Positions 1-60,113 of a stretch of 60,113 nucleotides of DNA are shown one piece after another (position 1 is the stretch's first letter; every line of letters starts with the position of its first letter). Made by a program: the position numbers and the translations under genes. Below the pieces are notes generated by a model. The model was not told the DNA's origin and did not search any database. It saw only the letters and a program-made list of their open reading frames with translations. Source of the DNA: Demequina sp. (GTDB lineage: Bacteria; Actinomycetota; Actinomycetes; Actinomycetales; Demequinaceae); assembly GCF_016278775.1 (NCBI RefSeq), contig NZ_JADQBF010000055.1, forward strand, positions 1 through 60,113, read 5' to 3'.

Positions 1-173
1 CTCACCCAGCTGGCACCGCCCGTTCTACTCCCACACCGCCACACGGCGAGGATCAGGTGCCTCCCGCAACAGCGCCGTCGTCGCCTCCCGCAAGCCCCGA
101 CAAGCGGCCCCGCAAGGGCAGGGCGTCTGTTCCCAGTTGGGACGAGATCGTCTTCGGCGCCAAGAACGACTGA
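1..173 (+). CDS. sepH: C-terminal end of SepH-like cell-division protein (partial)
   Basis: The frame is open from the window edge to a TGA at 171-173. It ends in a Pro/Ala-rich linker, then a short basic stretch and the terminal sequence SVPSWDEIVFGAKND. From memory, a WDEI-FG tail after a basic patch is characteristic of SepH (DUF3071), an actinobacterial septation protein that stimulates FtsZ assembly. The N-terminal helix-turn-helix domain would lie outside the window. The location beside DUF5998 and the topoisomerase IV genes fits the usual actinobacterial neighbourhood. The call rests on the tail motif and the context only. Confidence 0.7.
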   Translation, partial: HPAGTARSTPTPPHGEDQVPPATAPSSPPASPDKRPRKGRASVPSWDEIVFGAKND

Positions 174-219
174 CGTGGGCCGTGCACCCTAACGGGTGTC
201 GGTCGTGCCAGTGGTGGCG

Positions 220-1386
220 TTAGCGTCCCTCGGCGATCAGCAATGGCACGTGAAGTTCCTCAGGCGTGAGTGACCCGTGCATCCCCACCAGCGCCATCGA
301 CTTGGAGCTCTGAGTCCGCGAGTCCACCACGGTGGCGCGTCCGGCCATGGCGACCACGACGTCGCCGATGCGATCCCTCGCTTCGAGCGAGATGGGGCCG
401 AAGAGCCCGGCCGTCTCCGCCTCATCGCGAGTGAGTACGACGGCGTCGTCGCCCAATACTTCTTGCCACCGGTCCGCAACGGAGCGCACGTGAGACTCCC
501 CCACGTGCAGATGAAGCGCGCGCGGCTCCCCCGCCACCAGGTCTACGTCTTGGGACAGCGCGGTTTCCTGCCCGACGTCCCACCGAGGCGCACCAGGCAC
601 GTCCACCATGCCGTGGTCAGCGGTGACCACCATGACGGTGTCACGGGGAAGGCTGTCCGCGAGTCGCCGCAACTCTCTGTCGGCATCCTCGAGACAGGCC
701 ACCCACTGATCGGACTGCCAGCCGTGGCGGTGGCCCGCAGCATCGATCTCGCCCCAATAGCAGTAGGACACGCCCGGCTGTTGGGCGATTCCCAGAGCCA
801 CGTCTATGCGGTCTGCAAGGTGTTCGGCGCCCACAAACTGGCCTCCCCGCAAGACGGCATGCGTGAGGCCGGAACCGGCGAACGTACGCTTGCCCAGCGT
901 GGTGACGGTGAACCCCTCCCTGTCCGCCTCGGCAAGCAAGGACGGCATGGGTTGCCATTCCTCGGCCCTGTACGCGCCCTCCCACGAGATGAGATTCGCG
1001 AGCTCCCCAGTGCGCGGGTTGCGGGCGGTGTAGCCCGACATGCCGGTGCGTCCGGCCGGAAGTCCGGTGCCGAACAGCGACAATGACGCTGCCGTGGTGG
1101 TGGGAAAGCCCGCTGTCACAGTTCCCGACTCGATGCCGCGCAGAAAGGGCGCATGGCCTCGGCGTGCGTCAAGCTGATAGTGGCCGAGCCCGTCGAGAAG
1201 GACCACCACCACGTGGCGTGCGCGCGGGATCTCGAGCCGGACGCGATCGGCCTCGGCGTCACGGTGTGCCACCGCGTGTCCGGCGCCAATCGCGGCAAGA
1301 GACGCAGACAGCACCGCGCCGAGTTCGCTGCCCCCGTAGTCGGGAAGCTCGAGGCCTGCCGCCTTGAGCCGTGAGATGGGGTCCAC
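220..1386 (-). CDS. Alkaline-phosphatase-superfamily phosphodiesterase/nucleotide pyrophosphatase
   Basis: Predicted metal-dependent phosphodiesterase of 388 residues in the type-I phosphodiesterase/nucleotide pyrophosphatase family; the substrate is unknown. Visible motifs are the first metal aspartate in VVLLDGLG (D65), the nucleophile region FPTTTAAS around residues 95-101, DAAGHRHG and the late metal site TADHGM. The GTG at 1386 was chosen because it lies 2 bases after the DUF5998 stop and the product begins with the normal N terminus VDPISRLKAAG; the longer open frame upstream runs into DUF5998 and is low-complexity. Transcription is very likely shared with DUF5998. No signal peptide is seen, so the enzyme is probably cytoplasmic. 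Confidence 0.88.
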   Translation of the reverse strand: MDPISRLKAAGLELPDYGGSELGAVLSASLAAIGAGHAVAHRDAEADRVRLEIPRARHVVVVLLDGLGHYQLDARRGHAPFLRGIESGTVTAGFPTTTAASLSLFGTGLPAGRTGMSGYTARNPRTGELANLISWEGAYRAEEWQPMPSLLAEADREGFTVTTLGKRTFAGSGLTHAVLRGGQFVGAEHLADRIDVALGIAQQPGVSYCYWGEIDAAGHRHGWQSDQWVACLEDADRELRRLADSLPRDTVMVVTADHGMVDVPGAPRWDVGQETALSQDVDLVAGEPRALHLHVGESHVRSVADRWQEVLGDDAVVLTRDEAETAGLFGPISLEARDRIGDVVVAMAGRATVVDSRTQSSKSMALVGMHGSLTPEELHVPLLIAEGR

Positions 1387-1388
1387 GC

Positions 1389-1958
1389 TTAGCGGCCAGC
1401 CAGACGTTGAAGCGCGGCGGTGAAGTCTTCGAGCGCCCGCACGGTGTCTTCGCCATCTGCAAGCACGCTTACGCGGGCCATGGTGTCGTCGCCAGTGATG
1501 TCGCCCGTGTAGCCGTGGTCGGCATCGCAAGACTCGTCGGCGCACGTGGCGGGCTCCAGGTCCACTCGCGAGTGGATGCCCCAGCCGACGGCGAGCACGA
1601 GTTCGCCAGGAACGTCTCCCTCGCGGAACGACTCTGGCTCCAGGACCACGTGGGTGAGGGCAACCGAGGTGACGACCCGCAGCGGGGCGCTCTCGACCGT
1701 CGCCGATGCGGCGGGCGCTCCCCCGCTCTCTGGGCTGGCGCCGTCGTCGATGTGGACGCGGATCAGGCGCGCGTCGGTGAGCACCAGTACCGTCATGTGT
1801 CGGCGCACCTCTGACGTGTCAAAGGTGGTCTCTGCGTGCACGAAGTGGCCGCGGACCTCCTCGTCTCCGATGGCGTTCTTGAGGACGTGGTTGGCCAATG
1901 CTGGGTAGTACCCGGCACCCACAACGGCCTGAGCAAGCGAGGTGGACATGTGTGGCAT
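1389..1958 (-). CDS. DUF5998 family protein
   Basis: A 189-residue protein typical of actinobacteria; its function is not known. It begins MPHMSTSLAQAVVGAGYYP and carries the conserved-looking block LANHVLKNAIGDEEVRGHFVH. The start at 1958 is preferred over the ATG at 1949 because an AGGTGAG Shine-Dalgarno sequence sits 3 bases upstream of it. It is two bases from the downstream phosphodiesterase gene, so the two form an operon. This pair between sepH and parC is a recurrent actinobacterial arrangement. No transmembrane segment is visible. Confidence 0.8.
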   Translation of the reverse strand: MPHMSTSLAQAVVGAGYYPALANHVLKNAIGDEEVRGHFVHAETTFDTSEVRRHMTVLVLTDARLIRVHIDDGASPESGGAPAASATVESAPLRVVTSVALTHVVLEPESFREGDVPGELVLAVGWGIHSRVDLEPATCADESCDADHGYTGDITGDDTMARVSVLADGEDTVRALEDFTAALQRLAGR

Positions 1959-2045
1959 TGTCTCACCTGCTCGCGTGGCGTGGCGAACCCGTTGCCGCTT
2001 GGCGCGAGACAATGCCATGAGTCCCGATCCTGAACGGAGTGATGC

Positions 2046-4508
<2,463 letters not shown>

Positions 4509-4546
4509 CGCCCCGCTTCTGAGCAGGATTTGGGGTCCGAGACGGC

Positions 4547-5833
4547 CTAGCGCTCGAAGGCCCAGTGTCTGTCGGTCATGTACTTGGCGACCACAAGCCC
4601 CACCAGGATCGCCAACACCGTCAGCAGCACCTGCAGTATTCCGGCCGTGGCGTCGATGTAGCGGGCCTCATTGAGGCTCACCACCGCCTCGTGTGCCAAC
4701 ACCCCAGGGATCTGCACCAGGCACGCGGGCACCTGCAGCGTAATCACCGGCCAGCGCCCACCGCGAGCACCCAGCGCCGCGAAGATTCCCAGCACCAGGC
4801 AGGCCAGGAACGTCGCCGTTTGGACCGGCATGCCGTTCTCGATCAACAGCAAGCGGGGCACGTTGACCAGCCCGATCGTCGCCGCGGTGACGGCCATGCG
4901 CCACGGCGAGTTGAACAGCAGTGCGAAACCGAGAACTCCCACAAAGCTCGCAGCCGACTTGATGGCAAGGTCTGCCGCCAGTCCCACGTCTATGGGAGGG
5001 CGATCAGTGGTGTCGAGCGGACTGATAACAGAGACGCCCCACACGGCCACGGCGGCGGCGAGCGTCAAGGATGTGCCGTAGACCACCCGGACGATGCCGG
5101 CCGAATAGTCGGACTTGGCAAGGTCGAGCGCTCCCGTGATGAGTGCGAAACCCGGTAAGAGGAACAGCACTGAAGAGATGTAGCCAGAGGCGTGCGACTC
5201 GAGGCCGGTGCCCGCCAACGACAACAGCGCGAGCGATCCGATGTAGACCGTGGTGGCCACGGTGGCGGCCACCAACACCGTGCCGAAGGCGTTGAAGTGC
5301 CGATGGGCCAGTTCCCGGCGCACCCATTGCCCCATGAACGCCGCGATGAACACCACGACCACCTCGAGGATGCGTGCCCGGTTGAGCACGGCGAACCCTG
5401 CACAGGCTGCACCCGCGAAGCTGGAGTTGAGCCACGGGTTGTACATGCGTCCGTGCCGCTCGATCTCGTCGAGCGCCCGGTGCACGTCGGCTGGCGTCGT
5501 CGCGCTCGGGACCTGACGGCGGAAGCGATCGAGGCGCGCGATCCGATCCGCGTTCACGGAGTGGTGCCGCAACTCAGAGACCTCGGTGCGGAACTGCTGA
5601 CCCACGCGCGACGTGGTGGTGATCTCAGTCAGCGTGACTTGCTCTGAGTGCTCCTCGACTCCGAGCGACCTGGCTACCGTCTTCATGCCTTGCTTGACGC
5701 GGTAGCTCGCGGTACCCGAACCAAGCATGAGCAGTCCCACACGCAGGATGGCGTTTGACCGACGGCCTAGTTCGTCGGCGTCGATCTCGTCAGAGGGGGG
5801 CGGCGATGGTGTCACGACGTCATTGTTTCGCAT
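4547..5833 (-). CDS. thrE: Threonine/serine exporter family protein (ThrE-like)
   Basis: A 428-residue integral membrane protein of the ThrE family. The N-terminal DUF1212 part (about residues 20-250) contains the family-typical GTASYRVKQGM segment followed by several membrane helices, and the C-terminal DUF3815-like part (about 290-420) adds four or five more. Family members export threonine and serine by proton antiport in Corynebacterium. It is convergent with parC, with 38 bp between the stop codons. Only a weak GGTGG precedes the start codon. The substrate here is inferred from the family. Confidence 0.87.
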   Translation of the reverse strand: MRNNDVVTPSPPPSDEIDADELGRRSNAILRVGLLMLGSGTASYRVKQGMKTVARSLGVEEHSEQVTLTEITTTSRVGQQFRTEVSELRHHSVNADRIARLDRFRRQVPSATTPADVHRALDEIERHGRMYNPWLNSSFAGAACAGFAVLNRARILEVVVVFIAAFMGQWVRRELAHRHFNAFGTVLVAATVATTVYIGSLALLSLAGTGLESHASGYISSVLFLLPGFALITGALDLAKSDYSAGIVRVVYGTSLTLAAAVAVWGVSVISPLDTTDRPPIDVGLAADLAIKSAASFVGVLGFALLFNSPWRMAVTAATIGLVNVPRLLLIENGMPVQTATFLACLVLGIFAALGARGGRWPVITLQVPACLVQIPGVLAHEAVVSLNEARYIDATAGILQVLLTVLAILVGLVVAKYMTDRHWAFER

Positions 5834-5884
5834 CTCGCGACCACCGGTTGCGACCTGGGGCCCGACACCGTCGCGTATTCCGGG

Positions 5885-6262
5885 TTACGCCCCTCGGCCG
5901 ATGGCGGCGAGCCGCGCCTCGACAACCCCTTGCCATTGCACGGCCCTTCGCCGCGCCTCTATCGTTCCCAGCCCCATGGGCACGGCCATCGCGAACAGGA
6001 CGGCGCTTGCGATGTCCCACCCGAGCACCCCGGTAGCCAGACCGCCGAAAACCGCCATCGCTAGCCCACCGGCGGCCGCCCAGTAGGAGCGAAGCTCGCC
6101 CAGCATGACGCCCAGAGCGGCAGCATCCTGGCACCCATGGATCGCTCGCGCCGCATCCTCGGACAGTCGCTTGGGAAGCGGACCTGACCAGCCGATGTCG
6201 GGCAGGTCTGGCGCCATCGCACGGTAGAGCGGCGACCCCGCTGTGGGCGCTGGTTCCGTCAT
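5885..6262 (-). CDS. Small membrane protein of unknown function
   Basis: A 125-residue protein without a recognised family. Residues 1-55 are hydrophilic; two hydrophobic stretches (about 60-80 and 84-100) form a probable helical hairpin, followed by a basic amphipathic tail. TAGGAG six bases before the ATG is a good ribosome site. It lies downstream of parE on the same strand with about 35 bp between, so it may be co-transcribed with parE. I cannot assign a function. Confidence 0.65.
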   Translation of the reverse strand: MTEPAPTAGSPLYRAMAPDLPDIGWSGPLPKRLSEDAARAIHGCQDAAALGVMLGELRSYWAAAGGLAMAVFGGLATGVLGWDIASAVLFAMAVPMGLGTIEARRRAVQWQGVVEARLAAIGRGA

Positions 6263-6297
6263 GATGGCTCCTAGGCGTCACGCCGCTGCAGGTGTGG

Positions 6298-8394
6298 CTA
6301 CGTGTCGATCCGATTATGGTCCACGTTGGCCGCACCCGCCACGATGAAGTCGCGGCGGGGGCCTACGTCGTTGCCCATCAGCAGTTCAAACACTCGCTCA
6401 GCCGCCTCCGCGTCGGCCGCGGTGATACGCCGTAGCGTCCGGTGCTCAGGGTCCATCGTGGTCTCCGCCAATTGGTCGGCATCCATTTCGCCAAGGCCCT
6501 TGTAGCGCTGAATCTCGTCCTTGAAGCTCCGGCCGGCGCGGCGCAGTTCACGCACCGTCTCCTGGAGTTCCTTCTCCGAGTACGTGTAGATGTGCTCGCG
6601 CTGTCGCCGCGCCGAACCGAGAACCTCGACCCGGTGAAGCGGCGGTACGGCCGCGTACACGCGACCGGCATCCACGAGCGGCCGCATGTACCTGAAGAAC
6701 AACGTGAGCAGCAGCGTACGGATGTGGGCACCGTCAACGTCGGCGTCCGTCATCAGGATGATCTTGCCGTAGCGCGCGGCGTCCAGATCGAAGGTGCGCC
6801 CCGATCCCGCTCCCAGCACCTGGATGATGGAGGCACACTCGGCGTTGTGAAGCATGTCCGTCACTGACGCGCGCTGCACGTTCAGAATCTTCCCGCGAAT
6901 GGGAAGCAGCGCCTGGTAGTCCGAGTGTCGCGCCAGCTTGGCAGTGCCAAGCGCACTGTCGCCCTCGACGATGAAGAGTTCGGACTGTGCCACATCGTTG
7001 CTGCGGCAGTCGGCAAGCTTGGCGGGCAGCGTTGACGTCTCGAGGGCGTTCTTGCGGCGTGAGATTTCCTTCTGCTTGCGGGCGGCAACGCGGGCCCGCA
7101 TCTCCGCCACGACCTTCTCCAGCACGGTGTTGGCTTGGGCCTTGAAGTCGCGCTTGTTCGAGGTGAGGATCGCGCCCAGCTCTGTCTCTACCGTCCTGGA
7201 GACGATGGCCCGCACTGCCGACGTTCCCAGCACCTCTTTGGTCTGACCCTCGAACTGTGGTTCCGGGAGTCGCACCGTCACGACGGCGGTCAGTCCCGCC
7301 ATGATGTCGTCCTTCTCGATGCGTTCGGCGCCGTCCTTGCCGGTGAGCTTGAGCCTGCGCGCGTTGGCCTCGATGACCTTGCGCACCACCTTGGTGAGCC
7401 CCTGCTCGAAGCCAGCGTGGTGGGTGCCACCCTTGGGAGTGGAGATGATGTTGACGAACGAGCGCACCTCGGTCTCGTAGCCGGTCCCCCAGCGCAGTGC
7501 GACGTCCACCTCGCACGAGCGGTCCACGTCTTCCGACTCCAGGTGGCCGTTGGGCTTGAGCACCGGCACGGTCTCCGTGTAGGTGCCGGAACCCTTGAGC
7601 AGCCACGTATCGGTCACCGCGGCGTCGGGAGCAATGAAGTCCACGAAATCTTTGGAGCCGCCCTCGAACATGAAGCTGGTTTCGCTCGGCTCAAGCGGGT
7701 TGCGTTCGTCGCGCACCACCATGGTGAGCTTGGGCACCAAGAAGGCCGTCTGACGCGCCCTCACGATCAACTCTTCAAACGAGAAGCTCGCCTGCTTGTT
7801 GAAGACCTGCCTATCGGCCCAGTAGCGGATGCGCGTGCCCGTCACTGCCTTGGCCACCTTGCCCGTGACGTCCAACTCGGAGCCGGTGACAAAGGGCGAG
7901 AACTCGGCGTCAGGTGTCGGTCCACTCGCCGGGTCAGCGAACTTTCCAGGCTCCCCCCGCCTAAACGCCATGTGGTGAGTCTTTCCTCCCCTGTCGACCC
8001 ACACGTCGAGACGCTCACTCAGCGCGTTCACCACCGATGCGCCCACCCCGTGCAGCCCGCCTGAGGCGGCGTAGGATCCCGAGCCGAACTTTCCGCCCGC
8101 GTGCAGCTTGGTCATGACAACCTCGACGCCGCTGAGGCCCGTCTTCGGCTCGATATCTACGGGGATGCCGCGTGCCGTGTCGCGCACCTCGACCGAATCG
8201 TCCGGGTGAAGGATCACTTCGATGCGGTTGCCGTGACCGCCGAGCGCCTCGTCCACCGAGTTGTCGATGATCTCCCACAAGCAGTGCATGAGGCCACGCG
8301 AATCGGTGGTGCCTACGTACATGCCGGGACGCTTGCGGACGGCGTCCAGCCCCTCAAGGACGGACAGATGACGTGCGGAATAGTCGGAGCTCAC
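6298..8394 (-). CDS. parE: DNA topoisomerase IV subunit B
   Basis: ATPase subunit of topoisomerase IV, 698 residues. The GHKL ATPase region has EIIDNSVDEALGG and the glycine-rich lid GGLHGVGASVVNALS; the TOPRIM domain has EGDSALG and DADVDGAH, and the C terminus carries QRYKGLGEMDADQL. The second GHKL motif reads DTARGIP where most relatives have D-x-G-x-G. The start is a GTG, with TAGACT on the minus strand exactly 6 bases upstream and no Shine-Dalgarno sequence, so the mRNA is probably leaderless. It partners with ParC at 2046-4508. Confidence 0.92.
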   Translation of the reverse strand: MSSDYSARHLSVLEGLDAVRKRPGMYVGTTDSRGLMHCLWEIIDNSVDEALGGHGNRIEVILHPDDSVEVRDTARGIPVDIEPKTGLSGVEVVMTKLHAGGKFGSGSYAASGGLHGVGASVVNALSERLDVWVDRGGKTHHMAFRRGEPGKFADPASGPTPDAEFSPFVTGSELDVTGKVAKAVTGTRIRYWADRQVFNKQASFSFEELIVRARQTAFLVPKLTMVVRDERNPLEPSETSFMFEGGSKDFVDFIAPDAAVTDTWLLKGSGTYTETVPVLKPNGHLESEDVDRSCEVDVALRWGTGYETEVRSFVNIISTPKGGTHHAGFEQGLTKVVRKVIEANARRLKLTGKDGAERIEKDDIMAGLTAVVTVRLPEPQFEGQTKEVLGTSAVRAIVSRTVETELGAILTSNKRDFKAQANTVLEKVVAEMRARVAARKQKEISRRKNALETSTLPAKLADCRSNDVAQSELFIVEGDSALGTAKLARHSDYQALLPIRGKILNVQRASVTDMLHNAECASIIQVLGAGSGRTFDLDAARYGKIILMTDADVDGAHIRTLLLTLFFRYMRPLVDAGRVYAAVPPLHRVEVLGSARRQREHIYTYSEKELQETVRELRRAGRSFKDEIQRYKGLGEMDADQLAETTMDPEHRTLRRITAADAEAAERVFELLMGNDVGPRRDFIVAGAANVDHNRIDT

Positions 8395-8400
8395 GCGGTG

Positions 8401-8406
8401 AGTCTA
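8401..8406 (-). promoter_or_regulatory. Candidate -10 element of parE
   Basis: On the minus strand the hexamer TAGACT is followed by six bases (CACCGC) and then the GTG start of parE. This matches the TANNNT actinobacterial -10 at a distance that puts the transcription start on the start codon. No clear -35 was seen. Confidence 0.5.
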
Positions 8407-8451
8407 GGCGGGCTTCGTCCCGCGACGGCGCGGGCGCGCCCTACAGCGGGG

Positions 8452-8943
8452 CTATACCTCGGGGACCTCTTTGGCCGCATCGGCGCGCAACGCCGTCATG
8501 GAGATGTTGTCCGTCTTCACGAAGAAACCCAGCTCGCGATACAGCTCTCGCCCGTCTGGCGTCGCGTGAAGCTCGATGACCTCGATCCCCTGCTCATCCG
8601 TCCACTCGAGCAGCGCGGTCATGATCTCCCGCGCGTACCCTCTGCGGTGGTACTGGGGCGCCGTGGAGACCCATTGCACATAGCCAGCCTTATGCGCCTG
8701 CCTGCCGGGCCGCGGCAGCCGAGGGACGATGTTGACAAGACCGCAAGCGGCGAGCCCGCCCTCTTCTGCATCGATCACCATGCCGTACAGATCCTTGCCG
8801 AGGCGTTCCTTGACGACGGCGGTCGAGTCGAGCGCCCAAATCGGGGTGGGTTTTGCGCCGACTGCCTTATACATCAAGGCGCCGAGGTACACGATTTCGG
8901 CGGCATCCGCTGGCTCGGCGGGGCGCACTACAATCGCGGCCAC
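8452..8943 (-). CDS. GNAT family N-acetyltransferase
   Basis: A 163-residue acetyl-CoA-dependent acetyltransferase of unknown substrate. The acetyl-CoA binding motif is visible as VQWVSTAPQYHRRGYAREIMTA, including the Q/R-x-x-G-x-A pyrophosphate loop, followed by the ELYRELGF segment near the C terminus. The start lies 3 bases after the stop of the upstream membrane-protein gene, so the two are co-transcribed. Nothing in the neighbourhood points to a substrate. Confidence 0.82.
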   Translation of the reverse strand: MAAIVVRPAEPADAAEIVYLGALMYKAVGAKPTPIWALDSTAVVKERLGKDLYGMVIDAEEGGLAACGLVNIVPRLPRPGRQAHKAGYVQWVSTAPQYHRRGYAREIMTALLEWTDEQGIEVIELHATPDGRELYRELGFFVKTDNISMTALRADAAKEVPEV

Positions 8944-8946
8944 CGC

Positions 8947-9291
8947 CTAGTGCCAGGCAACGGCGACAGTCACGTTGAGCAGAGTCAGTAGCAGTGCACC
9001 CGCCCACATGCGCCTGGCCGACTCGCGCCGTGCTCCCGTCTCACACAACGCCGCGACGCCCATGGCCACCAAGAACTTGACGGCGATCTTCCAGTGATTG
9101 GGCGACTCGTCCTCATCGCCGAACGCGAAGCCCGCGAGAAAGACGCCTGTGACGATCTGAGCGCGCGCTCCCCACAGCATCACCTTGGTGATGCCGCGCT
9201 CGCCCACTCGCCACTGCTCTAGCCCACCGCCAACAATGGCGGCCATGCCAACCAGGTGCGCAATGACAAAGAAAATCTGTAGGGCTTCCAC
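8947..9291 (-). CDS. Four-helix integral membrane protein, unknown function
   Basis: A 114-residue protein, almost entirely hydrophobic, with about four predicted membrane helices (residues about 3-22, 38-55, 66-84 and 93-112). The GTG at 9291 is preferred over the GTG at 9297 because AAGGAG is 5 bases upstream of it, whereas the same ribosome site would abut the outer GTG. It is the first gene of a two-gene unit with the acetyltransferase. I recognise it only as a conserved-hypothetical type of actinobacterial membrane protein. Confidence 0.65.
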   Translation of the reverse strand: MEALQIFFVIAHLVGMAAIVGGGLEQWRVGERGITKVMLWGARAQIVTGVFLAGFAFGDEDESPNHWKIAVKFLVAMGVAALCETGARRESARRMWAGALLLTLLNVTVAVAWH

Positions 9292-9428
9292 GACCACTCC
9301 TTAATGGGATGTGTTCTTCGATGTTATCGTGCCTGCCACGAGCGCTGCCCAGGGTCCAGCGAGTGTGAGCGGACTCGCGCGGAGTCCCACGCTGCGATCC
9401 AGGGTTCACTCGGCCCAGGAATGCGAAA

Positions 9429-9456
9429 GCGGCGGGCCCCGTGGGGATCCCGCCGC
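9429..9456 (-). terminator. GC-rich hairpin terminator
   Basis: GCGGCGGG (9429-9436) pairs with CCCGCCGC (9449-9456), and the inside CCCC/GGGG (9437-9440 and 9443-9446) extends the stem. It lies 20 bases past the stop of the minus-strand gene at 9476. There is no strong T-tract, as is common in actinobacteria. Confidence 0.65.
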
Positions 9457-9475
9457 CAACGCACTGAGCGATGAC

Positions 9476-9835
9476 CTACCAGAACAGGCCCAGCGCCAGC
9501 CCGGCTGCCGAAAGCAGCCCGAGGGCGCCCCACACCAGCTGCTGGTTCTTTCTTGCGCGGAACACGACCACGAGCACCAGAATCAACGCCGGAATGATGA
9601 CGAGGTACACCCACTTCGGAGTGTCGAGCCCACCTTCTCCCAGGATCAGAATCATGGCGGCGGCTACGGCTTGAACGATGCCACCAAGGAACATGCCGCT
9701 GGTGACGTCCTTGGACTTCTCCTGAATCTGGTGGAAGAAGCCACCAAAAACAGCGGCGGTGCCGAGAATCAACAGAACCCAGAAGATCTTGTCGATAACG
9801 TCGAGGCCCTGATAGGCCTGCAAGAGCACACTCAT
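9476..9835 (-). CDS. Small membrane protein of unknown function
   Basis: A 119-residue protein with about four predicted membrane helices separated by short charged loops (FHQIQEKSKD and FRARKNQQ). The ATG at 9835 has a strong Shine-Dalgarno sequence, AGAGGAG, 6 bases upstream; extending the frame beyond it gives a segment with no ribosome site. It appears to be a single-gene unit closed by the hairpin at 9429-9456, downstream of sigA on the same strand. No family is recognised. Confidence 0.7.
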   Translation of the reverse strand: MSVLLQAYQGLDVIDKIFWVLLILGTAAVFGGFFHQIQEKSKDVTSGMFLGGIVQAVAAAMILILGEGGLDTPKWVYLVIIPALILVLVVVFRARKNQQLVWGALGLLSAAGLALGLFW

Positions 9836-9986
9836 AGTTTTCTCCTCTTTGAGAATCGCGCCAGGGTGCAGTGACCCGGACGATTGCCAGCCTATCCGTG
9901 TAGCGAACACACAGTGCGATCCACCATCACGAACTTGCGACCACTCTTTGTCGAAACCCCACAACGATGAGGGCTGCCGTCACCGA

Positions 9987-11261
<1,275 letters not shown>

Positions 11262-11405
11262 AAGAGTCCTCTCGAGCACGGTGGGGGGTTGCCACGGCTC
11301 TCAGCACCGCCGGCAAATCCATTAAAGTGTAACGCCTCTGTCAACGCGGGCAACCCCACCAACAGTTCCCCAGCGGCCCAAATCAGCGCATAAGCCACGT
11401 AACGC

Positions 11406-12443
11406 TTACGCCGCCGTGAGCCATCCGGGCGGCAGGTGAGCTTCGATGGCGCATTGGATCAGTTCCGCGAGTCGGTATGCGGGGTCGTCCTCCAGTGCCA
11501 TCGCGATGGCGTGAGCCGCTCCCGACTCGTCTCCGTGCCACCAGCGGGACAGTCCCACGAGGGTCATGACAGGGGCAATGTCCGCTGGATGCAACCACAC
11601 CATGTGGGCCGAGAGCTCCTCGAGCGCGTCCACGAGGTAGCCACGCGGCGCCGCCGCCGATGCTGGCAAGAGCATCACCGACAACGCCTCACGCACTCCT
11701 GCCGCCGAGGGGTCAACGCACAGCGCCTCCGCCACGCTCCCCTCACCTGGCACCATGTCGATCACGATCGCGTCCCTGACCGCCACGTCCCGCAGGCCTG
11801 CCGCGAGCTTGCCGACCTCGGGATCTGACGGAAGCGTGCCGTCCACCGACACGCGGGTCAACGCGTCACGCCACGCGTCGAGCCGTTGCATACGCCAGTT
11901 CGCCACACCGCGCTCGCGAGACGCCCAGGACCTGGCGTGCGCCCTGCGCGCCTTGCGTCGGCGCTCCGCAGGCGCCTGAGCTCGGGCAGACGCTCCGTGT
12001 GGCCGTGCGGCGAACGCTCTCACCGCCCCCTTGGGGGCAGGCGGAATTGCCCTTCCCGCATCCGGGCAACACCGGGGATCCACGCATTCCGGGGAACGGT
12101 ACGTGCCGCGAGCGACCGCCCATGCATCCACCACCTCAATGTGTTCTGCTAGTGCCTGCCTTGCCTCCATGGCCGCGCGGGTTCCGTTGGGGTCCGCGGC
12201 GCCGCCGTAGCCCACCACAATGGCCCGCGTCGCGCCCGCTTGAGACAGGTGCCCGGCGGCAATCGAGCACATCACGCGGGAACAGTCGCTGATCGCGAAC
12301 TCGGCGGCGTCCGCGCGCATCACGGGGCGCATCGCACCGGAGGTCGTGAGCCCCACGATCACCACGGAGTCCACGGGGGTGTATCCCAGCATCAACGGAA
12401 TGGTGGCGATGAGCTCGCCAGGGTCGCTCAGTTTCACGGTCAT
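11406..12443 (-). CDS. DUF4192 family protein
   Basis: A 345-residue protein starting MTVKLSDPGELIATIPLMLGYTP, the characteristic opening of DUF4192, an actinobacterial family without an established function. The first 110 residues look like an alpha/beta domain, a basic Arg/Ala-rich linker follows (about residues 150-175), and the C-terminal part is helical, with a Trp/His segment RWWHGDESGAAHAIAMAL. The ATG at 12443 marks the family start; longer frames read through the divergent neighbour. It is divergent from the polyprenyl synthase gene with 108 bp between the starts. Confidence 0.8.
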   Translation of the reverse strand: MTVKLSDPGELIATIPLMLGYTPVDSVVIVGLTTSGAMRPVMRADAAEFAISDCSRVMCSIAAGHLSQAGATRAIVVGYGGAADPNGTRAAMEARQALAEHIEVVDAWAVARGTYRSPECVDPRCCPDAGRAIPPAPKGAVRAFAARPHGASARAQAPAERRRKARRAHARSWASRERGVANWRMQRLDAWRDALTRVSVDGTLPSDPEVGKLAAGLRDVAVRDAIVIDMVPGEGSVAEALCVDPSAAGVREALSVMLLPASAAAPRGYLVDALEELSAHMVWLHPADIAPVMTLVGLSRWWHGDESGAAHAIAMALEDDPAYRLAELIQCAIEAHLPPGWLTAA

Positions 12444-12539
12444 GGCGCCAGCGTGGCGCGGGTGGGGCCGCCGCCGTCTGACGAGGCCATCGCGCTGTGG
12501 GCAAGGGGGCATTCGTGCGCCTGGGCACGACGCGCGCCC

Positions 12540-12545
12540 TAGGCT
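12540..12545 (+). promoter_or_regulatory. Candidate -10 element of the polyprenyl synthase gene
   Basis: TAGGCT followed by 6 bases (GGTGGC) and then the ATG at 12552. There is no Shine-Dalgarno sequence, so a leaderless transcript is predicted. Confidence 0.5.
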
Positions 12546-12551
12546 GGTGGC

Positions 12552-13622
12552 ATGGACGACGTCGCACGCAGAGCCCAGGTAGATGAGGTCATCGCGACCG
12601 CTCTGGAACAGCTCGCAGCCGACATTGCGCCAGCCACACACAGCCCAGAAGAACTGCTGGCCCCTGTGGCGACGCTGGCAGCCAAGGGCAAGCGCGTGAG
12701 GGCGCTCCTGGTGCTCACTGCGTACGACGCGTGTGGCGGGCACGAGCCGGACCGTGCACTTCGAGTGGCAGGCGCGGTCGAGCTCTTCCAGACCGCAGCG
12801 CTCATCCACGACGACGTCCTCGACCGCTCGGACACACGTCGAGGCATGCCGTCGACGCATCGCAGCCTGGAGGCGCTTCACTCGTCGCAGGGGTGGCTGG
12901 GCGATCCGGAGCGGTTCGGCACGGGTGCCGCGATTCTTGCGGGCGACCTCGCGCTCATGGCGTGTCATCACCTGCTCACCGCAGGCATTGCCGGCCTGCC
13001 AGGCAAGGTCGCGTCGGCCGTCGGCGGTCGCTTCTCCTCCATGGCCACCCTGTGCACGGCCGGCCAGTACCTCGACATCCGTCTCGCGGCACAGCCGTTG
13101 GAGTCTCTCGGCGCGCACACGGACGCCATTGTGGCGACGATGCGCGCAAAGACGGCTTCGTATACGGCCGAGGGGCCACTCGCGCTGGGGGCCGCACTTG
13201 CCGGGCTGCCTCCCGAGACCGTCGACGAGTGGGCCGCCGTGGGTGTCCCCCTGGGCATCGCCTTCCAGTTGCGGGACGACCTCTTGGGCGCGGTGGGGGC
13301 GCCAGAGACGACGGGCAAGCCCGCAGGTGACGACGTGCGGGAGGGCAAGCGCACCTTGCTGCTCTCCCTGGGTCTCGACCGCGCCGACGCGAAGGGCCGG
13401 GAGGTGCTCATGGCTGCGGTCGGCAACGAATCGGCCGACGCATCGGACATCGCCGCCGCCGTGGGCGTGCTGAGGACTTCGGGAGCGGTGCAGGCCGTCG
13501 AGGAGCGGATTGACGATTACGCGCAGCGCTCTCGGGAGGCGCTCGGTTCCCTCGTCATGGACGACGCCCAGCGCGCTCGGCTCGAAGGTCTCATCGACTC
13601 GACGGTCTCCCGCGCGTCCTAG
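12552..13622 (+). CDS. Polyprenyl diphosphate synthase (probable geranylgeranyl diphosphate synthase)
   Basis: Trans-isoprenyl diphosphate synthase of 356 residues that condenses isopentenyl diphosphate with an allylic diphosphate. The first aspartate-rich motif is LIHDDVLDRSDTRRG (DDxxD), the second lies in FQLRDDLLGAVG, and the following GKPAGDDVREGKRT matches the actinobacterial IdsA/GGPP synthase pattern. It is in the position of idsA2 (Rv2173) in the conserved order. Product chain length cannot be read with certainty. The start has a TANNNT hexamer 6 bases upstream and no ribosome site. Confidence 0.87.
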   Translation: MDDVARRAQVDEVIATALEQLAADIAPATHSPEELLAPVATLAAKGKRVRALLVLTAYDACGGHEPDRALRVAGAVELFQTAALIHDDVLDRSDTRRGMPSTHRSLEALHSSQGWLGDPERFGTGAAILAGDLALMACHHLLTAGIAGLPGKVASAVGGRFSSMATLCTAGQYLDIRLAAQPLESLGAHTDAIVATMRAKTASYTAEGPLALGAALAGLPPETVDEWAAVGVPLGIAFQLRDDLLGAVGAPETTGKPAGDDVREGKRTLLLSLGLDRADAKGREVLMAAVGNESADASDIAAAVGVLRTSGAVQAVEERIDDYAQRSREALGSLVMDDAQRARLEGLIDSTVSRAS

Positions 13623-13661
13623 TCCCGTCGCGCGCAGGCGCTGCCCGCCGACGCTGGGTGA

Positions 13662-14003
13662 CTAGAAGACGGTCTGGGCAAGCCTTCTCACGGGGGCGCG
13701 CTTGCCGGATCGCAAGGCATCCAGCGGCGTGGCATCCAGTTCGTCGTGGACGCTCGTGAGCCATTCGACAATGACGTCGTCGCTGAGGCCAGCGTCTGCC
13801 AAGACGATGACGGTGCCGCGCACCGTGGCGAGCACCTCTGGGCCCTCTTCACCGTCGATGATCTGCCCGGCTGGCAGGTACAGCGCGTTGTTCTCCCCGC
13901 GCCTCACGGCGATCAGGTAGCGCTCTCGCAAGAGCTCCCTGACGCGGGACAACGGCACGCCAAGCACCTCGGCGCACTCGGGAACACTCAACCATTCGCT
14001 CAC
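13662..14003 (-). CDS. Rv2175c-type DNA-binding protein
   Basis: A 113-residue protein with an N-terminal winged-helix/excisionase-like domain (residues 1-55: SEWLSVPECAEVLGVPLSRV, then RELLRERYL), followed by an Rv2175c C-terminal domain. In M. tuberculosis Rv2175c binds DNA and is a substrate of the adjacent kinase PknL; here a PASTA kinase lies 1.3 kb away in the matching position. The GTG at 14003 fits the family N terminus, but the upstream ribosome site is weak. It is divergent from the LysM gene. Confidence 0.78.
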   Translation of the reverse strand: MSEWLSVPECAEVLGVPLSRVRELLRERYLIAVRRGENNALYLPAGQIIDGEEGPEVLATVRGTVIVLADAGLSDDVIVEWLTSVHDELDATPLDALRSGKRAPVRRLAQTVF

Positions 14004-14130
14004 GTGCCAAGCGTAGCGAGCCGCGTCCCATGTGTTGTGCGCCCCCACATCACCGGCTACAGTCACATATGTCCCAATTGTCACATGCGCCCCGTGAGTA
14101 TCGCGGCGACGCGTCACGCAAGGAGCCGTC

Positions 14131-15213
14131 ATGGACACGCGCACCGCAACCCGCAGGGCCATCGCCACGTCGCTGACCGCCGCCGCGCTTGCCATGGTCT
14201 CCCTACCGGCGCAAGCGCACACGGACCACGTGGTCGCGCCAGGCGACACGGTGTCGGGCCTGGCCGCGACGTACGGGGTTCCCGCCGTGAGCATCATGGA
14301 GGCCAACGACCTCAACGCGTCCGCCACCATCTACATCGGCGAGCGCCTCACCATCCCCACCTCATCGCCTGCGCACGCCCCCGTCACGCACGTCGTGGTG
14401 CGCGGCGACACCGTGTGGGACATCGCCGCGGCCTACGGAGTGACCGTCGCGCACATCCGCCAGGCCAACGCCCTGAACGCGGCGGCGACCATCCGCATCG
14501 GACAGACGCTCGCGATCCCCGGCGCCACAACCTCGCCCTCCACACCAGAACTCACCGCCACCGCTCCATCGCTCACCTATGTCGTCAGGAGCGGGGACAC
14601 CGTGTGGTCAATAGCGACTCGCCACGGCACCACCGTGGCGGCGATCGCTGACGCAAACGCCTTGAAGGACCCCGGAGTGATTCGCGTCGGCCAAGCGCTG
14701 ACGGTGCCTGGAGGCGCCCCCACGGGGCTCGTCCCAGACACCTTCCTTGGCCGCACATATCCCGCCGACGTGGTGGCGGCTGCCAACGTCAACAAGGCGA
14801 CGCTCAACGCGATGGACGTCCCCAGTCGCACACAGATGCAACACCTGGTGATCGACACGGCCAACAGCATGGGAGTGGACCCCGCCCTCGCCCAGGCGAT
14901 CGCCTACCAGGAGTCCGGCTTCAATCAGCGAGCGGTCTCCCCCGCTAACGCCATTGGATGCATGCAGGTGATCCCCACCTCTGGCGAATGGGCCTCCGAC
15001 CTGGTAGGACGAGAGCTCGACCTGCTGGTGCCAGAAGACAATGTGACCGCCGGGGTGGCGATACTGCGCCGTCTTCAGCGCGATGGCACCGATCTCGATA
15101 CGGCGATTGCTGGGTACTACCAGGGAGAAAGATCGGTCAGGACACGTGGAATGAACTCTGACACGGTGCGGTACGTTGCATCAGTGAAAGCATTGATGTC
15201 CCGTTTCGACTAG
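14131..15213 (+). CDS. Secreted LysM-repeat lytic transglycosylase-like protein
   Basis: A 360-residue exported cell-wall enzyme. A signal peptide (about residues 1-30, with cleavage near AQA-H) is followed by three LysM repeats at roughly 32-77, 84-130 and 148-193, each with the V-x-x-GDTV-x-x-IA pattern, and a C-terminal goose-lysozyme/SLT-type domain with YQESGFNQRAVSPANAIG, where the Glu is the likely catalytic acid. AAGGAG lies 5 bases before the ATG. The role is probably peptidoglycan cleavage beside the PASTA kinase gene that follows. Confidence 0.86.
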   Translation: MDTRTATRRAIATSLTAAALAMVSLPAQAHTDHVVAPGDTVSGLAATYGVPAVSIMEANDLNASATIYIGERLTIPTSSPAHAPVTHVVVRGDTVWDIAAAYGVTVAHIRQANALNAAATIRIGQTLAIPGATTSPSTPELTATAPSLTYVVRSGDTVWSIATRHGTTVAAIADANALKDPGVIRVGQALTVPGGAPTGLVPDTFLGRTYPADVVAAANVNKATLNAMDVPSRTQMQHLVIDTANSMGVDPALAQAIAYQESGFNQRAVSPANAIGCMQVIPTSGEWASDLVGRELDLLVPEDNVTAGVAILRRLQRDGTDLDTAIAGYYQGERSVRTRGMNSDTVRYVASVKALMSRFD

Positions 15214-15258
15214 ATCACCATCGGAACGGCGTCCCACCTTTTGACCATCCCGACTCCG

Positions 15259-15264
15259 TAGAAT
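15259..15264 (+). promoter_or_regulatory. Candidate -10 element of the PASTA kinase gene
   Basis: TAGAAT followed by GTGACT (6 bases) and the GTG at 15271. A TTGACC at 15241-15246 is only 12 bases upstream, too close for a standard -35. Confidence 0.5.
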
Positions 15265-15270
15265 GTGACT

Positions 15271-17223
15271 GTGGCCGAGACGATAACCGACCCCATGCTC
15301 GGCCGTCTGATCGACGGCCGCTACGAGGTGCGCGAACGCGTCGCCTCTGGCGGCATGGCGACCGTGTACCTCGCGCTTGATCGACGCCTGGAACGGCTCG
15401 TGGCCGTCAAGGTGATGCACGCGGATCTTGGCTCAGAGACGGAACGCCAAGAGTTCGCCTCCCGCTTCCGACGCGAAGCCAAGGCCTCCGCTCGATTGAC
15501 CCACCCAGGCATGGTGAGGGTGTACGACCAAGGCACCGACGGCGACATCTCGTACCTCACCATGGAGTACGTCGACGGCGAGAACCTGCGAGCCAGGTTT
15601 CACCACGAGTCGACCCTGCCGGTGGGCGAGGCGCTCACCATCGTTGAATCAGTGCTCGACGCGCTCAGCGCGGCTCACCGCAAGGGACTGGTGCACCGCG
15701 ACGTCAAGCCGGAGAACGTCCTGATCGACGAGGACGGTCGCCCCAAACTGGCCGACTTCGGTTTGGCGCGCGCCGTCACCGAGGTCACGGCAACGTCCAC
15801 GGGAACCATCATGGGCACCGTCGCCTACTTGGGCCCGGAACTGGTCGCGAACGGCACCGCAGATTCCCGCACGGACGTGTACGCGACAGGGATACTGCTC
15901 TTCGAGGCCCTCACTGGCCGGCAGCCCTTCACCGCCCCCAGCGCGATCGAGGTGGCGGCCCGCCACGTCCACGAGGACATCCCCGCGCCTTCGACGTACG
16001 TCCCCTGGCTTCCTGCGGAGATCGACGACCTCGTGCTGGCCTTGGCGGCCCGCGAACCGGACAAGCGCCCAGCCGACGCTGGGGCCGCACTGACGATGTT
16101 GCGGCAGACGCGCGCCATGATCGACGACCCCACTCTCGACCGCCGCGCCGATCCCCCGTCTGGCACGGTGCCCGTGGTGGATGACGACACCACGATCCTC
16201 GATCAGGTTCCGACCGGTTCCACCATTTCGCTGCCCATCGGTGCTGGCATGCCAGCCTTCGCTCCCATCGACGTCGAGATCATCGACGATGACCCGGAGG
16301 CGCTGGAGCCGATTCAAGAGAACAGGCGTGTGGGGCTATGGGTGGGCGCCCTCGTGACGGCACTGCTCGTGCTCCTCGGCCTCGGCGCCTGGTGGTACAC
16401 GACTCAGGGCCCGGGCGCATACACGACCGTGCCCCCCGTGGCAGGCGAGACGTCGAGCGATGCCAGGGCGATTCTCGAGAGCGCGGGCCTCGGCGTCGTC
16501 ACCTTGTCCGACTTCTCCGACGACGTCCCCGCCGGATTGGTGGTCCGCACCGACCCAGGTGCGCAGGAACAAATCGGCAAGGGCGAGACCGTCAAGATGG
16601 TCGTGTCCAAGGGCCAGCGCATGGAGGTGGTGCCCAACGTGGTGGGCATCCTTGAGGCCGACGCTTTGGACCTCTTGGGCGACGAGGGCTTCAGCGTGGG
16701 CACCAAGGACTCCGTCTACGACGACGGCGCACCAGAGGGCGAGATCCTCTCGACCTCTCCTGCTGCCGAGGAGTCGGTGCCGTGGAACACGCCCATCGAC
16801 CTGGTCATCTCCAAGGGCCCGCAACCGATCGTGGTGCCGGACGTGACGGGACTCAGCGAGGAACGCGCCAAGAATCTCCTGGATAGCTTCGCGATGGTCG
16901 TGGCCGTCGAGTACGGGCGCGACAACACGGTGGAAAAGGGCGAGGTGTATGCCACCGACCCCGCGCCAGGAGCCGATTCGACCCGCACCGCCGCGATCAC
17001 GCTGTGGGTGTCTGAAGGCAAACCGTGGGTCGAGGTCCCGAGCTTCTACGAACTCGAGGTGGACGTGGCGCAAGCCCGTGCCGACGACCTCGGGCTGGTG
17101 GTGGAGTGGAAGCCGTACAACGCGTTCCCGTGGACCAAGAAGGAGTTTGTTGCCGATCAGAGCATCAAGGAGGGCAAGCGGGTCGAAGAGGGCACGACGA
17201 TCACCCTCTACTACGACAGTTAG
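15271..17223 (+). CDS. PASTA-domain Ser/Thr protein kinase (PknL position)
   Basis: Membrane eukaryotic-type Ser/Thr kinase of 650 residues. The kinase domain (about 15-275) has VASGGMATV, K47 in VAVK, HRDVKPENVL with catalytic D144, DFGLA and GTVAYLGPE. A juxtamembrane linker leads to one membrane helix (about 355-376) and four extracellular PASTA repeats, which sense peptidoglycan in relatives. The GTG at 15271 is preferred over the GTG at 15265 because a -10-like TAGAAT ends 6 bases upstream and no ribosome site exists for either. It holds the chromosomal position of pknL (Rv2176), but PknL, as I recall, lacks PASTA repeats. Confidence 0.9.
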   Translation: MAETITDPMLGRLIDGRYEVRERVASGGMATVYLALDRRLERLVAVKVMHADLGSETERQEFASRFRREAKASARLTHPGMVRVYDQGTDGDISYLTMEYVDGENLRARFHHESTLPVGEALTIVESVLDALSAAHRKGLVHRDVKPENVLIDEDGRPKLADFGLARAVTEVTATSTGTIMGTVAYLGPELVANGTADSRTDVYATGILLFEALTGRQPFTAPSAIEVAARHVHEDIPAPSTYVPWLPAEIDDLVLALAAREPDKRPADAGAALTMLRQTRAMIDDPTLDRRADPPSGTVPVVDDDTTILDQVPTGSTISLPIGAGMPAFAPIDVEIIDDDPEALEPIQENRRVGLWVGALVTALLVLLGLGAWWYTTQGPGAYTTVPPVAGETSSDARAILESAGLGVVTLSDFSDDVPAGLVVRTDPGAQEQIGKGETVKMVVSKGQRMEVVPNVVGILEADALDLLGDEGFSVGTKDSVYDDGAPEGEILSTSPAAEESVPWNTPIDLVISKGPQPIVVPDVTGLSEERAKNLLDSFAMVVAVEYGRDNTVEKGEVYATDPAPGADSTRTAAITLWVSEGKPWVEVPSFYELEVDVAQARADDLGLVVEWKPYNAFPWTKKEFVADQSIKEGKRVEEGTTITLYYDS

Positions 17224-17234
17224 TCGTCCTGAGG

Positions 17235-19337
17235 TCACCACTGTGCGAACAGCTCAGTGGCGAGGTTGCGCCACTTTCGCAGGCCCCAGTCCTCGCCCGC
17301 GCGCCCGCCGCGGCGATCAGAAAGCCATTGATCAATCTCCCCCGCGGGAATGGGCCGACAAAGGTGGTACCCCTGGGCGTCGTCGCACCCGTACGCGGAG
17401 AGGTGTTCCAGCACTTCGGCGTTCTCCACGCCCTCCGCGACGATCGTCAGCCCGAGGTTGTGCCCCAAGTCGATGACGCTATGCACGATCAGCGCGTCGC
17501 TGGTGTCCTCATGCATCGTCATGACAAAGGACTTGTCGATCTTCAGTTCGGAGATGGGCAGGTTTTTCAGCTGGCCAAGGCTGGTGTAGCCAACCCCGAA
17601 GTCGTCAATCGAGATCTCCACTCCAAGATCAGCAAGCCCCCGCAGAAGCCGGGACGCACGCTCCGGATCGGCCATGATCGCCGACTCGGTGATCTCCAAC
17701 TTCAGCAACGCGGCCGGCACGCCGTGAGCCTCCAAGAGCTCCTCTACGCTGCGCGGCAGGTGCTCGTCCAGGAGACTCCTGGCGGACAGATTCACCGCCA
17801 CCTGAAGGGGTGCCCCTTCATCGACCCAGGACCTCGCCTGGGACAACGCGGAGTTCAGCACAAACCGCGTGAGCGGGCCAATCAGCCCCGTGTACTCGGC
17901 CAACGGCACAAAGTCATCGGGGTACACCGCGCCGCGCGTGGGGTGCTCCCATCGCACGAGCGCCTCCACTCCGGTCACCTCGCCAGACCCCATGTCCAAC
18001 GTGGGTTGATAATGCAAGAAGAGTTCATCGTTCTCGATCGCGTGGCGCAACTCTCCCAGGAGCACGAGCCGCTCGGGCGAATGGGTATCGGTGTCTGACT
18101 CATAGGCAACGACCCCTAGATCGCTGCCCTTCGCGACATACATGGCGGTGTCCGCGTGCTGCAGCAGGGTGGAGGCATCGCTGCCATGCCGTCCAGAGAT
18201 GACCACGCCAATACTTGCCTCCACTTCGAGCTCGACGCCCTCCACGTGGAAGGGACTCTCGAGAGCCTCCTGGAGGGCGTCTGCGACCCGTGTGGCCGCG
18301 GCCAAGGAGCCGACGTTCGGAAGCAAGATGGCGAACTCGTCCCCCCCGAGCCGAGCGACCGTATCGCTGCTCCTCAGCCGTGTCTGCAGTCGGGGGCCGA
18401 TCTGGCGAAGAAGAACGTCACCATAGTGGTGACCGAACGTGTCATTGACTTCCTTGAACCTATCAAGATCCATGAGGAGCAGACCGGTCGTCGCGCCCGT
18501 GCGTGCGCCCGCCTTGAGCAATTCGTCGAGGCGGTCGCCCATGAGCGTCCGATTCGGGAGACTCGTAAGCCCGTCGTGCATGGACGCATACAGGGCGCCC
18601 GCGCGCTCGGCGTCGAGGAGCTTTCGATAGCCCCGGGTGATGGCGGCCAGCCCTGCAACCATGAGCAGCCCAATGATGAACACGAGAGGGACGAGTCCGC
18701 GCACGGTGTCATGAAGGTTCTGCACCTCCTGGATCCGCGCCATCGCCACCACGTGCTCCCGGTCGGCTTCGCCTTGGACCAGTACGACAATGGCGTTGAA
18801 CTCCGGGTCCACCTCTTGCCCGGCGATCCGCGACACCTCCATGGTGTCATTGCGATCAACCGCGGCAAACATCTCCTCGATCGAGCTCAAGTAGCGGTCG
18901 TGACGGCTTCTCGCACGCTGAATCAGGGTCCGCTGCTCCGGCCCGGCGTCGCCGTACGCCTGCTGGAAGGCTGCCACCAAATCCGCCGACGCCGCATTGA
19001 AGTCTGCGCGCACACTGACGCTGGGATTCAGTCGGTACTTGTGGGCCAGTGCCTCCTCCGCCGCTACCGCCGCGGCCGCGCGGTCGAAGGCTTGAGACTG
19101 CCTGCTGGCCTCGGTCGCCGCCGCCGCGGCTCGCGCCGCCAACTGCGACGACCATATGGCGAACAAGCTCACCATGAGGAGCACGACGACGATGCCTACT
19201 CCGGCCAACCGACTCCGTCGAGCCTGACGCTTTGCCGTGTTCTTGCTTCCCGAGTCTCCGCTCGTGGGTCCCCCGCCCGCGCGAAAACGGCTTGGGACAA
19301 TGTGGAACCAAGCAGCACCTCGCCATTGAAGTCGCAT
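17235..19337 (-). CDS. Membrane GGDEF-EAL cyclic-di-GMP enzyme
   Basis: A 700-residue protein with two membrane helices (about 45-63 and 214-234) framing an extracytoplasmic four-helix-bundle sensor rich in Ala and Arg. The diguanylate cyclase domain has intact GGDEF (331-335) and an inhibitory-site R-x-x-D (R322-D325); the phosphodiesterase domain has intact EAL (458-460), DFGVGYTSL and the late EGVEN. Both activities are therefore possible. The ATG at 19337 has AGGA upstream. It lies 50 bp after aroG on the same strand and is convergent with the kinase gene. Confidence 0.9.
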   Translation of the reverse strand: MRLQWRGAAWFHIVPSRFRAGGGPTSGDSGSKNTAKRQARRSRLAGVGIVVVLLMVSLFAIWSSQLAARAAAAATEASRQSQAFDRAAAAVAAEEALAHKYRLNPSVSVRADFNAASADLVAAFQQAYGDAGPEQRTLIQRARSRHDRYLSSIEEMFAAVDRNDTMEVSRIAGQEVDPEFNAIVVLVQGEADREHVVAMARIQEVQNLHDTVRGLVPLVFIIGLLMVAGLAAITRGYRKLLDAERAGALYASMHDGLTSLPNRTLMGDRLDELLKAGARTGATTGLLLMDLDRFKEVNDTFGHHYGDVLLRQIGPRLQTRLRSSDTVARLGGDEFAILLPNVGSLAAATRVADALQEALESPFHVEGVELEVEASIGVVISGRHGSDASTLLQHADTAMYVAKGSDLGVVAYESDTDTHSPERLVLLGELRHAIENDELFLHYQPTLDMGSGEVTGVEALVRWEHPTRGAVYPDDFVPLAEYTGLIGPLTRFVLNSALSQARSWVDEGAPLQVAVNLSARSLLDEHLPRSVEELLEAHGVPAALLKLEITESAIMADPERASRLLRGLADLGVEISIDDFGVGYTSLGQLKNLPISELKIDKSFVMTMHEDTSDALIVHSVIDLGHNLGLTIVAEGVENAEVLEHLSAYGCDDAQGYHLCRPIPAGEIDQWLSDRRGGRAGEDWGLRKWRNLATELFAQW

Positions 19338-19386
19338 GCGAGTCCTATCGGGCTCGAATGGGGGTGTGTAAGGAAACCCCCTTGCG

Positions 19387-20775
19387 CTAGTCGTCCACCT
19401 GCAACTGCTCCAGCGGAATCTGGTTGCGCTGCGACAACAGTTCGGACACCAGGAACGCCATCTCGAGCGACTGCTCGTGGTTGAGGCGCGGGTCAACCTT
19501 AGTCTCGTAGCGCCGCGCCAGGCCCAAGTCGTCGATCTCGGCTGTGCCGCCCATGACCTCGGTGACGTCGTCGCCGGTGAGCTCCACGTGCAGTCCTCCG
19601 GGGACGGTGTCGAGCTCCCTGTGCACCTCGAAGAAGCCCTTGACCTCGTCCAGGATCGTGTCGAATCGGCGCGTCTTGAAGCCGGAGTCTGAGGTGAAGG
19701 TGTTGCCGTGCATGGGGTCCGTCAACCACGTGACCGCCACACCGGCGTCGCGCACACCCTCCACGATTCCAGGAAGCACGTCACGCACTTTGTCCGCCCC
19801 CATGCGGGCCACGAAGGTGATGCGACCGGGGATGTTCTCAGGATTGAGGCGTTCGGCGAGGGCCACGGCATCCGCCGCCGTGCTCGCAGGCCCCAACTTG
19901 ATGCCGATGGGGTTGTGAATCTTCGACATGAACTCCACGTGGGCGCCGTCTAGCTGACGGGTGCGCTCGCCGATCCACAAGAAGTGCGCCGAGCAGTCGT
20001 AGGGCAAGCCTGAGCGCGAGTCGATGCGGGTGAGCGCACGCTCGTAGTCGAGAAGGAGCGCCTCGTGGCTCGAGAAGAACTCGACGGTCTTGAGCGCGTC
20101 GAAGTCCCCGCCTGCTGCCTCCATGAAGCGCACGGCGCGGTCGATCTCCCCCGCCACCTTGTCGTAGGCCGCGTACGCGGGGTTCGCCGCGAAGCCGCGA
20201 TTCCATTGGTGCACACGGCGCAGGTCAGCAAATCCACCCGTGGTGAAGGCCCTGATGAGATTGAGGGTGGATGCCGACACGTGGTAGGCGTCAACCAGCC
20301 GCTCGGGGTTGGGAATCCGAGACTCCGGCTCGAAAGACGAGTGGTTGACGATGTCGCCGCGGTACGCGGGCAACGTCACGCCGTCCCTTGTCTCCCAGTC
20401 GGAGGAGCGCGGCTTCGCGTACTGGCCGGCCATCCTGCCGATCTTCACGACGGGTGTCGACGCGCCGTACGTCAGGATCACGGCCATCTGCAGGATCGTT
20501 CTGATCTTGTTGCGGATGCGGTCAGCCGTCGCCTCGGCGAAGATCTCGGCGCAGTCCCCGCCTTGAAGCACGAAGGCATCGCCAGCCCCTGCGGCGGCGA
20601 GGTGGCCACGCAACACGTCGGCCTCTCCCGCGAACACGAGCGGCGGCACCTGCTTGAGCCTGCCGACGGCCCGTTGGAGGGCGTCGGCGTCTGGCCACGC
20701 CGGCTGCTGCCTGGCCTCGCACGCGAGGTAGCTGTCGACGCCAGCGGCGACGAGCCTCTCGTCTGCGGTGGTCAT
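19387..20775 (-). CDS. aroG: Class II 3-deoxy-7-phosphoheptulonate (DAHP) synthase
   Basis: First enzyme of the shikimate pathway, condensing phosphoenolpyruvate and erythrose-4-phosphate; 462 residues, the normal length for the plant-like class II family. Diagnostic segments include FVLQGGDCAEIF, GRMAGQYAKPRSS and the metal-site histidine region WLTDPMHGNT. The ATG overlaps the stop of the PFK gene by 4 bases (ATGA), indicating translational coupling. Gene position matches Rv2178c. Feedback sites cannot be judged from the sequence alone. Confidence 0.95.
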   Translation of the reverse strand: MTTADERLVAAGVDSYLACEARQQPAWPDADALQRAVGRLKQVPPLVFAGEADVLRGHLAAAGAGDAFVLQGGDCAEIFAEATADRIRNKIRTILQMAVILTYGASTPVVKIGRMAGQYAKPRSSDWETRDGVTLPAYRGDIVNHSSFEPESRIPNPERLVDAYHVSASTLNLIRAFTTGGFADLRRVHQWNRGFAANPAYAAYDKVAGEIDRAVRFMEAAGGDFDALKTVEFFSSHEALLLDYERALTRIDSRSGLPYDCSAHFLWIGERTRQLDGAHVEFMSKIHNPIGIKLGPASTAADAVALAERLNPENIPGRITFVARMGADKVRDVLPGIVEGVRDAGVAVTWLTDPMHGNTFTSDSGFKTRRFDTILDEVKGFFEVHRELDTVPGGLHVELTGDDVTEVMGGTAEIDDLGLARRYETKVDPRLNHEQSLEMAFLVSELLSQRNQIPLEQLQVDD

Positions 20776-21971
20776 GACTGCCCGATGTCAGCCAAGAGAT
20801 CGACGTACCAAGAGGTGGACGTGTCGAAGGGCTTGTGGCCCGCAATCCGGGGGAACGCAATCGCCTTCAAACGGCCGCCGTCCTCCTCGTCGTGCCCAAT
20901 CACGCCGGGCTCGCCGCGCAGGGCGGACTCGACGGCGAAGTCGGTCATGGACTTGATAAGGCGCAGATCTTCCTTGTTGGCGCGCGCTGAACGCGAGAAG
21001 TAACCGGACTTCTGCACCATCACCTTCTCGGCGCCCAGGCGGTCGGCAAACTGCTGAGCGAACCAGTTGCCAGGGTTGATGTCGTCTAGTCGCACGTGGC
21101 CGAACGGGTCGCGTGCCACCTCGCCGCCTGACTCCTCGATCTCCTTGATGATTTCCGGCACGCCAGCGCCCTCTGACAAGAAGATGTTGACGTTACCCAC
21201 CGTATCCATGACGGCCTTGAGGCGCGTGGCCTCTGCGTCCAGGTCGATCGACGCCTCCGGCACGTACAGGGCGTGGATGTCCCACCGCTCCTTGGTCAGG
21301 CCGATGCCTGGCACAAACTCCAGGGTGTTCAGCCACTCGCGGTACTTCATGCCGGCCGCGGCCGTCAGCCAGCCACACGCACGGCCCATGACCTCGTGAA
21401 CGATGAGCATGCGGGGGCCTGACCGGTGTTCGCCGATGACGTTCTGAGCGAACACGGAAGCCTGCTCGGCAGCGGACCATGCGCCGAGCGACTGCTTGAT
21501 CGGCACCACGTCGTTGTCGATCGTCTTGGGAAGCCCCACCACGGTTAGCTCGTAGCCGTTCTCGTGAAGGTAGGCGGCAAGGTCGGCCGCGGTCGTGTTG
21601 GTGTCATCGCCGCCAATAGTGTGAAGCACGTCCACGCCGTCGGCCTTGAGCTGCTCAGCGGCGACGGCGAGGGGGTCTTGGCCCTCCTTGACCAGGCCGC
21701 GCTTGACGCAGTCGGCCACGTTGGTGAGCTTGACGCGCGAGTTGCCGATGGGCGAGCCGCCGAACTCGTGAAGGATGCCCGCCTTGGCTCGCACCTCATC
21801 GGAGATGACGATCTTCTTGCCCTGCAACAGGCCCCAGTATCCGTGCTCGTAGGCGATGATCTCCACGTCGGGCGCGACCTCGGTGTAGCGACCAATGAGG
21901 CCACCGACGGCGGACGACAGGCAGGGGGCGAAGCCTCCGGCGGTGAGCAACGCGACACGACGAACGGACAT
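20772..21971 (-). CDS. pfp: 6-phosphofructokinase, probably pyrophosphate-dependent
   Basis: A 399-residue glycolytic enzyme phosphorylating fructose-6-phosphate. The phosphoryl-donor loop reads GGDDTNT; Asp at the position where ATP-using enzymes have Gly (GGDGS) is the established marker of pyrophosphate dependence. The catalytic block is PKTIDNDV and the sugar-phosphate block MGRACGWLT. It lies between plsC and aroG on the same strand, with a 4-base overlap into aroG, so glycolytic flux and shikimate entry are expressed together. AAAGG lies 8 bases before the ATG. Confidence 0.9.
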   Translation of the reverse strand: MSVRRVALLTAGGFAPCLSSAVGGLIGRYTEVAPDVEIIAYEHGYWGLLQGKKIVISDEVRAKAGILHEFGGSPIGNSRVKLTNVADCVKRGLVKEGQDPLAVAAEQLKADGVDVLHTIGGDDTNTTAADLAAYLHENGYELTVVGLPKTIDNDVVPIKQSLGAWSAAEQASVFAQNVIGEHRSGPRMLIVHEVMGRACGWLTAAAGMKYREWLNTLEFVPGIGLTKERWDIHALYVPEASIDLDAEATRLKAVMDTVGNVNIFLSEGAGVPEIIKEIEESGGEVARDPFGHVRLDDINPGNWFAQQFADRLGAEKVMVQKSGYFSRSARANKEDLRLIKSMTDFAVESALRGEPGVIGHDEEDGGRLKAIAFPRIAGHKPFDTSTSWYVDLLADIGQS

Positions 21972-22071
21972 GCGACAAGCCTTTCAGAAGAGGGTTTTCC
22001 CGCTCATTCTAGGGGCGGGGCGTGGGCTGCTGCGCGACGCAGGTCCCGTGGACGGCGAACGGTGCGGGCGG

Positions 22072-22782
22072 TCAGGACTCCTCGGAGCTGGCCTTCCGCT
22101 GCGCCTTGTCGAGTTCGCGCTTGTACTGTGCGGAGTCACGATCGACGTACTCCTGGCCGGACATCGCACGGATCGCGTCCATCACGGCATCCGTCAGTTC
22201 CCGCAACGCTTCCCTGTCCTCTTGGCGGCCCCGATACCCGCTGATGTGGAGGGGGGCGCCGATGCGCACGCCGATGTCCTCGCGAGTAGGCACCCTCTTC
22301 CCCACCGGCTGCGCCACGTCTGTGTTGATCATCGCCACAGGAATGATGGGAACGCCAGCCTCGATGGCGAGCCGCGCCACCCCGGTCTTGCCGCGGTAGA
22401 GGCGGCCGTCAGGGCTGCGGGTGCCCTCAGGGTAGATGCCCAGCAACTCGCCGCCTCCCAGCACCTGCATGCCGGTGCGCAGCGCGGCCTCAGAGGCCTT
22501 GCCCCCGCCTCGATGCACGGGAATGGTGCCAACACCCTGCATAAAGGCCCTGGTAGCAGCGCCCTTGACGCCTTTGCCGGTGAAGTACTCCGACTTGCCA
22601 AGGAACACCACCTTGCGCTTGAGCACAAGGGGCAGAAACACGGAGTCGGAGAAGGACAAGTGGTTCGACGCCAAGATTGCGCCGCCATGCGCTGGCACAT
22701 TCTCTGAGCCCTCGACCCAGGGCCGGTAGTAGGCCTTGAGGCCGGGACCCAGCAACACGTGTTTGAACATCTGGTAGTACAT
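22072..22782 (-). CDS. plsC: 1-acyl-sn-glycerol-3-phosphate acyltransferase (PlsC family)
   Basis: A 236-residue acyltransferase of glycerophospholipid synthesis. The catalytic HX4D motif is SNHLSFSDSVF, and the glycerophosphate site is GIYPEGTRSPDGRLYRG. A GAGGAG ribosome site precedes the ATG. It is 19 bp after the ROK kinase gene on the same strand and about 100 bp before the PFK gene. Position and length match Rv2182c. The N terminus is hydrophobic enough for membrane association but has no clear transmembrane helix. Confidence 0.9.
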   Translation of the reverse strand: MYYQMFKHVLLGPGLKAYYRPWVEGSENVPAHGGAILASNHLSFSDSVFLPLVLKRKVVFLGKSEYFTGKGVKGAATRAFMQGVGTIPVHRGGGKASEAALRTGMQVLGGGELLGIYPEGTRSPDGRLYRGKTGVARLAIEAGVPIIPVAMINTDVAQPVGKRVPTREDIGVRIGAPLHISGYRGRQEDREALRELTDAVMDAIRAMSGQEYVDRDSAQYKRELDKAQRKASSEES

Positions 22783-22801
22783 GCGTCTCCTCGTGTTCGC
22801 T

Positions 22802-23776
22802 CTAGCGGGGCGTCAAGTCGAGCGGCACGGCCTCGCGAGCGAGCGCCGCTGCCCCCACGATTCCGGCGTCGTTTGCCATGTCGGCGGCCAAGATGGGAGG
22901 CACTGGGCGATGGCCACGTGCGGTCAGGTGCTCGAAGAAGGCCTCGCGGGCCGGTTCAAGCATGAGATCTCCCGCAGCGATCACGCCCCCGCCGATGACG
23001 AACACCTCGGGGTCGAGTACGGCGGCGACTTGAGCGCAGCCCTCGCCGATCCACCGGCCCACATCCGCCAGGAGTTCGAGTCCCAGTTCGTCGCCGTCAA
23101 GAGCGGCGGCCGTGACATCCGGACCGGAGATGGCCTGGGGCTTGCCGCCCGCGCGCTCGATCAGACCGGCGGCGCGCACGGGGCGATCGACGGCTGCCTT
23201 GCGGGCCTCGCGAGTCAAGGCAGAGCCAGACGCGTATTGCTCCCAGCAGCCCTTTTGCCCGCATCCGCACGGTTGACCGTTCGGCACCATGCGCAAGTGG
23301 CCCAGTTCGGCGGCAAAGCCATAGGCGCCACGCACCAGTTCACCGTCGACCACGATCGCGGACCCTAAGCCAGTGCCGATGGTGAGCATCACCATCGTCC
23401 CTGTGCCCTTGCCAGCGCCGTGAACGTATTCCGCCCAGCCCGCAGCGTTCGCGTCGTTCTCCACCACCACGGTGATGTCGTCTCGGCCCATCATGGCCCG
23501 CAGGTTGTCTCCCAGCGGGTAGTCGCGCCATGCGATGTTGGGAGCGAAATTCATGTGGTTGCGGTCGGAGCTTGCGAAGCCAGCCGCCGCAAGGCCTACG
23601 GCCCGCACGTCGTACTTCGCCGACAACTCCGCCACCGCGTCGGCGATGGCCGCATCGATGCTGCCGGGGTTCTGCGGCTGGGTGGGGCGGCGCACCTTCG
23701 TCAAGATCGTGCCAGTGCTGTCGACCACGCCCACAGCGATCTTGGTTCCCCCAATGTCGACACCCACCGCGTCCAC
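22802..23776 (-). CDS. glk: ROK-family sugar kinase (probable glucokinase)
   Basis: A 324-residue ROK kinase. The phosphate loop is VGVDIGGTKIAVGV, the catalytic segment ENDANAAGWAEYV, and the zinc/ROK signature CGCGQKGCWEQYASG with all four expected cysteine/histidine-type ligand positions except that the His is earlier in the chain. Glucokinase is the likely activity, consistent with a PFK gene in the same run, but ROK kinases for other hexoses cannot be excluded. The start is a GTG with GAAGGGA upstream. Confidence 0.87.
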   Translation of the reverse strand: MDAVGVDIGGTKIAVGVVDSTGTILTKVRRPTQPQNPGSIDAAIADAVAELSAKYDVRAVGLAAAGFASSDRNHMNFAPNIAWRDYPLGDNLRAMMGRDDITVVVENDANAAGWAEYVHGAGKGTGTMVMLTIGTGLGSAIVVDGELVRGAYGFAAELGHLRMVPNGQPCGCGQKGCWEQYASGSALTREARKAAVDRPVRAAGLIERAGGKPQAISGPDVTAAALDGDELGLELLADVGRWIGEGCAQVAAVLDPEVFVIGGGVIAAGDLMLEPAREAFFEHLTARGHRPVPPILAADMANDAGIVGAAALAREAVPLDLTPR

Positions 23777-23857
23777 GTCAATCCCTTCAGATGTATGTCA
23801 TTCGACCCCACCGAGGGTATCGTGAGCGCAACCATTCACCTTGCCAACGGAGTCAAC

Positions 23858-25645
23858 ATGAGTGATGCATCGTCCCCAGCGTCCCCTGCCCGCAACATCA
23901 TGGAACTCGCGACGGAATCCTGGTCTCTGCGCGCAGACAAGGTGGTGATGCGCTACACCGACGCCGATGACCAGTGGATCGACGTCACCGGCGCTCAAGC
24001 ACGCGCACACGTCGACGCCGTCGCGAAGGGGCTGATCGCGCGAGGCTTGGGTCCAGGCGACACCATCGGCATCATGTGCCGCACACGGTTCGAGTGGACA
24101 GTGCTTGACATGGCCATCTGGTCGGCAGGTGCCATCCCTGTTCCCGTCTACGACACGTCGTCGTCGTCCCAAATCGACTGGATCACGTCAGACGCCAACA
24201 TCGCCACGCTGTTTGTCGAGACCGATGCCCACGCGGCTCTCGCACGCAAGGTCGCCTCCGACTCCGAGTCGCCGCTCACCGCCATCGAGGTCATCGACAG
24301 GGGCGCCATCGACGCCCTCATGGCAGAGGGTGCGAGCGTGAGCGACGCCGAACTTGAGGCGCGCCGCACGGCCCCCGGTCCCGATGACCTGGCCACCATC
24401 ATCTACACGTCCGGCACCACTGGCAGGCCCAAGGGCGTCCGCCTCACGCACGGCAACTACACCGTGCACGTGGCCGGAATCCAAGAAGAGTTGCACGACG
24501 TCCTGTTCGAGGAGGGTGCCTCGACCGTCATGTTCCTGACGCTCGCGCACTCGCTTGCCCGGCTCGTCGAGGTCGCGCTCGTGGCGTCCGGCACCGTCCT
24601 GGGCTTCTGCCCAGACTCGACCAAGTTGGTCCCCTATATGGGCACGTTCAAGCCGACGCTGATCCTGGCCGTTCCGCGCGTGTTCGAGAAGGTCTATACG
24701 TCGGCCGAGCAGAAGGCCGCAGCTGGCGGCAAGGTCAAGATCTTCCGGTGGGCAGCCAAGCAGGCGATCGACTACTCGAGGGCGCTCGACACACCAGAGG
24801 GCCCGTCGGCTGCACTGAAGCTGCGCCACCGCATTGCCCACCGGCTGGTCCTGCAGAAGATTGTCAACGTGCTGGGAGGGAATGGCCACTGGGCCATCTC
24901 CGGCTCCGCCCCGCTGGGCGAACGGTTGGGGCACTTCTATCGCGGGCTGGGCCTGGTGGTGCTCGAGGGATACGGACTCACGGAGACCAACGCTGCGTCT
25001 CACGTGAACCGCCCCGAGCGGTCCAAGATCGGCACCGTGGGCAAGCCCCTGCCCGGCATCGAGGTCAAGATCGCCGACGACGGCGAGATCCTGTTGCGCG
25101 GGCCCTCGCTGTTCTCCGGCTACCACCACAATCCCGACGCGACGGCCGAGTCAGCGCAGGGTGACTGGTTCTTGACGGGTGACATTGGCGCCGAGGACGA
25201 CGAGGGTTACCTCACCATCACTGGCCGCAAGAAGGAACTCATCGTGACGGCCGGCGGAAAGAACGTGGCGCCCGCGATGCTGGAGGACCGACTGAGGGCC
25301 TATCCGCTGGTCTCTCAGTGCGTGGTGGTGGGCGACGGCAAGCCCTTCATCGCCGCGCTGATCACTCTCGATGCTGAGGCACTACCAGGCTGGCTCAAGG
25401 CGAAGGGCCTGCCCGAGCTGACGGTGGCAGAGGCGGCGGCCGACGCGACGGTGCGCGAGCACCTTGACAAGGCGGTCGAGCGAGCCAACAGGGCGGTGTC
25501 ACGCGCCGAGTCGATCCGCAAGTACGAGGTGGTGCTCGAGGACTTCACGATCGCGAACGGCTACCTCACTCCTTCCCTCAAGGTGGTGCGCGCCCGCGTC
25601 ATGAAGGACTTCCACGAACGCATCAAGGGCCTGTATCGCGAGTAA
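23858..25645 (+). CDS. fadD15: Long-chain fatty-acid-CoA ligase (FadD15-like)
   Basis: An AMP-forming acyl-CoA synthetase of 595 residues, close to the length of mycobacterial FadD15. The AMP-binding loop is IIYTSGTTGRPKGVRLTHGN, with the later motifs YGLTETNA, GDIGAEDDEGYLTITGRKKEL and a C-terminal catalytic lysine region. The ATG at 23858 is chosen because GGAG lies 6 bases upstream; a GTG at 23822 is in frame but has no ribosome site. The gene is divergent from the ROK kinase. Confidence 0.92.
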   Translation: MSDASSPASPARNIMELATESWSLRADKVVMRYTDADDQWIDVTGAQARAHVDAVAKGLIARGLGPGDTIGIMCRTRFEWTVLDMAIWSAGAIPVPVYDTSSSSQIDWITSDANIATLFVETDAHAALARKVASDSESPLTAIEVIDRGAIDALMAEGASVSDAELEARRTAPGPDDLATIIYTSGTTGRPKGVRLTHGNYTVHVAGIQEELHDVLFEEGASTVMFLTLAHSLARLVEVALVASGTVLGFCPDSTKLVPYMGTFKPTLILAVPRVFEKVYTSAEQKAAAGGKVKIFRWAAKQAIDYSRALDTPEGPSAALKLRHRIAHRLVLQKIVNVLGGNGHWAISGSAPLGERLGHFYRGLGLVVLEGYGLTETNAASHVNRPERSKIGTVGKPLPGIEVKIADDGEILLRGPSLFSGYHHNPDATAESAQGDWFLTGDIGAEDDEGYLTITGRKKELIVTAGGKNVAPAMLEDRLRAYPLVSQCVVVGDGKPFIAALITLDAEALPGWLKAKGLPELTVAEAAADATVREHLDKAVERANRAVSRAESIRKYEVVLEDFTIANGYLTPSLKVVRARVMKDFHERIKGLYRE

Positions 25646-25674
25646 CTGGCGACAGGACCGCGTCGCTCTAGCCG

Positions 25675-25998
25675 CTACAGGGCACTCCTTCTGGCCTCAT
25701 CAGCCGGCGTGGGAGTAATCGCGTTGATGAGCGCGACGATCAGCAGGTAGGCGAGCCCGTACACGAGCAGTGCGAACAGCGTCGAGAACTCCAGAACGTA
25801 TTGGCTCTGGTAGGTCTCGGTGGGAAACACGCCGCGGAACGGATCGAGCAAGACGCCGCTCATCTCGTACCACCAACTGACAAAGCCGTTGTCTTCGTTG
25901 GCGCCGAACAGCTTGAGCACGAACCGCAAGAGCAGGAACGCTCCCACCAACGTGAACAGAAATTCCAGAATTCTGGTGACGAGCAGATTGATGCGCAC
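25675..25998 (-). CDS. Small two-helix membrane protein (YggT-like)
   Basis: A 107-residue protein with a hydrophobic helix near each end (about 3-26 and 72-95) and a polar middle containing WWYEMSGVLLDPFRGVFP. The pattern of two membrane helices separated by a loop with the sequence DPFRG-FP resembles YggT-family proteins, but I am not certain of the family. The GTG at 25998 is preferred because GGAGG lies 4 bases upstream. It is convergent with the acyl-CoA ligase gene. Confidence 0.65.
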   Translation of the reverse strand: MRINLLVTRILEFLFTLVGAFLLLRFVLKLFGANEDNGFVSWWYEMSGVLLDPFRGVFPTETYQSQYVLEFSTLFALLVYGLAYLLIVALINAITPTPADEARRSAL

Positions 25999-26168
25999 GG
26001 CGCCTCCTTCGTCGGGCAAAGGTCCCGCGACCCGCAAGGCAACCGTGCGGCGCCGGGGACACGCAACTGGTCATTTTCCAGGTTAGCCGCCACCACATCG
26101 TCGTCAAGCCCTCACGAAGCTCGCCTCCCGGGGTGGATGGAATGGGGCTGTCGCGGATGAGGCGAGGG

Positions 26169-26360
26169 TCAGCTGGCGCGTTCATCCCGCACAAGTCGCA
26201 AGGGCGGCAATAGTCCCCCTTGCGACATGGCGGTGATGGCCGCCGCTTGGTCCTCGTCCACTTCGATGGTCTGGGGACGCCGCGTGATCGTGAGAAAGGA
26301 CACCACGCAGTCGCCGCACGCTGGGCCGCGTGCCGTGCACTCATCGCATTCGATCAACAT
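26169..26360 (-). CDS. Small Cys-rich conserved actinobacterial protein
   Basis: A 63-residue protein beginning MLIECDECTARGPACGDCVV, with four cysteines in a C-x2-C-x6-C-x2-C arrangement that could bind a metal, followed by an acidic helix and the conserved-looking GLLPPLRLV tail. Its ATG has TAGCGT 7 bases upstream on the minus strand and no ribosome site, so a leaderless mRNA is likely. It is divergent from the nuclease gene and occupies a position where such a small protein is commonly found. Its function is not known. Confidence 0.68.
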   Translation of the reverse strand: MLIECDECTARGPACGDCVVSFLTITRRPQTIEVDEDQAAAITAMSQGGLLPPLRLVRDERAS

Positions 26361-26367
26361 GACACTC

Positions 26368-26439
26368 ACGCTAAACGCGACCCCTGACATCTGGACATGA
26401 GCGCCAGCGCCCACCCCTGTCTGACCCGTGACGTACGGT
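26368..26439. promoter_or_regulatory. Divergent promoter region with two candidate -10 elements
   Basis: The minus-strand TAGCGT (26368-26373) is 7 bases before the small Cys-rich gene; the plus-strand TACGGT (26434-26439) is 7 bases before the nuclease gene. Both match TANNNT and both genes lack a Shine-Dalgarno sequence. Confidence 0.45.
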
Positions 26440-26446
26440 CTGACAC

Positions 26447-28162
26447 ATGACCATCGACGCGCCCGATCTGAGCTCTCAACTTCAGGGCGTGCAGGTAGGA
26501 CTCGACCAGATCGGCGAGCCGCTCCACGCCACCACCTTTGTGGTGGTCGACCTCGAGACCACCGGCGGCTCTCCCTCGGGGAGCGCCATCACCGAGATCG
26601 GCGCGGTCAAGACGCGCGGCGGCGAGGTTCTCGGGGAGTTTCAAACGCTCGTTGACCCAGGGCTGCCCATCCCACCCATGATTGTCGCCCTCACCGGGAT
26701 CACCGACGCCATGGTGGTGGCCGCACCCAGGATCGAGCAGGTGCTTCCCAGCTTCCTCGAGTTCCTCGGAGACGCCGTGCTGGTCGCGCACAACGCGCCA
26801 TTCGACGTCGGCTTCCTCAAGGCAGCCTGCCGCCAGCATGGCTACCGCTGGCCTGGCAACGAGGTGGTGGACACGGTCACCTTGGCCCGCAGGGCCACCA
26901 CCAAGGAGGAGGCTCCCAACAAGAAACTGTCGACGCTGGCACGCGCCTTCGGCACTGTGGTCACCCCCAACCACCGCGCACTGGAAGACGCCAGGGCCAC
27001 GTCGGAGATCCTCCACCACATGCTCGAGCGGTTGGCGCGCTTTGGCATCACGCACCGGGAAGATCTGGACGCCCTGCGCAACCCTGTGCCGGAGAAGCTG
27101 AGCAAGAAGGCCACGATGGCCGACAAGGTACCCGCGCAGCCAGGCGTCTACGTCTTCAGGGGCCCGCAAGGCGAGCACCTGTACGTCGGCACCTCCAAGA
27201 ACCTGCGCTCGCGCGTCAAGACCTACTTCACGCGGGGCGAGCAACGCCGCCAGATCAGGGAAATGCTCGAACTCGCAGTGGGAGTCGACACCTACGTGTG
27301 CGCCACCGACCTGGAGGCCAGAGTCGTCGAGGTGCGGATGATCGACCGTCACCGCCCCCGCTACAACCGCCGCTCCGCACGGCCGGAGCGCACGGCCTGG
27401 ATCGGCTTCACCGACGAGCGCTACCCACGCCTGCGCGTCACCCGCTCGGCATCCGGCGGCGGTGCGCTCGTGGGGCCGATGCGCGGCGGGGGCGAGTCTC
27501 AGTCCGCGATCGAAGCCGTTCAACACGCGCTAGGGGTGCGCACGTGCACCACGCGGCTCACGATCGTGCCGCGGGCCGGCGCTAGGGCGTGCCTGCAGAA
27601 GGATCTGGGCCAGTGCGCGGCCCCGTGCGTAGCTGGTGCAGAGTCTGGCTACGACGCCACCGTGGCGGCGGCCACTGCGGCACTGCAGGACGACCCCTCC
27701 CCCGTGGTCGCGGCGCTCTCCCAAGCCATTCAGGAGCACGTCGACAAGCTGGACTTCGAACGCGCGGCGCAGCTTCGGGACGGCATATCGGCCCTCGTCG
27801 ACGGATCGATGCGTGCCCAACGGCTGCAGGCGCTGCGCGGCGTGCGCCTGGTCGCCGTCAAGCGTTCAGGTCACGGCTTCGACGTGGTGTGCGTCGCGGA
27901 CGGCGTGCTCGCGGGATCGGCACACGTCTCTCAAGGGGTCTGGGCCGCATGCGCGCGGCTCAAGGACGAGTGGGACGAGGCCCCGGCCGATGCCCTGGTG
28001 GAGGAGCGCGAGATGATCGCGCGCTGGCTGGAGTCAGAAGGCACCAGACTCGTGTTCATCGAGGGCGAGTGGAGCAGCCCCGCCATGGGTGCCGCCAGGC
28101 ACGCCCGCTGGGTGAGCGCGCGCAACCTCGACCGCGAGAGCGTCGAGCAGTTGCGCCGCTAG
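26447..28162 (+). CDS. DEDDh 3'-5' exonuclease fused to a UvrC-like GIY-YIG domain
   Basis: A 571-residue fusion matching Rv2191. The N-terminal exonuclease domain (about 28-190) has VVVDLETTGG, AHNAPFDVGFL and the H-x4-D motif NHRALEDARAT. A GIY-YIG/UvrC-N-like domain follows from about residue 225 (GVYVFRGPQGEHLYVGTSKNLRSRV), then a UVR-like helical pair (FERAAQLRDGISAL). Such proteins are linked to DNA repair but lack the UvrC RNase H domain. Translation starts 7 bases after a TANNNT hexamer. It converges on trpD with 5 bp between the stops. Confidence 0.9.
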   Translation: MTIDAPDLSSQLQGVQVGLDQIGEPLHATTFVVVDLETTGGSPSGSAITEIGAVKTRGGEVLGEFQTLVDPGLPIPPMIVALTGITDAMVVAAPRIEQVLPSFLEFLGDAVLVAHNAPFDVGFLKAACRQHGYRWPGNEVVDTVTLARRATTKEEAPNKKLSTLARAFGTVVTPNHRALEDARATSEILHHMLERLARFGITHREDLDALRNPVPEKLSKKATMADKVPAQPGVYVFRGPQGEHLYVGTSKNLRSRVKTYFTRGEQRRQIREMLELAVGVDTYVCATDLEARVVEVRMIDRHRPRYNRRSARPERTAWIGFTDERYPRLRVTRSASGGGALVGPMRGGGESQSAIEAVQHALGVRTCTTRLTIVPRAGARACLQKDLGQCAAPCVAGAESGYDATVAAATAALQDDPSPVVAALSQAIQEHVDKLDFERAAQLRDGISALVDGSMRAQRLQALRGVRLVAVKRSGHGFDVVCVADGVLAGSAHVSQGVWAACARLKDEWDEAPADALVEEREMIARWLESEGTRLVFIEGEWSSPAMGAARHARWVSARNLDRESVEQLRR

Positions 28163-28167
28163 GCCAC

Positions 28168-29208
28168 TCAGTCCTGAGTCGCCTTGGCCCAGCGATGCAA
28201 GGTGGCCTCGGCCGCGCCGGAGTCAATCGCGTTCGCCGCCGCAGTCATGCCAGCCTTGATCCGGGTGACCAGATCGTCGGCGTCCGTGCCTGGGAGCGTC
28301 CCGTCCGCCGCGATCGCCAGCGCGGCGTTGGCGATGACGGTCTCACGCACCGGCCCGCTCGCCCCCGCCAACACGGACCGCACCACTGCGGCGTTTTCGT
28401 CGAACTCGCCTCCGCGCAGCGCCTCGATCGGGATCGGGTGCAGCCCCAGGTCCGCGGCAGCGTCGATCACGGCCTCGCTCACCACACCATCTCTCACGGT
28501 CCACACGCGAGTGGCCGCGGTCGCAGCCAACTCGTCCAGGCCATCCTCGTTGCGGAACACCATGCCGTCGCGGCCGCGCATGGCGAGCACCTCTGCCATG
28601 ACGGGGGCCAACGCGGCTGACGACGCGCCAATGGCGCTGACGGCTGGCTGGGCTGGGTTGGTGAGCGGACCCAACACGTTGAAGATGGTGGGGATGCCGA
28701 GCTCTTTGCGCACGGGGCCAGCAAAGCGCATGGCCGGGTGAAACTTGATCGCGTAGCAGAAGGTGATGCCGACCTCTTCGACCACCTCGGCCACGCGCTG
28801 CGGCTCGAGGTCGAGGTTGACGCCGAGCGCGGAAAGCACGTCGGAAGACCCTGTGGTGGAGGATGCGGCACGGCTGCCGTGCTTGACCACCCGTAGCCCC
28901 GTGCCAGCGATCACGATCGCGGCCATGGTCGAGATGTTGACGGTGTTGGCCTTGTCGCCGCCAGTACCCACGATGTCAACGCAGCGACCAGGGACGGTGA
29001 GAGGTGCGGCGTGGGCGAGCATCGTCTCCACCATGCCGTTCACCTCTGCCGCGGTGGCCCCCTTAGTCTGCATCCCCATGAGGAACGCCCCCAATTGGGC
29101 GTCGGTGGCGCGACCGTTGAAGACCTCGTCGAGCATCCAGGCCGTGTCCGCCGCGTCGAGGTCCTCGTCAAAGGACAGGCGCATCAGGATGTCGGGCCAC
29201 GTTGCCAT
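28168..29208 (-). CDS. trpD: Anthranilate phosphoribosyltransferase
   Basis: Second enzyme of tryptophan synthesis, 346 residues. The phosphoribosyl-pyrophosphate site DIVGTGGDKANTVNIST, the KHGSRAASSTTGSSD anthranilate loop and the later GMVFRNEDGLDE are all intact. The ATG has AAGGAA 6 bases upstream. Other trp genes are absent nearby, as expected for this conserved orphan position (Rv2192c). It is downstream of the receiver-domain gene on the same strand. Confidence 0.94.
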   Translation of the reverse strand: MATWPDILMRLSFDEDLDAADTAWMLDEVFNGRATDAQLGAFLMGMQTKGATAAEVNGMVETMLAHAAPLTVPGRCVDIVGTGGDKANTVNISTMAAIVIAGTGLRVVKHGSRAASSTTGSSDVLSALGVNLDLEPQRVAEVVEEVGITFCYAIKFHPAMRFAGPVRKELGIPTIFNVLGPLTNPAQPAVSAIGASSAALAPVMAEVLAMRGRDGMVFRNEDGLDELAATAATRVWTVRDGVVSEAVIDAAADLGLHPIPIEALRGGEFDENAAVVRSVLAGASGPVRETVIANAALAIAADGTLPGTDADDLVTRIKAGMTAAANAIDSGAAEATLHRWAKATQD

Positions 29209-29249
29209 GAGAATTCCTTCTGTGGAGAGTCAGTAGAGGGGTGGAGAAC

Positions 29250-29678
29250 CTAAGCGGTCGCTGAAGCGGGCTCGAAGAAGGCGTCGACGGCGTCCTTCAC
29301 GACGAACGGGTCAAGCGGGTGCGCGACGGCGGCGTCTGCCTCGGACCACGTGGCGAGCCAAGCGTCGGCCGTGCGGCCCACCAGCAACAGGATGGGCGGG
29401 CACACAAAGAGCTCGTGCTTGAACTGCCGCGCGATGCCCATTCCTCCAGACTTGGCCGCCTCGCCGTCAAGAATCATGAGGTCGAAGTCGTTGGCGTCCG
29501 CCTGCATCACGGTGCCGTCGTGGGTGGCGGTCTCGGTCCACTCGACGGACCTGCCAGAGGTGGTGTGACCGACAGCAAGCTTGACCTTGTCACGCACCGT
29601 GACGTCGTCGCTGTAGAGCAAGATGTTGACTGGCTTGAGTGCCGGAGAGTCGCCGGGGCGAACAGTGACGTCGTTCAT
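29250..29678 (-). CDS. Stand-alone response-regulator receiver-like protein
   Basis: A 142-residue protein with one receiver-like domain and no output domain. The acidic pair is D24-D25 (LYSDD), and the phosphoacceptor candidate is D71 in LMILDGEA. The lysine expected after the fifth strand is replaced by His (AVAHPLDPF), so switching may be altered. Upstream, CAGAAT lies 7 bases before the ATG and no ribosome site is seen. It is divergent from ctaE, 112 bp apart, so it could have a role linked to respiration, but no histidine kinase is present. Confidence 0.65.
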
Positions 29679-29778
29679 GCGGTCCATTCTGGCACGACGC
29701 ACAGGGACGACGTCCGGTCTCGACTTGTGTGGCGCGCCGGGACCCGGGACCTTTGCTCGCGCTCGCGCTCAAGACAGG

Positions 29779-29784
29779 CATAAT
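29779..29784 (+). promoter_or_regulatory. Candidate -10 element of ctaE-qcrCAB
   Basis: CATAAT followed by 6 bases (GGGTCC) and the ATG of ctaE at 29791. It is close to the TATAAT consensus; no convincing -35 is seen in the GCTCGC-repeat stretch upstream. Confidence 0.5.
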
Positions 29785-29790
29785 GGGTCC

Positions 29791-30423
29791 ATGTCCCACG
29801 CACCAGCGGCGATGTCCTCCCCGATCCACGCTACGCGCCCCAATCGAGTCGCGGTCGGGACCATAGTCTGGCTTAGTTCCGAACTCATGTTCTTCGCAGG
29901 ACTTTTCGCCATGTACTTCACCCTGCGAGGCGAGGCTCCCGGCGAGTGGGCCTCCGGCACGTCGTTGTTGAACGTGCCGTTTGCGTTGTTCAACACCGCG
30001 ATCCTGGTGGCGTCATCCTTCACCGCCCAAGCGGGCGTGTGGGCCGCCGAACGTTACCAACGCCGACGCACGGGCTCACTGTTGAACTTCCGCGCGTGGG
30101 GCGTCCACGAGTGGTTCGTGCTGACGTACATCATGGGCTCGCTCTTCATCGCCGGCCAGATCTTTGAGTACTCCGAGCTGGTCCACGAGGGCCTCACCAT
30201 CTCGTCCTCGCCTTATGGCTCCGCCTTCTACATCACCACCGGCTTCCACGGCCTCCACGTACTTGGCGGCCTGATCGCCATGCTGTTCGTGCTGGGCCGC
30301 TCCTTCGTCGCTAGGAAGTTCGGCACGCTCGAGGCAACCACCACCATCGTCGTGTCCTACTACTGGCACTTTGTCGACGTGGTCTGGGTTGCCCTGTTCC
30401 TTGTCATCTACGGTCTGCAATAG
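29791..30423 (+). CDS. ctaE: Cytochrome c oxidase subunit III
   Basis: A 210-residue integral subunit of the aa3 oxidase with five predicted membrane helices, the usual actinobacterial form. Conserved segments include [33 protein letters not shown] and [10 protein letters not shown]. The start codon 6 bases after CATAAT suggests a leaderless transcript; longer frames have no support. It leads the ctaE-qcrCAB operon; the qcrC start is 9 bases after its stop. Confidence 0.95.
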
Positions 30424-30432
30424 GGGGACCCG

Positions 30433-31215
30433 ATGCGCACAGTTGCTTTGAAGCGTCACCACCGCGCGGCGCCCCTGATCCTGATGTTCGCGTTGCTGGC
30501 TGGACTCACCATGGCCGCATCGTTTGCTCGTTCGGAGCCAGCACAGGCAACGGTGGCGTCTGAGGACGCCATCCAAGAGGGCCAGAAGCTCTTCGCCGCC
30601 AACTGCGCCACGTGCCACGGCTTGAGCGCTCAGGGCCAAGACGGCGTCGCGCCGACGCTGGTAGGGGTTGGTGCAGCCGCCGTTGACTTCCAGGTGGGCA
30701 CCGGCCGCATGCCGATGCAGGCCTCCGGCCCGCAGGCAATCGCCAAGGACGTCCAGTTCAACGACAAGCAGATCGCTCAGCTGGCCGCTTACGTCGCGTC
30801 GCTCGGCCCCGGACCTTCTGTTCCCGACGCGGAGGCGGTCGACGCCGCGCTTGGCGACCCCGCCAACGGCATGCAGCTGTTCCGCACCAACTGCTCCATG
30901 TGTCACGGGTCAGTGGGAGGCGGCGGAGCGCTCAGTCAGGGCAAGTACGCGCCCGCGCTGTGGGCGACCACCCCCACCCACATCTACGAGGCCATGCTGG
31001 TGGGACCCCAGTCGATGCCAGTGTTCAACGACGCGAACATGACGCCAGAAGACAAGCGCGACATCATCGCCTTCCTGGAGGAGCAGCGCGACGGCGCGCC
31101 GGGAGGCCTCAGCCTGGGCACCATCGGCCCCGTCGCCGAGGGCCTGTGGGCGTGGCTGCTGGGCATGGGCCTGATTGTGGGGTTCACCGTGTGGATTGGA
31201 GTGCGTTCCTCATGA
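30433..31215 (+). CDS. qcrC: Diheme cytochrome c subunit of the bc1-type complex
   Basis: A 260-residue cytochrome cc of the actinobacterial bc1 complex, which replaces both cytochrome c1 and a soluble cytochrome c. Two heme sites are visible, C58-A-T-C-H62 and C154-S-M-C-H158. An N-terminal signal-anchor helix (about 13-32) and a C-terminal membrane helix (about 235-257) hold it in the membrane. Translation is coupled to qcrA by an ATGA overlap. The product passes electrons to the CuA site of CtaC. Confidence 0.96.
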   Translation: MRTVALKRHHRAAPLILMFALLAGLTMAASFARSEPAQATVASEDAIQEGQKLFAANCATCHGLSAQGQDGVAPTLVGVGAAAVDFQVGTGRMPMQASGPQAIAKDVQFNDKQIAQLAAYVASLGPGPSVPDAEAVDAALGDPANGMQLFRTNCSMCHGSVGGGGALSQGKYAPALWATTPTHIYEAMLVGPQSMPVFNDANMTPEDKRDIIAFLEEQRDGAPGGLSLGTIGPVAEGLWAWLLGMGLIVGFTVWIGVRSS

Positions 31216-32237
31216 GCACCGACAACGTGAATCACCAGGGCGGCGCTGTCGACGAGGAGTTCACCGATCCCGGCGTGCCCGCTGACCACCGGCCCCGCCG
31301 TGCGGACGTCGACCCCAAGGCGGCAAATCGCGCCGAACGCCAGGTCGCGGCCATGTTCGGCCTGTCGGTGCTCGGCACCGTCATCGCGATCGCTGCCTAC
31401 GTCATGTCCGACGTGGGCGGCGACAACATCGCGGGCGTGCAGAACTCCACGATGCTCATGGGACTCGGCCTCTTCTTGGCCATGATCGGCATCGGCACCG
31501 GCGCGATTCACTGGGCCAAGACGCTGATGCGTGACCACGACATGGTCGAGGAACGCCACGAGTTGCGCTCCTCAGACGAGGCCCGCGCTGGAGCCGTCGA
31601 CAACCTCAAGGAGGGCGCCAAGGATTCCGGCATCGGCGTCGGACGTCGCGGGCTACTCAAGGGCTCCTTGGTGACGGCGCTCGCCATCGCTCCCCTATCA
31701 GTGCTGGTGCCAGCCATCGGCAACCTGGGCGGCGACTGGAACGTCTCCAAGTTTCGCCACACCATGTGGAAGCAGGGTGTTCGCCTTGCGAAAGACCCGG
31801 ACGGCTCACTCATCAAGGCGTCCGACGTCACCATCGGCTCCGTCTTTCACGTGATCCCAGACGGCCTCACGGAGTTGGAACACCACCAACTCGAAGAGAA
31901 GGCCAAGGCCGTCGTCCTGCTCATCCGCATGAGTCCAGACGACCTCAACGTGCAGCCAGGACGCGAAGACTGGTCCTTCGACGGCATCGTCGCCTACTCG
32001 AAAATCTGTACGCACGTCGGCTGCCCAGTGGCGTTGTACGAGCAGCAGACGCACCACCTGCTGTGCCCGTGCCACCAGTCCACCTTTGACGTGGCCAACG
32101 GAGCCAAGGTGGTGTTCGGTCCCGCCAAGCGGGCCCTGCCGCAGTTGCCCATCGCCGTCGATGACGAGGGCTACATCATCGCCAAGGACGACTTCAACGA
32201 GCCGATCGGCCCGAGCTACTGGGAGCGCCTCAAGTGA
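31212..32237 (+). CDS. qcrA: Rieske iron-sulfur subunit of the bc1-type complex
   Basis: A 341-residue Rieske protein with three predicted membrane helices (about 46-66, 80-100 and 148-170), as is usual in actinobacteria. The [2Fe-2S] ligands are C266 and H268 in CTHVGC and C285 and H288 in CPCHQS, with C271 and C287 forming the disulfide. A twin-arginine RRG precedes the third helix. The start overlaps the qcrC stop (ATGA), and the end overlaps the qcrB start (GTGA). Confidence 0.95.
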   Translation: MSTDNVNHQGGAVDEEFTDPGVPADHRPRRADVDPKAANRAERQVAAMFGLSVLGTVIAIAAYVMSDVGGDNIAGVQNSTMLMGLGLFLAMIGIGTGAIHWAKTLMRDHDMVEERHELRSSDEARAGAVDNLKEGAKDSGIGVGRRGLLKGSLVTALAIAPLSVLVPAIGNLGGDWNVSKFRHTMWKQGVRLAKDPDGSLIKASDVTIGSVFHVIPDGLTELEHHQLEEKAKAVVLLIRMSPDDLNVQPGREDWSFDGIVAYSKICTHVGCPVALYEQQTHHLLCPCHQSTFDVANGAKVVFGPAKRALPQLPIAVDDEGYIIAKDDFNEPIGPSYWERLK

Positions 32238-33916
32238 CCGAAGTGAAGACCGCACCCACGGACAGCCGTCTCAATCGCGCGGCGGGCTCCACTGCCAGCT
32301 ACGTGGACGAGCGCACCTCGATCGGCGCGTTCACCAAGTTCATTGCGCGCAAGATCTTCCCCGACCACTGGTCGTTCATGCTGGGCGAGATCGCGCTGTA
32401 CTCGTTTGTCGTGCTACTGCTTTCAGGCGTCATCCTCACGGCGTTCTTTGTACCGTCGATGGACATCGTTGAGTACGAAGGGGAGTTTGCGCAGTTGAAG
32501 GGCCTGGAGATGTCCAGGGCCTTCGAGTCCACCGTGCACATGTCCTTCGAGGTGCCCGGCGGCCTGCTCATGCGGCAGATCCACCACTGGGCAGCGCTGA
32601 TCTTCACCGCGTCGATCGTGACGCACATGGCGCGCATCTTCTTCACCGGCGCCTTCCGCAAGCCCCGCGAGCTCAACTGGCTAGTGGGCTTCACGCTCAT
32701 GATCCTGTCGCTCGCGGCTGGCTTCACCGGCTACTCGCTTCCTGACGATGTGCTGTCGGGCAACGGACTGCGCATCATCGACGGCGTCATCAAGTCGATT
32801 CCGCTGGCAGGGTCCTACATCTCTTACGGCCTGTTCGGCGGCGAGTTCCCTGGCGAGGCGCTCATCCCCCGCATGTTCACGGCGCACATCCTGCTGATAC
32901 CGGCCCTGATCTTGGGGCTCATCGCGCTGCACCTGTTCCTGGTGTTCCTGCACAAACACACGCAATACCCGGGAGGCGGCCGCACCGACAAGAACGTGGT
33001 CGGCCTACCCCTGTTCCCGGTCTACATGGCCAAGGCCGGCGGCTTCTTCTTTGTGGTGTTCGGCGTGATCGCGCTGCTGGCCGCCGTGTTCCAGATCAAC
33101 CCCGTGTGGAACTACGGGCCGTACGACCCCTCCCCCGTCTCCGCAGGCACCCAGCCAGACTGGTACATGCTGTTCATCGACGGCGCGCTGCGCATCATGC
33201 CAGGCAACTTCGAGTACGTGATCGGCGGCTTCACGCTGTCGCTCAACGTGCTCATCCCTGCCGTCGTGCTGCCAGGGCTGTTCTTTGGCGTGCTGGCCCT
33301 CTACCCGTGGATCGAGGCGTGGGCCACCGGCGACCGTGGCGAGAAGCACGTGCTGGACCGCCCCCGCAACGCCCCCACGCGCACCGCGCTGGGCGTCGCA
33401 CTCATCACGTTCTACGTGGTGCTGGTGCTCGAAGGCTCCAACGACATCGTGGCGTCCCTGTTCAGCCTGTCGATCAATGACCTCACCCTGATGTTCCGCA
33501 TCACCGTGATCGTGTTGCCCATCCTCGCGTTCATCATCGCCAAACGCCTCGCGATGGGACTGCAACGCAAGGACCGCGAACTGGTGCTCCATGGGCACGA
33601 GACGGGGCGCATCGTCCGCTTCGACAACGGCGAATACATCGAGGTGCACGAGCCGCTCACCGAGCAGGAACGCTGGGTGCGTGTGTCCTACGACGCGCTC
33701 AAGCCCCGCGAACTTGCGCCCGAACTGAACGACCGCGGCGTGCGCCGCAAGGGCTACCGCTGGGACCGCTTCAAGGCAGCCTGGTCGCGCTTCTACTTCG
33801 AGGACCGCGTGGAACCCGTGACGCCAGCAGAACTCAAGGCGGCTGAGGAGCACCACGCCCACGAGCTCGAGTCAGGCAAGAAGGCTGCGCCTGAGGATCC
33901 CGCGATCCACCCGTGA
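32234..33916 (+). CDS. qcrB: Cytochrome b subunit of the bc1-type complex
   Basis: A 560-residue cytochrome b with eight or more membrane helices and the extended actinobacterial C-terminal tail. Heme-ligand histidines lie in MRQIHHWAALIFTASIVTHMARIF and AHILLIPALILGLIALHLFLVFLH. The quinol-oxidation site PEWY-like motif appears as PDWYMLF. The GTG start overlaps the qcrA stop, so synthesis is coupled. QcrB is the target of Q203-class inhibitors in mycobacteria. The tail after about residue 430 is hydrophilic. Confidence 0.95.
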   Translation: MTEVKTAPTDSRLNRAAGSTASYVDERTSIGAFTKFIARKIFPDHWSFMLGEIALYSFVVLLLSGVILTAFFVPSMDIVEYEGEFAQLKGLEMSRAFESTVHMSFEVPGGLLMRQIHHWAALIFTASIVTHMARIFFTGAFRKPRELNWLVGFTLMILSLAAGFTGYSLPDDVLSGNGLRIIDGVIKSIPLAGSYISYGLFGGEFPGEALIPRMFTAHILLIPALILGLIALHLFLVFLHKHTQYPGGGRTDKNVVGLPLFPVYMAKAGGFFFVVFGVIALLAAVFQINPVWNYGPYDPSPVSAGTQPDWYMLFIDGALRIMPGNFEYVIGGFTLSLNVLIPAVVLPGLFFGVLALYPWIEAWATGDRGEKHVLDRPRNAPTRTALGVALITFYVVLVLEGSNDIVASLFSLSINDLTLMFRITVIVLPILAFIIAKRLAMGLQRKDRELVLHGHETGRIVRFDNGEYIEVHEPLTEQERWVRVSYDALKPRELAPELNDRGVRRKGYRWDRFKAAWSRFYFEDRVEPVTPAELKAAEEHHAHELESGKKAAPEDPAIHP

Positions 33917-33973
33917 CCGGTCGCGCTTGCCAGCCAATCGCCGCACAATGGAATGGTCACCGATGCAAGCACG

Positions 33974-34010
33974 TTGACCCTGTAGGACCGATGCGTACCT
34001 CCTGGTACGC
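33974..34010 (+). promoter_or_regulatory. Candidate promoter and hairpin upstream of the superoxide dismutase gene
   Basis: TTGACC (33974-33979) and TACCTC (33996-34001) are 16 bases apart and could be a -35/-10 pair. The second overlaps a perfect 7-bp hairpin (GCGTACC, 33993-33999, with GGTACGC, 34004-34010), which could act as an operator or as a weak terminator for qcrB. The evidence is motif only. Confidence 0.3.
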
Positions 34011-34056
34011 GCCACAACGAGAGTCTCGGTAGTCCCCGGGGCGCACTGGAGGAACA

Positions 34057-34674
34057 ATGGCCGACTACACACTGCCGGACCTTGCCTACGACTACGCAGC
34101 ACTCGCTCCGTCCATCTCGGGCGAGATCATGGAGCTCCACCACTCCAAGCACCACGCCGCCTACGTGGCAGGCGCGAACACAGCGCTGGAGAAGATGGCG
34201 GACGCCCGCGACACCGACAATTTCGGTGCCATCGCCGGGCTCGAGAAGGCACTCGCCTTCAACCTTGGTGGCCACACCAACCACTCGATCTTCTGGACCA
34301 ACATGTCGCCAGACGGCGGCGACAAGCCCACTGGCCCCCTCGCCACCGCCATCGACGAGCACTTTGGCTCCTTCGACAAGTTCCAGGCGCACTTCACCCA
34401 CAACGCCATGACCATCATGGGCTCCGGCTGGTCGATCCTCGCGTGGGACACCATCGGCAAGAAGCTGGTGATTGTGCAGCTGTACGACCAGCAGGGCAAC
34501 GTCCCCATGGGACTCATCCCGCTGCTCATGCTGGACATGTGGGAGCACGCCTTCTACCTGCAGTACAAGAACGTGAAGGCCGACTACGTCAAGGCGTGGT
34601 GGAACGTCGTGGACTGGGCCAACGTCCAGAGTCGCTTCGCCACCGCGTCATCGACCACGGGCCTGCTCGTCTAG
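34057..34674 (+). CDS. sodA: Superoxide dismutase, probably Mn-type
   Basis: A 205-residue Fe/Mn superoxide dismutase. Metal ligands are H28, H76, D160 and H164 (DMWEHAF). Residue 145 is Gln in QLYDQQGN; in mycobacterial relatives His at this site goes with iron and Gln with manganese, so Mn is inferred. No signal peptide is seen. GGAGG lies before the ATG. A long hairpin at 34740-34779 closes the unit. It lies directly after the bc1 operon, outside the usual conserved order. Confidence 0.94.
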
Positions 34675-34739
34675 TCTTTCCGCTTCACAGAGACGACGTC
34701 CCCCCTTTCCGGGTTCGCCCGGTACGGCGTCTCCCCCCG

Positions 34740-34779
34740 CCAAGGGCGGGTCTACCGGAAACGGTGGGCCCGCCCTTGG
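34740..34779 (+). terminator. Strong hairpin terminator after sodA
   Basis: An 11-bp perfect stem, CCAAGGGCGGG (34740-34750) with CCCGCCCTTGG (34769-34779), encloses an inner ACCG-GAAA-CGGT hairpin (34754-34765). It is located 66 bases after the sodA stop. A weakly T-rich stretch (CGTTCTTGT) follows. Confidence 0.75.
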
Positions 34780-36280
34780 TCGTTCTTGTCCCAACCCCTC
34801 CAAATGGCTTAATCTGTACCGGCTTTCGATGCCCCTCTCCCGCCCGTGGCGTGATTGCTACCGGCCGACGCTGGGGTTGGCTTGGGTGCGGACACTCGGC
34901 CTGGGGGCACGCAAGGAGCTCCTCCGTGGTGGCGGTCAGGCTTGATCCCCCGCGAAGGGCCTCTTCGCGTGCTGTGGGGTTGGGTGGGCACAATTGAGTT
35001 CGCAACCGATGGTCACGTGGTAACGCTCGGCCCTTGCCGAGCGTCCTGTCGGGATTTCACTTCGAGCGCTTGCTCGACGAGATGCCGACGCCGCTCACAA
35101 TTCCGTACGAGTGTCCTTAGGGACTCAAGTCAAGTGCGCACGATCAAACCATCGGCGACGGCTGCCACCAGGGCACTGCTTAGGGCAACCGCAACGCGAG
35201 CCTCATTCTCCGAGGCTTCTGCCCCGCGCAGTCGACTGTCCCCCGTGGCGGTCGTGTTGCCCGTGCCGGAGCGCTCGCATCCTTCCGACTACCACGTCTT
35301 GGGTCGACGCCTTCGGGTGTTGGCGAGACAGCGGTATCGCCCAGCTACCTTGAGCCTCCATCTGTGAGAGAAACTTGCCCAACGTCGCATCGCTGTCGTG
35401 CGGTGATCTCACGGGCGCCCTCGCGTCCTCGCCGGCAAGTATCGCGAGACGGTGGGCCTCGCTCGGGTTCGCGTCCACATCCCGCATTGGGGCTCCCAAG
35501 CCTGCGTTAACCTCGCACCCGCCCGTCCGGTCCCGCCCATGACGTCCTCCGCAACAGCTTTCACACCAAGTGGCGCGTGCATCACGAGCGCTTTGCGGCC
35601 AGAGCGCTCGCCCATTGTGAATGGCTGGTTTGCCGCGTTCAGTGATTCCACTGAGTTGACCTGCGCTGCCCTTGTTGCCGTTTGCGAAGATGTAGTTCGC
35701 TATCTGGAACGGACTGGGATGATTGCGAAGATGGGCCATTGCGCCGTCGATCACTCGTCTCGCCGACAATGAGCCGCCACTTCCGCGCGCACCACAAGAC
35801 GGAAGCGGAATCTTGAGCGTCTAGCGCATACGCTCGACAAACCCATTCTGGAGCACGGCCCACCGATCGCACGGAGCAGCCTCGCTTGTGCAGATTGGGT
35901 TCTCAACCCACGACCAATAGGTCGCAGCCAGCCATTCCGGAAGGCCGCCGTCTAGGGGCGTCAGGCGCCGCTATTGAGGCCCCATCGTCAACCCCTAGTG
36001 GTCGCCAAGCCGTTTCTCCCATGGATCGATCCTGCCATGCCAATCCAACGCGAACTCCTGTTCCGCACTGACTGGAGCACCCGGAACCTGTCGCGCTGAC
36101 GGTACTCGAGTTGATCGTGGGCTTGCACAACTCCGGCCGTTGGCACAGCGACCTCGCAACCTCCGTCCCACGGACTTCGAAGCACCTCAGGCTGTCGCGG
36201 AAATGGAGGCATGATCGACACATAGGCCGGCTGCGAAACGGGATCGGGTTCTGTGCGCCGCATAGCGTGAACCATACTTG
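34780..36280. other. About 1.5 kb without a convincing gene; accessory-region flank
   Basis: Every frame is broken or lacks start signals, codon bias and family resemblance; the longest open frame (minus strand, 35203-35769) has no ribosome site and Arg/His-rich low-complexity content. There are several hairpins (for example 35023-35044 and CGCGAAG/CTTCGCG near 34960). Base composition looks less GC-rich than the flanks toward the right end. It may be decayed genes or structured non-coding DNA; I recognise nothing in it. Confidence 0.5.
35023..35044. terminator. Perfect 9-bp hairpin, terminator-like
   Basis: ACGCTCGGC (35023-35031), loop CCTT, GCCGAGCGT (35036-35044). The stem is perfect and there is no T-tract. 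It lies in DNA without a recognised gene, so what it would terminate is unknown. Confidence 0.45.
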
Positions 36281-36286
36281 TAACAT
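36281..36286 (+). promoter_or_regulatory. Candidate -10 element of the NUDIX-like gene
   Basis: TAACAT followed by 6 bases (CTCGGG) and the ATG at 36293, the same leaderless geometry seen for housekeeping genes in the window. Confidence 0.45.
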
Positions 36287-36292
36287 CTCGGG

Positions 36293-37228
36293 ATGGACAC
36301 GACCGAGAATCGACTTGCGAATATCATCGACGGACTCTCGGGCTCACCGCATCAAGCGGTCCCCGCCAACCTGTCGTCGAGCGCCGAAACTGCTGAACGC
36401 GTCGCCGAACTCTTGGTTGCGTTTGGTGCCCTCCAGTCAGACGGACCCGGCAGGTTTCGGCCCACCAGCGACACCGCGAGCTTCTTCCTCCGAAGCGTCG
36501 CCGCTCACATTCGCGAAGGCAAGACGATTCTCGGTGGTTGGGACAGGGACAGACCTGAAACGCCGGGCGCTTCAGGGGCGCCGAGCGGACCAGCGCTCAC
36601 GTACGCGATGGAACTCGCCCGTGCCGCAAATGGAGAATCCGCTCCAGTACGCATTTCCGAAGTCGTCCAGGTCATCATAAAGGCCAACTACAGATTCGGG
36701 CTCGGCTCGCGATACCTCGTGAGATGGGACAGCCGAGCACGCGCCTTCCAGTTAGTCGGCGGCCACAGAAGGCCCGAAGACTTGGACGTCACAGACGCAA
36801 TGTGGAGGGAACTTGAGGAGGAGGTGCCGGGAATCCTGACCGGAAGGACCACTGATCAACTCGCCTATCACGGAAACGCAGTCGCCGACCAGGTATCGAG
36901 AACCTTTGGTGCGCTCTCGCGGTACAACATGACGTTCTTCACAATACGACTCGCGAGCAAGAAGTTGCGGATGTCCCCTGTCGAGCGATGGGTCTCGGCC
37001 CCCGAGATCACACGCGGTCGGACTCGGAAGGGCGAGTCAATCAACATCTTGGGGCTAGGAAAGGCCTTCTCGAATCTTGAAGGTCATCTGGCCGACCTGC
37101 CACCAAGCATAGACACGCCACAGTGGCCAAGAGTGGGAGATCTGATTCGGCGAGGGACTGTAGCGCTACTGAGCCTCTTGGGCCTATTGAGCGCCCTCGT
37201 CACAATCTACGCCTTCGCCACTCGTTGA
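36293..37228 (+). CDS. Orphan NUDIX-like protein with a C-terminal membrane anchor
   Basis: A 311-residue protein of unrecognised family. Residues 1-90 are mostly helical; residues 115-235 contain a diverged NUDIX-like region with QLVGGHRRPEDLDVTDAMW followed by RELEEEVPGIL (about 153-182), where REL-x-EE is the core of the NUDIX box but the spacing to the upstream Glu is two residues longer than canonical. Residues about 287-308 form one membrane helix at the very C terminus. Codon use is less GC-biased than in neighbours, suggesting transfer. No partner gene of a nucleotide-signalling system is adjacent. A hydrolase acting on a nucleoside-diphosphate derivative is possible; this is inference. 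Confidence 0.7.
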   Translation: MDTTENRLANIIDGLSGSPHQAVPANLSSSAETAERVAELLVAFGALQSDGPGRFRPTSDTASFFLRSVAAHIREGKTILGGWDRDRPETPGASGAPSGPALTYAMELARAANGESAPVRISEVVQVIIKANYRFGLGSRYLVRWDSRARAFQLVGGHRRPEDLDVTDAMWRELEEEVPGILTGRTTDQLAYHGNAVADQVSRTFGALSRYNMTFFTIRLASKKLRMSPVERWVSAPEITRGRTRKGESINILGLGKAFSNLEGHLADLPPSIDTPQWPRVGDLIRRGTVALLSLLGLLSALVTIYAFATR

Positions 37229-37509
37229 GCATCCTCGATTCCATGGTGCGCACATTGGTCGTCCGTTCCGGCCCACAATGCCCAGGAAGTCCTTGAGCCG
37301 CCGGGCGTGCCAGTCGATGAGCACCCCCGTTTCTCAGGTCCTTGCCTTGGGAAGCACCGACCCGCCCTGATCCAAGCAATGGGTTATCACCATTCGCTGC
37401 AGTTGTCCGATTCGCACGGGCCGACCCGCCCGTTTGGCCCCCACGCCGCCAGAGAGAGTGGCTAGCCCCTCTTCAGTTCACGGGTGTCCTGCAGGAGTCG
37501 ACGTCTTGT

Positions 37510-37935
37510 TTACCAGCTCACCTCGACGACCACCGGCGGCTTTGTTGAGGCGTCGTAGTGCCTCACCCAGGTGGGGCGGATCACGACCATCGCGAAGTCC
37601 TCGTGCTCCGCGCGCGAACCTGGGTAGTGAGCCACGTGGGCCGCCGCGAAGTAGGCCTTCTCTTCGCCCTCCGCGACGTAGGCGCGGCCCTCGAGTTGGA
37701 GCGAGACTTCGCCCGTGGTGCCGATGACCATGGCCGCTTTGGGGTTCGCGCGCAGGTTGGCGATCTTCCGCGCGGTGCTGCGAGCGGTGAAGAAGAACGT
37801 TCCTTCGTCGTCGGCTGCGATGTCCACGAGTGCAGCCTCCGGATCACCCGCTGGCGAGACGGTGGAGACGACGACCAGGCGTTCCTGGCGGGCGAACGCA
37901 GCGACGGCTGCGGGGTTCTGCGGGTCAATGTCCAT
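37510..37935 (-). CDS. Pyridoxamine 5'-phosphate oxidase-family flavin-binding protein
   Basis: A 141-residue split-barrel protein of the PPOX class. The FMN-binding pattern is visible in LVVVSTVSPAGDPEAALVDIA followed by TFFFTARSTARKIANLRANP. It is shorter than true PdxH and lacks the PdxH substrate tail, so it is more likely an F420- or FMN-dependent reductase-type or general stress protein. The start ATG has no strong ribosome site. It is divergent from the UvrA-like gene, with an inverted-repeat element between them. Confidence 0.8.
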   Translation of the reverse strand: MDIDPQNPAAVAAFARQERLVVVSTVSPAGDPEAALVDIAADDEGTFFFTARSTARKIANLRANPKAAMVIGTTGEVSLQLEGRAYVAEGEEKAYFAAAHVAHYPGSRAEHEDFAMVVIRPTWVRHYDASTKPPVVVEVSW

Positions 37936-38023
37936 GCGGAAACCCTAGTGCGATCCGACTGCGCGAGAGCGGGCCGTTGGGCTCGGCTGGACCACACACG
38001 CGCCACCTCTTGGTGGTGTTGGT

Positions 38024-38110
38024 GTCGCGTGAGCACCACATATCTGCATCGGGGCGCGACTCCGCCGTCTACGCGATCAAGCGAGTGTCGAATTGTGGTG
38101 CTCACGCGAC
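38024..38110. repeat. 87-bp element bounded by a perfect 17-bp inverted repeat
   Basis: GTCGCGTGAGCACCACA (38024-38040) is exactly the reverse complement of TGTGGTGCTCACGCGAC (38094-38110), with 53 bases between. It lies in the intergenic region between the divergent PPOX and UvrA-like genes. No flanking direct repeat longer than 2-3 bases was found. It could be a miniature inverted-repeat element, a structured RNA or an operator. Confidence 0.75.
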
Positions 38111-38184
38111 GGCGCAGGCGGCCGGGGACTTGGGCCTAGCGTCGGCAATCCACCCCAACCCCACCACCCGTCGGTCCCCCGCCC

Positions 38185-38190
38185 TAGAAT
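38185..38190 (+). promoter_or_regulatory. Candidate -10 element of the UvrA-like gene
   Basis: TAGAAT, predicting a transcript start near 38197 and a leader of about 40 bases carrying AAGGAG before the GTG at 38237. Confidence 0.45.
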
Positions 38191-38236
38191 CGTGCCTGGC
38201 ATCGTCCCCGTGCCGCCAGCCTCCAAGGAGCCAGCC

Positions 38237-40591
<2,355 letters not shown>

Positions 40592-40633
40592 TCGCAACCC
40601 ACTGCGAAGCGCGATCGTGTCACGATGGAAGTT

Positions 40634-41617
40634 ATGAAGGCAATCATCGCGTCCCATGCAGGCGGCCCCGAGGTCATGAGCCTTGCCGACGTCCCCGCAC
40701 CCGACTGCTCGCCAGACCGCGTGCGGGTGCGCGTCGAGGCCGCTGGCGTCAACTTCATCGACACGTACCGCCGCGCTGGCGTCTACCCCGTCGAATTCCC
40801 GATGATCCCCGGCAGCGAGGGCGCCGGCACCGTGATCGAGGCGGGAGGCGACGTCACGTGGGCCGCGGTGGGCGACCGCGTCGCCTGGACCTCCACGTCC
40901 GACTCCTACGCCGAGCAGATTCTGCTTGGCGAGGGCGATTGCTACGCCGTGCCCGATGCGGTGGCGTCAGACACAGCGGCGGCGTCCATGCTGCAAGGGC
41001 TGACGGCGCACTACCTGGCCACCTCGTCGTTCGAACTGGGCGAGGGCCACACGGCGCTCGTGCACGCGGGCGCTGGCGGTGTTGGCCTGCTGCTCACGCA
41101 GTTGGCGGTGGCGAGGGGTTCGCGGGTCGTCACCACCGTGTCCAGCGAACGCAAGGAGGCGCTGTCTCGCGAAGCAGGTGCCGATGCCGTGATCCGTTAT
41201 GACCGGTTCACTGACATGGCTCACGAGCTTCCCCAGGAGGTACGCGACCTCACCGACGGGCAGGGCGTGGACGTGGTGTACGACGGCGTCGGCAAGTCAA
41301 CGTTCGATGCCTCACTGGGCTGCCTCGCCGTGCGCGGCACCATGGTGCTCTTCGGAGGAGCATCGGGGCAGGTGCCGCCCGTCGACCTGCAGCGACTCAA
41401 CGCGGGAGGCTCGCTCAGCGTCACGCGCCCATCACTCGGACACTTTCTGCGCACGCCAGAGGAGCGGGCGTGGCGCAGCGGCGAGCTCTTTGCCGCAATT
41501 CTCAACGGCAGCCTGGACGTACGCATCGGCTCCCGATACCCGCTTGAAGAGGCCCCGGACGCGCACCGGGCCCTAGAGGGCCGCAGGACCACAGGCAAGG
41601 TGCTGCTCATTCCGTGA
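40634..41617 (+). CDS. Zinc-independent quinone oxidoreductase (MDR superfamily)
   Basis: A 327-residue NADPH:quinone reductase-like protein. The N-terminal part has AAGVNFIDTYRRAGVYP, typical of quinone oxidoreductases; the Rossmann motif is HAGAGGVGLLLTQLA. Zinc-ligand cysteines are absent. The ATG at 40634 is preferred over 40625 because the product then starts MKAIIASHAGGPEVM and a CACGAT hexamer ends 7 bases upstream. It follows the UvrA-like gene on the same strand with a 42-bp gap. Confidence 0.87.
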   Translation: MKAIIASHAGGPEVMSLADVPAPDCSPDRVRVRVEAAGVNFIDTYRRAGVYPVEFPMIPGSEGAGTVIEAGGDVTWAAVGDRVAWTSTSDSYAEQILLGEGDCYAVPDAVASDTAAASMLQGLTAHYLATSSFELGEGHTALVHAGAGGVGLLLTQLAVARGSRVVTTVSSERKEALSREAGADAVIRYDRFTDMAHELPQEVRDLTDGQGVDVVYDGVGKSTFDASLGCLAVRGTMVLFGGASGQVPPVDLQRLNAGGSLSVTRPSLGHFLRTPEERAWRSGELFAAILNGSLDVRIGSRYPLEEAPDAHRALEGRRTTGKVLLIP

Positions 41618-41690
41618 GTGCGGAAGGATACAGGTGCGCGATGGGCCACCGAGTGGCAGAATCGCACTGAGACGAGCACAAGGAGTGGCC

Positions 41691-42149
41691 TTGCCCACGA
41701 CAGCACGGTGGAGCACCCACCCGCGCAGGTACGCGCTGGCGACGTCGGGACCGTTTCCTCCCGACCACCGCACCAATGCGCCGCGCCCTACCGCCATTTC
41801 GGCGGAGTGCGACCTGGTCCGCAGCTGTTCGACATCCACTGACTGCCAGACATTCTCAGTGCGTGAGTTCTTGTACCTCGAGGACGGCACCCGCGTGGTG
41901 TTGCGTGAGGGACTCGAGTTCACATTTGGATCACCGGACGGACACGTGCGCGAGGGCCTGTGCGCCGCTACCCTCATGGCGGCTATCCGCAACGTGGTCT
42001 TGCCAGAGGTCTCCGCCGCCGATCCCGAGCGGCCGTGGGCGTGCATGGTGCAGTTGGCCCGCCGACGTCGGGTTCAGACCACCGCGGACGAGCTCGCGCA
42101 AATTCCTTACGAGGTACACCTCACGGACGCGGTGCGCCGCTGGCTCTAG
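41691..42149 (+). CDS. Hypothetical protein, conserved C-terminal part
   Basis: An unrecognised protein. The convincing part starts at the GTG at 41859 (96 residues: VREFLYLEDGTRVVLREGLE to VHLTDAVRRWL), a beta-rich domain. The same frame runs upstream to a TTG at 41691 with AAGGAG 5 bases before it and a CAGAAT hexamer about 25 bases further up, giving 152 residues, so the TTG start is annotated. The N-terminal extension is Pro/Ser/Arg-rich and could instead be leader sequence. It is convergent with ctaF across a bidirectional terminator. Confidence 0.55.
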   Translation: MPTTARWSTHPRRYALATSGPFPPDHRTNAPRPTAISAECDLVRSCSTSTDCQTFSVREFLYLEDGTRVVLREGLEFTFGSPDGHVREGLCAATLMAAIRNVVLPEVSAADPERPWACMVQLARRRRVQTTADELAQIPYEVHLTDAVRRWL

Positions 42150-42170
42150 CCGCGTCGGACGCACATGCCG

Positions 42171-42205
42171 GAACCCCGGTCCGCGCCGTTGCGGAGCCGG
42201 GGTTC
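42171..42205. terminator. Bidirectional hairpin terminator
   Basis: GAACCCCGG (42171-42179) pairs with CCGGGGTTC (42197-42205), with an inner TCCGC/GCGGA stem. It sits between the convergent hypothetical gene and ctaF, so it can serve both. Confidence 0.7.
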
Positions 42206-42219
42206 GGCGTCTGGAAACG

Positions 42220-42621
42220 CTAGTGCGCGAAGCGCCCCGTGGAGTACTCGAATACCCAACCCACCAGGCCGATCAGCGACACGATGGCGGCGGGAACCAT
42301 CACCCACCACCCCACGGCCAATGCCAGGAACCCGAGAGCGCAACCCAGGGCGACCACGAAGGGCCACCACGACCACGGAGCGTAAAGGCCCTGGTCACCT
42401 GGCTCCTCCGAGATCGCGGCCTCCTCGCGGTCCTCTGGCCGGTCGCCGTGCCGCTTGGTCAGCATGCGGAAGTAGATGCCCACCATGAAGGCGAGGCCAG
42501 CCGAGAGCAGCATCGCGGGGAATCCCACCAGCTCTTGGAAATCGGTCAGCGTACCGTAGACGATCGCAACCAGCAGGAAGAACGCTCCGGGGAGCAAGAA
42601 GACATTGGACTCGAGTTTCAT
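42220..42621 (-). CDS. ctaF: Cytochrome c oxidase subunit IV (actinobacterial)
   Basis: A 133-residue small oxidase subunit with four predicted membrane helices in two hairpins (about 8-26, 33-52, 85-103 and 106-125) separated by a charged loop, the actinobacterial CtaF architecture. It begins MKLESNVFLLPGAFFLLVA. GGAGG lies before the ATG, and it starts 10 bases after the ctaD stop on the same strand, giving the operon ctaC-ctaD-ctaF. Confidence 0.92.
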   Translation of the reverse strand: MKLESNVFLLPGAFFLLVAIVYGTLTDFQELVGFPAMLLSAGLAFMVGIYFRMLTKRHGDRPEDREEAAISEEPGDQGLYAPWSWWPFVVALGCALGFLALAVGWWVMVPAAIVSLIGLVGWVFEYSTGRFAH

Positions 42622-42631
42622 GGCTTGCCTC

Positions 42632-44341
42632 CTAACTCACTGCCGGCTTGTCGATGTCGCTGTCGCCTGCCGCCTGGTGGTCGACGGCCGCCACTTGCGG
42701 GTAATGCAGGTCGAACGCGGGCCGTTCCGAACGGATGCGCGGGATCGACGCAAAGTTGTGTCGCGGGGGCGGGCAGCTGGTCGCCCACTCGAGGGAGTTG
42801 GCGTAGCCCCACGGGTCGTCGGCGGTGACTCGAGGCGCGTGCTTGGCGGTCCTGTAGACGTTCCACAGGAACGGCAGCGTGGACGACGCCAGCAGGAAGG
42901 CCCCGATGGTCGAGACCTGGTTGAGAATGGTGAATCCGTCCTCAGGCAAGTAGTCCATGTAGCGGCGAGGCATTCCGCCTGCGCCCAGCAGGTGCTGCAC
43001 AAAGAATGTGAGGTGGAAGCCGATGAACAGCAGCCAGAAGTGCAACTTGCCGAGTCCCTCGTGGAGCATCTTGCCGGTGAACTTGGGCCACCAGAAGTAG
43101 AAGCCTGCGAACATCGCGAACACCACAGTGCCGAACACCACGTAGTGGAAGTGAGCGACCACAAAGTAGCTGTCAGACACGGGGAAGTCGAGCACTGGCG
43201 AACTGAGGATCACGCCGGTGAGCCCGCCAAAGAGGAACGTGATGAGAAAGCCGATGGACCACAGCATCGGCGTGGCCAGGACGATCTTCCCGCCCCACAT
43301 CGTGCCAATCCAATTGAAGAACTTCACCCCAGTCGGCACTGCGATCAGCATCGTCATGAACGCGAAGAACGGCAGCAGCACGGCGCCTGTGACGTACATG
43401 TGGTGTGCCCACACGGACACCGAAAGCGCCGCAATGGCGACCGTTGCGTACACGAGCCCGTGGTAACCGAACAGCGGCTTGCGGCTGAAGACGGGGAAGA
43501 TCTCCGACACGATGCCGAAAAATGGCAGAGCGATGATGTAGACCTCTGGGTGTCCGAAGAACCAGAAGAGGTGTTGCCACAGGATGGCGCCACCGAAATC
43601 GGGGTTGAAGATCTGGGAGCCGAGCACGCGGTCGGAGCCAAGTGCGAACAGCGCGGCCGCGAGCGGCGGGAAGGCCACGAGGATCAGGATCGACGTCACG
43701 AGGGTGTTCCACGTGAAGATCGGCATCCTAAACATCGTCATGCCAGGGGCGCGCATCGTCACGATCGTGGTGATGAAGTTGACGGCTCCAAGGATGGTGC
43801 CGAAACCTCCGAGCGCGAGACCGAATACCCACAGGTCCCCGCCCACACCGGGCGAGTACGCCGTGCTGGACAGCGGCGCGTAGGCGAACCAGCCGAACGA
43901 CGCCGCGCCTTGAGGCGTGAAGAACCCCGCGGCGGCGATGAGTCCGCCGAAGAGGAAGAACCAGAACGCCAGCATGTTGAGGCGTGGGAAGGCGACGTCC
44001 GGGGCGCCGATCTGCAGCGGCATGATGACGTTCGCGAAACCGGCGAAGAGCGGCGTCGCGAACAGCAACAGCATGATGGTGCCGTGCATGGTGAACAACT
44101 GGTTGTACTGCTCGGCCGACTGCACCACCTGCATGCCGGGTTCAAACAGTTCAGCACGAATGAACAGCGCCAAGATGCCGCCGATGATGAACCACGCGAA
44201 TGACGTCGCCAGGTACATGTAGCCGATCGTCTTGTGGTCTGTCGACGTGATCCACCGCACCACTACGGAGCCGCTACGACGGCGAGCGATCGTGGGGGCT
44301 TGCTCGCCCGGACGATCCGACTCGAATGCCATGGTTGCCAC
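42632..44341 (-). CDS. ctaD: Cytochrome c oxidase subunit I
   Basis: Catalytic heme-copper subunit of the aa3 oxidase, 569 residues with twelve membrane helices. The low-spin heme ligand is in [11 protein letters not shown]; the CuB and cross-linked Tyr region is [12 protein letters not shown]; CuB ligands lie in VWAHHMY; and the a3 and low-spin heme ligands in VVAHFHYV. It begins at a GTG with GAGGAGGG 6 bases upstream, 2 bases past the ctaC stop; an in-frame ATG lies three codons later. Confidence 0.96.
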
Positions 44342-44343
44342 GT

Positions 44344-45207
44344 CTAGCCCTCCTCGCCGCTCGGCTGGACGTCAACGTCCTGCAGGCGGTTGTACTCGAG
44401 GCCGATGGAGCCCGTCTGGCCAGCGTCGCGCAGCGACTGAATGTAGGCGTCGTACTCCTCGCGGGGCACCACTTTCACGTTGAAGAGCATGGCCGAGTGA
44501 TACTCGCCGCACAGCTCAGCACATTTGCCCTGGTAGGTGCCCACTTGCTGCGGAATGAACTGCATATGGGAGGTACGGCCAGGGATCAAGTCCTGCTTGA
44601 CCAGGAACGCAGGGACCCAGAACGAGTGAATGACGTCGCGCGAGTCGAGCTGGATGTCGACCAGCTCATCGACCGGCAGGTACAGGACCGGCAGGGTCTC
44701 TTCGACACCCTCCTCGCCGGTGAGCCTCGCCTGCACGCCCACGCTGTAGACGTCGTCGTCAAGGTAGTTGAAGTCCCAAGCCCACTGCTTGCCGATCGCC
44801 TGAATGCGAACATCCGGCTCGTCCGAGAGGTCCTTGATGGCCGCAACGTCCGTGGCGGTCCACCGGAACAGCACCGCGATCATCAGCAGCGGCACCGCCA
44901 CGTACATGAGCTCGAGCGGCACGTTGGCGCGAGTCTGCATGGGCAGCTTCTCGTCGCCCTTCTTCTTGCGATAGACCGTGACGGCCCACAGGATCAGCGC
45001 CAACGTGATGACGCCGACGACGATGGCGGCGAGCCATGAGTAGTTCCACAGGTCGATGATGCGACCTGTGTGGTTGGTGACGCCGGGTTGACTGGGGAGA
45101 CCATTGGCTTCGGACTGGCCCGCACAGCCCGCAAGCAGGGACGACGCCCCTACGATGAGGGCGGCTGGGCGTAGACGACGAAGCGCTACTGGGGACGAGG
45201 TAGCCAC
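44344..45207 (-). CDS. ctaC: Cytochrome c oxidase subunit II
   Basis: A 287-residue lipoprotein subunit carrying the CuA centre. A signal peptide ends in a lipobox LLAGC (Cys at about residue 27), two membrane helices follow (about 55-80 and 100-118), then the cupredoxin domain with CuA ligands in [12 protein letters not shown] and the upstream His in HSFWVPAF. The GTG start lies 6 bases after TAGTAT on the minus strand, with no ribosome site, so the ctaCDF mRNA is probably leaderless. Confidence 0.94.
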
Positions 45208-45213
45208 TGATGC

Positions 45214-45233
45214 ATACTATCGCGCGATACCGT
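45214..45233. promoter_or_regulatory. Face-to-face -10 elements of ctaC and the desulfurase-like gene
   Basis: TAGTAT on the minus strand (45214-45219) is 6 bases before the ctaC GTG; TACCGT on the plus strand (45228-45233) is 6 bases before the ATG at 45240. Only 32 bases separate the two start codons, so the promoters must overlap. Confidence 0.55.
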
Positions 45234-45239
45234 TATGAC

Positions 45240-46376
45240 ATGCAAAGGTCCCGGGTTTACCTCGATTCGGGCGGTTCTGCGCCGCTTTCCGGTCGCGTCG
45301 CCGACGCTTTGCGCGCCGGTTTCGCGGAAGGCTGGGCTGATCCGGCCCGACTGAGCGCCGAATCGCGGCGTGCGCGCGCCCTCGTTGACGGCTCGCGCGA
45401 GGCGATCGCCGACGTGTTGGGCGCCCGCCCAGAGCTGCTGCACTTCACCACCAGCCCTCACGATGCGTTCGCGCGCTGCATCGCGGGCATCCACGCGGCG
45501 AGGCGCGGTCGCCATCGCATCGTCGTGTCCGCCATCGAGCGGGATGCCCTTGCCAACGCCGCCGCGTTCACCGCCCCACACTCGGTCGACACCGTGGCAG
45601 TCGACACGGCAGGGCATGTCAGCATCGAGGGACTCGCCGCGGCCCTCCAGTCAGATGAGGTGGCGCTCGCCGCCGTGCAGCACGCAAATCAGGAACTCGG
45701 CACGGTGCAGCGACTCGAAGACGTCGCTCGCGCTACCCAGGCGGCGGACGTTCCCTTGCTCGTTGACGCGACCTCGAGCATCGGTCACATCGACCCTCCT
45801 GCGTATTGGGACGCGCTCGTGGCGCATCCCGCTGACTGGGGCGGGCCTGCTGGCATTGGCGTGCTGGCCCTTGAGCCGCACACTCGGTGGCTGCAGGCAT
45901 GGCCAGATGGCGACGACTGGGCACCTGGCGGCATCAGCGTGCCCCTGGCTCTCGCGTCGGCCGTGGCCTTGCAGGAACGCGAGGAGGCGCGGCGCGAGCA
46001 GAACGACCGCCTCGCGGCCCTCGTGTACCGCATCCGCGCCACAGCCGCACAGGTGCCTGGCGTGGACGTGCTGGGCGATCCCCACGAGCGCCTTCCCCAC
46101 GTCGTCACGTTCAGTTGCCTGTACGTGGATGGCGAGGTGTTGCTGGGAGAACTCGATCGGCGCGGATTCGCGGTCGGCTCGGGCTCAGCCTGCGTATCAG
46201 GCACGCTCGAGCCGTCGCGGGTGCTCGCCGCCGTTGGCGCACTCACCCACGGCAATGTGCGCGTCGCGCTACACCCCGGAGTCTCTGAAGACGACATCGA
46301 GCGTTTCCTGACGGAACTACCAGACGCGCTCGACGTGGTGCGAAAGCGCATCGGCGCCCCGCACATCGCGTCGTGA
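45240..46376 (+). CDS. Cysteine-desulfurase-like protein lacking the PLP lysine
   Basis: A 378-residue fold-type-I class V aminotransferase-like protein similar to IscS/NifS. The AVQHANQELGTVQ block (N150), VDAT (D176), the GPAGIGVLAL anchor and the active-cysteine loop GSGSACVSGTLEPSRVLAAVG (C318) all align. However, the PLP lysine position, three residues before the GP of GPAG, is D199 (HPADWGGP), the PLP-stacking His is Arg101, and the GGGQE-type loop is reduced to WAPGG. The only lysine in the chain is K369. It is translationally coupled to a TusA gene (GTGA overlap). The ATG at 45240 was chosen over 45210 because a -10-like hexamer lies 6 bases upstream. PLP-dependent desulfurase activity is doubtful. 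Confidence 0.88.
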   Translation: MQRSRVYLDSGGSAPLSGRVADALRAGFAEGWADPARLSAESRRARALVDGSREAIADVLGARPELLHFTTSPHDAFARCIAGIHAARRGRHRIVVSAIERDALANAAAFTAPHSVDTVAVDTAGHVSIEGLAAALQSDEVALAAVQHANQELGTVQRLEDVARATQAADVPLLVDATSSIGHIDPPAYWDALVAHPADWGGPAGIGVLALEPHTRWLQAWPDGDDWAPGGISVPLALASAVALQEREEARREQNDRLAALVYRIRATAAQVPGVDVLGDPHERLPHVVTFSCLYVDGEVLLGELDRRGFAVGSGSACVSGTLEPSRVLAAVGALTHGNVRVALHPGVSEDDIERFLTELPDALDVVRKRIGAPHIAS

Positions 46377-46621
46377 GCGATCAGCCAGCCAGCGCACCAT
46401 CCGTGGTGGATGCCAGAGACACGGCATGCCCCATGCCGATCATCATGCTGGCCAAGGCCGCCAAGGGCCTCGCGGCGGGCACCGAGATCACGGTCCTGGC
46501 CACCGACCTCGCCGCGCGTTACGACGTGCCCGCATGGGCGCGCATGACGGGCAACGACTTTGTGGGGGAAAGCGAAACGGACGGCGGGGCGCTAGCCCTC
46601 ACCGTCCGTTTGCGAAGCTGA
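46373..46621 (+). CDS. TusA-family sulfur carrier protein
   Basis: An 82-residue TusA/SirA-fold protein. The persulfide-accepting cysteine is present in the motif ARDTACPMPIIMLAKAAKGL (CPxP, C19), and the second half has the usual VLATDLAARYDVPAW strand-helix. It starts with a GTG overlapping the stop of the desulfurase-like gene, so the two are synthesised together. In other bacteria TusA takes sulfur from a cysteine desulfurase for tRNA thiolation or other uses. It is convergent with the A-type carrier gene, with 5 bp between the stops. Confidence 0.85.
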   Translation: MSDQPASAPSVVDARDTACPMPIIMLAKAAKGLAAGTEITVLATDLAARYDVPAWARMTGNDFVGESETDGGALALTVRLRS

Positions 46622-46632
46622 TCTGATCAGCT
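46616..46632. repeat. 17-bp palindrome covering both stop codons
   Basis: AGCTGATC-T-GATCAGCT (46616-46632) is a perfect dyad that contains the TGA of the TusA gene and the TGA of the convergent A-type carrier gene. It is too short for a confident terminator. Confidence 0.6.
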
Positions 46633-46980
46633 GAACGAGTCACCACACGCACACGAACTGCCCGCGTTGGGGTTGTCGATCGTGAAGCCCTGCTTCTCGA
46701 TCGTGTCCGCGAAGTCGATCTTCGCACCGTCAAGGTACGGAACCGACATCTTGTCCACGACCACCTGGACGCCGTCATAATCCTTGACAGCGTCGCCGTC
46801 GAGCGTGCGCTCGTCGAAGTAGAGTTGGTAGATCAGGCCGGAGCAGCCGCCAGGCTGCACCGCCAGACGCAAACGAAGGTCGTCGCGACCCTCCTGCGCA
46901 AGGAGGCTCTTGACCTTCGATGTAGCCGCGTCGGTGATGACCACGCCGTGCGCCGAAGTCTCAGTTACGGTGTCTGTCAT
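46627..46980 (-). CDS. A-type iron-sulfur cluster carrier (HesB/IscA/ErpA family)
   Basis: A 117-residue carrier that delivers Fe-S clusters to client proteins. The three conserved cysteines are in GGCSG (about residue 46) and the tail SCACGDSF. Length and position match Rv2204c. AAGGAG lies 8 bases before the ATG. It is convergent with the TusA gene. Whether it is IscA- or ErpA-like cannot be settled from the sequence alone. Confidence 0.92.
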   Translation of the reverse strand: MTDTVTETSAHGVVITDAATSKVKSLLAQEGRDDLRLRLAVQPGGCSGLIYQLYFDERTLDGDAVKDYDGVQVVVDKMSVPYLDGAKIDFADTIEKQGFTIDNPNAGSSCACGDSFS

Positions 46981-47073
46981 ATGGCGACTCCTTCCAATAC
47001 GAGTTCCCTCTAGGGTACGACGCTGCGCGTCGCCCTGTGAACACCAACGCGGGGTCCGACGAGTTTGTGCCCG

Positions 47074-48048
47074 TCAGCGAGGCGCCCACGTCTGCGCCAC
47101 GCGACGTACGCCGTCCGCCAAGCCTGAGCGCCCATGCCGCGCCTCGTGTGCCGAGGACAGTCCCGCGGCCATGAGGTCGCGGCGCCCCACGTTGACGGCG
47201 GTGCTGAGCATCGTCGCTGGCACTCCCCCACGTGCCGCCACTGCGGCCACGCTCGCGGCCACTCCCTCGTCAAGCGACGACGGCGTGAGGTCGCCCCCCA
47301 CTCCCATCACCAGGTCTGCGGCGGTGGCGGCATCGGCGAGGCCCGACGCATCGGCCAGGTAGTGCGAAGCGGGAATGATTCGGGCGCCCAGGGCAGCCAA
47401 AGCGTAGGCGAGACCTCCCGCCGCGCCCGTCCCTGGCTGGTCAGAGAGCCGTGACGGCCCCACGAGGGACCCGCGAACGGCCACGGCATCGGCCTCGCTC
47501 GAGATCTCGACCCACCGCTGTTCTTGCGCCTGAGCGGCGGCGGCGAGCGCGCCATCGCCCTCCCTGCCGTCGACGAGAGCGGCGCTCATGCCGTGAAAGC
47601 CCAGCAGCGGCCTGCGTGAGGTGGTCAGCGCCACGAGGTCGAGACCCTTGAGCGCTTGTCGCACCGCGACGAGCCCGCCTCCCCATAGGTCCGCGGCGTC
47701 ACCAGCGGGCGGCACGTCGCCCACTGGGATGACCACGGGTGCAGTGGCGCCTGCCGCCGCGAGGCCCAGGAGCGCCGCCGACACGTCGAGTGGGTTCCAA
47801 CGCGCCGCGCCTTGTGCGGGCGTCAGCCACACTGCGCCGCCGTGCGTGACGACCTCCGCTCCCCCGGCGAGGGAGCGCTCGCCGGCCCACGCGTCGGCCG
47901 TGCGCGGGCCGCCATCCCCCACCGGCAGGGCCTCGATGGCCGAGCCAGGCGACGCCTCGCTCCATACCTGAGCAACCGCCACCGCCGCCGCACGAGCGCC
48001 CATGGCGTCGTCCCCCGGCCAACCATTCACCGCTGCCACCACTCGCAT
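47074..48048 (-). CDS. Degenerate glycerate-kinase-like protein
   Basis: A 324-residue protein aligning to the glycerate kinase type 2 fold, in the genomic position of Rv2205c. It keeps GTGAAGGLAYALAALGA, but the N-terminal substrate motif PDS-x-K has become NGWPGDDAM, the GGSATNDGG loop has become PPAGDAADLWGGG, and ITGEGR-D has become MGVGGDLT. The catalytic groups are therefore largely lost, so kinase activity is unlikely or altered. CACACT 7 bases before the ATG and the lack of a ribosome site suggest a leaderless mRNA. The gene is divergent from nadA. Confidence 0.72.
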   Translation of the reverse strand: MRVVAAVNGWPGDDAMGARAAAVAVAQVWSEASPGSAIEALPVGDGGPRTADAWAGERSLAGGAEVVTHGGAVWLTPAQGAARWNPLDVSAALLGLAAAGATAPVVIPVGDVPPAGDAADLWGGGLVAVRQALKGLDLVALTTSRRPLLGFHGMSAALVDGREGDGALAAAAQAQEQRWVEISSEADAVAVRGSLVGPSRLSDQPGTGAAGGLAYALAALGARIIPASHYLADASGLADAATAADLVMGVGGDLTPSSLDEGVAASVAAVAARGGVPATMLSTAVNVGRRDLMAAGLSSAHEARHGRSGLADGVRRVAQTWAPR

Positions 48049-48121
48049 GCGGACCAGTGTGCATGCTCAGGGCGTAGGGGGACGACGAACCGGAGGCCCT
48101 CACGCGTGAAACAATGGTCAG

Positions 48122-49327
48122 ATGACGCAGACGTTCCAGGAACCCGAGGCATCGCCAGCGCTGCTCCTGCTGGGGCAACGCACGGACCCCGTGTCCGAGC
48201 GCGGCGTGGACTGTCCAGGAGACCTCCCCGAACCCTCCGACCCCCATTTGGTGGAACGCGCGCGCAAGGCCAAGGAGGCGCTCGGAGACCGGGTATTCAT
48301 CCTTGGCCACCACTACCAGCGCGACGAGGTCATCCAGTTCGCCGACGTGACGGGCGACTCGTTCAAATTGGCTCGCGATGCGGCGGACCGGCCGGATGCC
48401 GAGTTCATCGTGTTCTGCGGAGTGCACTTCATGGCCGAGAGCGCCGACATTCTCACGTCCGACGATCAGGCGGTGATTTTGCCGGACATGGCCGCTGGTT
48501 GCTCGATGGCCGACATGGCTGGCATCAGCCAGGTCGAGGATGCTTGGGCGCAGCTCGACGAGGTGGGCGTCGCGAGCCGCACGGTGCCGATCACCTACAT
48601 GAACTCGACGGCAGCCATCAAGGCCTTCTGTGGCCGACACGAAGGCGCGGTGTGCACCTCCTCTAACGCCGAGGTGGCGCTGCGGTGGGCCTTCGACCAG
48701 GTGGGCGGCATTGACGGCGACGGAAAGGTGCTGTTCATGCCGGACCAGCACTTGGGCCGCAACACGGCGGTGCTGCAACTGGGGCTCAGCCTCGACGATT
48801 GCGTGGTGTGGGACCCGCGCAAGCCGCTGGGAGGAAACACCGCCGAACAGTTGGACGCCGCCCGCGTGATCCTGTGGAAGGGTCACTGCTCCGTGCACGG
48901 CCGATTCCGCAAGGCCAACGTGGACACGCTGCGCGAGAACGTGCCAGACATCAACATCTTGGTGCACCCCGAGTGCACGCACGAGGTGGTCACCAACGCT
49001 GACTACGTGGGCTCCACCGAGTACATCATCAAGGCGCTCGACGCGGCCGAACCGGGAAGCGCCTGGGGAATCGGCACGGAACTGAACCTGGTGCGCCGCC
49101 TCGCGAACGCCCACCCCGACAAGCAGGTGCACTTCCTGGAAGACACGGTGTGTTTCTGCTCCACGATGAACCGCATCGACCTGCCACACCTCGTGTGGAC
49201 GCTCGAATCGCTGTTGGCTGGCGAGGTCCCCAACCGCATCGTCGTCGACAAGACCACCCAAGAGCAGGCGCGGGTCGCGCTCGACCGCATGCTCGCTCTT
49301 CCGGCGGCGCAGCCGGAAAAGGACTGA
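48122..49327 (+). CDS. nadA: Quinolinate synthase A
   Basis: A 401-residue [4Fe-4S] enzyme that condenses iminoaspartate with dihydroxyacetone phosphate in NAD synthesis. The cluster cysteines lie in AAGCSMADMA, HPECTHEV and CFCSTM; ILGHHYQRDEVIQFADVTGD is the family opening. The partners nadB and nadC are not adjacent, unlike the mycobacterial nadABC operon. AACAAT lies 6 bases before the ATG. It needs an Fe-S supply, plausibly linked to the carrier genes 1-3 kb upstream. Confidence 0.94.
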   Translation: MTQTFQEPEASPALLLLGQRTDPVSERGVDCPGDLPEPSDPHLVERARKAKEALGDRVFILGHHYQRDEVIQFADVTGDSFKLARDAADRPDAEFIVFCGVHFMAESADILTSDDQAVILPDMAAGCSMADMAGISQVEDAWAQLDEVGVASRTVPITYMNSTAAIKAFCGRHEGAVCTSSNAEVALRWAFDQVGGIDGDGKVLFMPDQHLGRNTAVLQLGLSLDDCVVWDPRKPLGGNTAEQLDAARVILWKGHCSVHGRFRKANVDTLRENVPDINILVHPECTHEVVTNADYVGSTEYIIKALDAAEPGSAWGIGTELNLVRRLANAHPDKQVHFLEDTVCFCSTMNRIDLPHLVWTLESLLAGEVPNRIVVDKTTQEQARVALDRMLALPAAQPEKD

Positions 49328-49373
49328 TAGCCGACGCCACCACCGGCACGGCTGACGAGAGGACGACCACCAC

Positions 49374-49940
49374 ATGGCACGCAAGGAACACCCAGAGGAG
49401 CTTTCCGCCGAGGAGGCAGCCGCTGGCAAGGGCCGACCAACGCCCAAGCGCCGCGAGCAAGAGGCAGCCCACCGGCGTGCATTGGTCGCCGACCCGAAAT
49501 CGGGAACCAAGGAGCGCAGGGCCCGCATCCGGGAGCAGCGCGCCAAGGAGCAGCAGGCCATGCTGAACGGCGACGAGAGGAACATGCCCGTCGAGCACCG
49601 TGGGCCCGTTCGCCGCTACATCCGCGACTTCATTGACGCCCGCACCAGCCTGGGCGAGTTCGCGCTGCCTGGGTCGATCGCATTCGTCATCGCGTCACTG
49701 TTCTTCAACTCGAACCCGAACGTGGGCGGCCTCATCATCTTCGCCTTCTATGGACTCGTGTTTGCCGCCATCGGCGACACCATGTGGGCCATGCGCTCGA
49801 TGCGCAGGCGCATCACCGAGAAGTTCGGCGCCGACGCCCTCGGCCGCGGGTGGCGCCTGTACTCTGCAGCACGCCTCATGAATCTGCGTCGCTTGCGCGT
49901 TCCAAGGCCAGTAGTCAAACGCGGCGAGTACCCGGTCTAG
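49374..49940 (+). CDS. DUF3043 family membrane protein
   Basis: A 188-residue protein with a very basic and acidic N-terminal half (about 1-80, rich in Arg, Lys, Glu and Ala), a membrane segment pair (about 98-115 and 120-140), and a basic C-terminal tail. The block VRRYIRDFIDARTSLGEF is characteristic of DUF3043 (Rv2206). The function is unknown. It lies 46 bp after nadA on the same strand and may be co-transcribed. Confidence 0.85.
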   Translation: MARKEHPEELSAEEAAAGKGRPTPKRREQEAAHRRALVADPKSGTKERRARIREQRAKEQQAMLNGDERNMPVEHRGPVRRYIRDFIDARTSLGEFALPGSIAFVIASLFFNSNPNVGGLIIFAFYGLVFAAIGDTMWAMRSMRRRITEKFGADALGRGWRLYSAARLMNLRRLRVPRPVVKRGEYPV

Positions 49941-49997
49941 GGGCGCGCTCCCCGTGAGGCGCCTACACGGGCCACGTGGGCTTTCACCCGCTTGGCG

Positions 49998-50807
49998 TCA
50001 GCGCTGAGCCTCGACGTAGCGTTGCGCGACCTGGCATCGGAAGGGTTCCCCTTCGAGGTAGATCTCGCGAGGGGATCCTGACGGCCTGCGCGTGTCAAAC
50101 GTGGCGGCATCGCGCACCGCGTCGAAGGCGCGCAAGATGGTGGGGAACTGGACGTCCCCATAGGGAACCTCAGTGAAGAGTTCCTTTCCAGGCGGTTCAA
50201 CGCCATCCGCCATCGCCTCGCTCTTCACCGGCACCCGCACCTCGATGGGTCCATCCGATTCCCAACTGACTTCGCCGTGATAGACCACGACGAGGGCCTG
50301 GCTCCTGTCGATATCGGCGCCTGCCCTCTGCGTGAGCAATGCGACCGCGCGTTCGATGTGTGACGGGAGATCTGCGGCCGTAGTGCGCGCCATGTGTGCG
50401 ACGTACGCCTGGGCAGCTACCTCACGGGTCGACACCGTGGGCCCGTCAACCGCGGAGCGGGACGGCTCGGTGAACAGGTCGGTCGCGAGACTGTCGAGCA
50501 GAGCGGTCGCGCGCTCATGCGCCCGGGCGGCTTCGACCCTGTACTCGGCGAGCAATCTGCGCCGCTCAACCTTGGACGCGTCGAGGATCGCGCCGATGCG
50601 CTCGAGCGGCATGCCAACGCGACGCAGCAACGCGATCATGCGTGCGCGCTGCGCCTGCGATGGCAGGTAGTAGCGATACCCCGTGTACTCGTCGACCAGG
50701 TCCGGCTGCAGCAGGCCTCGTCGCTCGTACAAGCGGAGCGCCTTGGCAGATAGCCACGTGACGCGGCTGAACTCGCCGATCGACAGCCTCGGGCTGGTCT
50801 CGCTCAT
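49998..50807 (-). CDS. MerR-family regulator with a GyrI-like effector domain
   Basis: A 269-residue regulator. The N-terminal winged-helix MerR domain (about 8-75) has LSIGEFSRVTWLSAKALRLY followed by ERRGLL and TGYRYYLPSQ; a coiled-coil dimer helix follows (about 80-120), and residues about 130-269 resemble a GyrI-like ligand-binding domain. The start overlaps the stop of the upstream GyrI-like gene (ATGA), so the two are coupled. The likely ligand is a small hydrophobic or aromatic compound, as in other MerR/GyrI pairs; nothing nearby identifies it. Confidence 0.87.
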   Translation of the reverse strand: MSETSPRLSIGEFSRVTWLSAKALRLYERRGLLQPDLVDEYTGYRYYLPSQAQRARMIALLRRVGMPLERIGAILDASKVERRRLLAEYRVEAARAHERATALLDSLATDLFTEPSRSAVDGPTVSTREVAAQAYVAHMARTTAADLPSHIERAVALLTQRAGADIDRSQALVVVYHGEVSWESDGPIEVRVPVKSEAMADGVEPPGKELFTEVPYGDVQFPTILRAFDAVRDAATFDTRRPSGSPREIYLEGEPFRCQVAQRYVEAQR

Positions 50808-51295
50808 CTCAACAAGTATGTGACCTCGGTGGCCCACTTGCTGCGATCCGGCTCCGATTGCGGATCCGTGAGGAACTGCTCCGTGCGGCCTTGCCAGTGG
50901 ATTCCGTCGGAACGCTCATCGATCGCGAGTACTAGCCCTTGGACCTGCGCCCACTCCCACATCTCCCGATGCACAGTGGCGAGCACATCGGGCCCGCCTT
51001 CGGGCCTGGCGACCAGGTATCGGCCTGCGGGAAGGGCGCCGGTATCGAATCCCTCGCCGATCTCCATGCACGCTGCCACGGGGACGCTCACCGTGATCTC
51101 CATCGGATCCTGTGCAGTCTTCAGGCGGTGGTATTGGTAGATCGGCCCGCCCAGCGGAACCCCGCCCGCAGCCGCCAACGCACTGTAGATGCGCGGGACG
51201 TGCGCATTCAAACGATCCCAGTGCGCAAGTTCTGCTGTCATCTTCACGCCGACCCAGGGACGCTCCGGTCGTTGTTCGACAGTGAATTCGGTCAT
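50804..51295 (-). CDS. GyrI-like small-molecule-binding protein
   Basis: A 163-residue stand-alone effector-binding (GyrI-like/SOUL-fold) protein. It starts MTEFTVEQRPERPWVGVK and has the usual GPIYQYHRL and VPVAACMEIGEGFDTGALPAGRYLV elements of the beta-sandwich. AGGAGG lies 7 bases before the ATG. It is the first gene of the pair with the MerR regulator and lies just below a dyad typical of MerR-controlled promoters. Confidence 0.82.
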   Translation of the reverse strand: MTEFTVEQRPERPWVGVKMTAELAHWDRLNAHVPRIYSALAAAGGVPLGGPIYQYHRLKTAQDPMEITVSVPVAACMEIGEGFDTGALPAGRYLVARPEGGPDVLATVHREMWEWAQVQGLVLAIDERSDGIHWQGRTEQFLTDPQSEPDRSKWATEVTYLLR

Positions 51296-51348
51296 CAGCT
51301 TCCTCCTGGTCGCCACCCGTACCTCGGATGGGCCACCGTCAGCCAACA

Positions 51349-51373
51349 CCTTGTCCCAGGGACAGAGTCAAGG
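51349..51373 (-). promoter_or_regulatory. Probable MerR-type operator/promoter of the GyrI-merR pair
   Basis: TGTCCC-A-GGGACA (51352-51364) is a perfect dyad inside a larger CCTTG...CAAGG frame (51349-51353 and 51369-51373). On the minus strand TTGACT (51366-51371) can serve as a -35, with the dyad in the long spacer, the arrangement typical of MerR-regulated promoters. Confidence 0.6.
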
Positions 51374-51492
51374 GGCTCTGGTGACCGACATGAACCCGCT
51401 CGGGGAGGCCGGGCTGATGTCTCGACAGGCCGCGCAGCTCGCATTCTCCGGCGACCGAGTCGAAACGTTACGACACCCCCGCGTGTCGGCGT

Positions 51493-51498
51493 TAGTGT
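51493..51498 (+). promoter_or_regulatory. Candidate -10 element of the aldo/keto reductase gene
   Basis: TAGTGT followed by 6 bases (GGAAGC) and the ATG at 51505; no Shine-Dalgarno sequence at a usable distance. Confidence 0.5.
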
Positions 51499-51504
51499 GG
51501 AAGC

Positions 51505-52521
51505 ATGATCAACTACCGCTACCTGGGCAACTCAGGACTCAAGATCACCGAACTCACCTACGGCAACTGGCTCACGCACGGTTCGCAGGTCGAAAATGAG
51601 CAGGCGACGGCGTGCGTCAAGGCCGCGCTCGACGTCGGCATTACGTCGTTCGACACTGCCGACGTCTACGCCAACACCAAGGCAGAGACGGTCCTGGGCG
51701 AGATCCTCAAGGGTGAACGCCGCGAGAGCCTCGAGATCTTCACCAAGGTGTTTTGGCCGACAGGCCCCGGCGGAGCAAACGACTCGGGGCTGAGCCGCAA
51801 GCACATCATGGAGTCCATCAACGGCTCCCTGAAGCGCCTGCAGACAGACTACGTGGACCTCTATCAGGCCCACCGCTACGACCACGAGACACCGCTCGAA
51901 GAGACAATGCAGGCGTTCGCCGACGTGGTCCGCCAGGGCAAGGCCCACTACATCGGCGTGAGCGAGTGGACCGCCGACCAAATCCGCGCGGGAGCGGCCC
52001 TGGCGAAGCAGCTGGGCTTCCAGCTCATCTCCTCTCAACCCCAGTACTCGATGCTGTGGAGGGTGATTGAGGACGAGGTGGTGCCAGCCTCCCACGAGTC
52101 GGGTGTGAGCCAGATTGTGTGGTCCCCCGTCGCCCAAGGCGTGCTCACCGGCAAGTACAAGCCTGGCCAGGCTCCGCCAGCGGGATCGCGTGCCACGGAC
52201 GAGAAGGGCGGCAAGAAGATGATTGGCCGCTTCTTCGACAACGAGGTGCTCCTGGAGCGCGTTCAGAAACTGAAGCCCATCGCCGACGAACTGGAACTCA
52301 GCATGGCGCAACTTGCCGTCGCATGGGTCCTCCAGAACAACAACGTGGCCGCAGCCATCGTCGGCGCCTCCCGACCGGAGCAGGTGCACGAGAACGCCAA
52401 GGCGTCCGGAGTGACGATTCCTGCGGAACTCATGTCACGGATTGACGACGCCCTAGGCGACGTGGTGGTCCGCGACCCTCGCCAGACGGTGGAAAGCAAC
52501 CCCACGGGTCGCCCTTCCTGA
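51505..52521 (+). CDS. Aldo/keto reductase (potassium-channel beta-subunit-like)
   Basis: A 338-residue NADPH-dependent aldo/keto reductase with the TIM-barrel catalytic residues visible: Asp and Tyr in FDTADVYANTKAE, Lys in FTKVFWP and His in YQAHRYD. The NADP-binding tail includes IVGASRPEQVHENAKA. The sequence is closest in style to the KvBeta/YghZ group. The start lies 6 bases after TAGTGT, predicting leaderless translation. An 18-bp hairpin terminator follows 13 bases after the stop. Confidence 0.93.
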   Translation: MINYRYLGNSGLKITELTYGNWLTHGSQVENEQATACVKAALDVGITSFDTADVYANTKAETVLGEILKGERRESLEIFTKVFWPTGPGGANDSGLSRKHIMESINGSLKRLQTDYVDLYQAHRYDHETPLEETMQAFADVVRQGKAHYIGVSEWTADQIRAGAALAKQLGFQLISSQPQYSMLWRVIEDEVVPASHESGVSQIVWSPVAQGVLTGKYKPGQAPPAGSRATDEKGGKKMIGRFFDNEVLLERVQKLKPIADELELSMAQLAVAWVLQNNNVAAAIVGASRPEQVHENAKASGVTIPAELMSRIDDALGDVVVRDPRQTVESNPTGRPS

Positions 52522-52534
52522 CCCGCCGCAGACA

Positions 52535-52574
52535 CACGAAGGCCCCGCAACCTCACGGTTGCGGGGCCTTCGTG
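52535..52574 (+). terminator. Perfect 18-bp hairpin terminator
   Basis: CACGAAGGCCCCGCAACC (52535-52552) pairs fully with GGTTGCGGGGCCTTCGTG (52557-52574) across the loop TCAC. It terminates the aldo/keto reductase gene. The AAAGGAG of the next small frame begins 5 bases past the hairpin. Confidence 0.85.
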
Positions 52575-52591
52575 CTTCAAAGGAGAAAACA

Positions 52592-52750
52592 ATGCGATTC
52601 GTACGCCTGGCAGGTGCGTACACCTTCTACAACGGCACTATCCGGCGTTTGGTTCCCGCCTCGTGGCAGAATTTTCTCACCCACCCGAACACCTGCAGTT
52701 CTTGGGCCGTGACCCTCGAAGTCCCCGGCGATATCATGGTCACGAGGTGA
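52592..52750 (+). CDS. Possible 52-residue small protein upstream of the AmmeMemoRadiSam genes
   Basis: The frame begins with a strong ribosome site (AAAGGAGAAAACA then ATG) and encodes MRFVRLAGAYTFYNGTIRRL and a further 32 residues, ending with TGA 6 bases before the ATG of the next gene. The ribosome site of that gene (GAGGTGA) overlaps the end of this frame, so translation could be coupled. I find no resemblance to a known family. It could be a real small protein, a leader peptide or chance. Confidence 0.45.
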   Translation: MRFVRLAGAYTFYNGTIRRLVPASWQNFLTHPNTCSSWAVTLEVPGDIMVTR

Positions 52751-52756
52751 TGCACC

Positions 52757-53566
52757 ATGCCCTCGCCTACGCTCCGAGAGGCAGCCGTCGCCGGGAGTTT
52801 CTACCCCCGGAGTGCCGACGTATTGCGCGACACCGTCGACGCGCTGCTTGCCGACGCCGCCTCATCGCCGGCCCCGATGCCCAAGGCCCTGGTGGTCCCG
52901 CACGCTGGCTACCAGTACTCCGGTCCCGTTGCCGCATTCGCCTACGCCCGCGCGGCACAAGGGCGGGGCCTCGTCGAGCGGGTGATCGTCATCGGCCCCA
53001 GCCATCGGGTGCCGTTGCGCGGGATCGCCCTTGCCGGCGCGCAGGGATTCGCTACGCCGCTCGGGGTGGTCAGGGTGCCCGACGACTGGGCCACGGACCA
53101 GTTGTCCACGCTCCCCCAGGTGTGCGTCGCACCAGACGCGCATCGATGGGAGCACTCGGTGGAGGTTCAGTTGCCCTTCATCCAACGCACCCTGGGAGAC
53201 GTGGAGGTGGTCCCGCTGGTGGCGGGCGAGGCGACCGGCGACGAGGTCGCCGATGTACTCGAGGCGCTGTGGGGCGGGCCGGAGACACTCCTGGTGGTGA
53301 GCACTGACCTGTCGCACTACCTGCCGGACAGCGAGGCCAAGCTGATCGACGCCGCCACCGTCGCCAAGATCGCCGCGCTCGACGGGCCGATCCACCACGA
53401 GTACGCGTGCGGCGCGACCCCGCTTAATGGGCTGCTCGTCGCGGCACGCCGCCGCGCCCTGCGTCCCACGTTGCTGGATCTTCGCAACTCTTCAGACACT
53501 GCAGGCGACCCCACCAGCGTCGTCGGCTACTGCGCCTTTGCCTTCGAGGAGGACGGCCGTGGCTAA
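52757..53566 (+). CDS. amrB: AmmeMemoRadiSam system protein B (Memo-like)
   Basis: A 269-residue Memo-family protein with the LigB-type dioxygenase fold. Metal-site residues are visible in VPHAGYQYSG, EHSVEVQLPF and STDLSHYLP. AREAAVAGSFYP-type N-terminal sequence is present. The ATG has GAGGTGA upstream within the end of the small frame. Its 3' end overlaps the AMMECR1 gene by 8 bases. The reaction of the bacterial system is not established to my knowledge; the three genes travel together in many genomes. Confidence 0.9.
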   Translation: MPSPTLREAAVAGSFYPRSADVLRDTVDALLADAASSPAPMPKALVVPHAGYQYSGPVAAFAYARAAQGRGLVERVIVIGPSHRVPLRGIALAGAQGFATPLGVVRVPDDWATDQLSTLPQVCVAPDAHRWEHSVEVQLPFIQRTLGDVEVVPLVAGEATGDEVADVLEALWGGPETLLVVSTDLSHYLPDSEAKLIDAATVAKIAALDGPIHHEYACGATPLNGLLVAARRRALRPTLLDLRNSSDTAGDPTSVVGYCAFAFEEDGRG

Positions 53567-54173
53567 CTCCGACGCTTCCACCGCCGCGGACGACGCCGTC
53601 CTCCCGCCCGATGCTGGCGGCATCCTGATCCCCCTTGCGTGGGCGGCGATCAGGTCCGCACTGGGCGAACCTTCCACGTTCCCCACCGAGAAGCCGACGT
53701 GGCTCCTGGCGCCGGGCGCGAGTTTCGTCACCCTGACGGAAGAGCACGCGCTGCGAGGATGCATCGGGTCGCTCGAGGCCAGGCTGCCGCTCCGTGACGA
53801 TGTGCAAGCCAACGCCGTCGCCGCCGCCTTGCGCGACCCCCGCTTCCCGCCGCTAGACCGCGATGAGATCGACCAGGTTGCCCTCGAGGTCTCCGTCCTG
53901 TCCCCGTCGTCGCCGCTAGACGTCACTGGCTTCGTCGAGGCGTACAACGCTCTCCGGCCGGGAACCGACGGTGTAATCCTTGAGGTGGGATCGCGACATC
54001 GGGCGACGTTCCTGCCCCAGGTATGGGGCGAGTTGCCGCAGCCTGAGGCCTTCTTGCGCCACCTGTGGCTCAAGGCCGGGGTCGAGCCGGGGGTCTGGCA
54101 CGCAGAGACCCGCCTGCACACCTACACCGTCGCGGCGTGGCAGGAGCGCCCGTCGACACGGAACGGGGGGTAG
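53559..54173 (+). CDS. amrA: AmmeMemoRadiSam system protein A (AMMECR1-like)
   Basis: A 204-residue AMMECR1-domain protein. The family signature LRGCIGSLEA is present, followed by AAALRDPRFPPL and LEVSVLSP. The GTG at 53559 has GAGGAGG upstream and lies inside the end of the Memo gene, an 8-base overlap indicating coupling. A downstream radical SAM gene completes the set. No membrane or signal sequence is seen. Confidence 0.9.
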   Translation: MANSDASTAADDAVLPPDAGGILIPLAWAAIRSALGEPSTFPTEKPTWLLAPGASFVTLTEEHALRGCIGSLEARLPLRDDVQANAVAAALRDPRFPPLDRDEIDQVALEVSVLSPSSPLDVTGFVEAYNALRPGTDGVILEVGSRHRATFLPQVWGELPQPEAFLRHLWLKAGVEPGVWHAETRLHTYTVAAWQERPSTRNGG

Positions 54174-54178
54174 CGGAC

Positions 54179-55315
54179 GTGACAGGGCCACCCACCCCCA
54201 GTGCCGGAGAAAACGCTCCCGACGTCGAGTCGTGGCCGGACTCCCCGACGGCGCGCTGGTGGACCCCGCTCGACGACGGCCGTATTCAGTGCGACCTGTG
54301 TCCCCGACGCTGCCGCCTGCACGCGGGACAGCGAGGATTCTGCTTTGTGCGCGCGAGAGACGGCGACCGCATGGTGCTCACCACCTACGGACGGAGCTCG
54401 GGCTTCGCGATAGACCCGGTCGAGAAGAAGCCGTTGGCACACTTCCACCCAGGCACCGCTGTGCTGTCGTTCGGGACGGCTGGCTGCAACCTCAACTGTC
54501 GGTTCTGTCAGAACTGGGACATCTCCAAGTCCCGCGAGTGGGACCGGCTCGCAGCGGTGGCCGGTCCGGACGAGATCGCTCAGACGGCGTCCGCCTCTCA
54601 CTGCGACTCCATCGCCTTCACCTACAACGACCCGGTGATCTTCGCCGAGTACGCGATCGACACCGCCCGCGCCTGCCACGAGCGCGGCATCCACACGATC
54701 GCGGTCACCGCCGGCTACATCAGTCCAGAGGCCAGGGCCGAGTTCTTTGCACCCATGGACGCCGCCAACATCGACCTCAAAGGGTTCACCGAGGACTTCT
54801 ACCGGAAGGTCACTGGCAGCCACCTGCGCGACGTGCTCGACACCATCGTCTGGGTGCACGACCACACCGACACCTGGATGGAACTGACGACCCTCCTCAT
54901 TCCCGGCCACAACGACTCGCAGGATGAGATCGCGCGCATGGCGCGCTGGATCCTCGCAGAACTAGGGCCCAACGTGCCCCTCCACTTCTCGGCGTTCCAC
55001 CCCGACTTCAAGATGCTCGACATTCCCCCCACACCCCCCGCGACCCTGCGCAAGGCGCGGGCCGCTGCGCTCGATGCCGGGCTCCGCTTTGTCTACACCG
55101 GCAACGTGCATGACCCGGAATGCGAGACGACCAGTTGTCACGCGTGTGGGCAGTCGCTCATCGAGCGGGACTGGTACAGGATCCTCGCCTACCGCCTCAC
55201 GGAGAACGGCCGCTGCCCGTCGTGCGGAACCGCGGTCCCTGGACGCTTCGGTGATGCGGTCGGCCACTGGGGTCAACGCTCGCTCCCGATCAGCGCGTCG
55301 CCAACTTCCTATTGA
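54179..55315 (+). CDS. amrS: AmmeMemoRadiSam system radical SAM enzyme
   Basis: A 378-residue radical S-adenosylmethionine protein of the pyruvate-formate-lyase-activase-like type. The cluster motif CX3CX2C is in GCNLNCRFCQNWD. An N-terminal CDLCPRRCRLH cysteine segment and C-terminal pairs CHACG and CPSCG suggest extra metal sites. The GTG at 54179 begins 5 bases after the AMMECR1 stop with a G-rich ribosome site. Its last 26 bases overlap the end of the convergent pyrD. Confidence 0.92.
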   Translation: MTGPPTPSAGENAPDVESWPDSPTARWWTPLDDGRIQCDLCPRRCRLHAGQRGFCFVRARDGDRMVLTTYGRSSGFAIDPVEKKPLAHFHPGTAVLSFGTAGCNLNCRFCQNWDISKSREWDRLAAVAGPDEIAQTASASHCDSIAFTYNDPVIFAEYAIDTARACHERGIHTIAVTAGYISPEARAEFFAPMDAANIDLKGFTEDFYRKVTGSHLRDVLDTIVWVHDHTDTWMELTTLLIPGHNDSQDEIARMARWILAELGPNVPLHFSAFHPDFKMLDIPPTPPATLRKARAAALDAGLRFVYTGNVHDPECETTSCHACGQSLIERDWYRILAYRLTENGRCPSCGTAVPGRFGDAVGHWGQRSLPISASPTSY

Positions 55316-56306
55316 TGCGGGACGGCCAGAAGGGGCCCTCGTAGACCAGCGCTGTGTAGCCCTGCACCAAGGTGGCGCCAGCGTCGAGAACCGCAACCGC
55401 ATCGTCGGCCGTGGTGACCCCGCCCACGCCAATGAGGCACATGTCCGCCCCCACCCGTACCCGCAACCGGGCGATCACGTCGACCGTCCGGCCGAGCAGC
55501 GGCGGACCTGACAACCCGCCGGGGCCGCGATCGTGCGCGATGGTCGTGTTCGTCGCAACAATTCCATCAAGGCCGAGTTCGAGCGCCAGGGAGGCCACTG
55601 CGTCGATGTCCTCATCCGTCAGATCGGGCGCAATCTTGACCAACAGCGGCACCTTTCGGCCCCTGACCGCCTCTGACGCGCCCGCCCTGGCGTGTTCCAG
55701 AATGGGGCGCAACGCCGCGACCGACTGCAGATCACGTAGTCCCGGCGTGTTCGGCGATGACACGTTCACGACGAGGTAGTCCGCGTACGGGGCAAGCACT
55801 CGCGCACAGTATCCGTAGTCAAGCGGCGCATCCTCGGCCGACGTGGTCTTGTTCTTGCCGATGTTGACGCCGACAATCGCCGCCCGCCCCACCGCAGAGC
55901 GCCGAAGCGTCGCGAGCCTACGCGCGGCCGCGTCCGCTCCCTCGTTGTTGAATCCCATCCGATTGCGCAAGCCGCGGATGTCCAGCTCTCGCCACGCGCG
56001 GGGCAGTTCGTTGCCTGGTTGAGGCTTGGGAGTGACCGTCCCGACCTCCACGTGAGAGAAGCCCGCAAGCCACAGGCTCTTGACGGCAACCGCGTTCTTG
56101 TCGAGGCCAGCCGCGAGGCCCAACGGAGCCGGAAAGTCGATTCCCATGGCGCGCACGGCAGCCGCCGCTGGTGCTGGCCGCATGAGCCTCAGCCATCGCG
56201 CCGCCGCCACGAGCGGCCACCCCCACCGGAGTGCGGCAACCGCCGCATGATGGGCTCGCTCGGTGCTCATCCTGACGATGACCCAGCGAAACAGTAGGGC
56301 GTACAT
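55290..56306 (-). CDS. pyrD: Dihydroorotate dehydrogenase, class 2 (quinone)
   Basis: A 338-residue membrane-associated enzyme oxidising dihydroorotate to orotate with quinone. The FMN site GLAAGLDKNAVAV, the GFNNEGAD segment and the catalytic serine block VNVSSPNTPGLR identify class 2. The N-terminal amphipathic helix region for quinone access is present. The start lies 6 bases after TAAATT on the minus strand, without a ribosome site. It is divergent from pepA with 31 bases between the starts. Confidence 0.93.
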   Translation of the reverse strand: MYALLFRWVIVRMSTERAHHAAVAALRWGWPLVAAARWLRLMRPAPAAAAVRAMGIDFPAPLGLAAGLDKNAVAVKSLWLAGFSHVEVGTVTPKPQPGNELPRAWRELDIRGLRNRMGFNNEGADAAARRLATLRRSAVGRAAIVGVNIGKNKTTSAEDAPLDYGYCARVLAPYADYLVVNVSSPNTPGLRDLQSVAALRPILEHARAGASEAVRGRKVPLLVKIAPDLTDEDIDAVASLALELGLDGIVATNTTIAHDRGPGGLSGPPLLGRTVDVIARLRVRVGADMCLIGVGGVTTADDAVAVLDAGATLVQGYTALVYEGPFWPSRINRKLATR

Positions 56307-56312
56307 GCGATC

Positions 56313-56330
56313 AATTTAGCGGGATAGGCT
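56313..56330. promoter_or_regulatory. Back-to-back -10 elements of pyrD and pepA
   Basis: TAAATT on the minus strand (56313-56318) is 6 bases before the pyrD ATG; TAGGCT on the plus strand (56325-56330) is 7 bases before the pepA ATG. The start codons are only 31 bases apart and neither gene has a ribosome site. Confidence 0.55.
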
Positions 56331-56337
56331 CGGGGCC

Positions 56338-57789
56338 ATGACCACGATTTCCACCACCGACCAGTCCCTTCCCACCCTGGCTTGCGACGCCCTCATCCTC
56401 GGCGTGGACGCAGACGGCAAGGTTGCGGCACATCCGCAACTGCCTTCCGATGTCCAGGAGACCCTCACCGAGACCGCCGCCCAACTGGAGGCCAGCGGGA
56501 AGCTCGGCGCCGTCACGGTGCTTCCCGGTGCGAACACCGCCGCTCGCCGCATCGTGCTCGTTGGCCTCGGAGACGCCTCCGACGGCGACTTGCGGTTTGC
56601 CGCCGGGTGCGCGTCCCGCTCGTGCGGGAAGAAGCCGGGAACCGTCGTCGTCGGCCTGCCTGCGACGAGCGACCGCGCGGCCTCCGCCATCGCCGAAGGG
56701 GCACTGCTGGGCGCCTACGCGTTCACCGACTACAAGTCAGAGGCTGAGGGCGAAGACGAGAAGTCCTTCACCAGCTGGCTGATCGCTGGAGCGTCGGGAG
56801 CCGCGATCGAGCGCGCCAAGGTCATCGCTGGCGCCGTGGCAGGGACGCGAGACCTCATCAACACTCCCCCGCTCGACATGTTCCCCGCCTCGCTTGCCGA
56901 GATCTCACAGGGCTATGGCGCGCAGCTTGATTGCGACGTCAAGGTGTGGGAACCCCAGCAGCTCGCCGACGAAGGCTTTGGGGGCCTCTTGGCGGTCGGG
57001 ATGGGGTCCTCTCGCCTTCCGCGCCTGGTGCGAGTCGCCTGGGCGCCAGAAGGCGCCACGCAGACGATTGCCCTCGTGGGAAAGGGCATCACCTTTGACA
57101 CCGGCGGCATCTCGCTCAAGCCGCCCAAGTCGATGGAGACCATGAAGTCAGACATGTCCGGCTCCGCGGCCGTCCTGCACACCGTGCTCGCCGCCGCCCG
57201 CGCCAAGCTGCCGATCGCCGTCACCGGTTGGCTGTGCCTGGCGGAGAACATGCCCTCAGGGACGGCACAACGACCGTCGGACGTCATTCGCATCTACGGC
57301 GGCAAGACCGTCGAGGTTCTCAACACCGACGCCGAGGGCCGGCTGGTGCTCGCCGACGGCCTGGTGCGCGCCATCGAGGAGAAGCCAGACGTCGTGATCG
57401 ATGTGGCGACCCTGACGGGGGCACAGGGCGTCGCGCTCGGACAGCGCACGTCTGGAGTCATGGGCTCCGCTGACCTCCAGGCAGAGATTGTCGCAGCTGC
57501 CGACGCCGTGGATGAGGACATGTGGCCGATGCCGCTGCGGGACTACCTGCTCGAGATGGTCGAGTCCAAGGTGGCCGACCTCAAGAACACAGGCGACTCA
57601 GGCGGAGCCGCTGGCATGCTCACGGCCGGGATGTTCCTCAAGCAGTTCGTGGGCGACGCCACCTGGGCGCACGTCGACATCGCGCGGCCTTCATTCAATG
57701 AGGGCGGCCCGTACGGCTACACCGTTCCGGGCGCCACGGGCGCGGCAGTGCGGACGCTGTTCGAGTTCCTCGAGCGCCGCGCCGCATAG
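56338..57789 (+). CDS. pepA: Leucyl aminopeptidase (M17 family)
   Basis: A 483-residue dizinc aminopeptidase. The active-site elements VGKGITFDTGGISLKP (metal-site Lys and Asp), MKSDMSGSAAV and the signature NTDAEGRL are intact. Position matches pepB (Rv2213). The start 7 bases after TAGGCT suggests a leaderless mRNA. A 14-bp tandem duplication spans its stop codon, and a bidirectional hairpin follows. Confidence 0.94.
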   Translation: MTTISTTDQSLPTLACDALILGVDADGKVAAHPQLPSDVQETLTETAAQLEASGKLGAVTVLPGANTAARRIVLVGLGDASDGDLRFAAGCASRSCGKKPGTVVVGLPATSDRAASAIAEGALLGAYAFTDYKSEAEGEDEKSFTSWLIAGASGAAIERAKVIAGAVAGTRDLINTPPLDMFPASLAEISQGYGAQLDCDVKVWEPQQLADEGFGGLLAVGMGSSRLPRLVRVAWAPEGATQTIALVGKGITFDTGGISLKPPKSMETMKSDMSGSAAVLHTVLAAARAKLPIAVTGWLCLAENMPSGTAQRPSDVIRIYGGKTVEVLNTDAEGRLVLADGLVRAIEEKPDVVIDVATLTGAQGVALGQRTSGVMGSADLQAEIVAAADAVDEDMWPMPLRDYLLEMVESKVADLKNTGDSGGAAGMLTAGMFLKQFVGDATWAHVDIARPSFNEGGPYGYTVPGATGAAVRTLFEFLERRAA

Positions 57790-57808
57790 GTCAAGCCGCA
57801 TAGGTCAA
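57781..57808 (+). repeat. Exact 14-bp tandem duplication across the pepA stop
   Basis: GCCGCATAGGTCAA occurs twice in direct succession (57781-57794 and 57795-57808). The first copy contains the TAG stop of pepA, so the coding sequence is unaffected and the second copy is non-coding. Confidence 0.85.
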
Positions 57809-57814
57809 CGGGCG

Positions 57815-57840
57815 GCGGGCGCCAGCAGGTCGGCGCCCGC
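57815..57840. terminator. Bidirectional hairpin terminator
   Basis: GCGGGCGCC (57815-57823) pairs perfectly with GGCGCCCGC (57832-57840) across an 8-base loop. It lies between convergent pepA and the minus-strand gene ending at 57840. Confidence 0.7.
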
Positions 57841-58175
57841 TAGAGCTGGCGGTGCTTCTCGTTCCACTCGCGCATGCGCGATGGGTAGCCAGACAGGTTC
57901 ACGTCGAACACGGGCACCGACAGGTCCTTGGCAACCTTGCGGGCGGCGGCGGCGTCCGGAACCTTGCGGCGGGTCCACTCTCCCGTGCCAGCCACCACCA
58001 CGAGCGTCGTCTGTGTGACGCGGGTAGCTGGCTCGATGAAGGCCTCACAACCCTCTCGTTCAGAAATGAACGCGCGGAAGTGCTGCATCGTCTTGGCCTG
58101 AGCCTCGCGCGATCCAGAACCCGTCGGTGTCACTGTCGATGTGCTACGGCCAAAGAGGCGCCCCAGAAAACTCAT
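57840..58175 (-). CDS. Conserved hypothetical protein
   Basis: A 111-residue soluble protein starting MSFLGRLFGR, with a disordered Ser/Thr/Gly stretch and a compact domain from about residue 25 containing FRAFISEREGCEAFIEPATR and VVVAGTGEWTRRKV. No family is recognised. The ATG at 58175 has TACGCT 6 bases upstream on the minus strand and no ribosome site. It is divergent from lpdA with 94 bp between the starts. Confidence 0.7.
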   Translation of the reverse strand: MSFLGRLFGRSTSTVTPTGSGSREAQAKTMQHFRAFISEREGCEAFIEPATRVTQTTLVVVAGTGEWTRRKVPDAAAARKVAKDLSVPVFDVNLSGYPSRMREWNEKHRQL

Positions 58176-58181
58176 GATCAC

Positions 58182-58187
58182 AGCGTA
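58182..58187 (-). promoter_or_regulatory. Candidate -10 element of the hypothetical gene
   Basis: On the minus strand TACGCT is followed by 6 bases (GTGATC) and the ATG at 58175. Confidence 0.45.
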
Positions 58188-58269
58188 GTCATGGTTGTCG
58201 AGTTCGCGCGGTGCGCCACGAGTGGCAAGATGGGACATACCCGCATCCTTACAAGGAGAATTGAGTCCC

Positions 58270-59655
58270 GTGACCGAGTCCATACCCCACTCGTTTGACG
58301 TTCTCGTCCTCGGCGGCGGCTCCGGCGGATACGCCGCAGCCCTGCGCGCCTCCCAGCTCGGTCTGAGCGTGGGGATGGTCGAAGAGGCCAAGGTAGGCGG
58401 CACCTGCCTGCACTGGGGATGCATCCCCACCAAGGCCCTGCTGCACGCCGCCGAAGTCGCCGACCATGCTCGCCACGGCGAGTCCATTGGCGTCAACACC
58501 GAGTTCCATTCGATCGACATGCCCAAGGTCAACGCCTACAAGCAGGGCGTTGTCGACCGTCTCTACAAGGGTCTGCAGGGCCTGGTGAAGTCCCGCAAGG
58601 TGACCGTCATCGAGGGCCACGGCACCCTGGTCGGTCCCGACGCGATCGAGGTGCGCGGCGAGCGCTACACCGGCAAGAACGTGATCCTTGCGAGCGGCTC
58701 GTACAGTCGCACCCTTCCCGGCCTCGAGATCGGCGGACGCGTCATGACGTCCGACCAGGCGCTCGCCATGGAATGGGTACCTCAGTCAGCGATCGTGATC
58801 GGCGGCGGCGTCATCGGCGTTGAGTTCGCCTCCGTGTGGAAGTCATTTGGCGCGGATGTCACCGTCATCGAGGCACTGCCTCACCTCGTGCCCAACGAAG
58901 ACGAGTCCCTGTCTAAGGGTCTCGAACGCGCGTTCCGCAAGCGCGGCATCGACTTCAAGCTCGGAGCACGGTTCAAGGAAGTCACCCAAGACGACAACGG
59001 CGTGACCGTCACCCTTGAGGACGGCACCACCCTTCAGGCCGACGTGTTGTTGGTCGCGGTGGGCCGCGGTCCCCGCACCTCCGGTCTCGGCTTCGAAGAG
59101 CAGGGCGTGCGCGTTGACCGCGGCTTCGTCCTGACCGACGAGAGGCTCCACACCGGCATTGCGAACATCTACGCGGTCGGTGACATCGTCCCTGGGCTGC
59201 AACTCGCACACCGCGGCTTTCAGCAAGGCATCTTCGTGGCAGAGCAGATTGCCGGGCTGAGCCCCGCGCCTATCGTCGAGGCGAACATCCCGCGCGTCAC
59301 GTACTGCGAGCCGGAGGTCGCCTCCGTCGGGCTCACCGAGGCCAAGGCCAAGGAGCAATACGGCGACGACAAGGTGAAGGCGCTCGAGTACAACCTGGGC
59401 GGCAACGGCAAGAGCCAGATCTTGGGAACCGCAGGGTTCATCAAGCTGGTGCGCGTGGTCGATGGACCCGTCGTGGGCGTTCACATGCTCGGTTCTCGCG
59501 TTGGCGAGCAGATCGGCGAGGCGCAGTTGATTGTCAGTTGGGACGCCCACCCTGAGGACGTTGCCCCCCTCATTCACGCCCACCCCACCCAAAACGAGTC
59601 GCTCGGGGAAGCGCACCTCGCGCTTGCCGGCAAGCCGCTTCACGCGCACGACTAG
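58270..59655 (+). CDS. lpdA: Dihydrolipoyl dehydrogenase
   Basis: E3 component of 2-oxoacid dehydrogenase complexes, 461 residues. The FAD site VLGGGSGGYAAALRA, the redox-active disulfide GGTCLHWGCIP, the NAD site VIGGGVIGVEFASVW and the C-terminal HAHPTQNE active histidine are all intact. The GTG at 58270 was chosen; AAGGAG lies 12 bases upstream, rather far, and a TTG at 58261 is too close to it. It is 18 bp before the E2 gene on the same strand. Confidence 0.93.
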   Translation: MTESIPHSFDVLVLGGGSGGYAAALRASQLGLSVGMVEEAKVGGTCLHWGCIPTKALLHAAEVADHARHGESIGVNTEFHSIDMPKVNAYKQGVVDRLYKGLQGLVKSRKVTVIEGHGTLVGPDAIEVRGERYTGKNVILASGSYSRTLPGLEIGGRVMTSDQALAMEWVPQSAIVIGGGVIGVEFASVWKSFGADVTVIEALPHLVPNEDESLSKGLERAFRKRGIDFKLGARFKEVTQDDNGVTVTLEDGTTLQADVLLVAVGRGPRTSGLGFEEQGVRVDRGFVLTDERLHTGIANIYAVGDIVPGLQLAHRGFQQGIFVAEQIAGLSPAPIVEANIPRVTYCEPEVASVGLTEAKAKEQYGDDKVKALEYNLGGNGKSQILGTAGFIKLVRVVDGPVVGVHMLGSRVGEQIGEAQLIVSWDAHPEDVAPLIHAHPTQNESLGEAHLALAGKPLHAHD

Positions 59656-59673
59656 GCCTCAAGGAGACACGCA

Positions 59674-60113
59674 ATGAGCACCGACGTCACCCTCCCCGCG
59701 CTCGGAGAGTCTGTCACCGAAGGCACGGTGACCCGCTGGCTGAAGTCAGTGGGAGACGCCGTCGCGGTGGACGAGCCCCTTCTCGAGGTGTCGACCGACA
59801 AGGTCGACACCGAGATTCCCTCCCCCGTGGCGGGAACCCTGCTTGAGATCCTCGTGAACGAAGACGACACCGTCGAGGTGGGCACCGTCTTGGCTCGACT
59901 GGGTGATGAGTCAGAGAAGGGATCGGCGCCCGCCGCGCCTGAGCAGCAGGCCGCACCGGCACCTGAGCCTGAGCCTGAGCAGCAGGAAGCTGCGCCCGAG
60001 CCGGAGCAGCAGCAGGCCGCACCGGCGCCCGAGCCTGCGAAGCAGGAAGCTGCGCCGGAGCCGGAGCCTGAGCCTGAGCAGCAGCAGGCCGCACCTGAGC
60101 CCCCGCTCCCCCG
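59674..60113 (+). CDS. sucB: 2-oxoacid dehydrogenase E2 (dihydrolipoamide acyltransferase), N-terminal part
   Basis: The gene runs off the window; 146 codons are visible. The first 80 residues are a lipoyl domain starting [19 protein letters not shown], with the lipoylated lysine in [13 protein letters not shown]. It is followed by a Glu/Pro/Ala/Gln-rich flexible linker with repeats built from [16 protein letters not shown] lies 7 bases before the ATG. It lies 18 bp after lpdA and corresponds to dlaT (Rv2215). Whether it serves pyruvate or 2-oxoglutarate cannot be told from this part. Confidence 0.9.

Follow-up and report, generated by a model that had tools for sequence, protein, structure and literature searches.

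What can a homologue of the cysteine desulfurases do once the lysine of its PLP site is gone, and why would it be encoded next to a sulfur carrier? The question is raised by a gene in the window, that is, the whole 60,113-nt stretch of Demequina sp. DNA analysed here. Its open reading frame starts with an ATG at 45240 and encodes 378 residues; an alternative ATG at 45210 would give 388 residues and leaves our results unaffected. The original prediction read Asp199 at the PLP-lysine position, Arg101, Asn150, Asp176, Cys318 and a single lysine (K369), and the protein sequence bears out all of these. The features that matter here are the following.

44344..45207, minus strand: ctaC, cytochrome oxidase subunit II, divergent neighbour in a conserved arrangement
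45240..46376, plus strand: PLP-lysine-less class I cysteine-desulfurase homologue, 378 aa (open reading frame, Pfam, alignments, AlphaFold2)
45540..45542, plus strand: Arg101 codon, column of the PLP-stacking His in class I desulfurases (role from the available part of PMC7188994)
45687..45689, plus strand: Asn150 codon; the SspA counterpart binds the carboxylate of the cysteine substrate (same part of PMC7188994)
45765..45767, plus strand: Asp176 codon; the SspA counterpart binds PLP N1 (same part of PMC7188994)
45834..45836, plus strand: Asp199 codon, column of the PLP Schiff-base lysine in active enzymes
46191..46193, plus strand: Cys318 codon, persulfide cysteine column
46260..46262, plus strand: Arg341 codon; the SspA counterpart binds the carboxylate of the cysteine substrate (same part of PMC7188994)
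46373..46621, plus strand: TusA-family sulfur carrier, 82 aa, with Cys19 in the CP motif (Pfam, alignment)
46627..46980, minus strand: A-type Fe-S carrier (Fe-S_biosyn family), convergent neighbour

The PLP site of the 378-residue protein

The protein scores 100.4 bits with Pfam Aminotran_5 (cut-off 21.5), as an aminotransferase class V fold should, and its AlphaFold2 model (pLDDT 89.8) has the IscS/NFS1 fold. Cys318 lies in the long loop GSGSACVSGT, which places the protein in class I, whose loop consensus is SSGSACTS-like according to the accessible portion of PMC8300815. None of the NCBIfam cysteine-desulfurase models reached its cut-off on this protein, the best being NifS (174.2 bits against 530.75), and the IscS model gave 107.4 bits against 643.2. 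Among named matches the nearest was that of a Demequina MAG (87% identity), and D. oxidasica stood at 62%. A scan of viral contigs with this protein as the sole query gave no match.

As described in the available part of PMC7188994, the class I desulfurase SspA binds PLP through a Schiff base with Lys201, stacking by His99, and contacts of Asp175 with N1, Gln178 with the ring hydroxyl, and Ser71, Ser198 and His200 with the phosphate, and it holds the substrate carboxylate with Asn150 and Arg340. In our alignment, Lys201, His99, Asp175 and Gln178 correspond to family columns 199, 101, 176 and 179, Ser71, Ser198 and His200 to columns 74, 196 and 198, and Asn150 and Arg340 to columns 150 and 341. 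SspA Asn150, Asp175, Cys314 and Arg340 all have counterparts in the 378-residue protein, including the N150, R341 and D176 of the substrate and N1 contacts. In contrast, none of Lys201, His99, Ser71, Ser198, His200 and Gln178 is kept: Asp199 stands at the lysine position with no substitute lysine column, and R101, H74, H196 and A198 occupy the stacking and phosphate positions.

We compared 117 lysine-less rows from the order of Demequina (Demequinaceae included) with 55 lysine-bearing rows from its class. Retention was 0 of 117 rows for Lys 199 and for His 198, 3% for Ser 196, 21% for His 101 and 32% for Thr 74, against a median of 91% for the remaining 118 well-conserved columns in the same rows (p=1.6e-4). 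Column 179 is Gln in 45 of the 55 lysine-bearing rows and Ala, Ser, Gly or Val in lysine-less ones. Retention below 35% was also seen at nine columns outside the PLP set, of which some adjoin PLP columns (73, 102, 178 and 197). Cys318 is conserved: it was kept in all 121 lysine-less rows having a residue there, which represent 118 distinct copies since L039-L041 duplicate G334, G331 and G312 (two more rows, G350 and G308, end early). N150, D176, C318 and R341 occur all together in 120 of these 121. This loss of PLP contacts, set against an invariant Cys and a substrate-carboxylate pair, makes a testable case for the capabilities of a desulfurase fold that has no cofactor.

Pairwise and multiple alignments gave the same position 199 in 197 of 197 rows. 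A displaced PLP lysine was rejected, the best-filled lysine column being occupied in 11 of 123 lysine-less rows and 75 of the 123 having no core lysine.

From the residues that each family keeps, erosion of the PLP site looks stepwise. Families f83, f85 and f74 have no lysine and retain His 101, as do most f4 rows, and Thr 74 is retained in f74 and in most f83 and f77 rows. Among Demequina rows the stacking His is always absent and Thr 74 nearly always. Also, R101 is paired with Asp or Glu at 199 in 84 of 89 rows and a non-Arg residue at 101 in 1 of 34, these rows being related by descent; the co-occurrence is a hint that, in the Asp-type families, an Arg101-Asp199 salt bridge may fill the vacant cofactor pocket.

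Could some PLP chemistry persist, with the cofactor bound non-covalently or the mechanism altered? The retention of D176, N150 and R341, together with the stacking His or phosphate Thr left in the families just named, would fit such an activity, as would E. coli IscS K206A, which still holds some PLP in the accessible portion of PMC9978102; but the Schiff-base Lys and its neighbouring His are gone from all 117 rows and the phosphate Ser from 97% of them, Demequina has lost the stacking His altogether, and the same portion of PMC9978102 reports no desulfurase activity for K206A, H104Q and Q183E, three positions that are all changed in the 378-residue protein. We regard residual PLP chemistry as very improbable. 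The earlier proposal that PLP desulfurase activity has been lost is strongly supported by the absence of the lysine and of most PLP contacts from the orthologues and by the inactive E. coli variants. Our verdict from these alignments is that the lysine-less proteins would constitute a PLP-free pseudo-desulfurase family descended from a class I cysteine desulfurase, and that the 378-residue protein probably acts without its cofactor in the handling of sulfur or of metal cofactors. Since such proteins match desulfurase families, they are easily misannotated as cysteine desulfurases, wrongly crediting a genome with an extra sulfur-mobilising enzyme.

Distribution of lysine loss and selection on the gene

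The gene was found in 47 of 47 Demequinaceae genomes. It is present in 44 of 44 Demequina genomes, each with Asp at the lysine column, and the three other genomes of the family carry four copies, with Asp in two of them and Ser in the others. In a sample of the order, 103 of 396 genomes (Demequinaceae included) had a match at E<=1e-45, and the 68 matched genomes outside Demequinaceae were all without the lysine, with Asp in 34, Ser in 21, Thr in 6, Ala in 5, Gly in 1 and Glu in 1. Lysine absence is a family trait, and Asp199 is its form throughout Demequina and in half of the other order copies. A sequencing error or a lone oddity was rejected, the loss being common to orthologues throughout the order. 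Because 293 of the 396 genomes had no match at that threshold, the role appears dispensable or replaceable in many families.

In a sample of the class, 216 of 394 genomes gave a match at E<=1e-40, and 210 of these belong to other orders. Among 59 of these orthologues outside the order, picked non-randomly by score and family, 55 have Lys and four do not (Ala, Met, Asp and Ser), and Lys was present in 20 of 20 phylum rows examined. The lysine-bearing actinobacterial desulfurases of the class are orthologous to the 378-residue protein by sequence and place (39-50% identity); they differ in having Lys in a SAHKWGGP-like motif and in retaining nearly all PLP contacts.

On a 112-row mixture-model tree, all 53 order rows (Demequinaceae included) group with an SH-aLRT of 92, and the lysine state changes 4 times in all, only 1 change being forced by starred branches. 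On a 134-row LG+G4 tree, two order subclades are unresolved among class rows. It is plausible that the order lost the lysine just once.

Some copies stand apart. L226, L227, L228 (f114) and L243 (f104), from the class outside the order, have Met, Asp, Ser and Ala for the PLP lysine and retain the Cys and a neighbouring tusA; their losses are possibly independent. L092 and L094, from the Demequinaceae sister genus g200, are divergent, with Ser at the lysine column and the altered Cys loops GCGCTC and GVGCSC, and in the TusA adjoining L092 Asn replaces the cysteine.

Lysine is scarce in these proteins as a whole. The 68 order copies outside Demequinaceae contain 0.09% Lys and 9.5% Arg, and at the same loci the A-type carrier has 2.6% Lys and CtaC 3.3%. 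Moreover, in 20 of the 55 lysine-bearing class copies there is one core lysine, which is the PLP lysine. By composition, the depletion seems older than the loss of the catalytic residue, and a dull explanation for it would be GC pressure acting on a gene that evolves fast.

The gene is under purifying selection in Demequina. Across 13 disjoint pairs of genomes, six with and seven without tusA, its dN/dS was 0.047-0.227 (median 0.093), the same range as that of ctaC and the A-type carrier gene in these genomes. A pseudogene was rejected by the values well below 1 in all 13 pairs. A related reading is that of a decaying remnant preserved by chance of gene order. The repeated loss of tusA (see below) and the many order genomes without a close match would suit a remnant, but low dN/dS in every pair whether or not tusA is there, the invariance of C318 and the presence of the gene in every Demequinaceae genome do not. 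For Demequina, the selection test largely refutes the remnant reading, which we hold to be the least probable of those weighed here.

TusA and the neighbouring genes

The tusA frame starts with a GTG and overlaps the end of the 378-codon frame by 4 nt. Its product scores 63.3 bits with PF01206 (cut-off 28.6) and has the CP-motif Cys19. The original prediction held that a TusA with an intact cysteine is kept alongside the desulfurase homologue. The cysteine part stood, with TusA Cys retained in 140 of 141 adjacent or fused copies, and so did adjacency in most orthologues: tusA was found at 53 of 55 lysine-bearing class loci (adjacent, fused, or in one case by HMM) and at 54 of the 68 lysine-less loci of the order (it is absent from 13, and the remaining locus lies at a contig edge). 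The partnership is optional, however. In the other Demequina genomes tusA lies at 19 of 43 loci, with 23 absent and 1 at an edge, and all 23 absent cases retain C318. In tusA-less Demequina, the match to the A-type carrier starts 72-212 nt past the aligned gene end, a gap too short for tusA. On the 134-row tree tusA presence changes 12 times, at least 9 of these being forced by well-supported branches, and one change falls in the lysine-bearing family f88.

TusA as an obligatory acceptor was rejected by this repeated absence. Since all 39 lysine-less rows without tusA, one of which is a duplicate, have C318, its role is independent of an adjacent TusA. Moreover, a TusA domain was not found in 8 of 44 Demequina genomes (one only 50% complete), which, with the many loci without tusA, rules out TusA as the general acceptor. 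By the alignments and trees, TusA is an old partner turned optional, oftener in the lysine-less copies than in the lysine-bearing class copies. Apart from this gene, the genome yielded a single TusA domain, which lies in an 833-aa protein that joins CoA-disulfide reductase, rhodanese, TusA and DsrE2 domains (L247:3488-5989, minus strand, on contig C24 of this genome), and many other Demequina have TusA matches in similarly long frames.

In the window, ctaD stands behind the divergent ctaC. A divergent ctaC accompanies 67 of 68 copies from the order, 53 of 55 lysine-bearing copies from the class and all 43 from the other Demequina genomes. An A-type carrier gene follows on the other strand in 41 of 43 other Demequina copies and 54 of 68 order copies. 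Beyond the carrier gene of the window come a glycerate-kinase-family gene and nadA. Elsewhere, the genome carries sufD-sufC-sufS-sufU as one cluster, which answers whether there is a separate SufS, and immediately upstream of mnmA it encodes a class I desulfurase that has the lysine (32% identity to the 378-residue protein), so that the usual needs for cysteine desulfurase are covered. No IscU gene lies beside the gene, and the sole NifU_N protein found in the genome is SufU of the suf cluster, on another contig.

Possible roles of Cys318

An Asp in place of the PLP lysine is already known in IscS. The accessible portion of PMC7585200 describes it as natural in Archaeoglobus fulgidus IscS (PDB 4eb5, 4eb7, 4hvk), notes lysine-less IscS in Methanosarcina, and reports A. 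fulgidus IscS to be without desulfurase activity, its cysteine being proposed as a ligand of the IscU cluster. PDB 4r5f is the D199K mutant. The 378-residue protein shares with this archaeal IscS the Asp and the retained Cys, and differs in that A. fulgidus IscS was solved with IscU, whose gene is not found beside ours, and by alignment retains the stacking His as well as Thr and Ser at the phosphate columns, all three lost here. We know of no TusA partner for A. fulgidus IscS. Our search of open-licence papers turned up neither a bacterial family of lysine-less desulfurases nor this pairing with TusA. The original claim of novelty thus holds for the pair and not for the Asp-for-Lys change. 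What is new, as far as searches show, is a bacterial family across an order, a deeper erosion of the PLP site with the substrate site kept, and the coupling to TusA with its repeated loss. As a large bacterial parallel to the archaeal proteins, rich in natural variants and with copies that have or lack TusA, the family lets acceptor and role be separated.

By this analogy, C318 might owe its conservation to binding a metal or cluster, giving a Cys ligand to the nascent Fe-S (or Cu) centre of a partner with no sulfur moved. It is the main rival to a role in sulfur transfer, because it has been proposed for A. fulgidus IscS (PMC7585200, available part) with the same Lys-to-Asp change, and the A-type carrier and the divergent oxidase subunit II gene would suit it. 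Against it, no IscU gene is adjacent, the partner gene where found is tusA, and conservation of N150 and R341 would be superfluous unless structural. We judge the ligand role unlikely, if a serious contender.

A regulatory subunit was also considered, which would form a heterodimer with an active paralogue such as the desulfurase beside mnmA and steer its output or partners. E. coli IscS resembles the 378-residue protein in fold, class I Cys loop and TusA partner (PMC2854127, accessible portion), and differs in carrying PLP on Lys206 and making its own persulfide from cysteine. According to the same portion of PMC2854127, class I desulfurases are dimeric, and TusA binds mainly to one subunit while the cysteine that it meets belongs to the second. 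Such an arrangement, and the lysine-bearing class I paralogue in the genome, would permit a heterodimer, but the paralogue has only 32% identity to our protein, and pure regulation would not call for conserving the Cys and the substrate-carboxylate pair. Heterodimer regulation is improbable and, like residual PLP chemistry, less likely than either the ligand role or a persulfide relay.

The persulfide relay is our favoured mechanism, unproven as it is: that C318 of a PLP-free desulfurase descendant takes sulfane sulfur from elsewhere and transfers it by transpersulfidation is quite possible, if short of probable. Cleavage of cysteine would have been abandoned, and C318 would be loaded by SufS or by the PLP enzyme encoded next to mnmA, or else by a small persulfide bound at Asn150/Arg341; TusA would then receive the sulfur in lineages that have kept tusA, and a different acceptor would do so in the rest. 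Two points make us favour the relay: the partner was a sulfur carrier, and Asn150 and Arg341 lack an obvious purpose in a bare scaffold, although the conservation of Asn150, Asp176 and Arg341 might be purely structural. A relay passing sulfur to TusA, as originally predicted, is partly supported: the adjacency and the kept TusA cysteine agree with it, but C318, retained in every tusA-less row, does not need this TusA for its role.

A more specific and rather doubtful version is that the former cysteine site (Asn150, Arg341, Asp176) binds cysteine persulfide or polysulfide, from which C318 takes sulfur PLP-free, serving an oxidase or Fe-S client first via TusA and later often without it. The conserved neighbours suggest a client in respiratory-oxidase or Fe-S biogenesis, the oxidase link coming from gene order alone. 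Downstream on the same strand, nadA (48122-49327) lies in the fetched flank at 39 of 68 order loci. Its product, quinolinate synthase, is an Fe-S enzyme, and Bacillus subtilis has a dedicated desulfurase for NadA.
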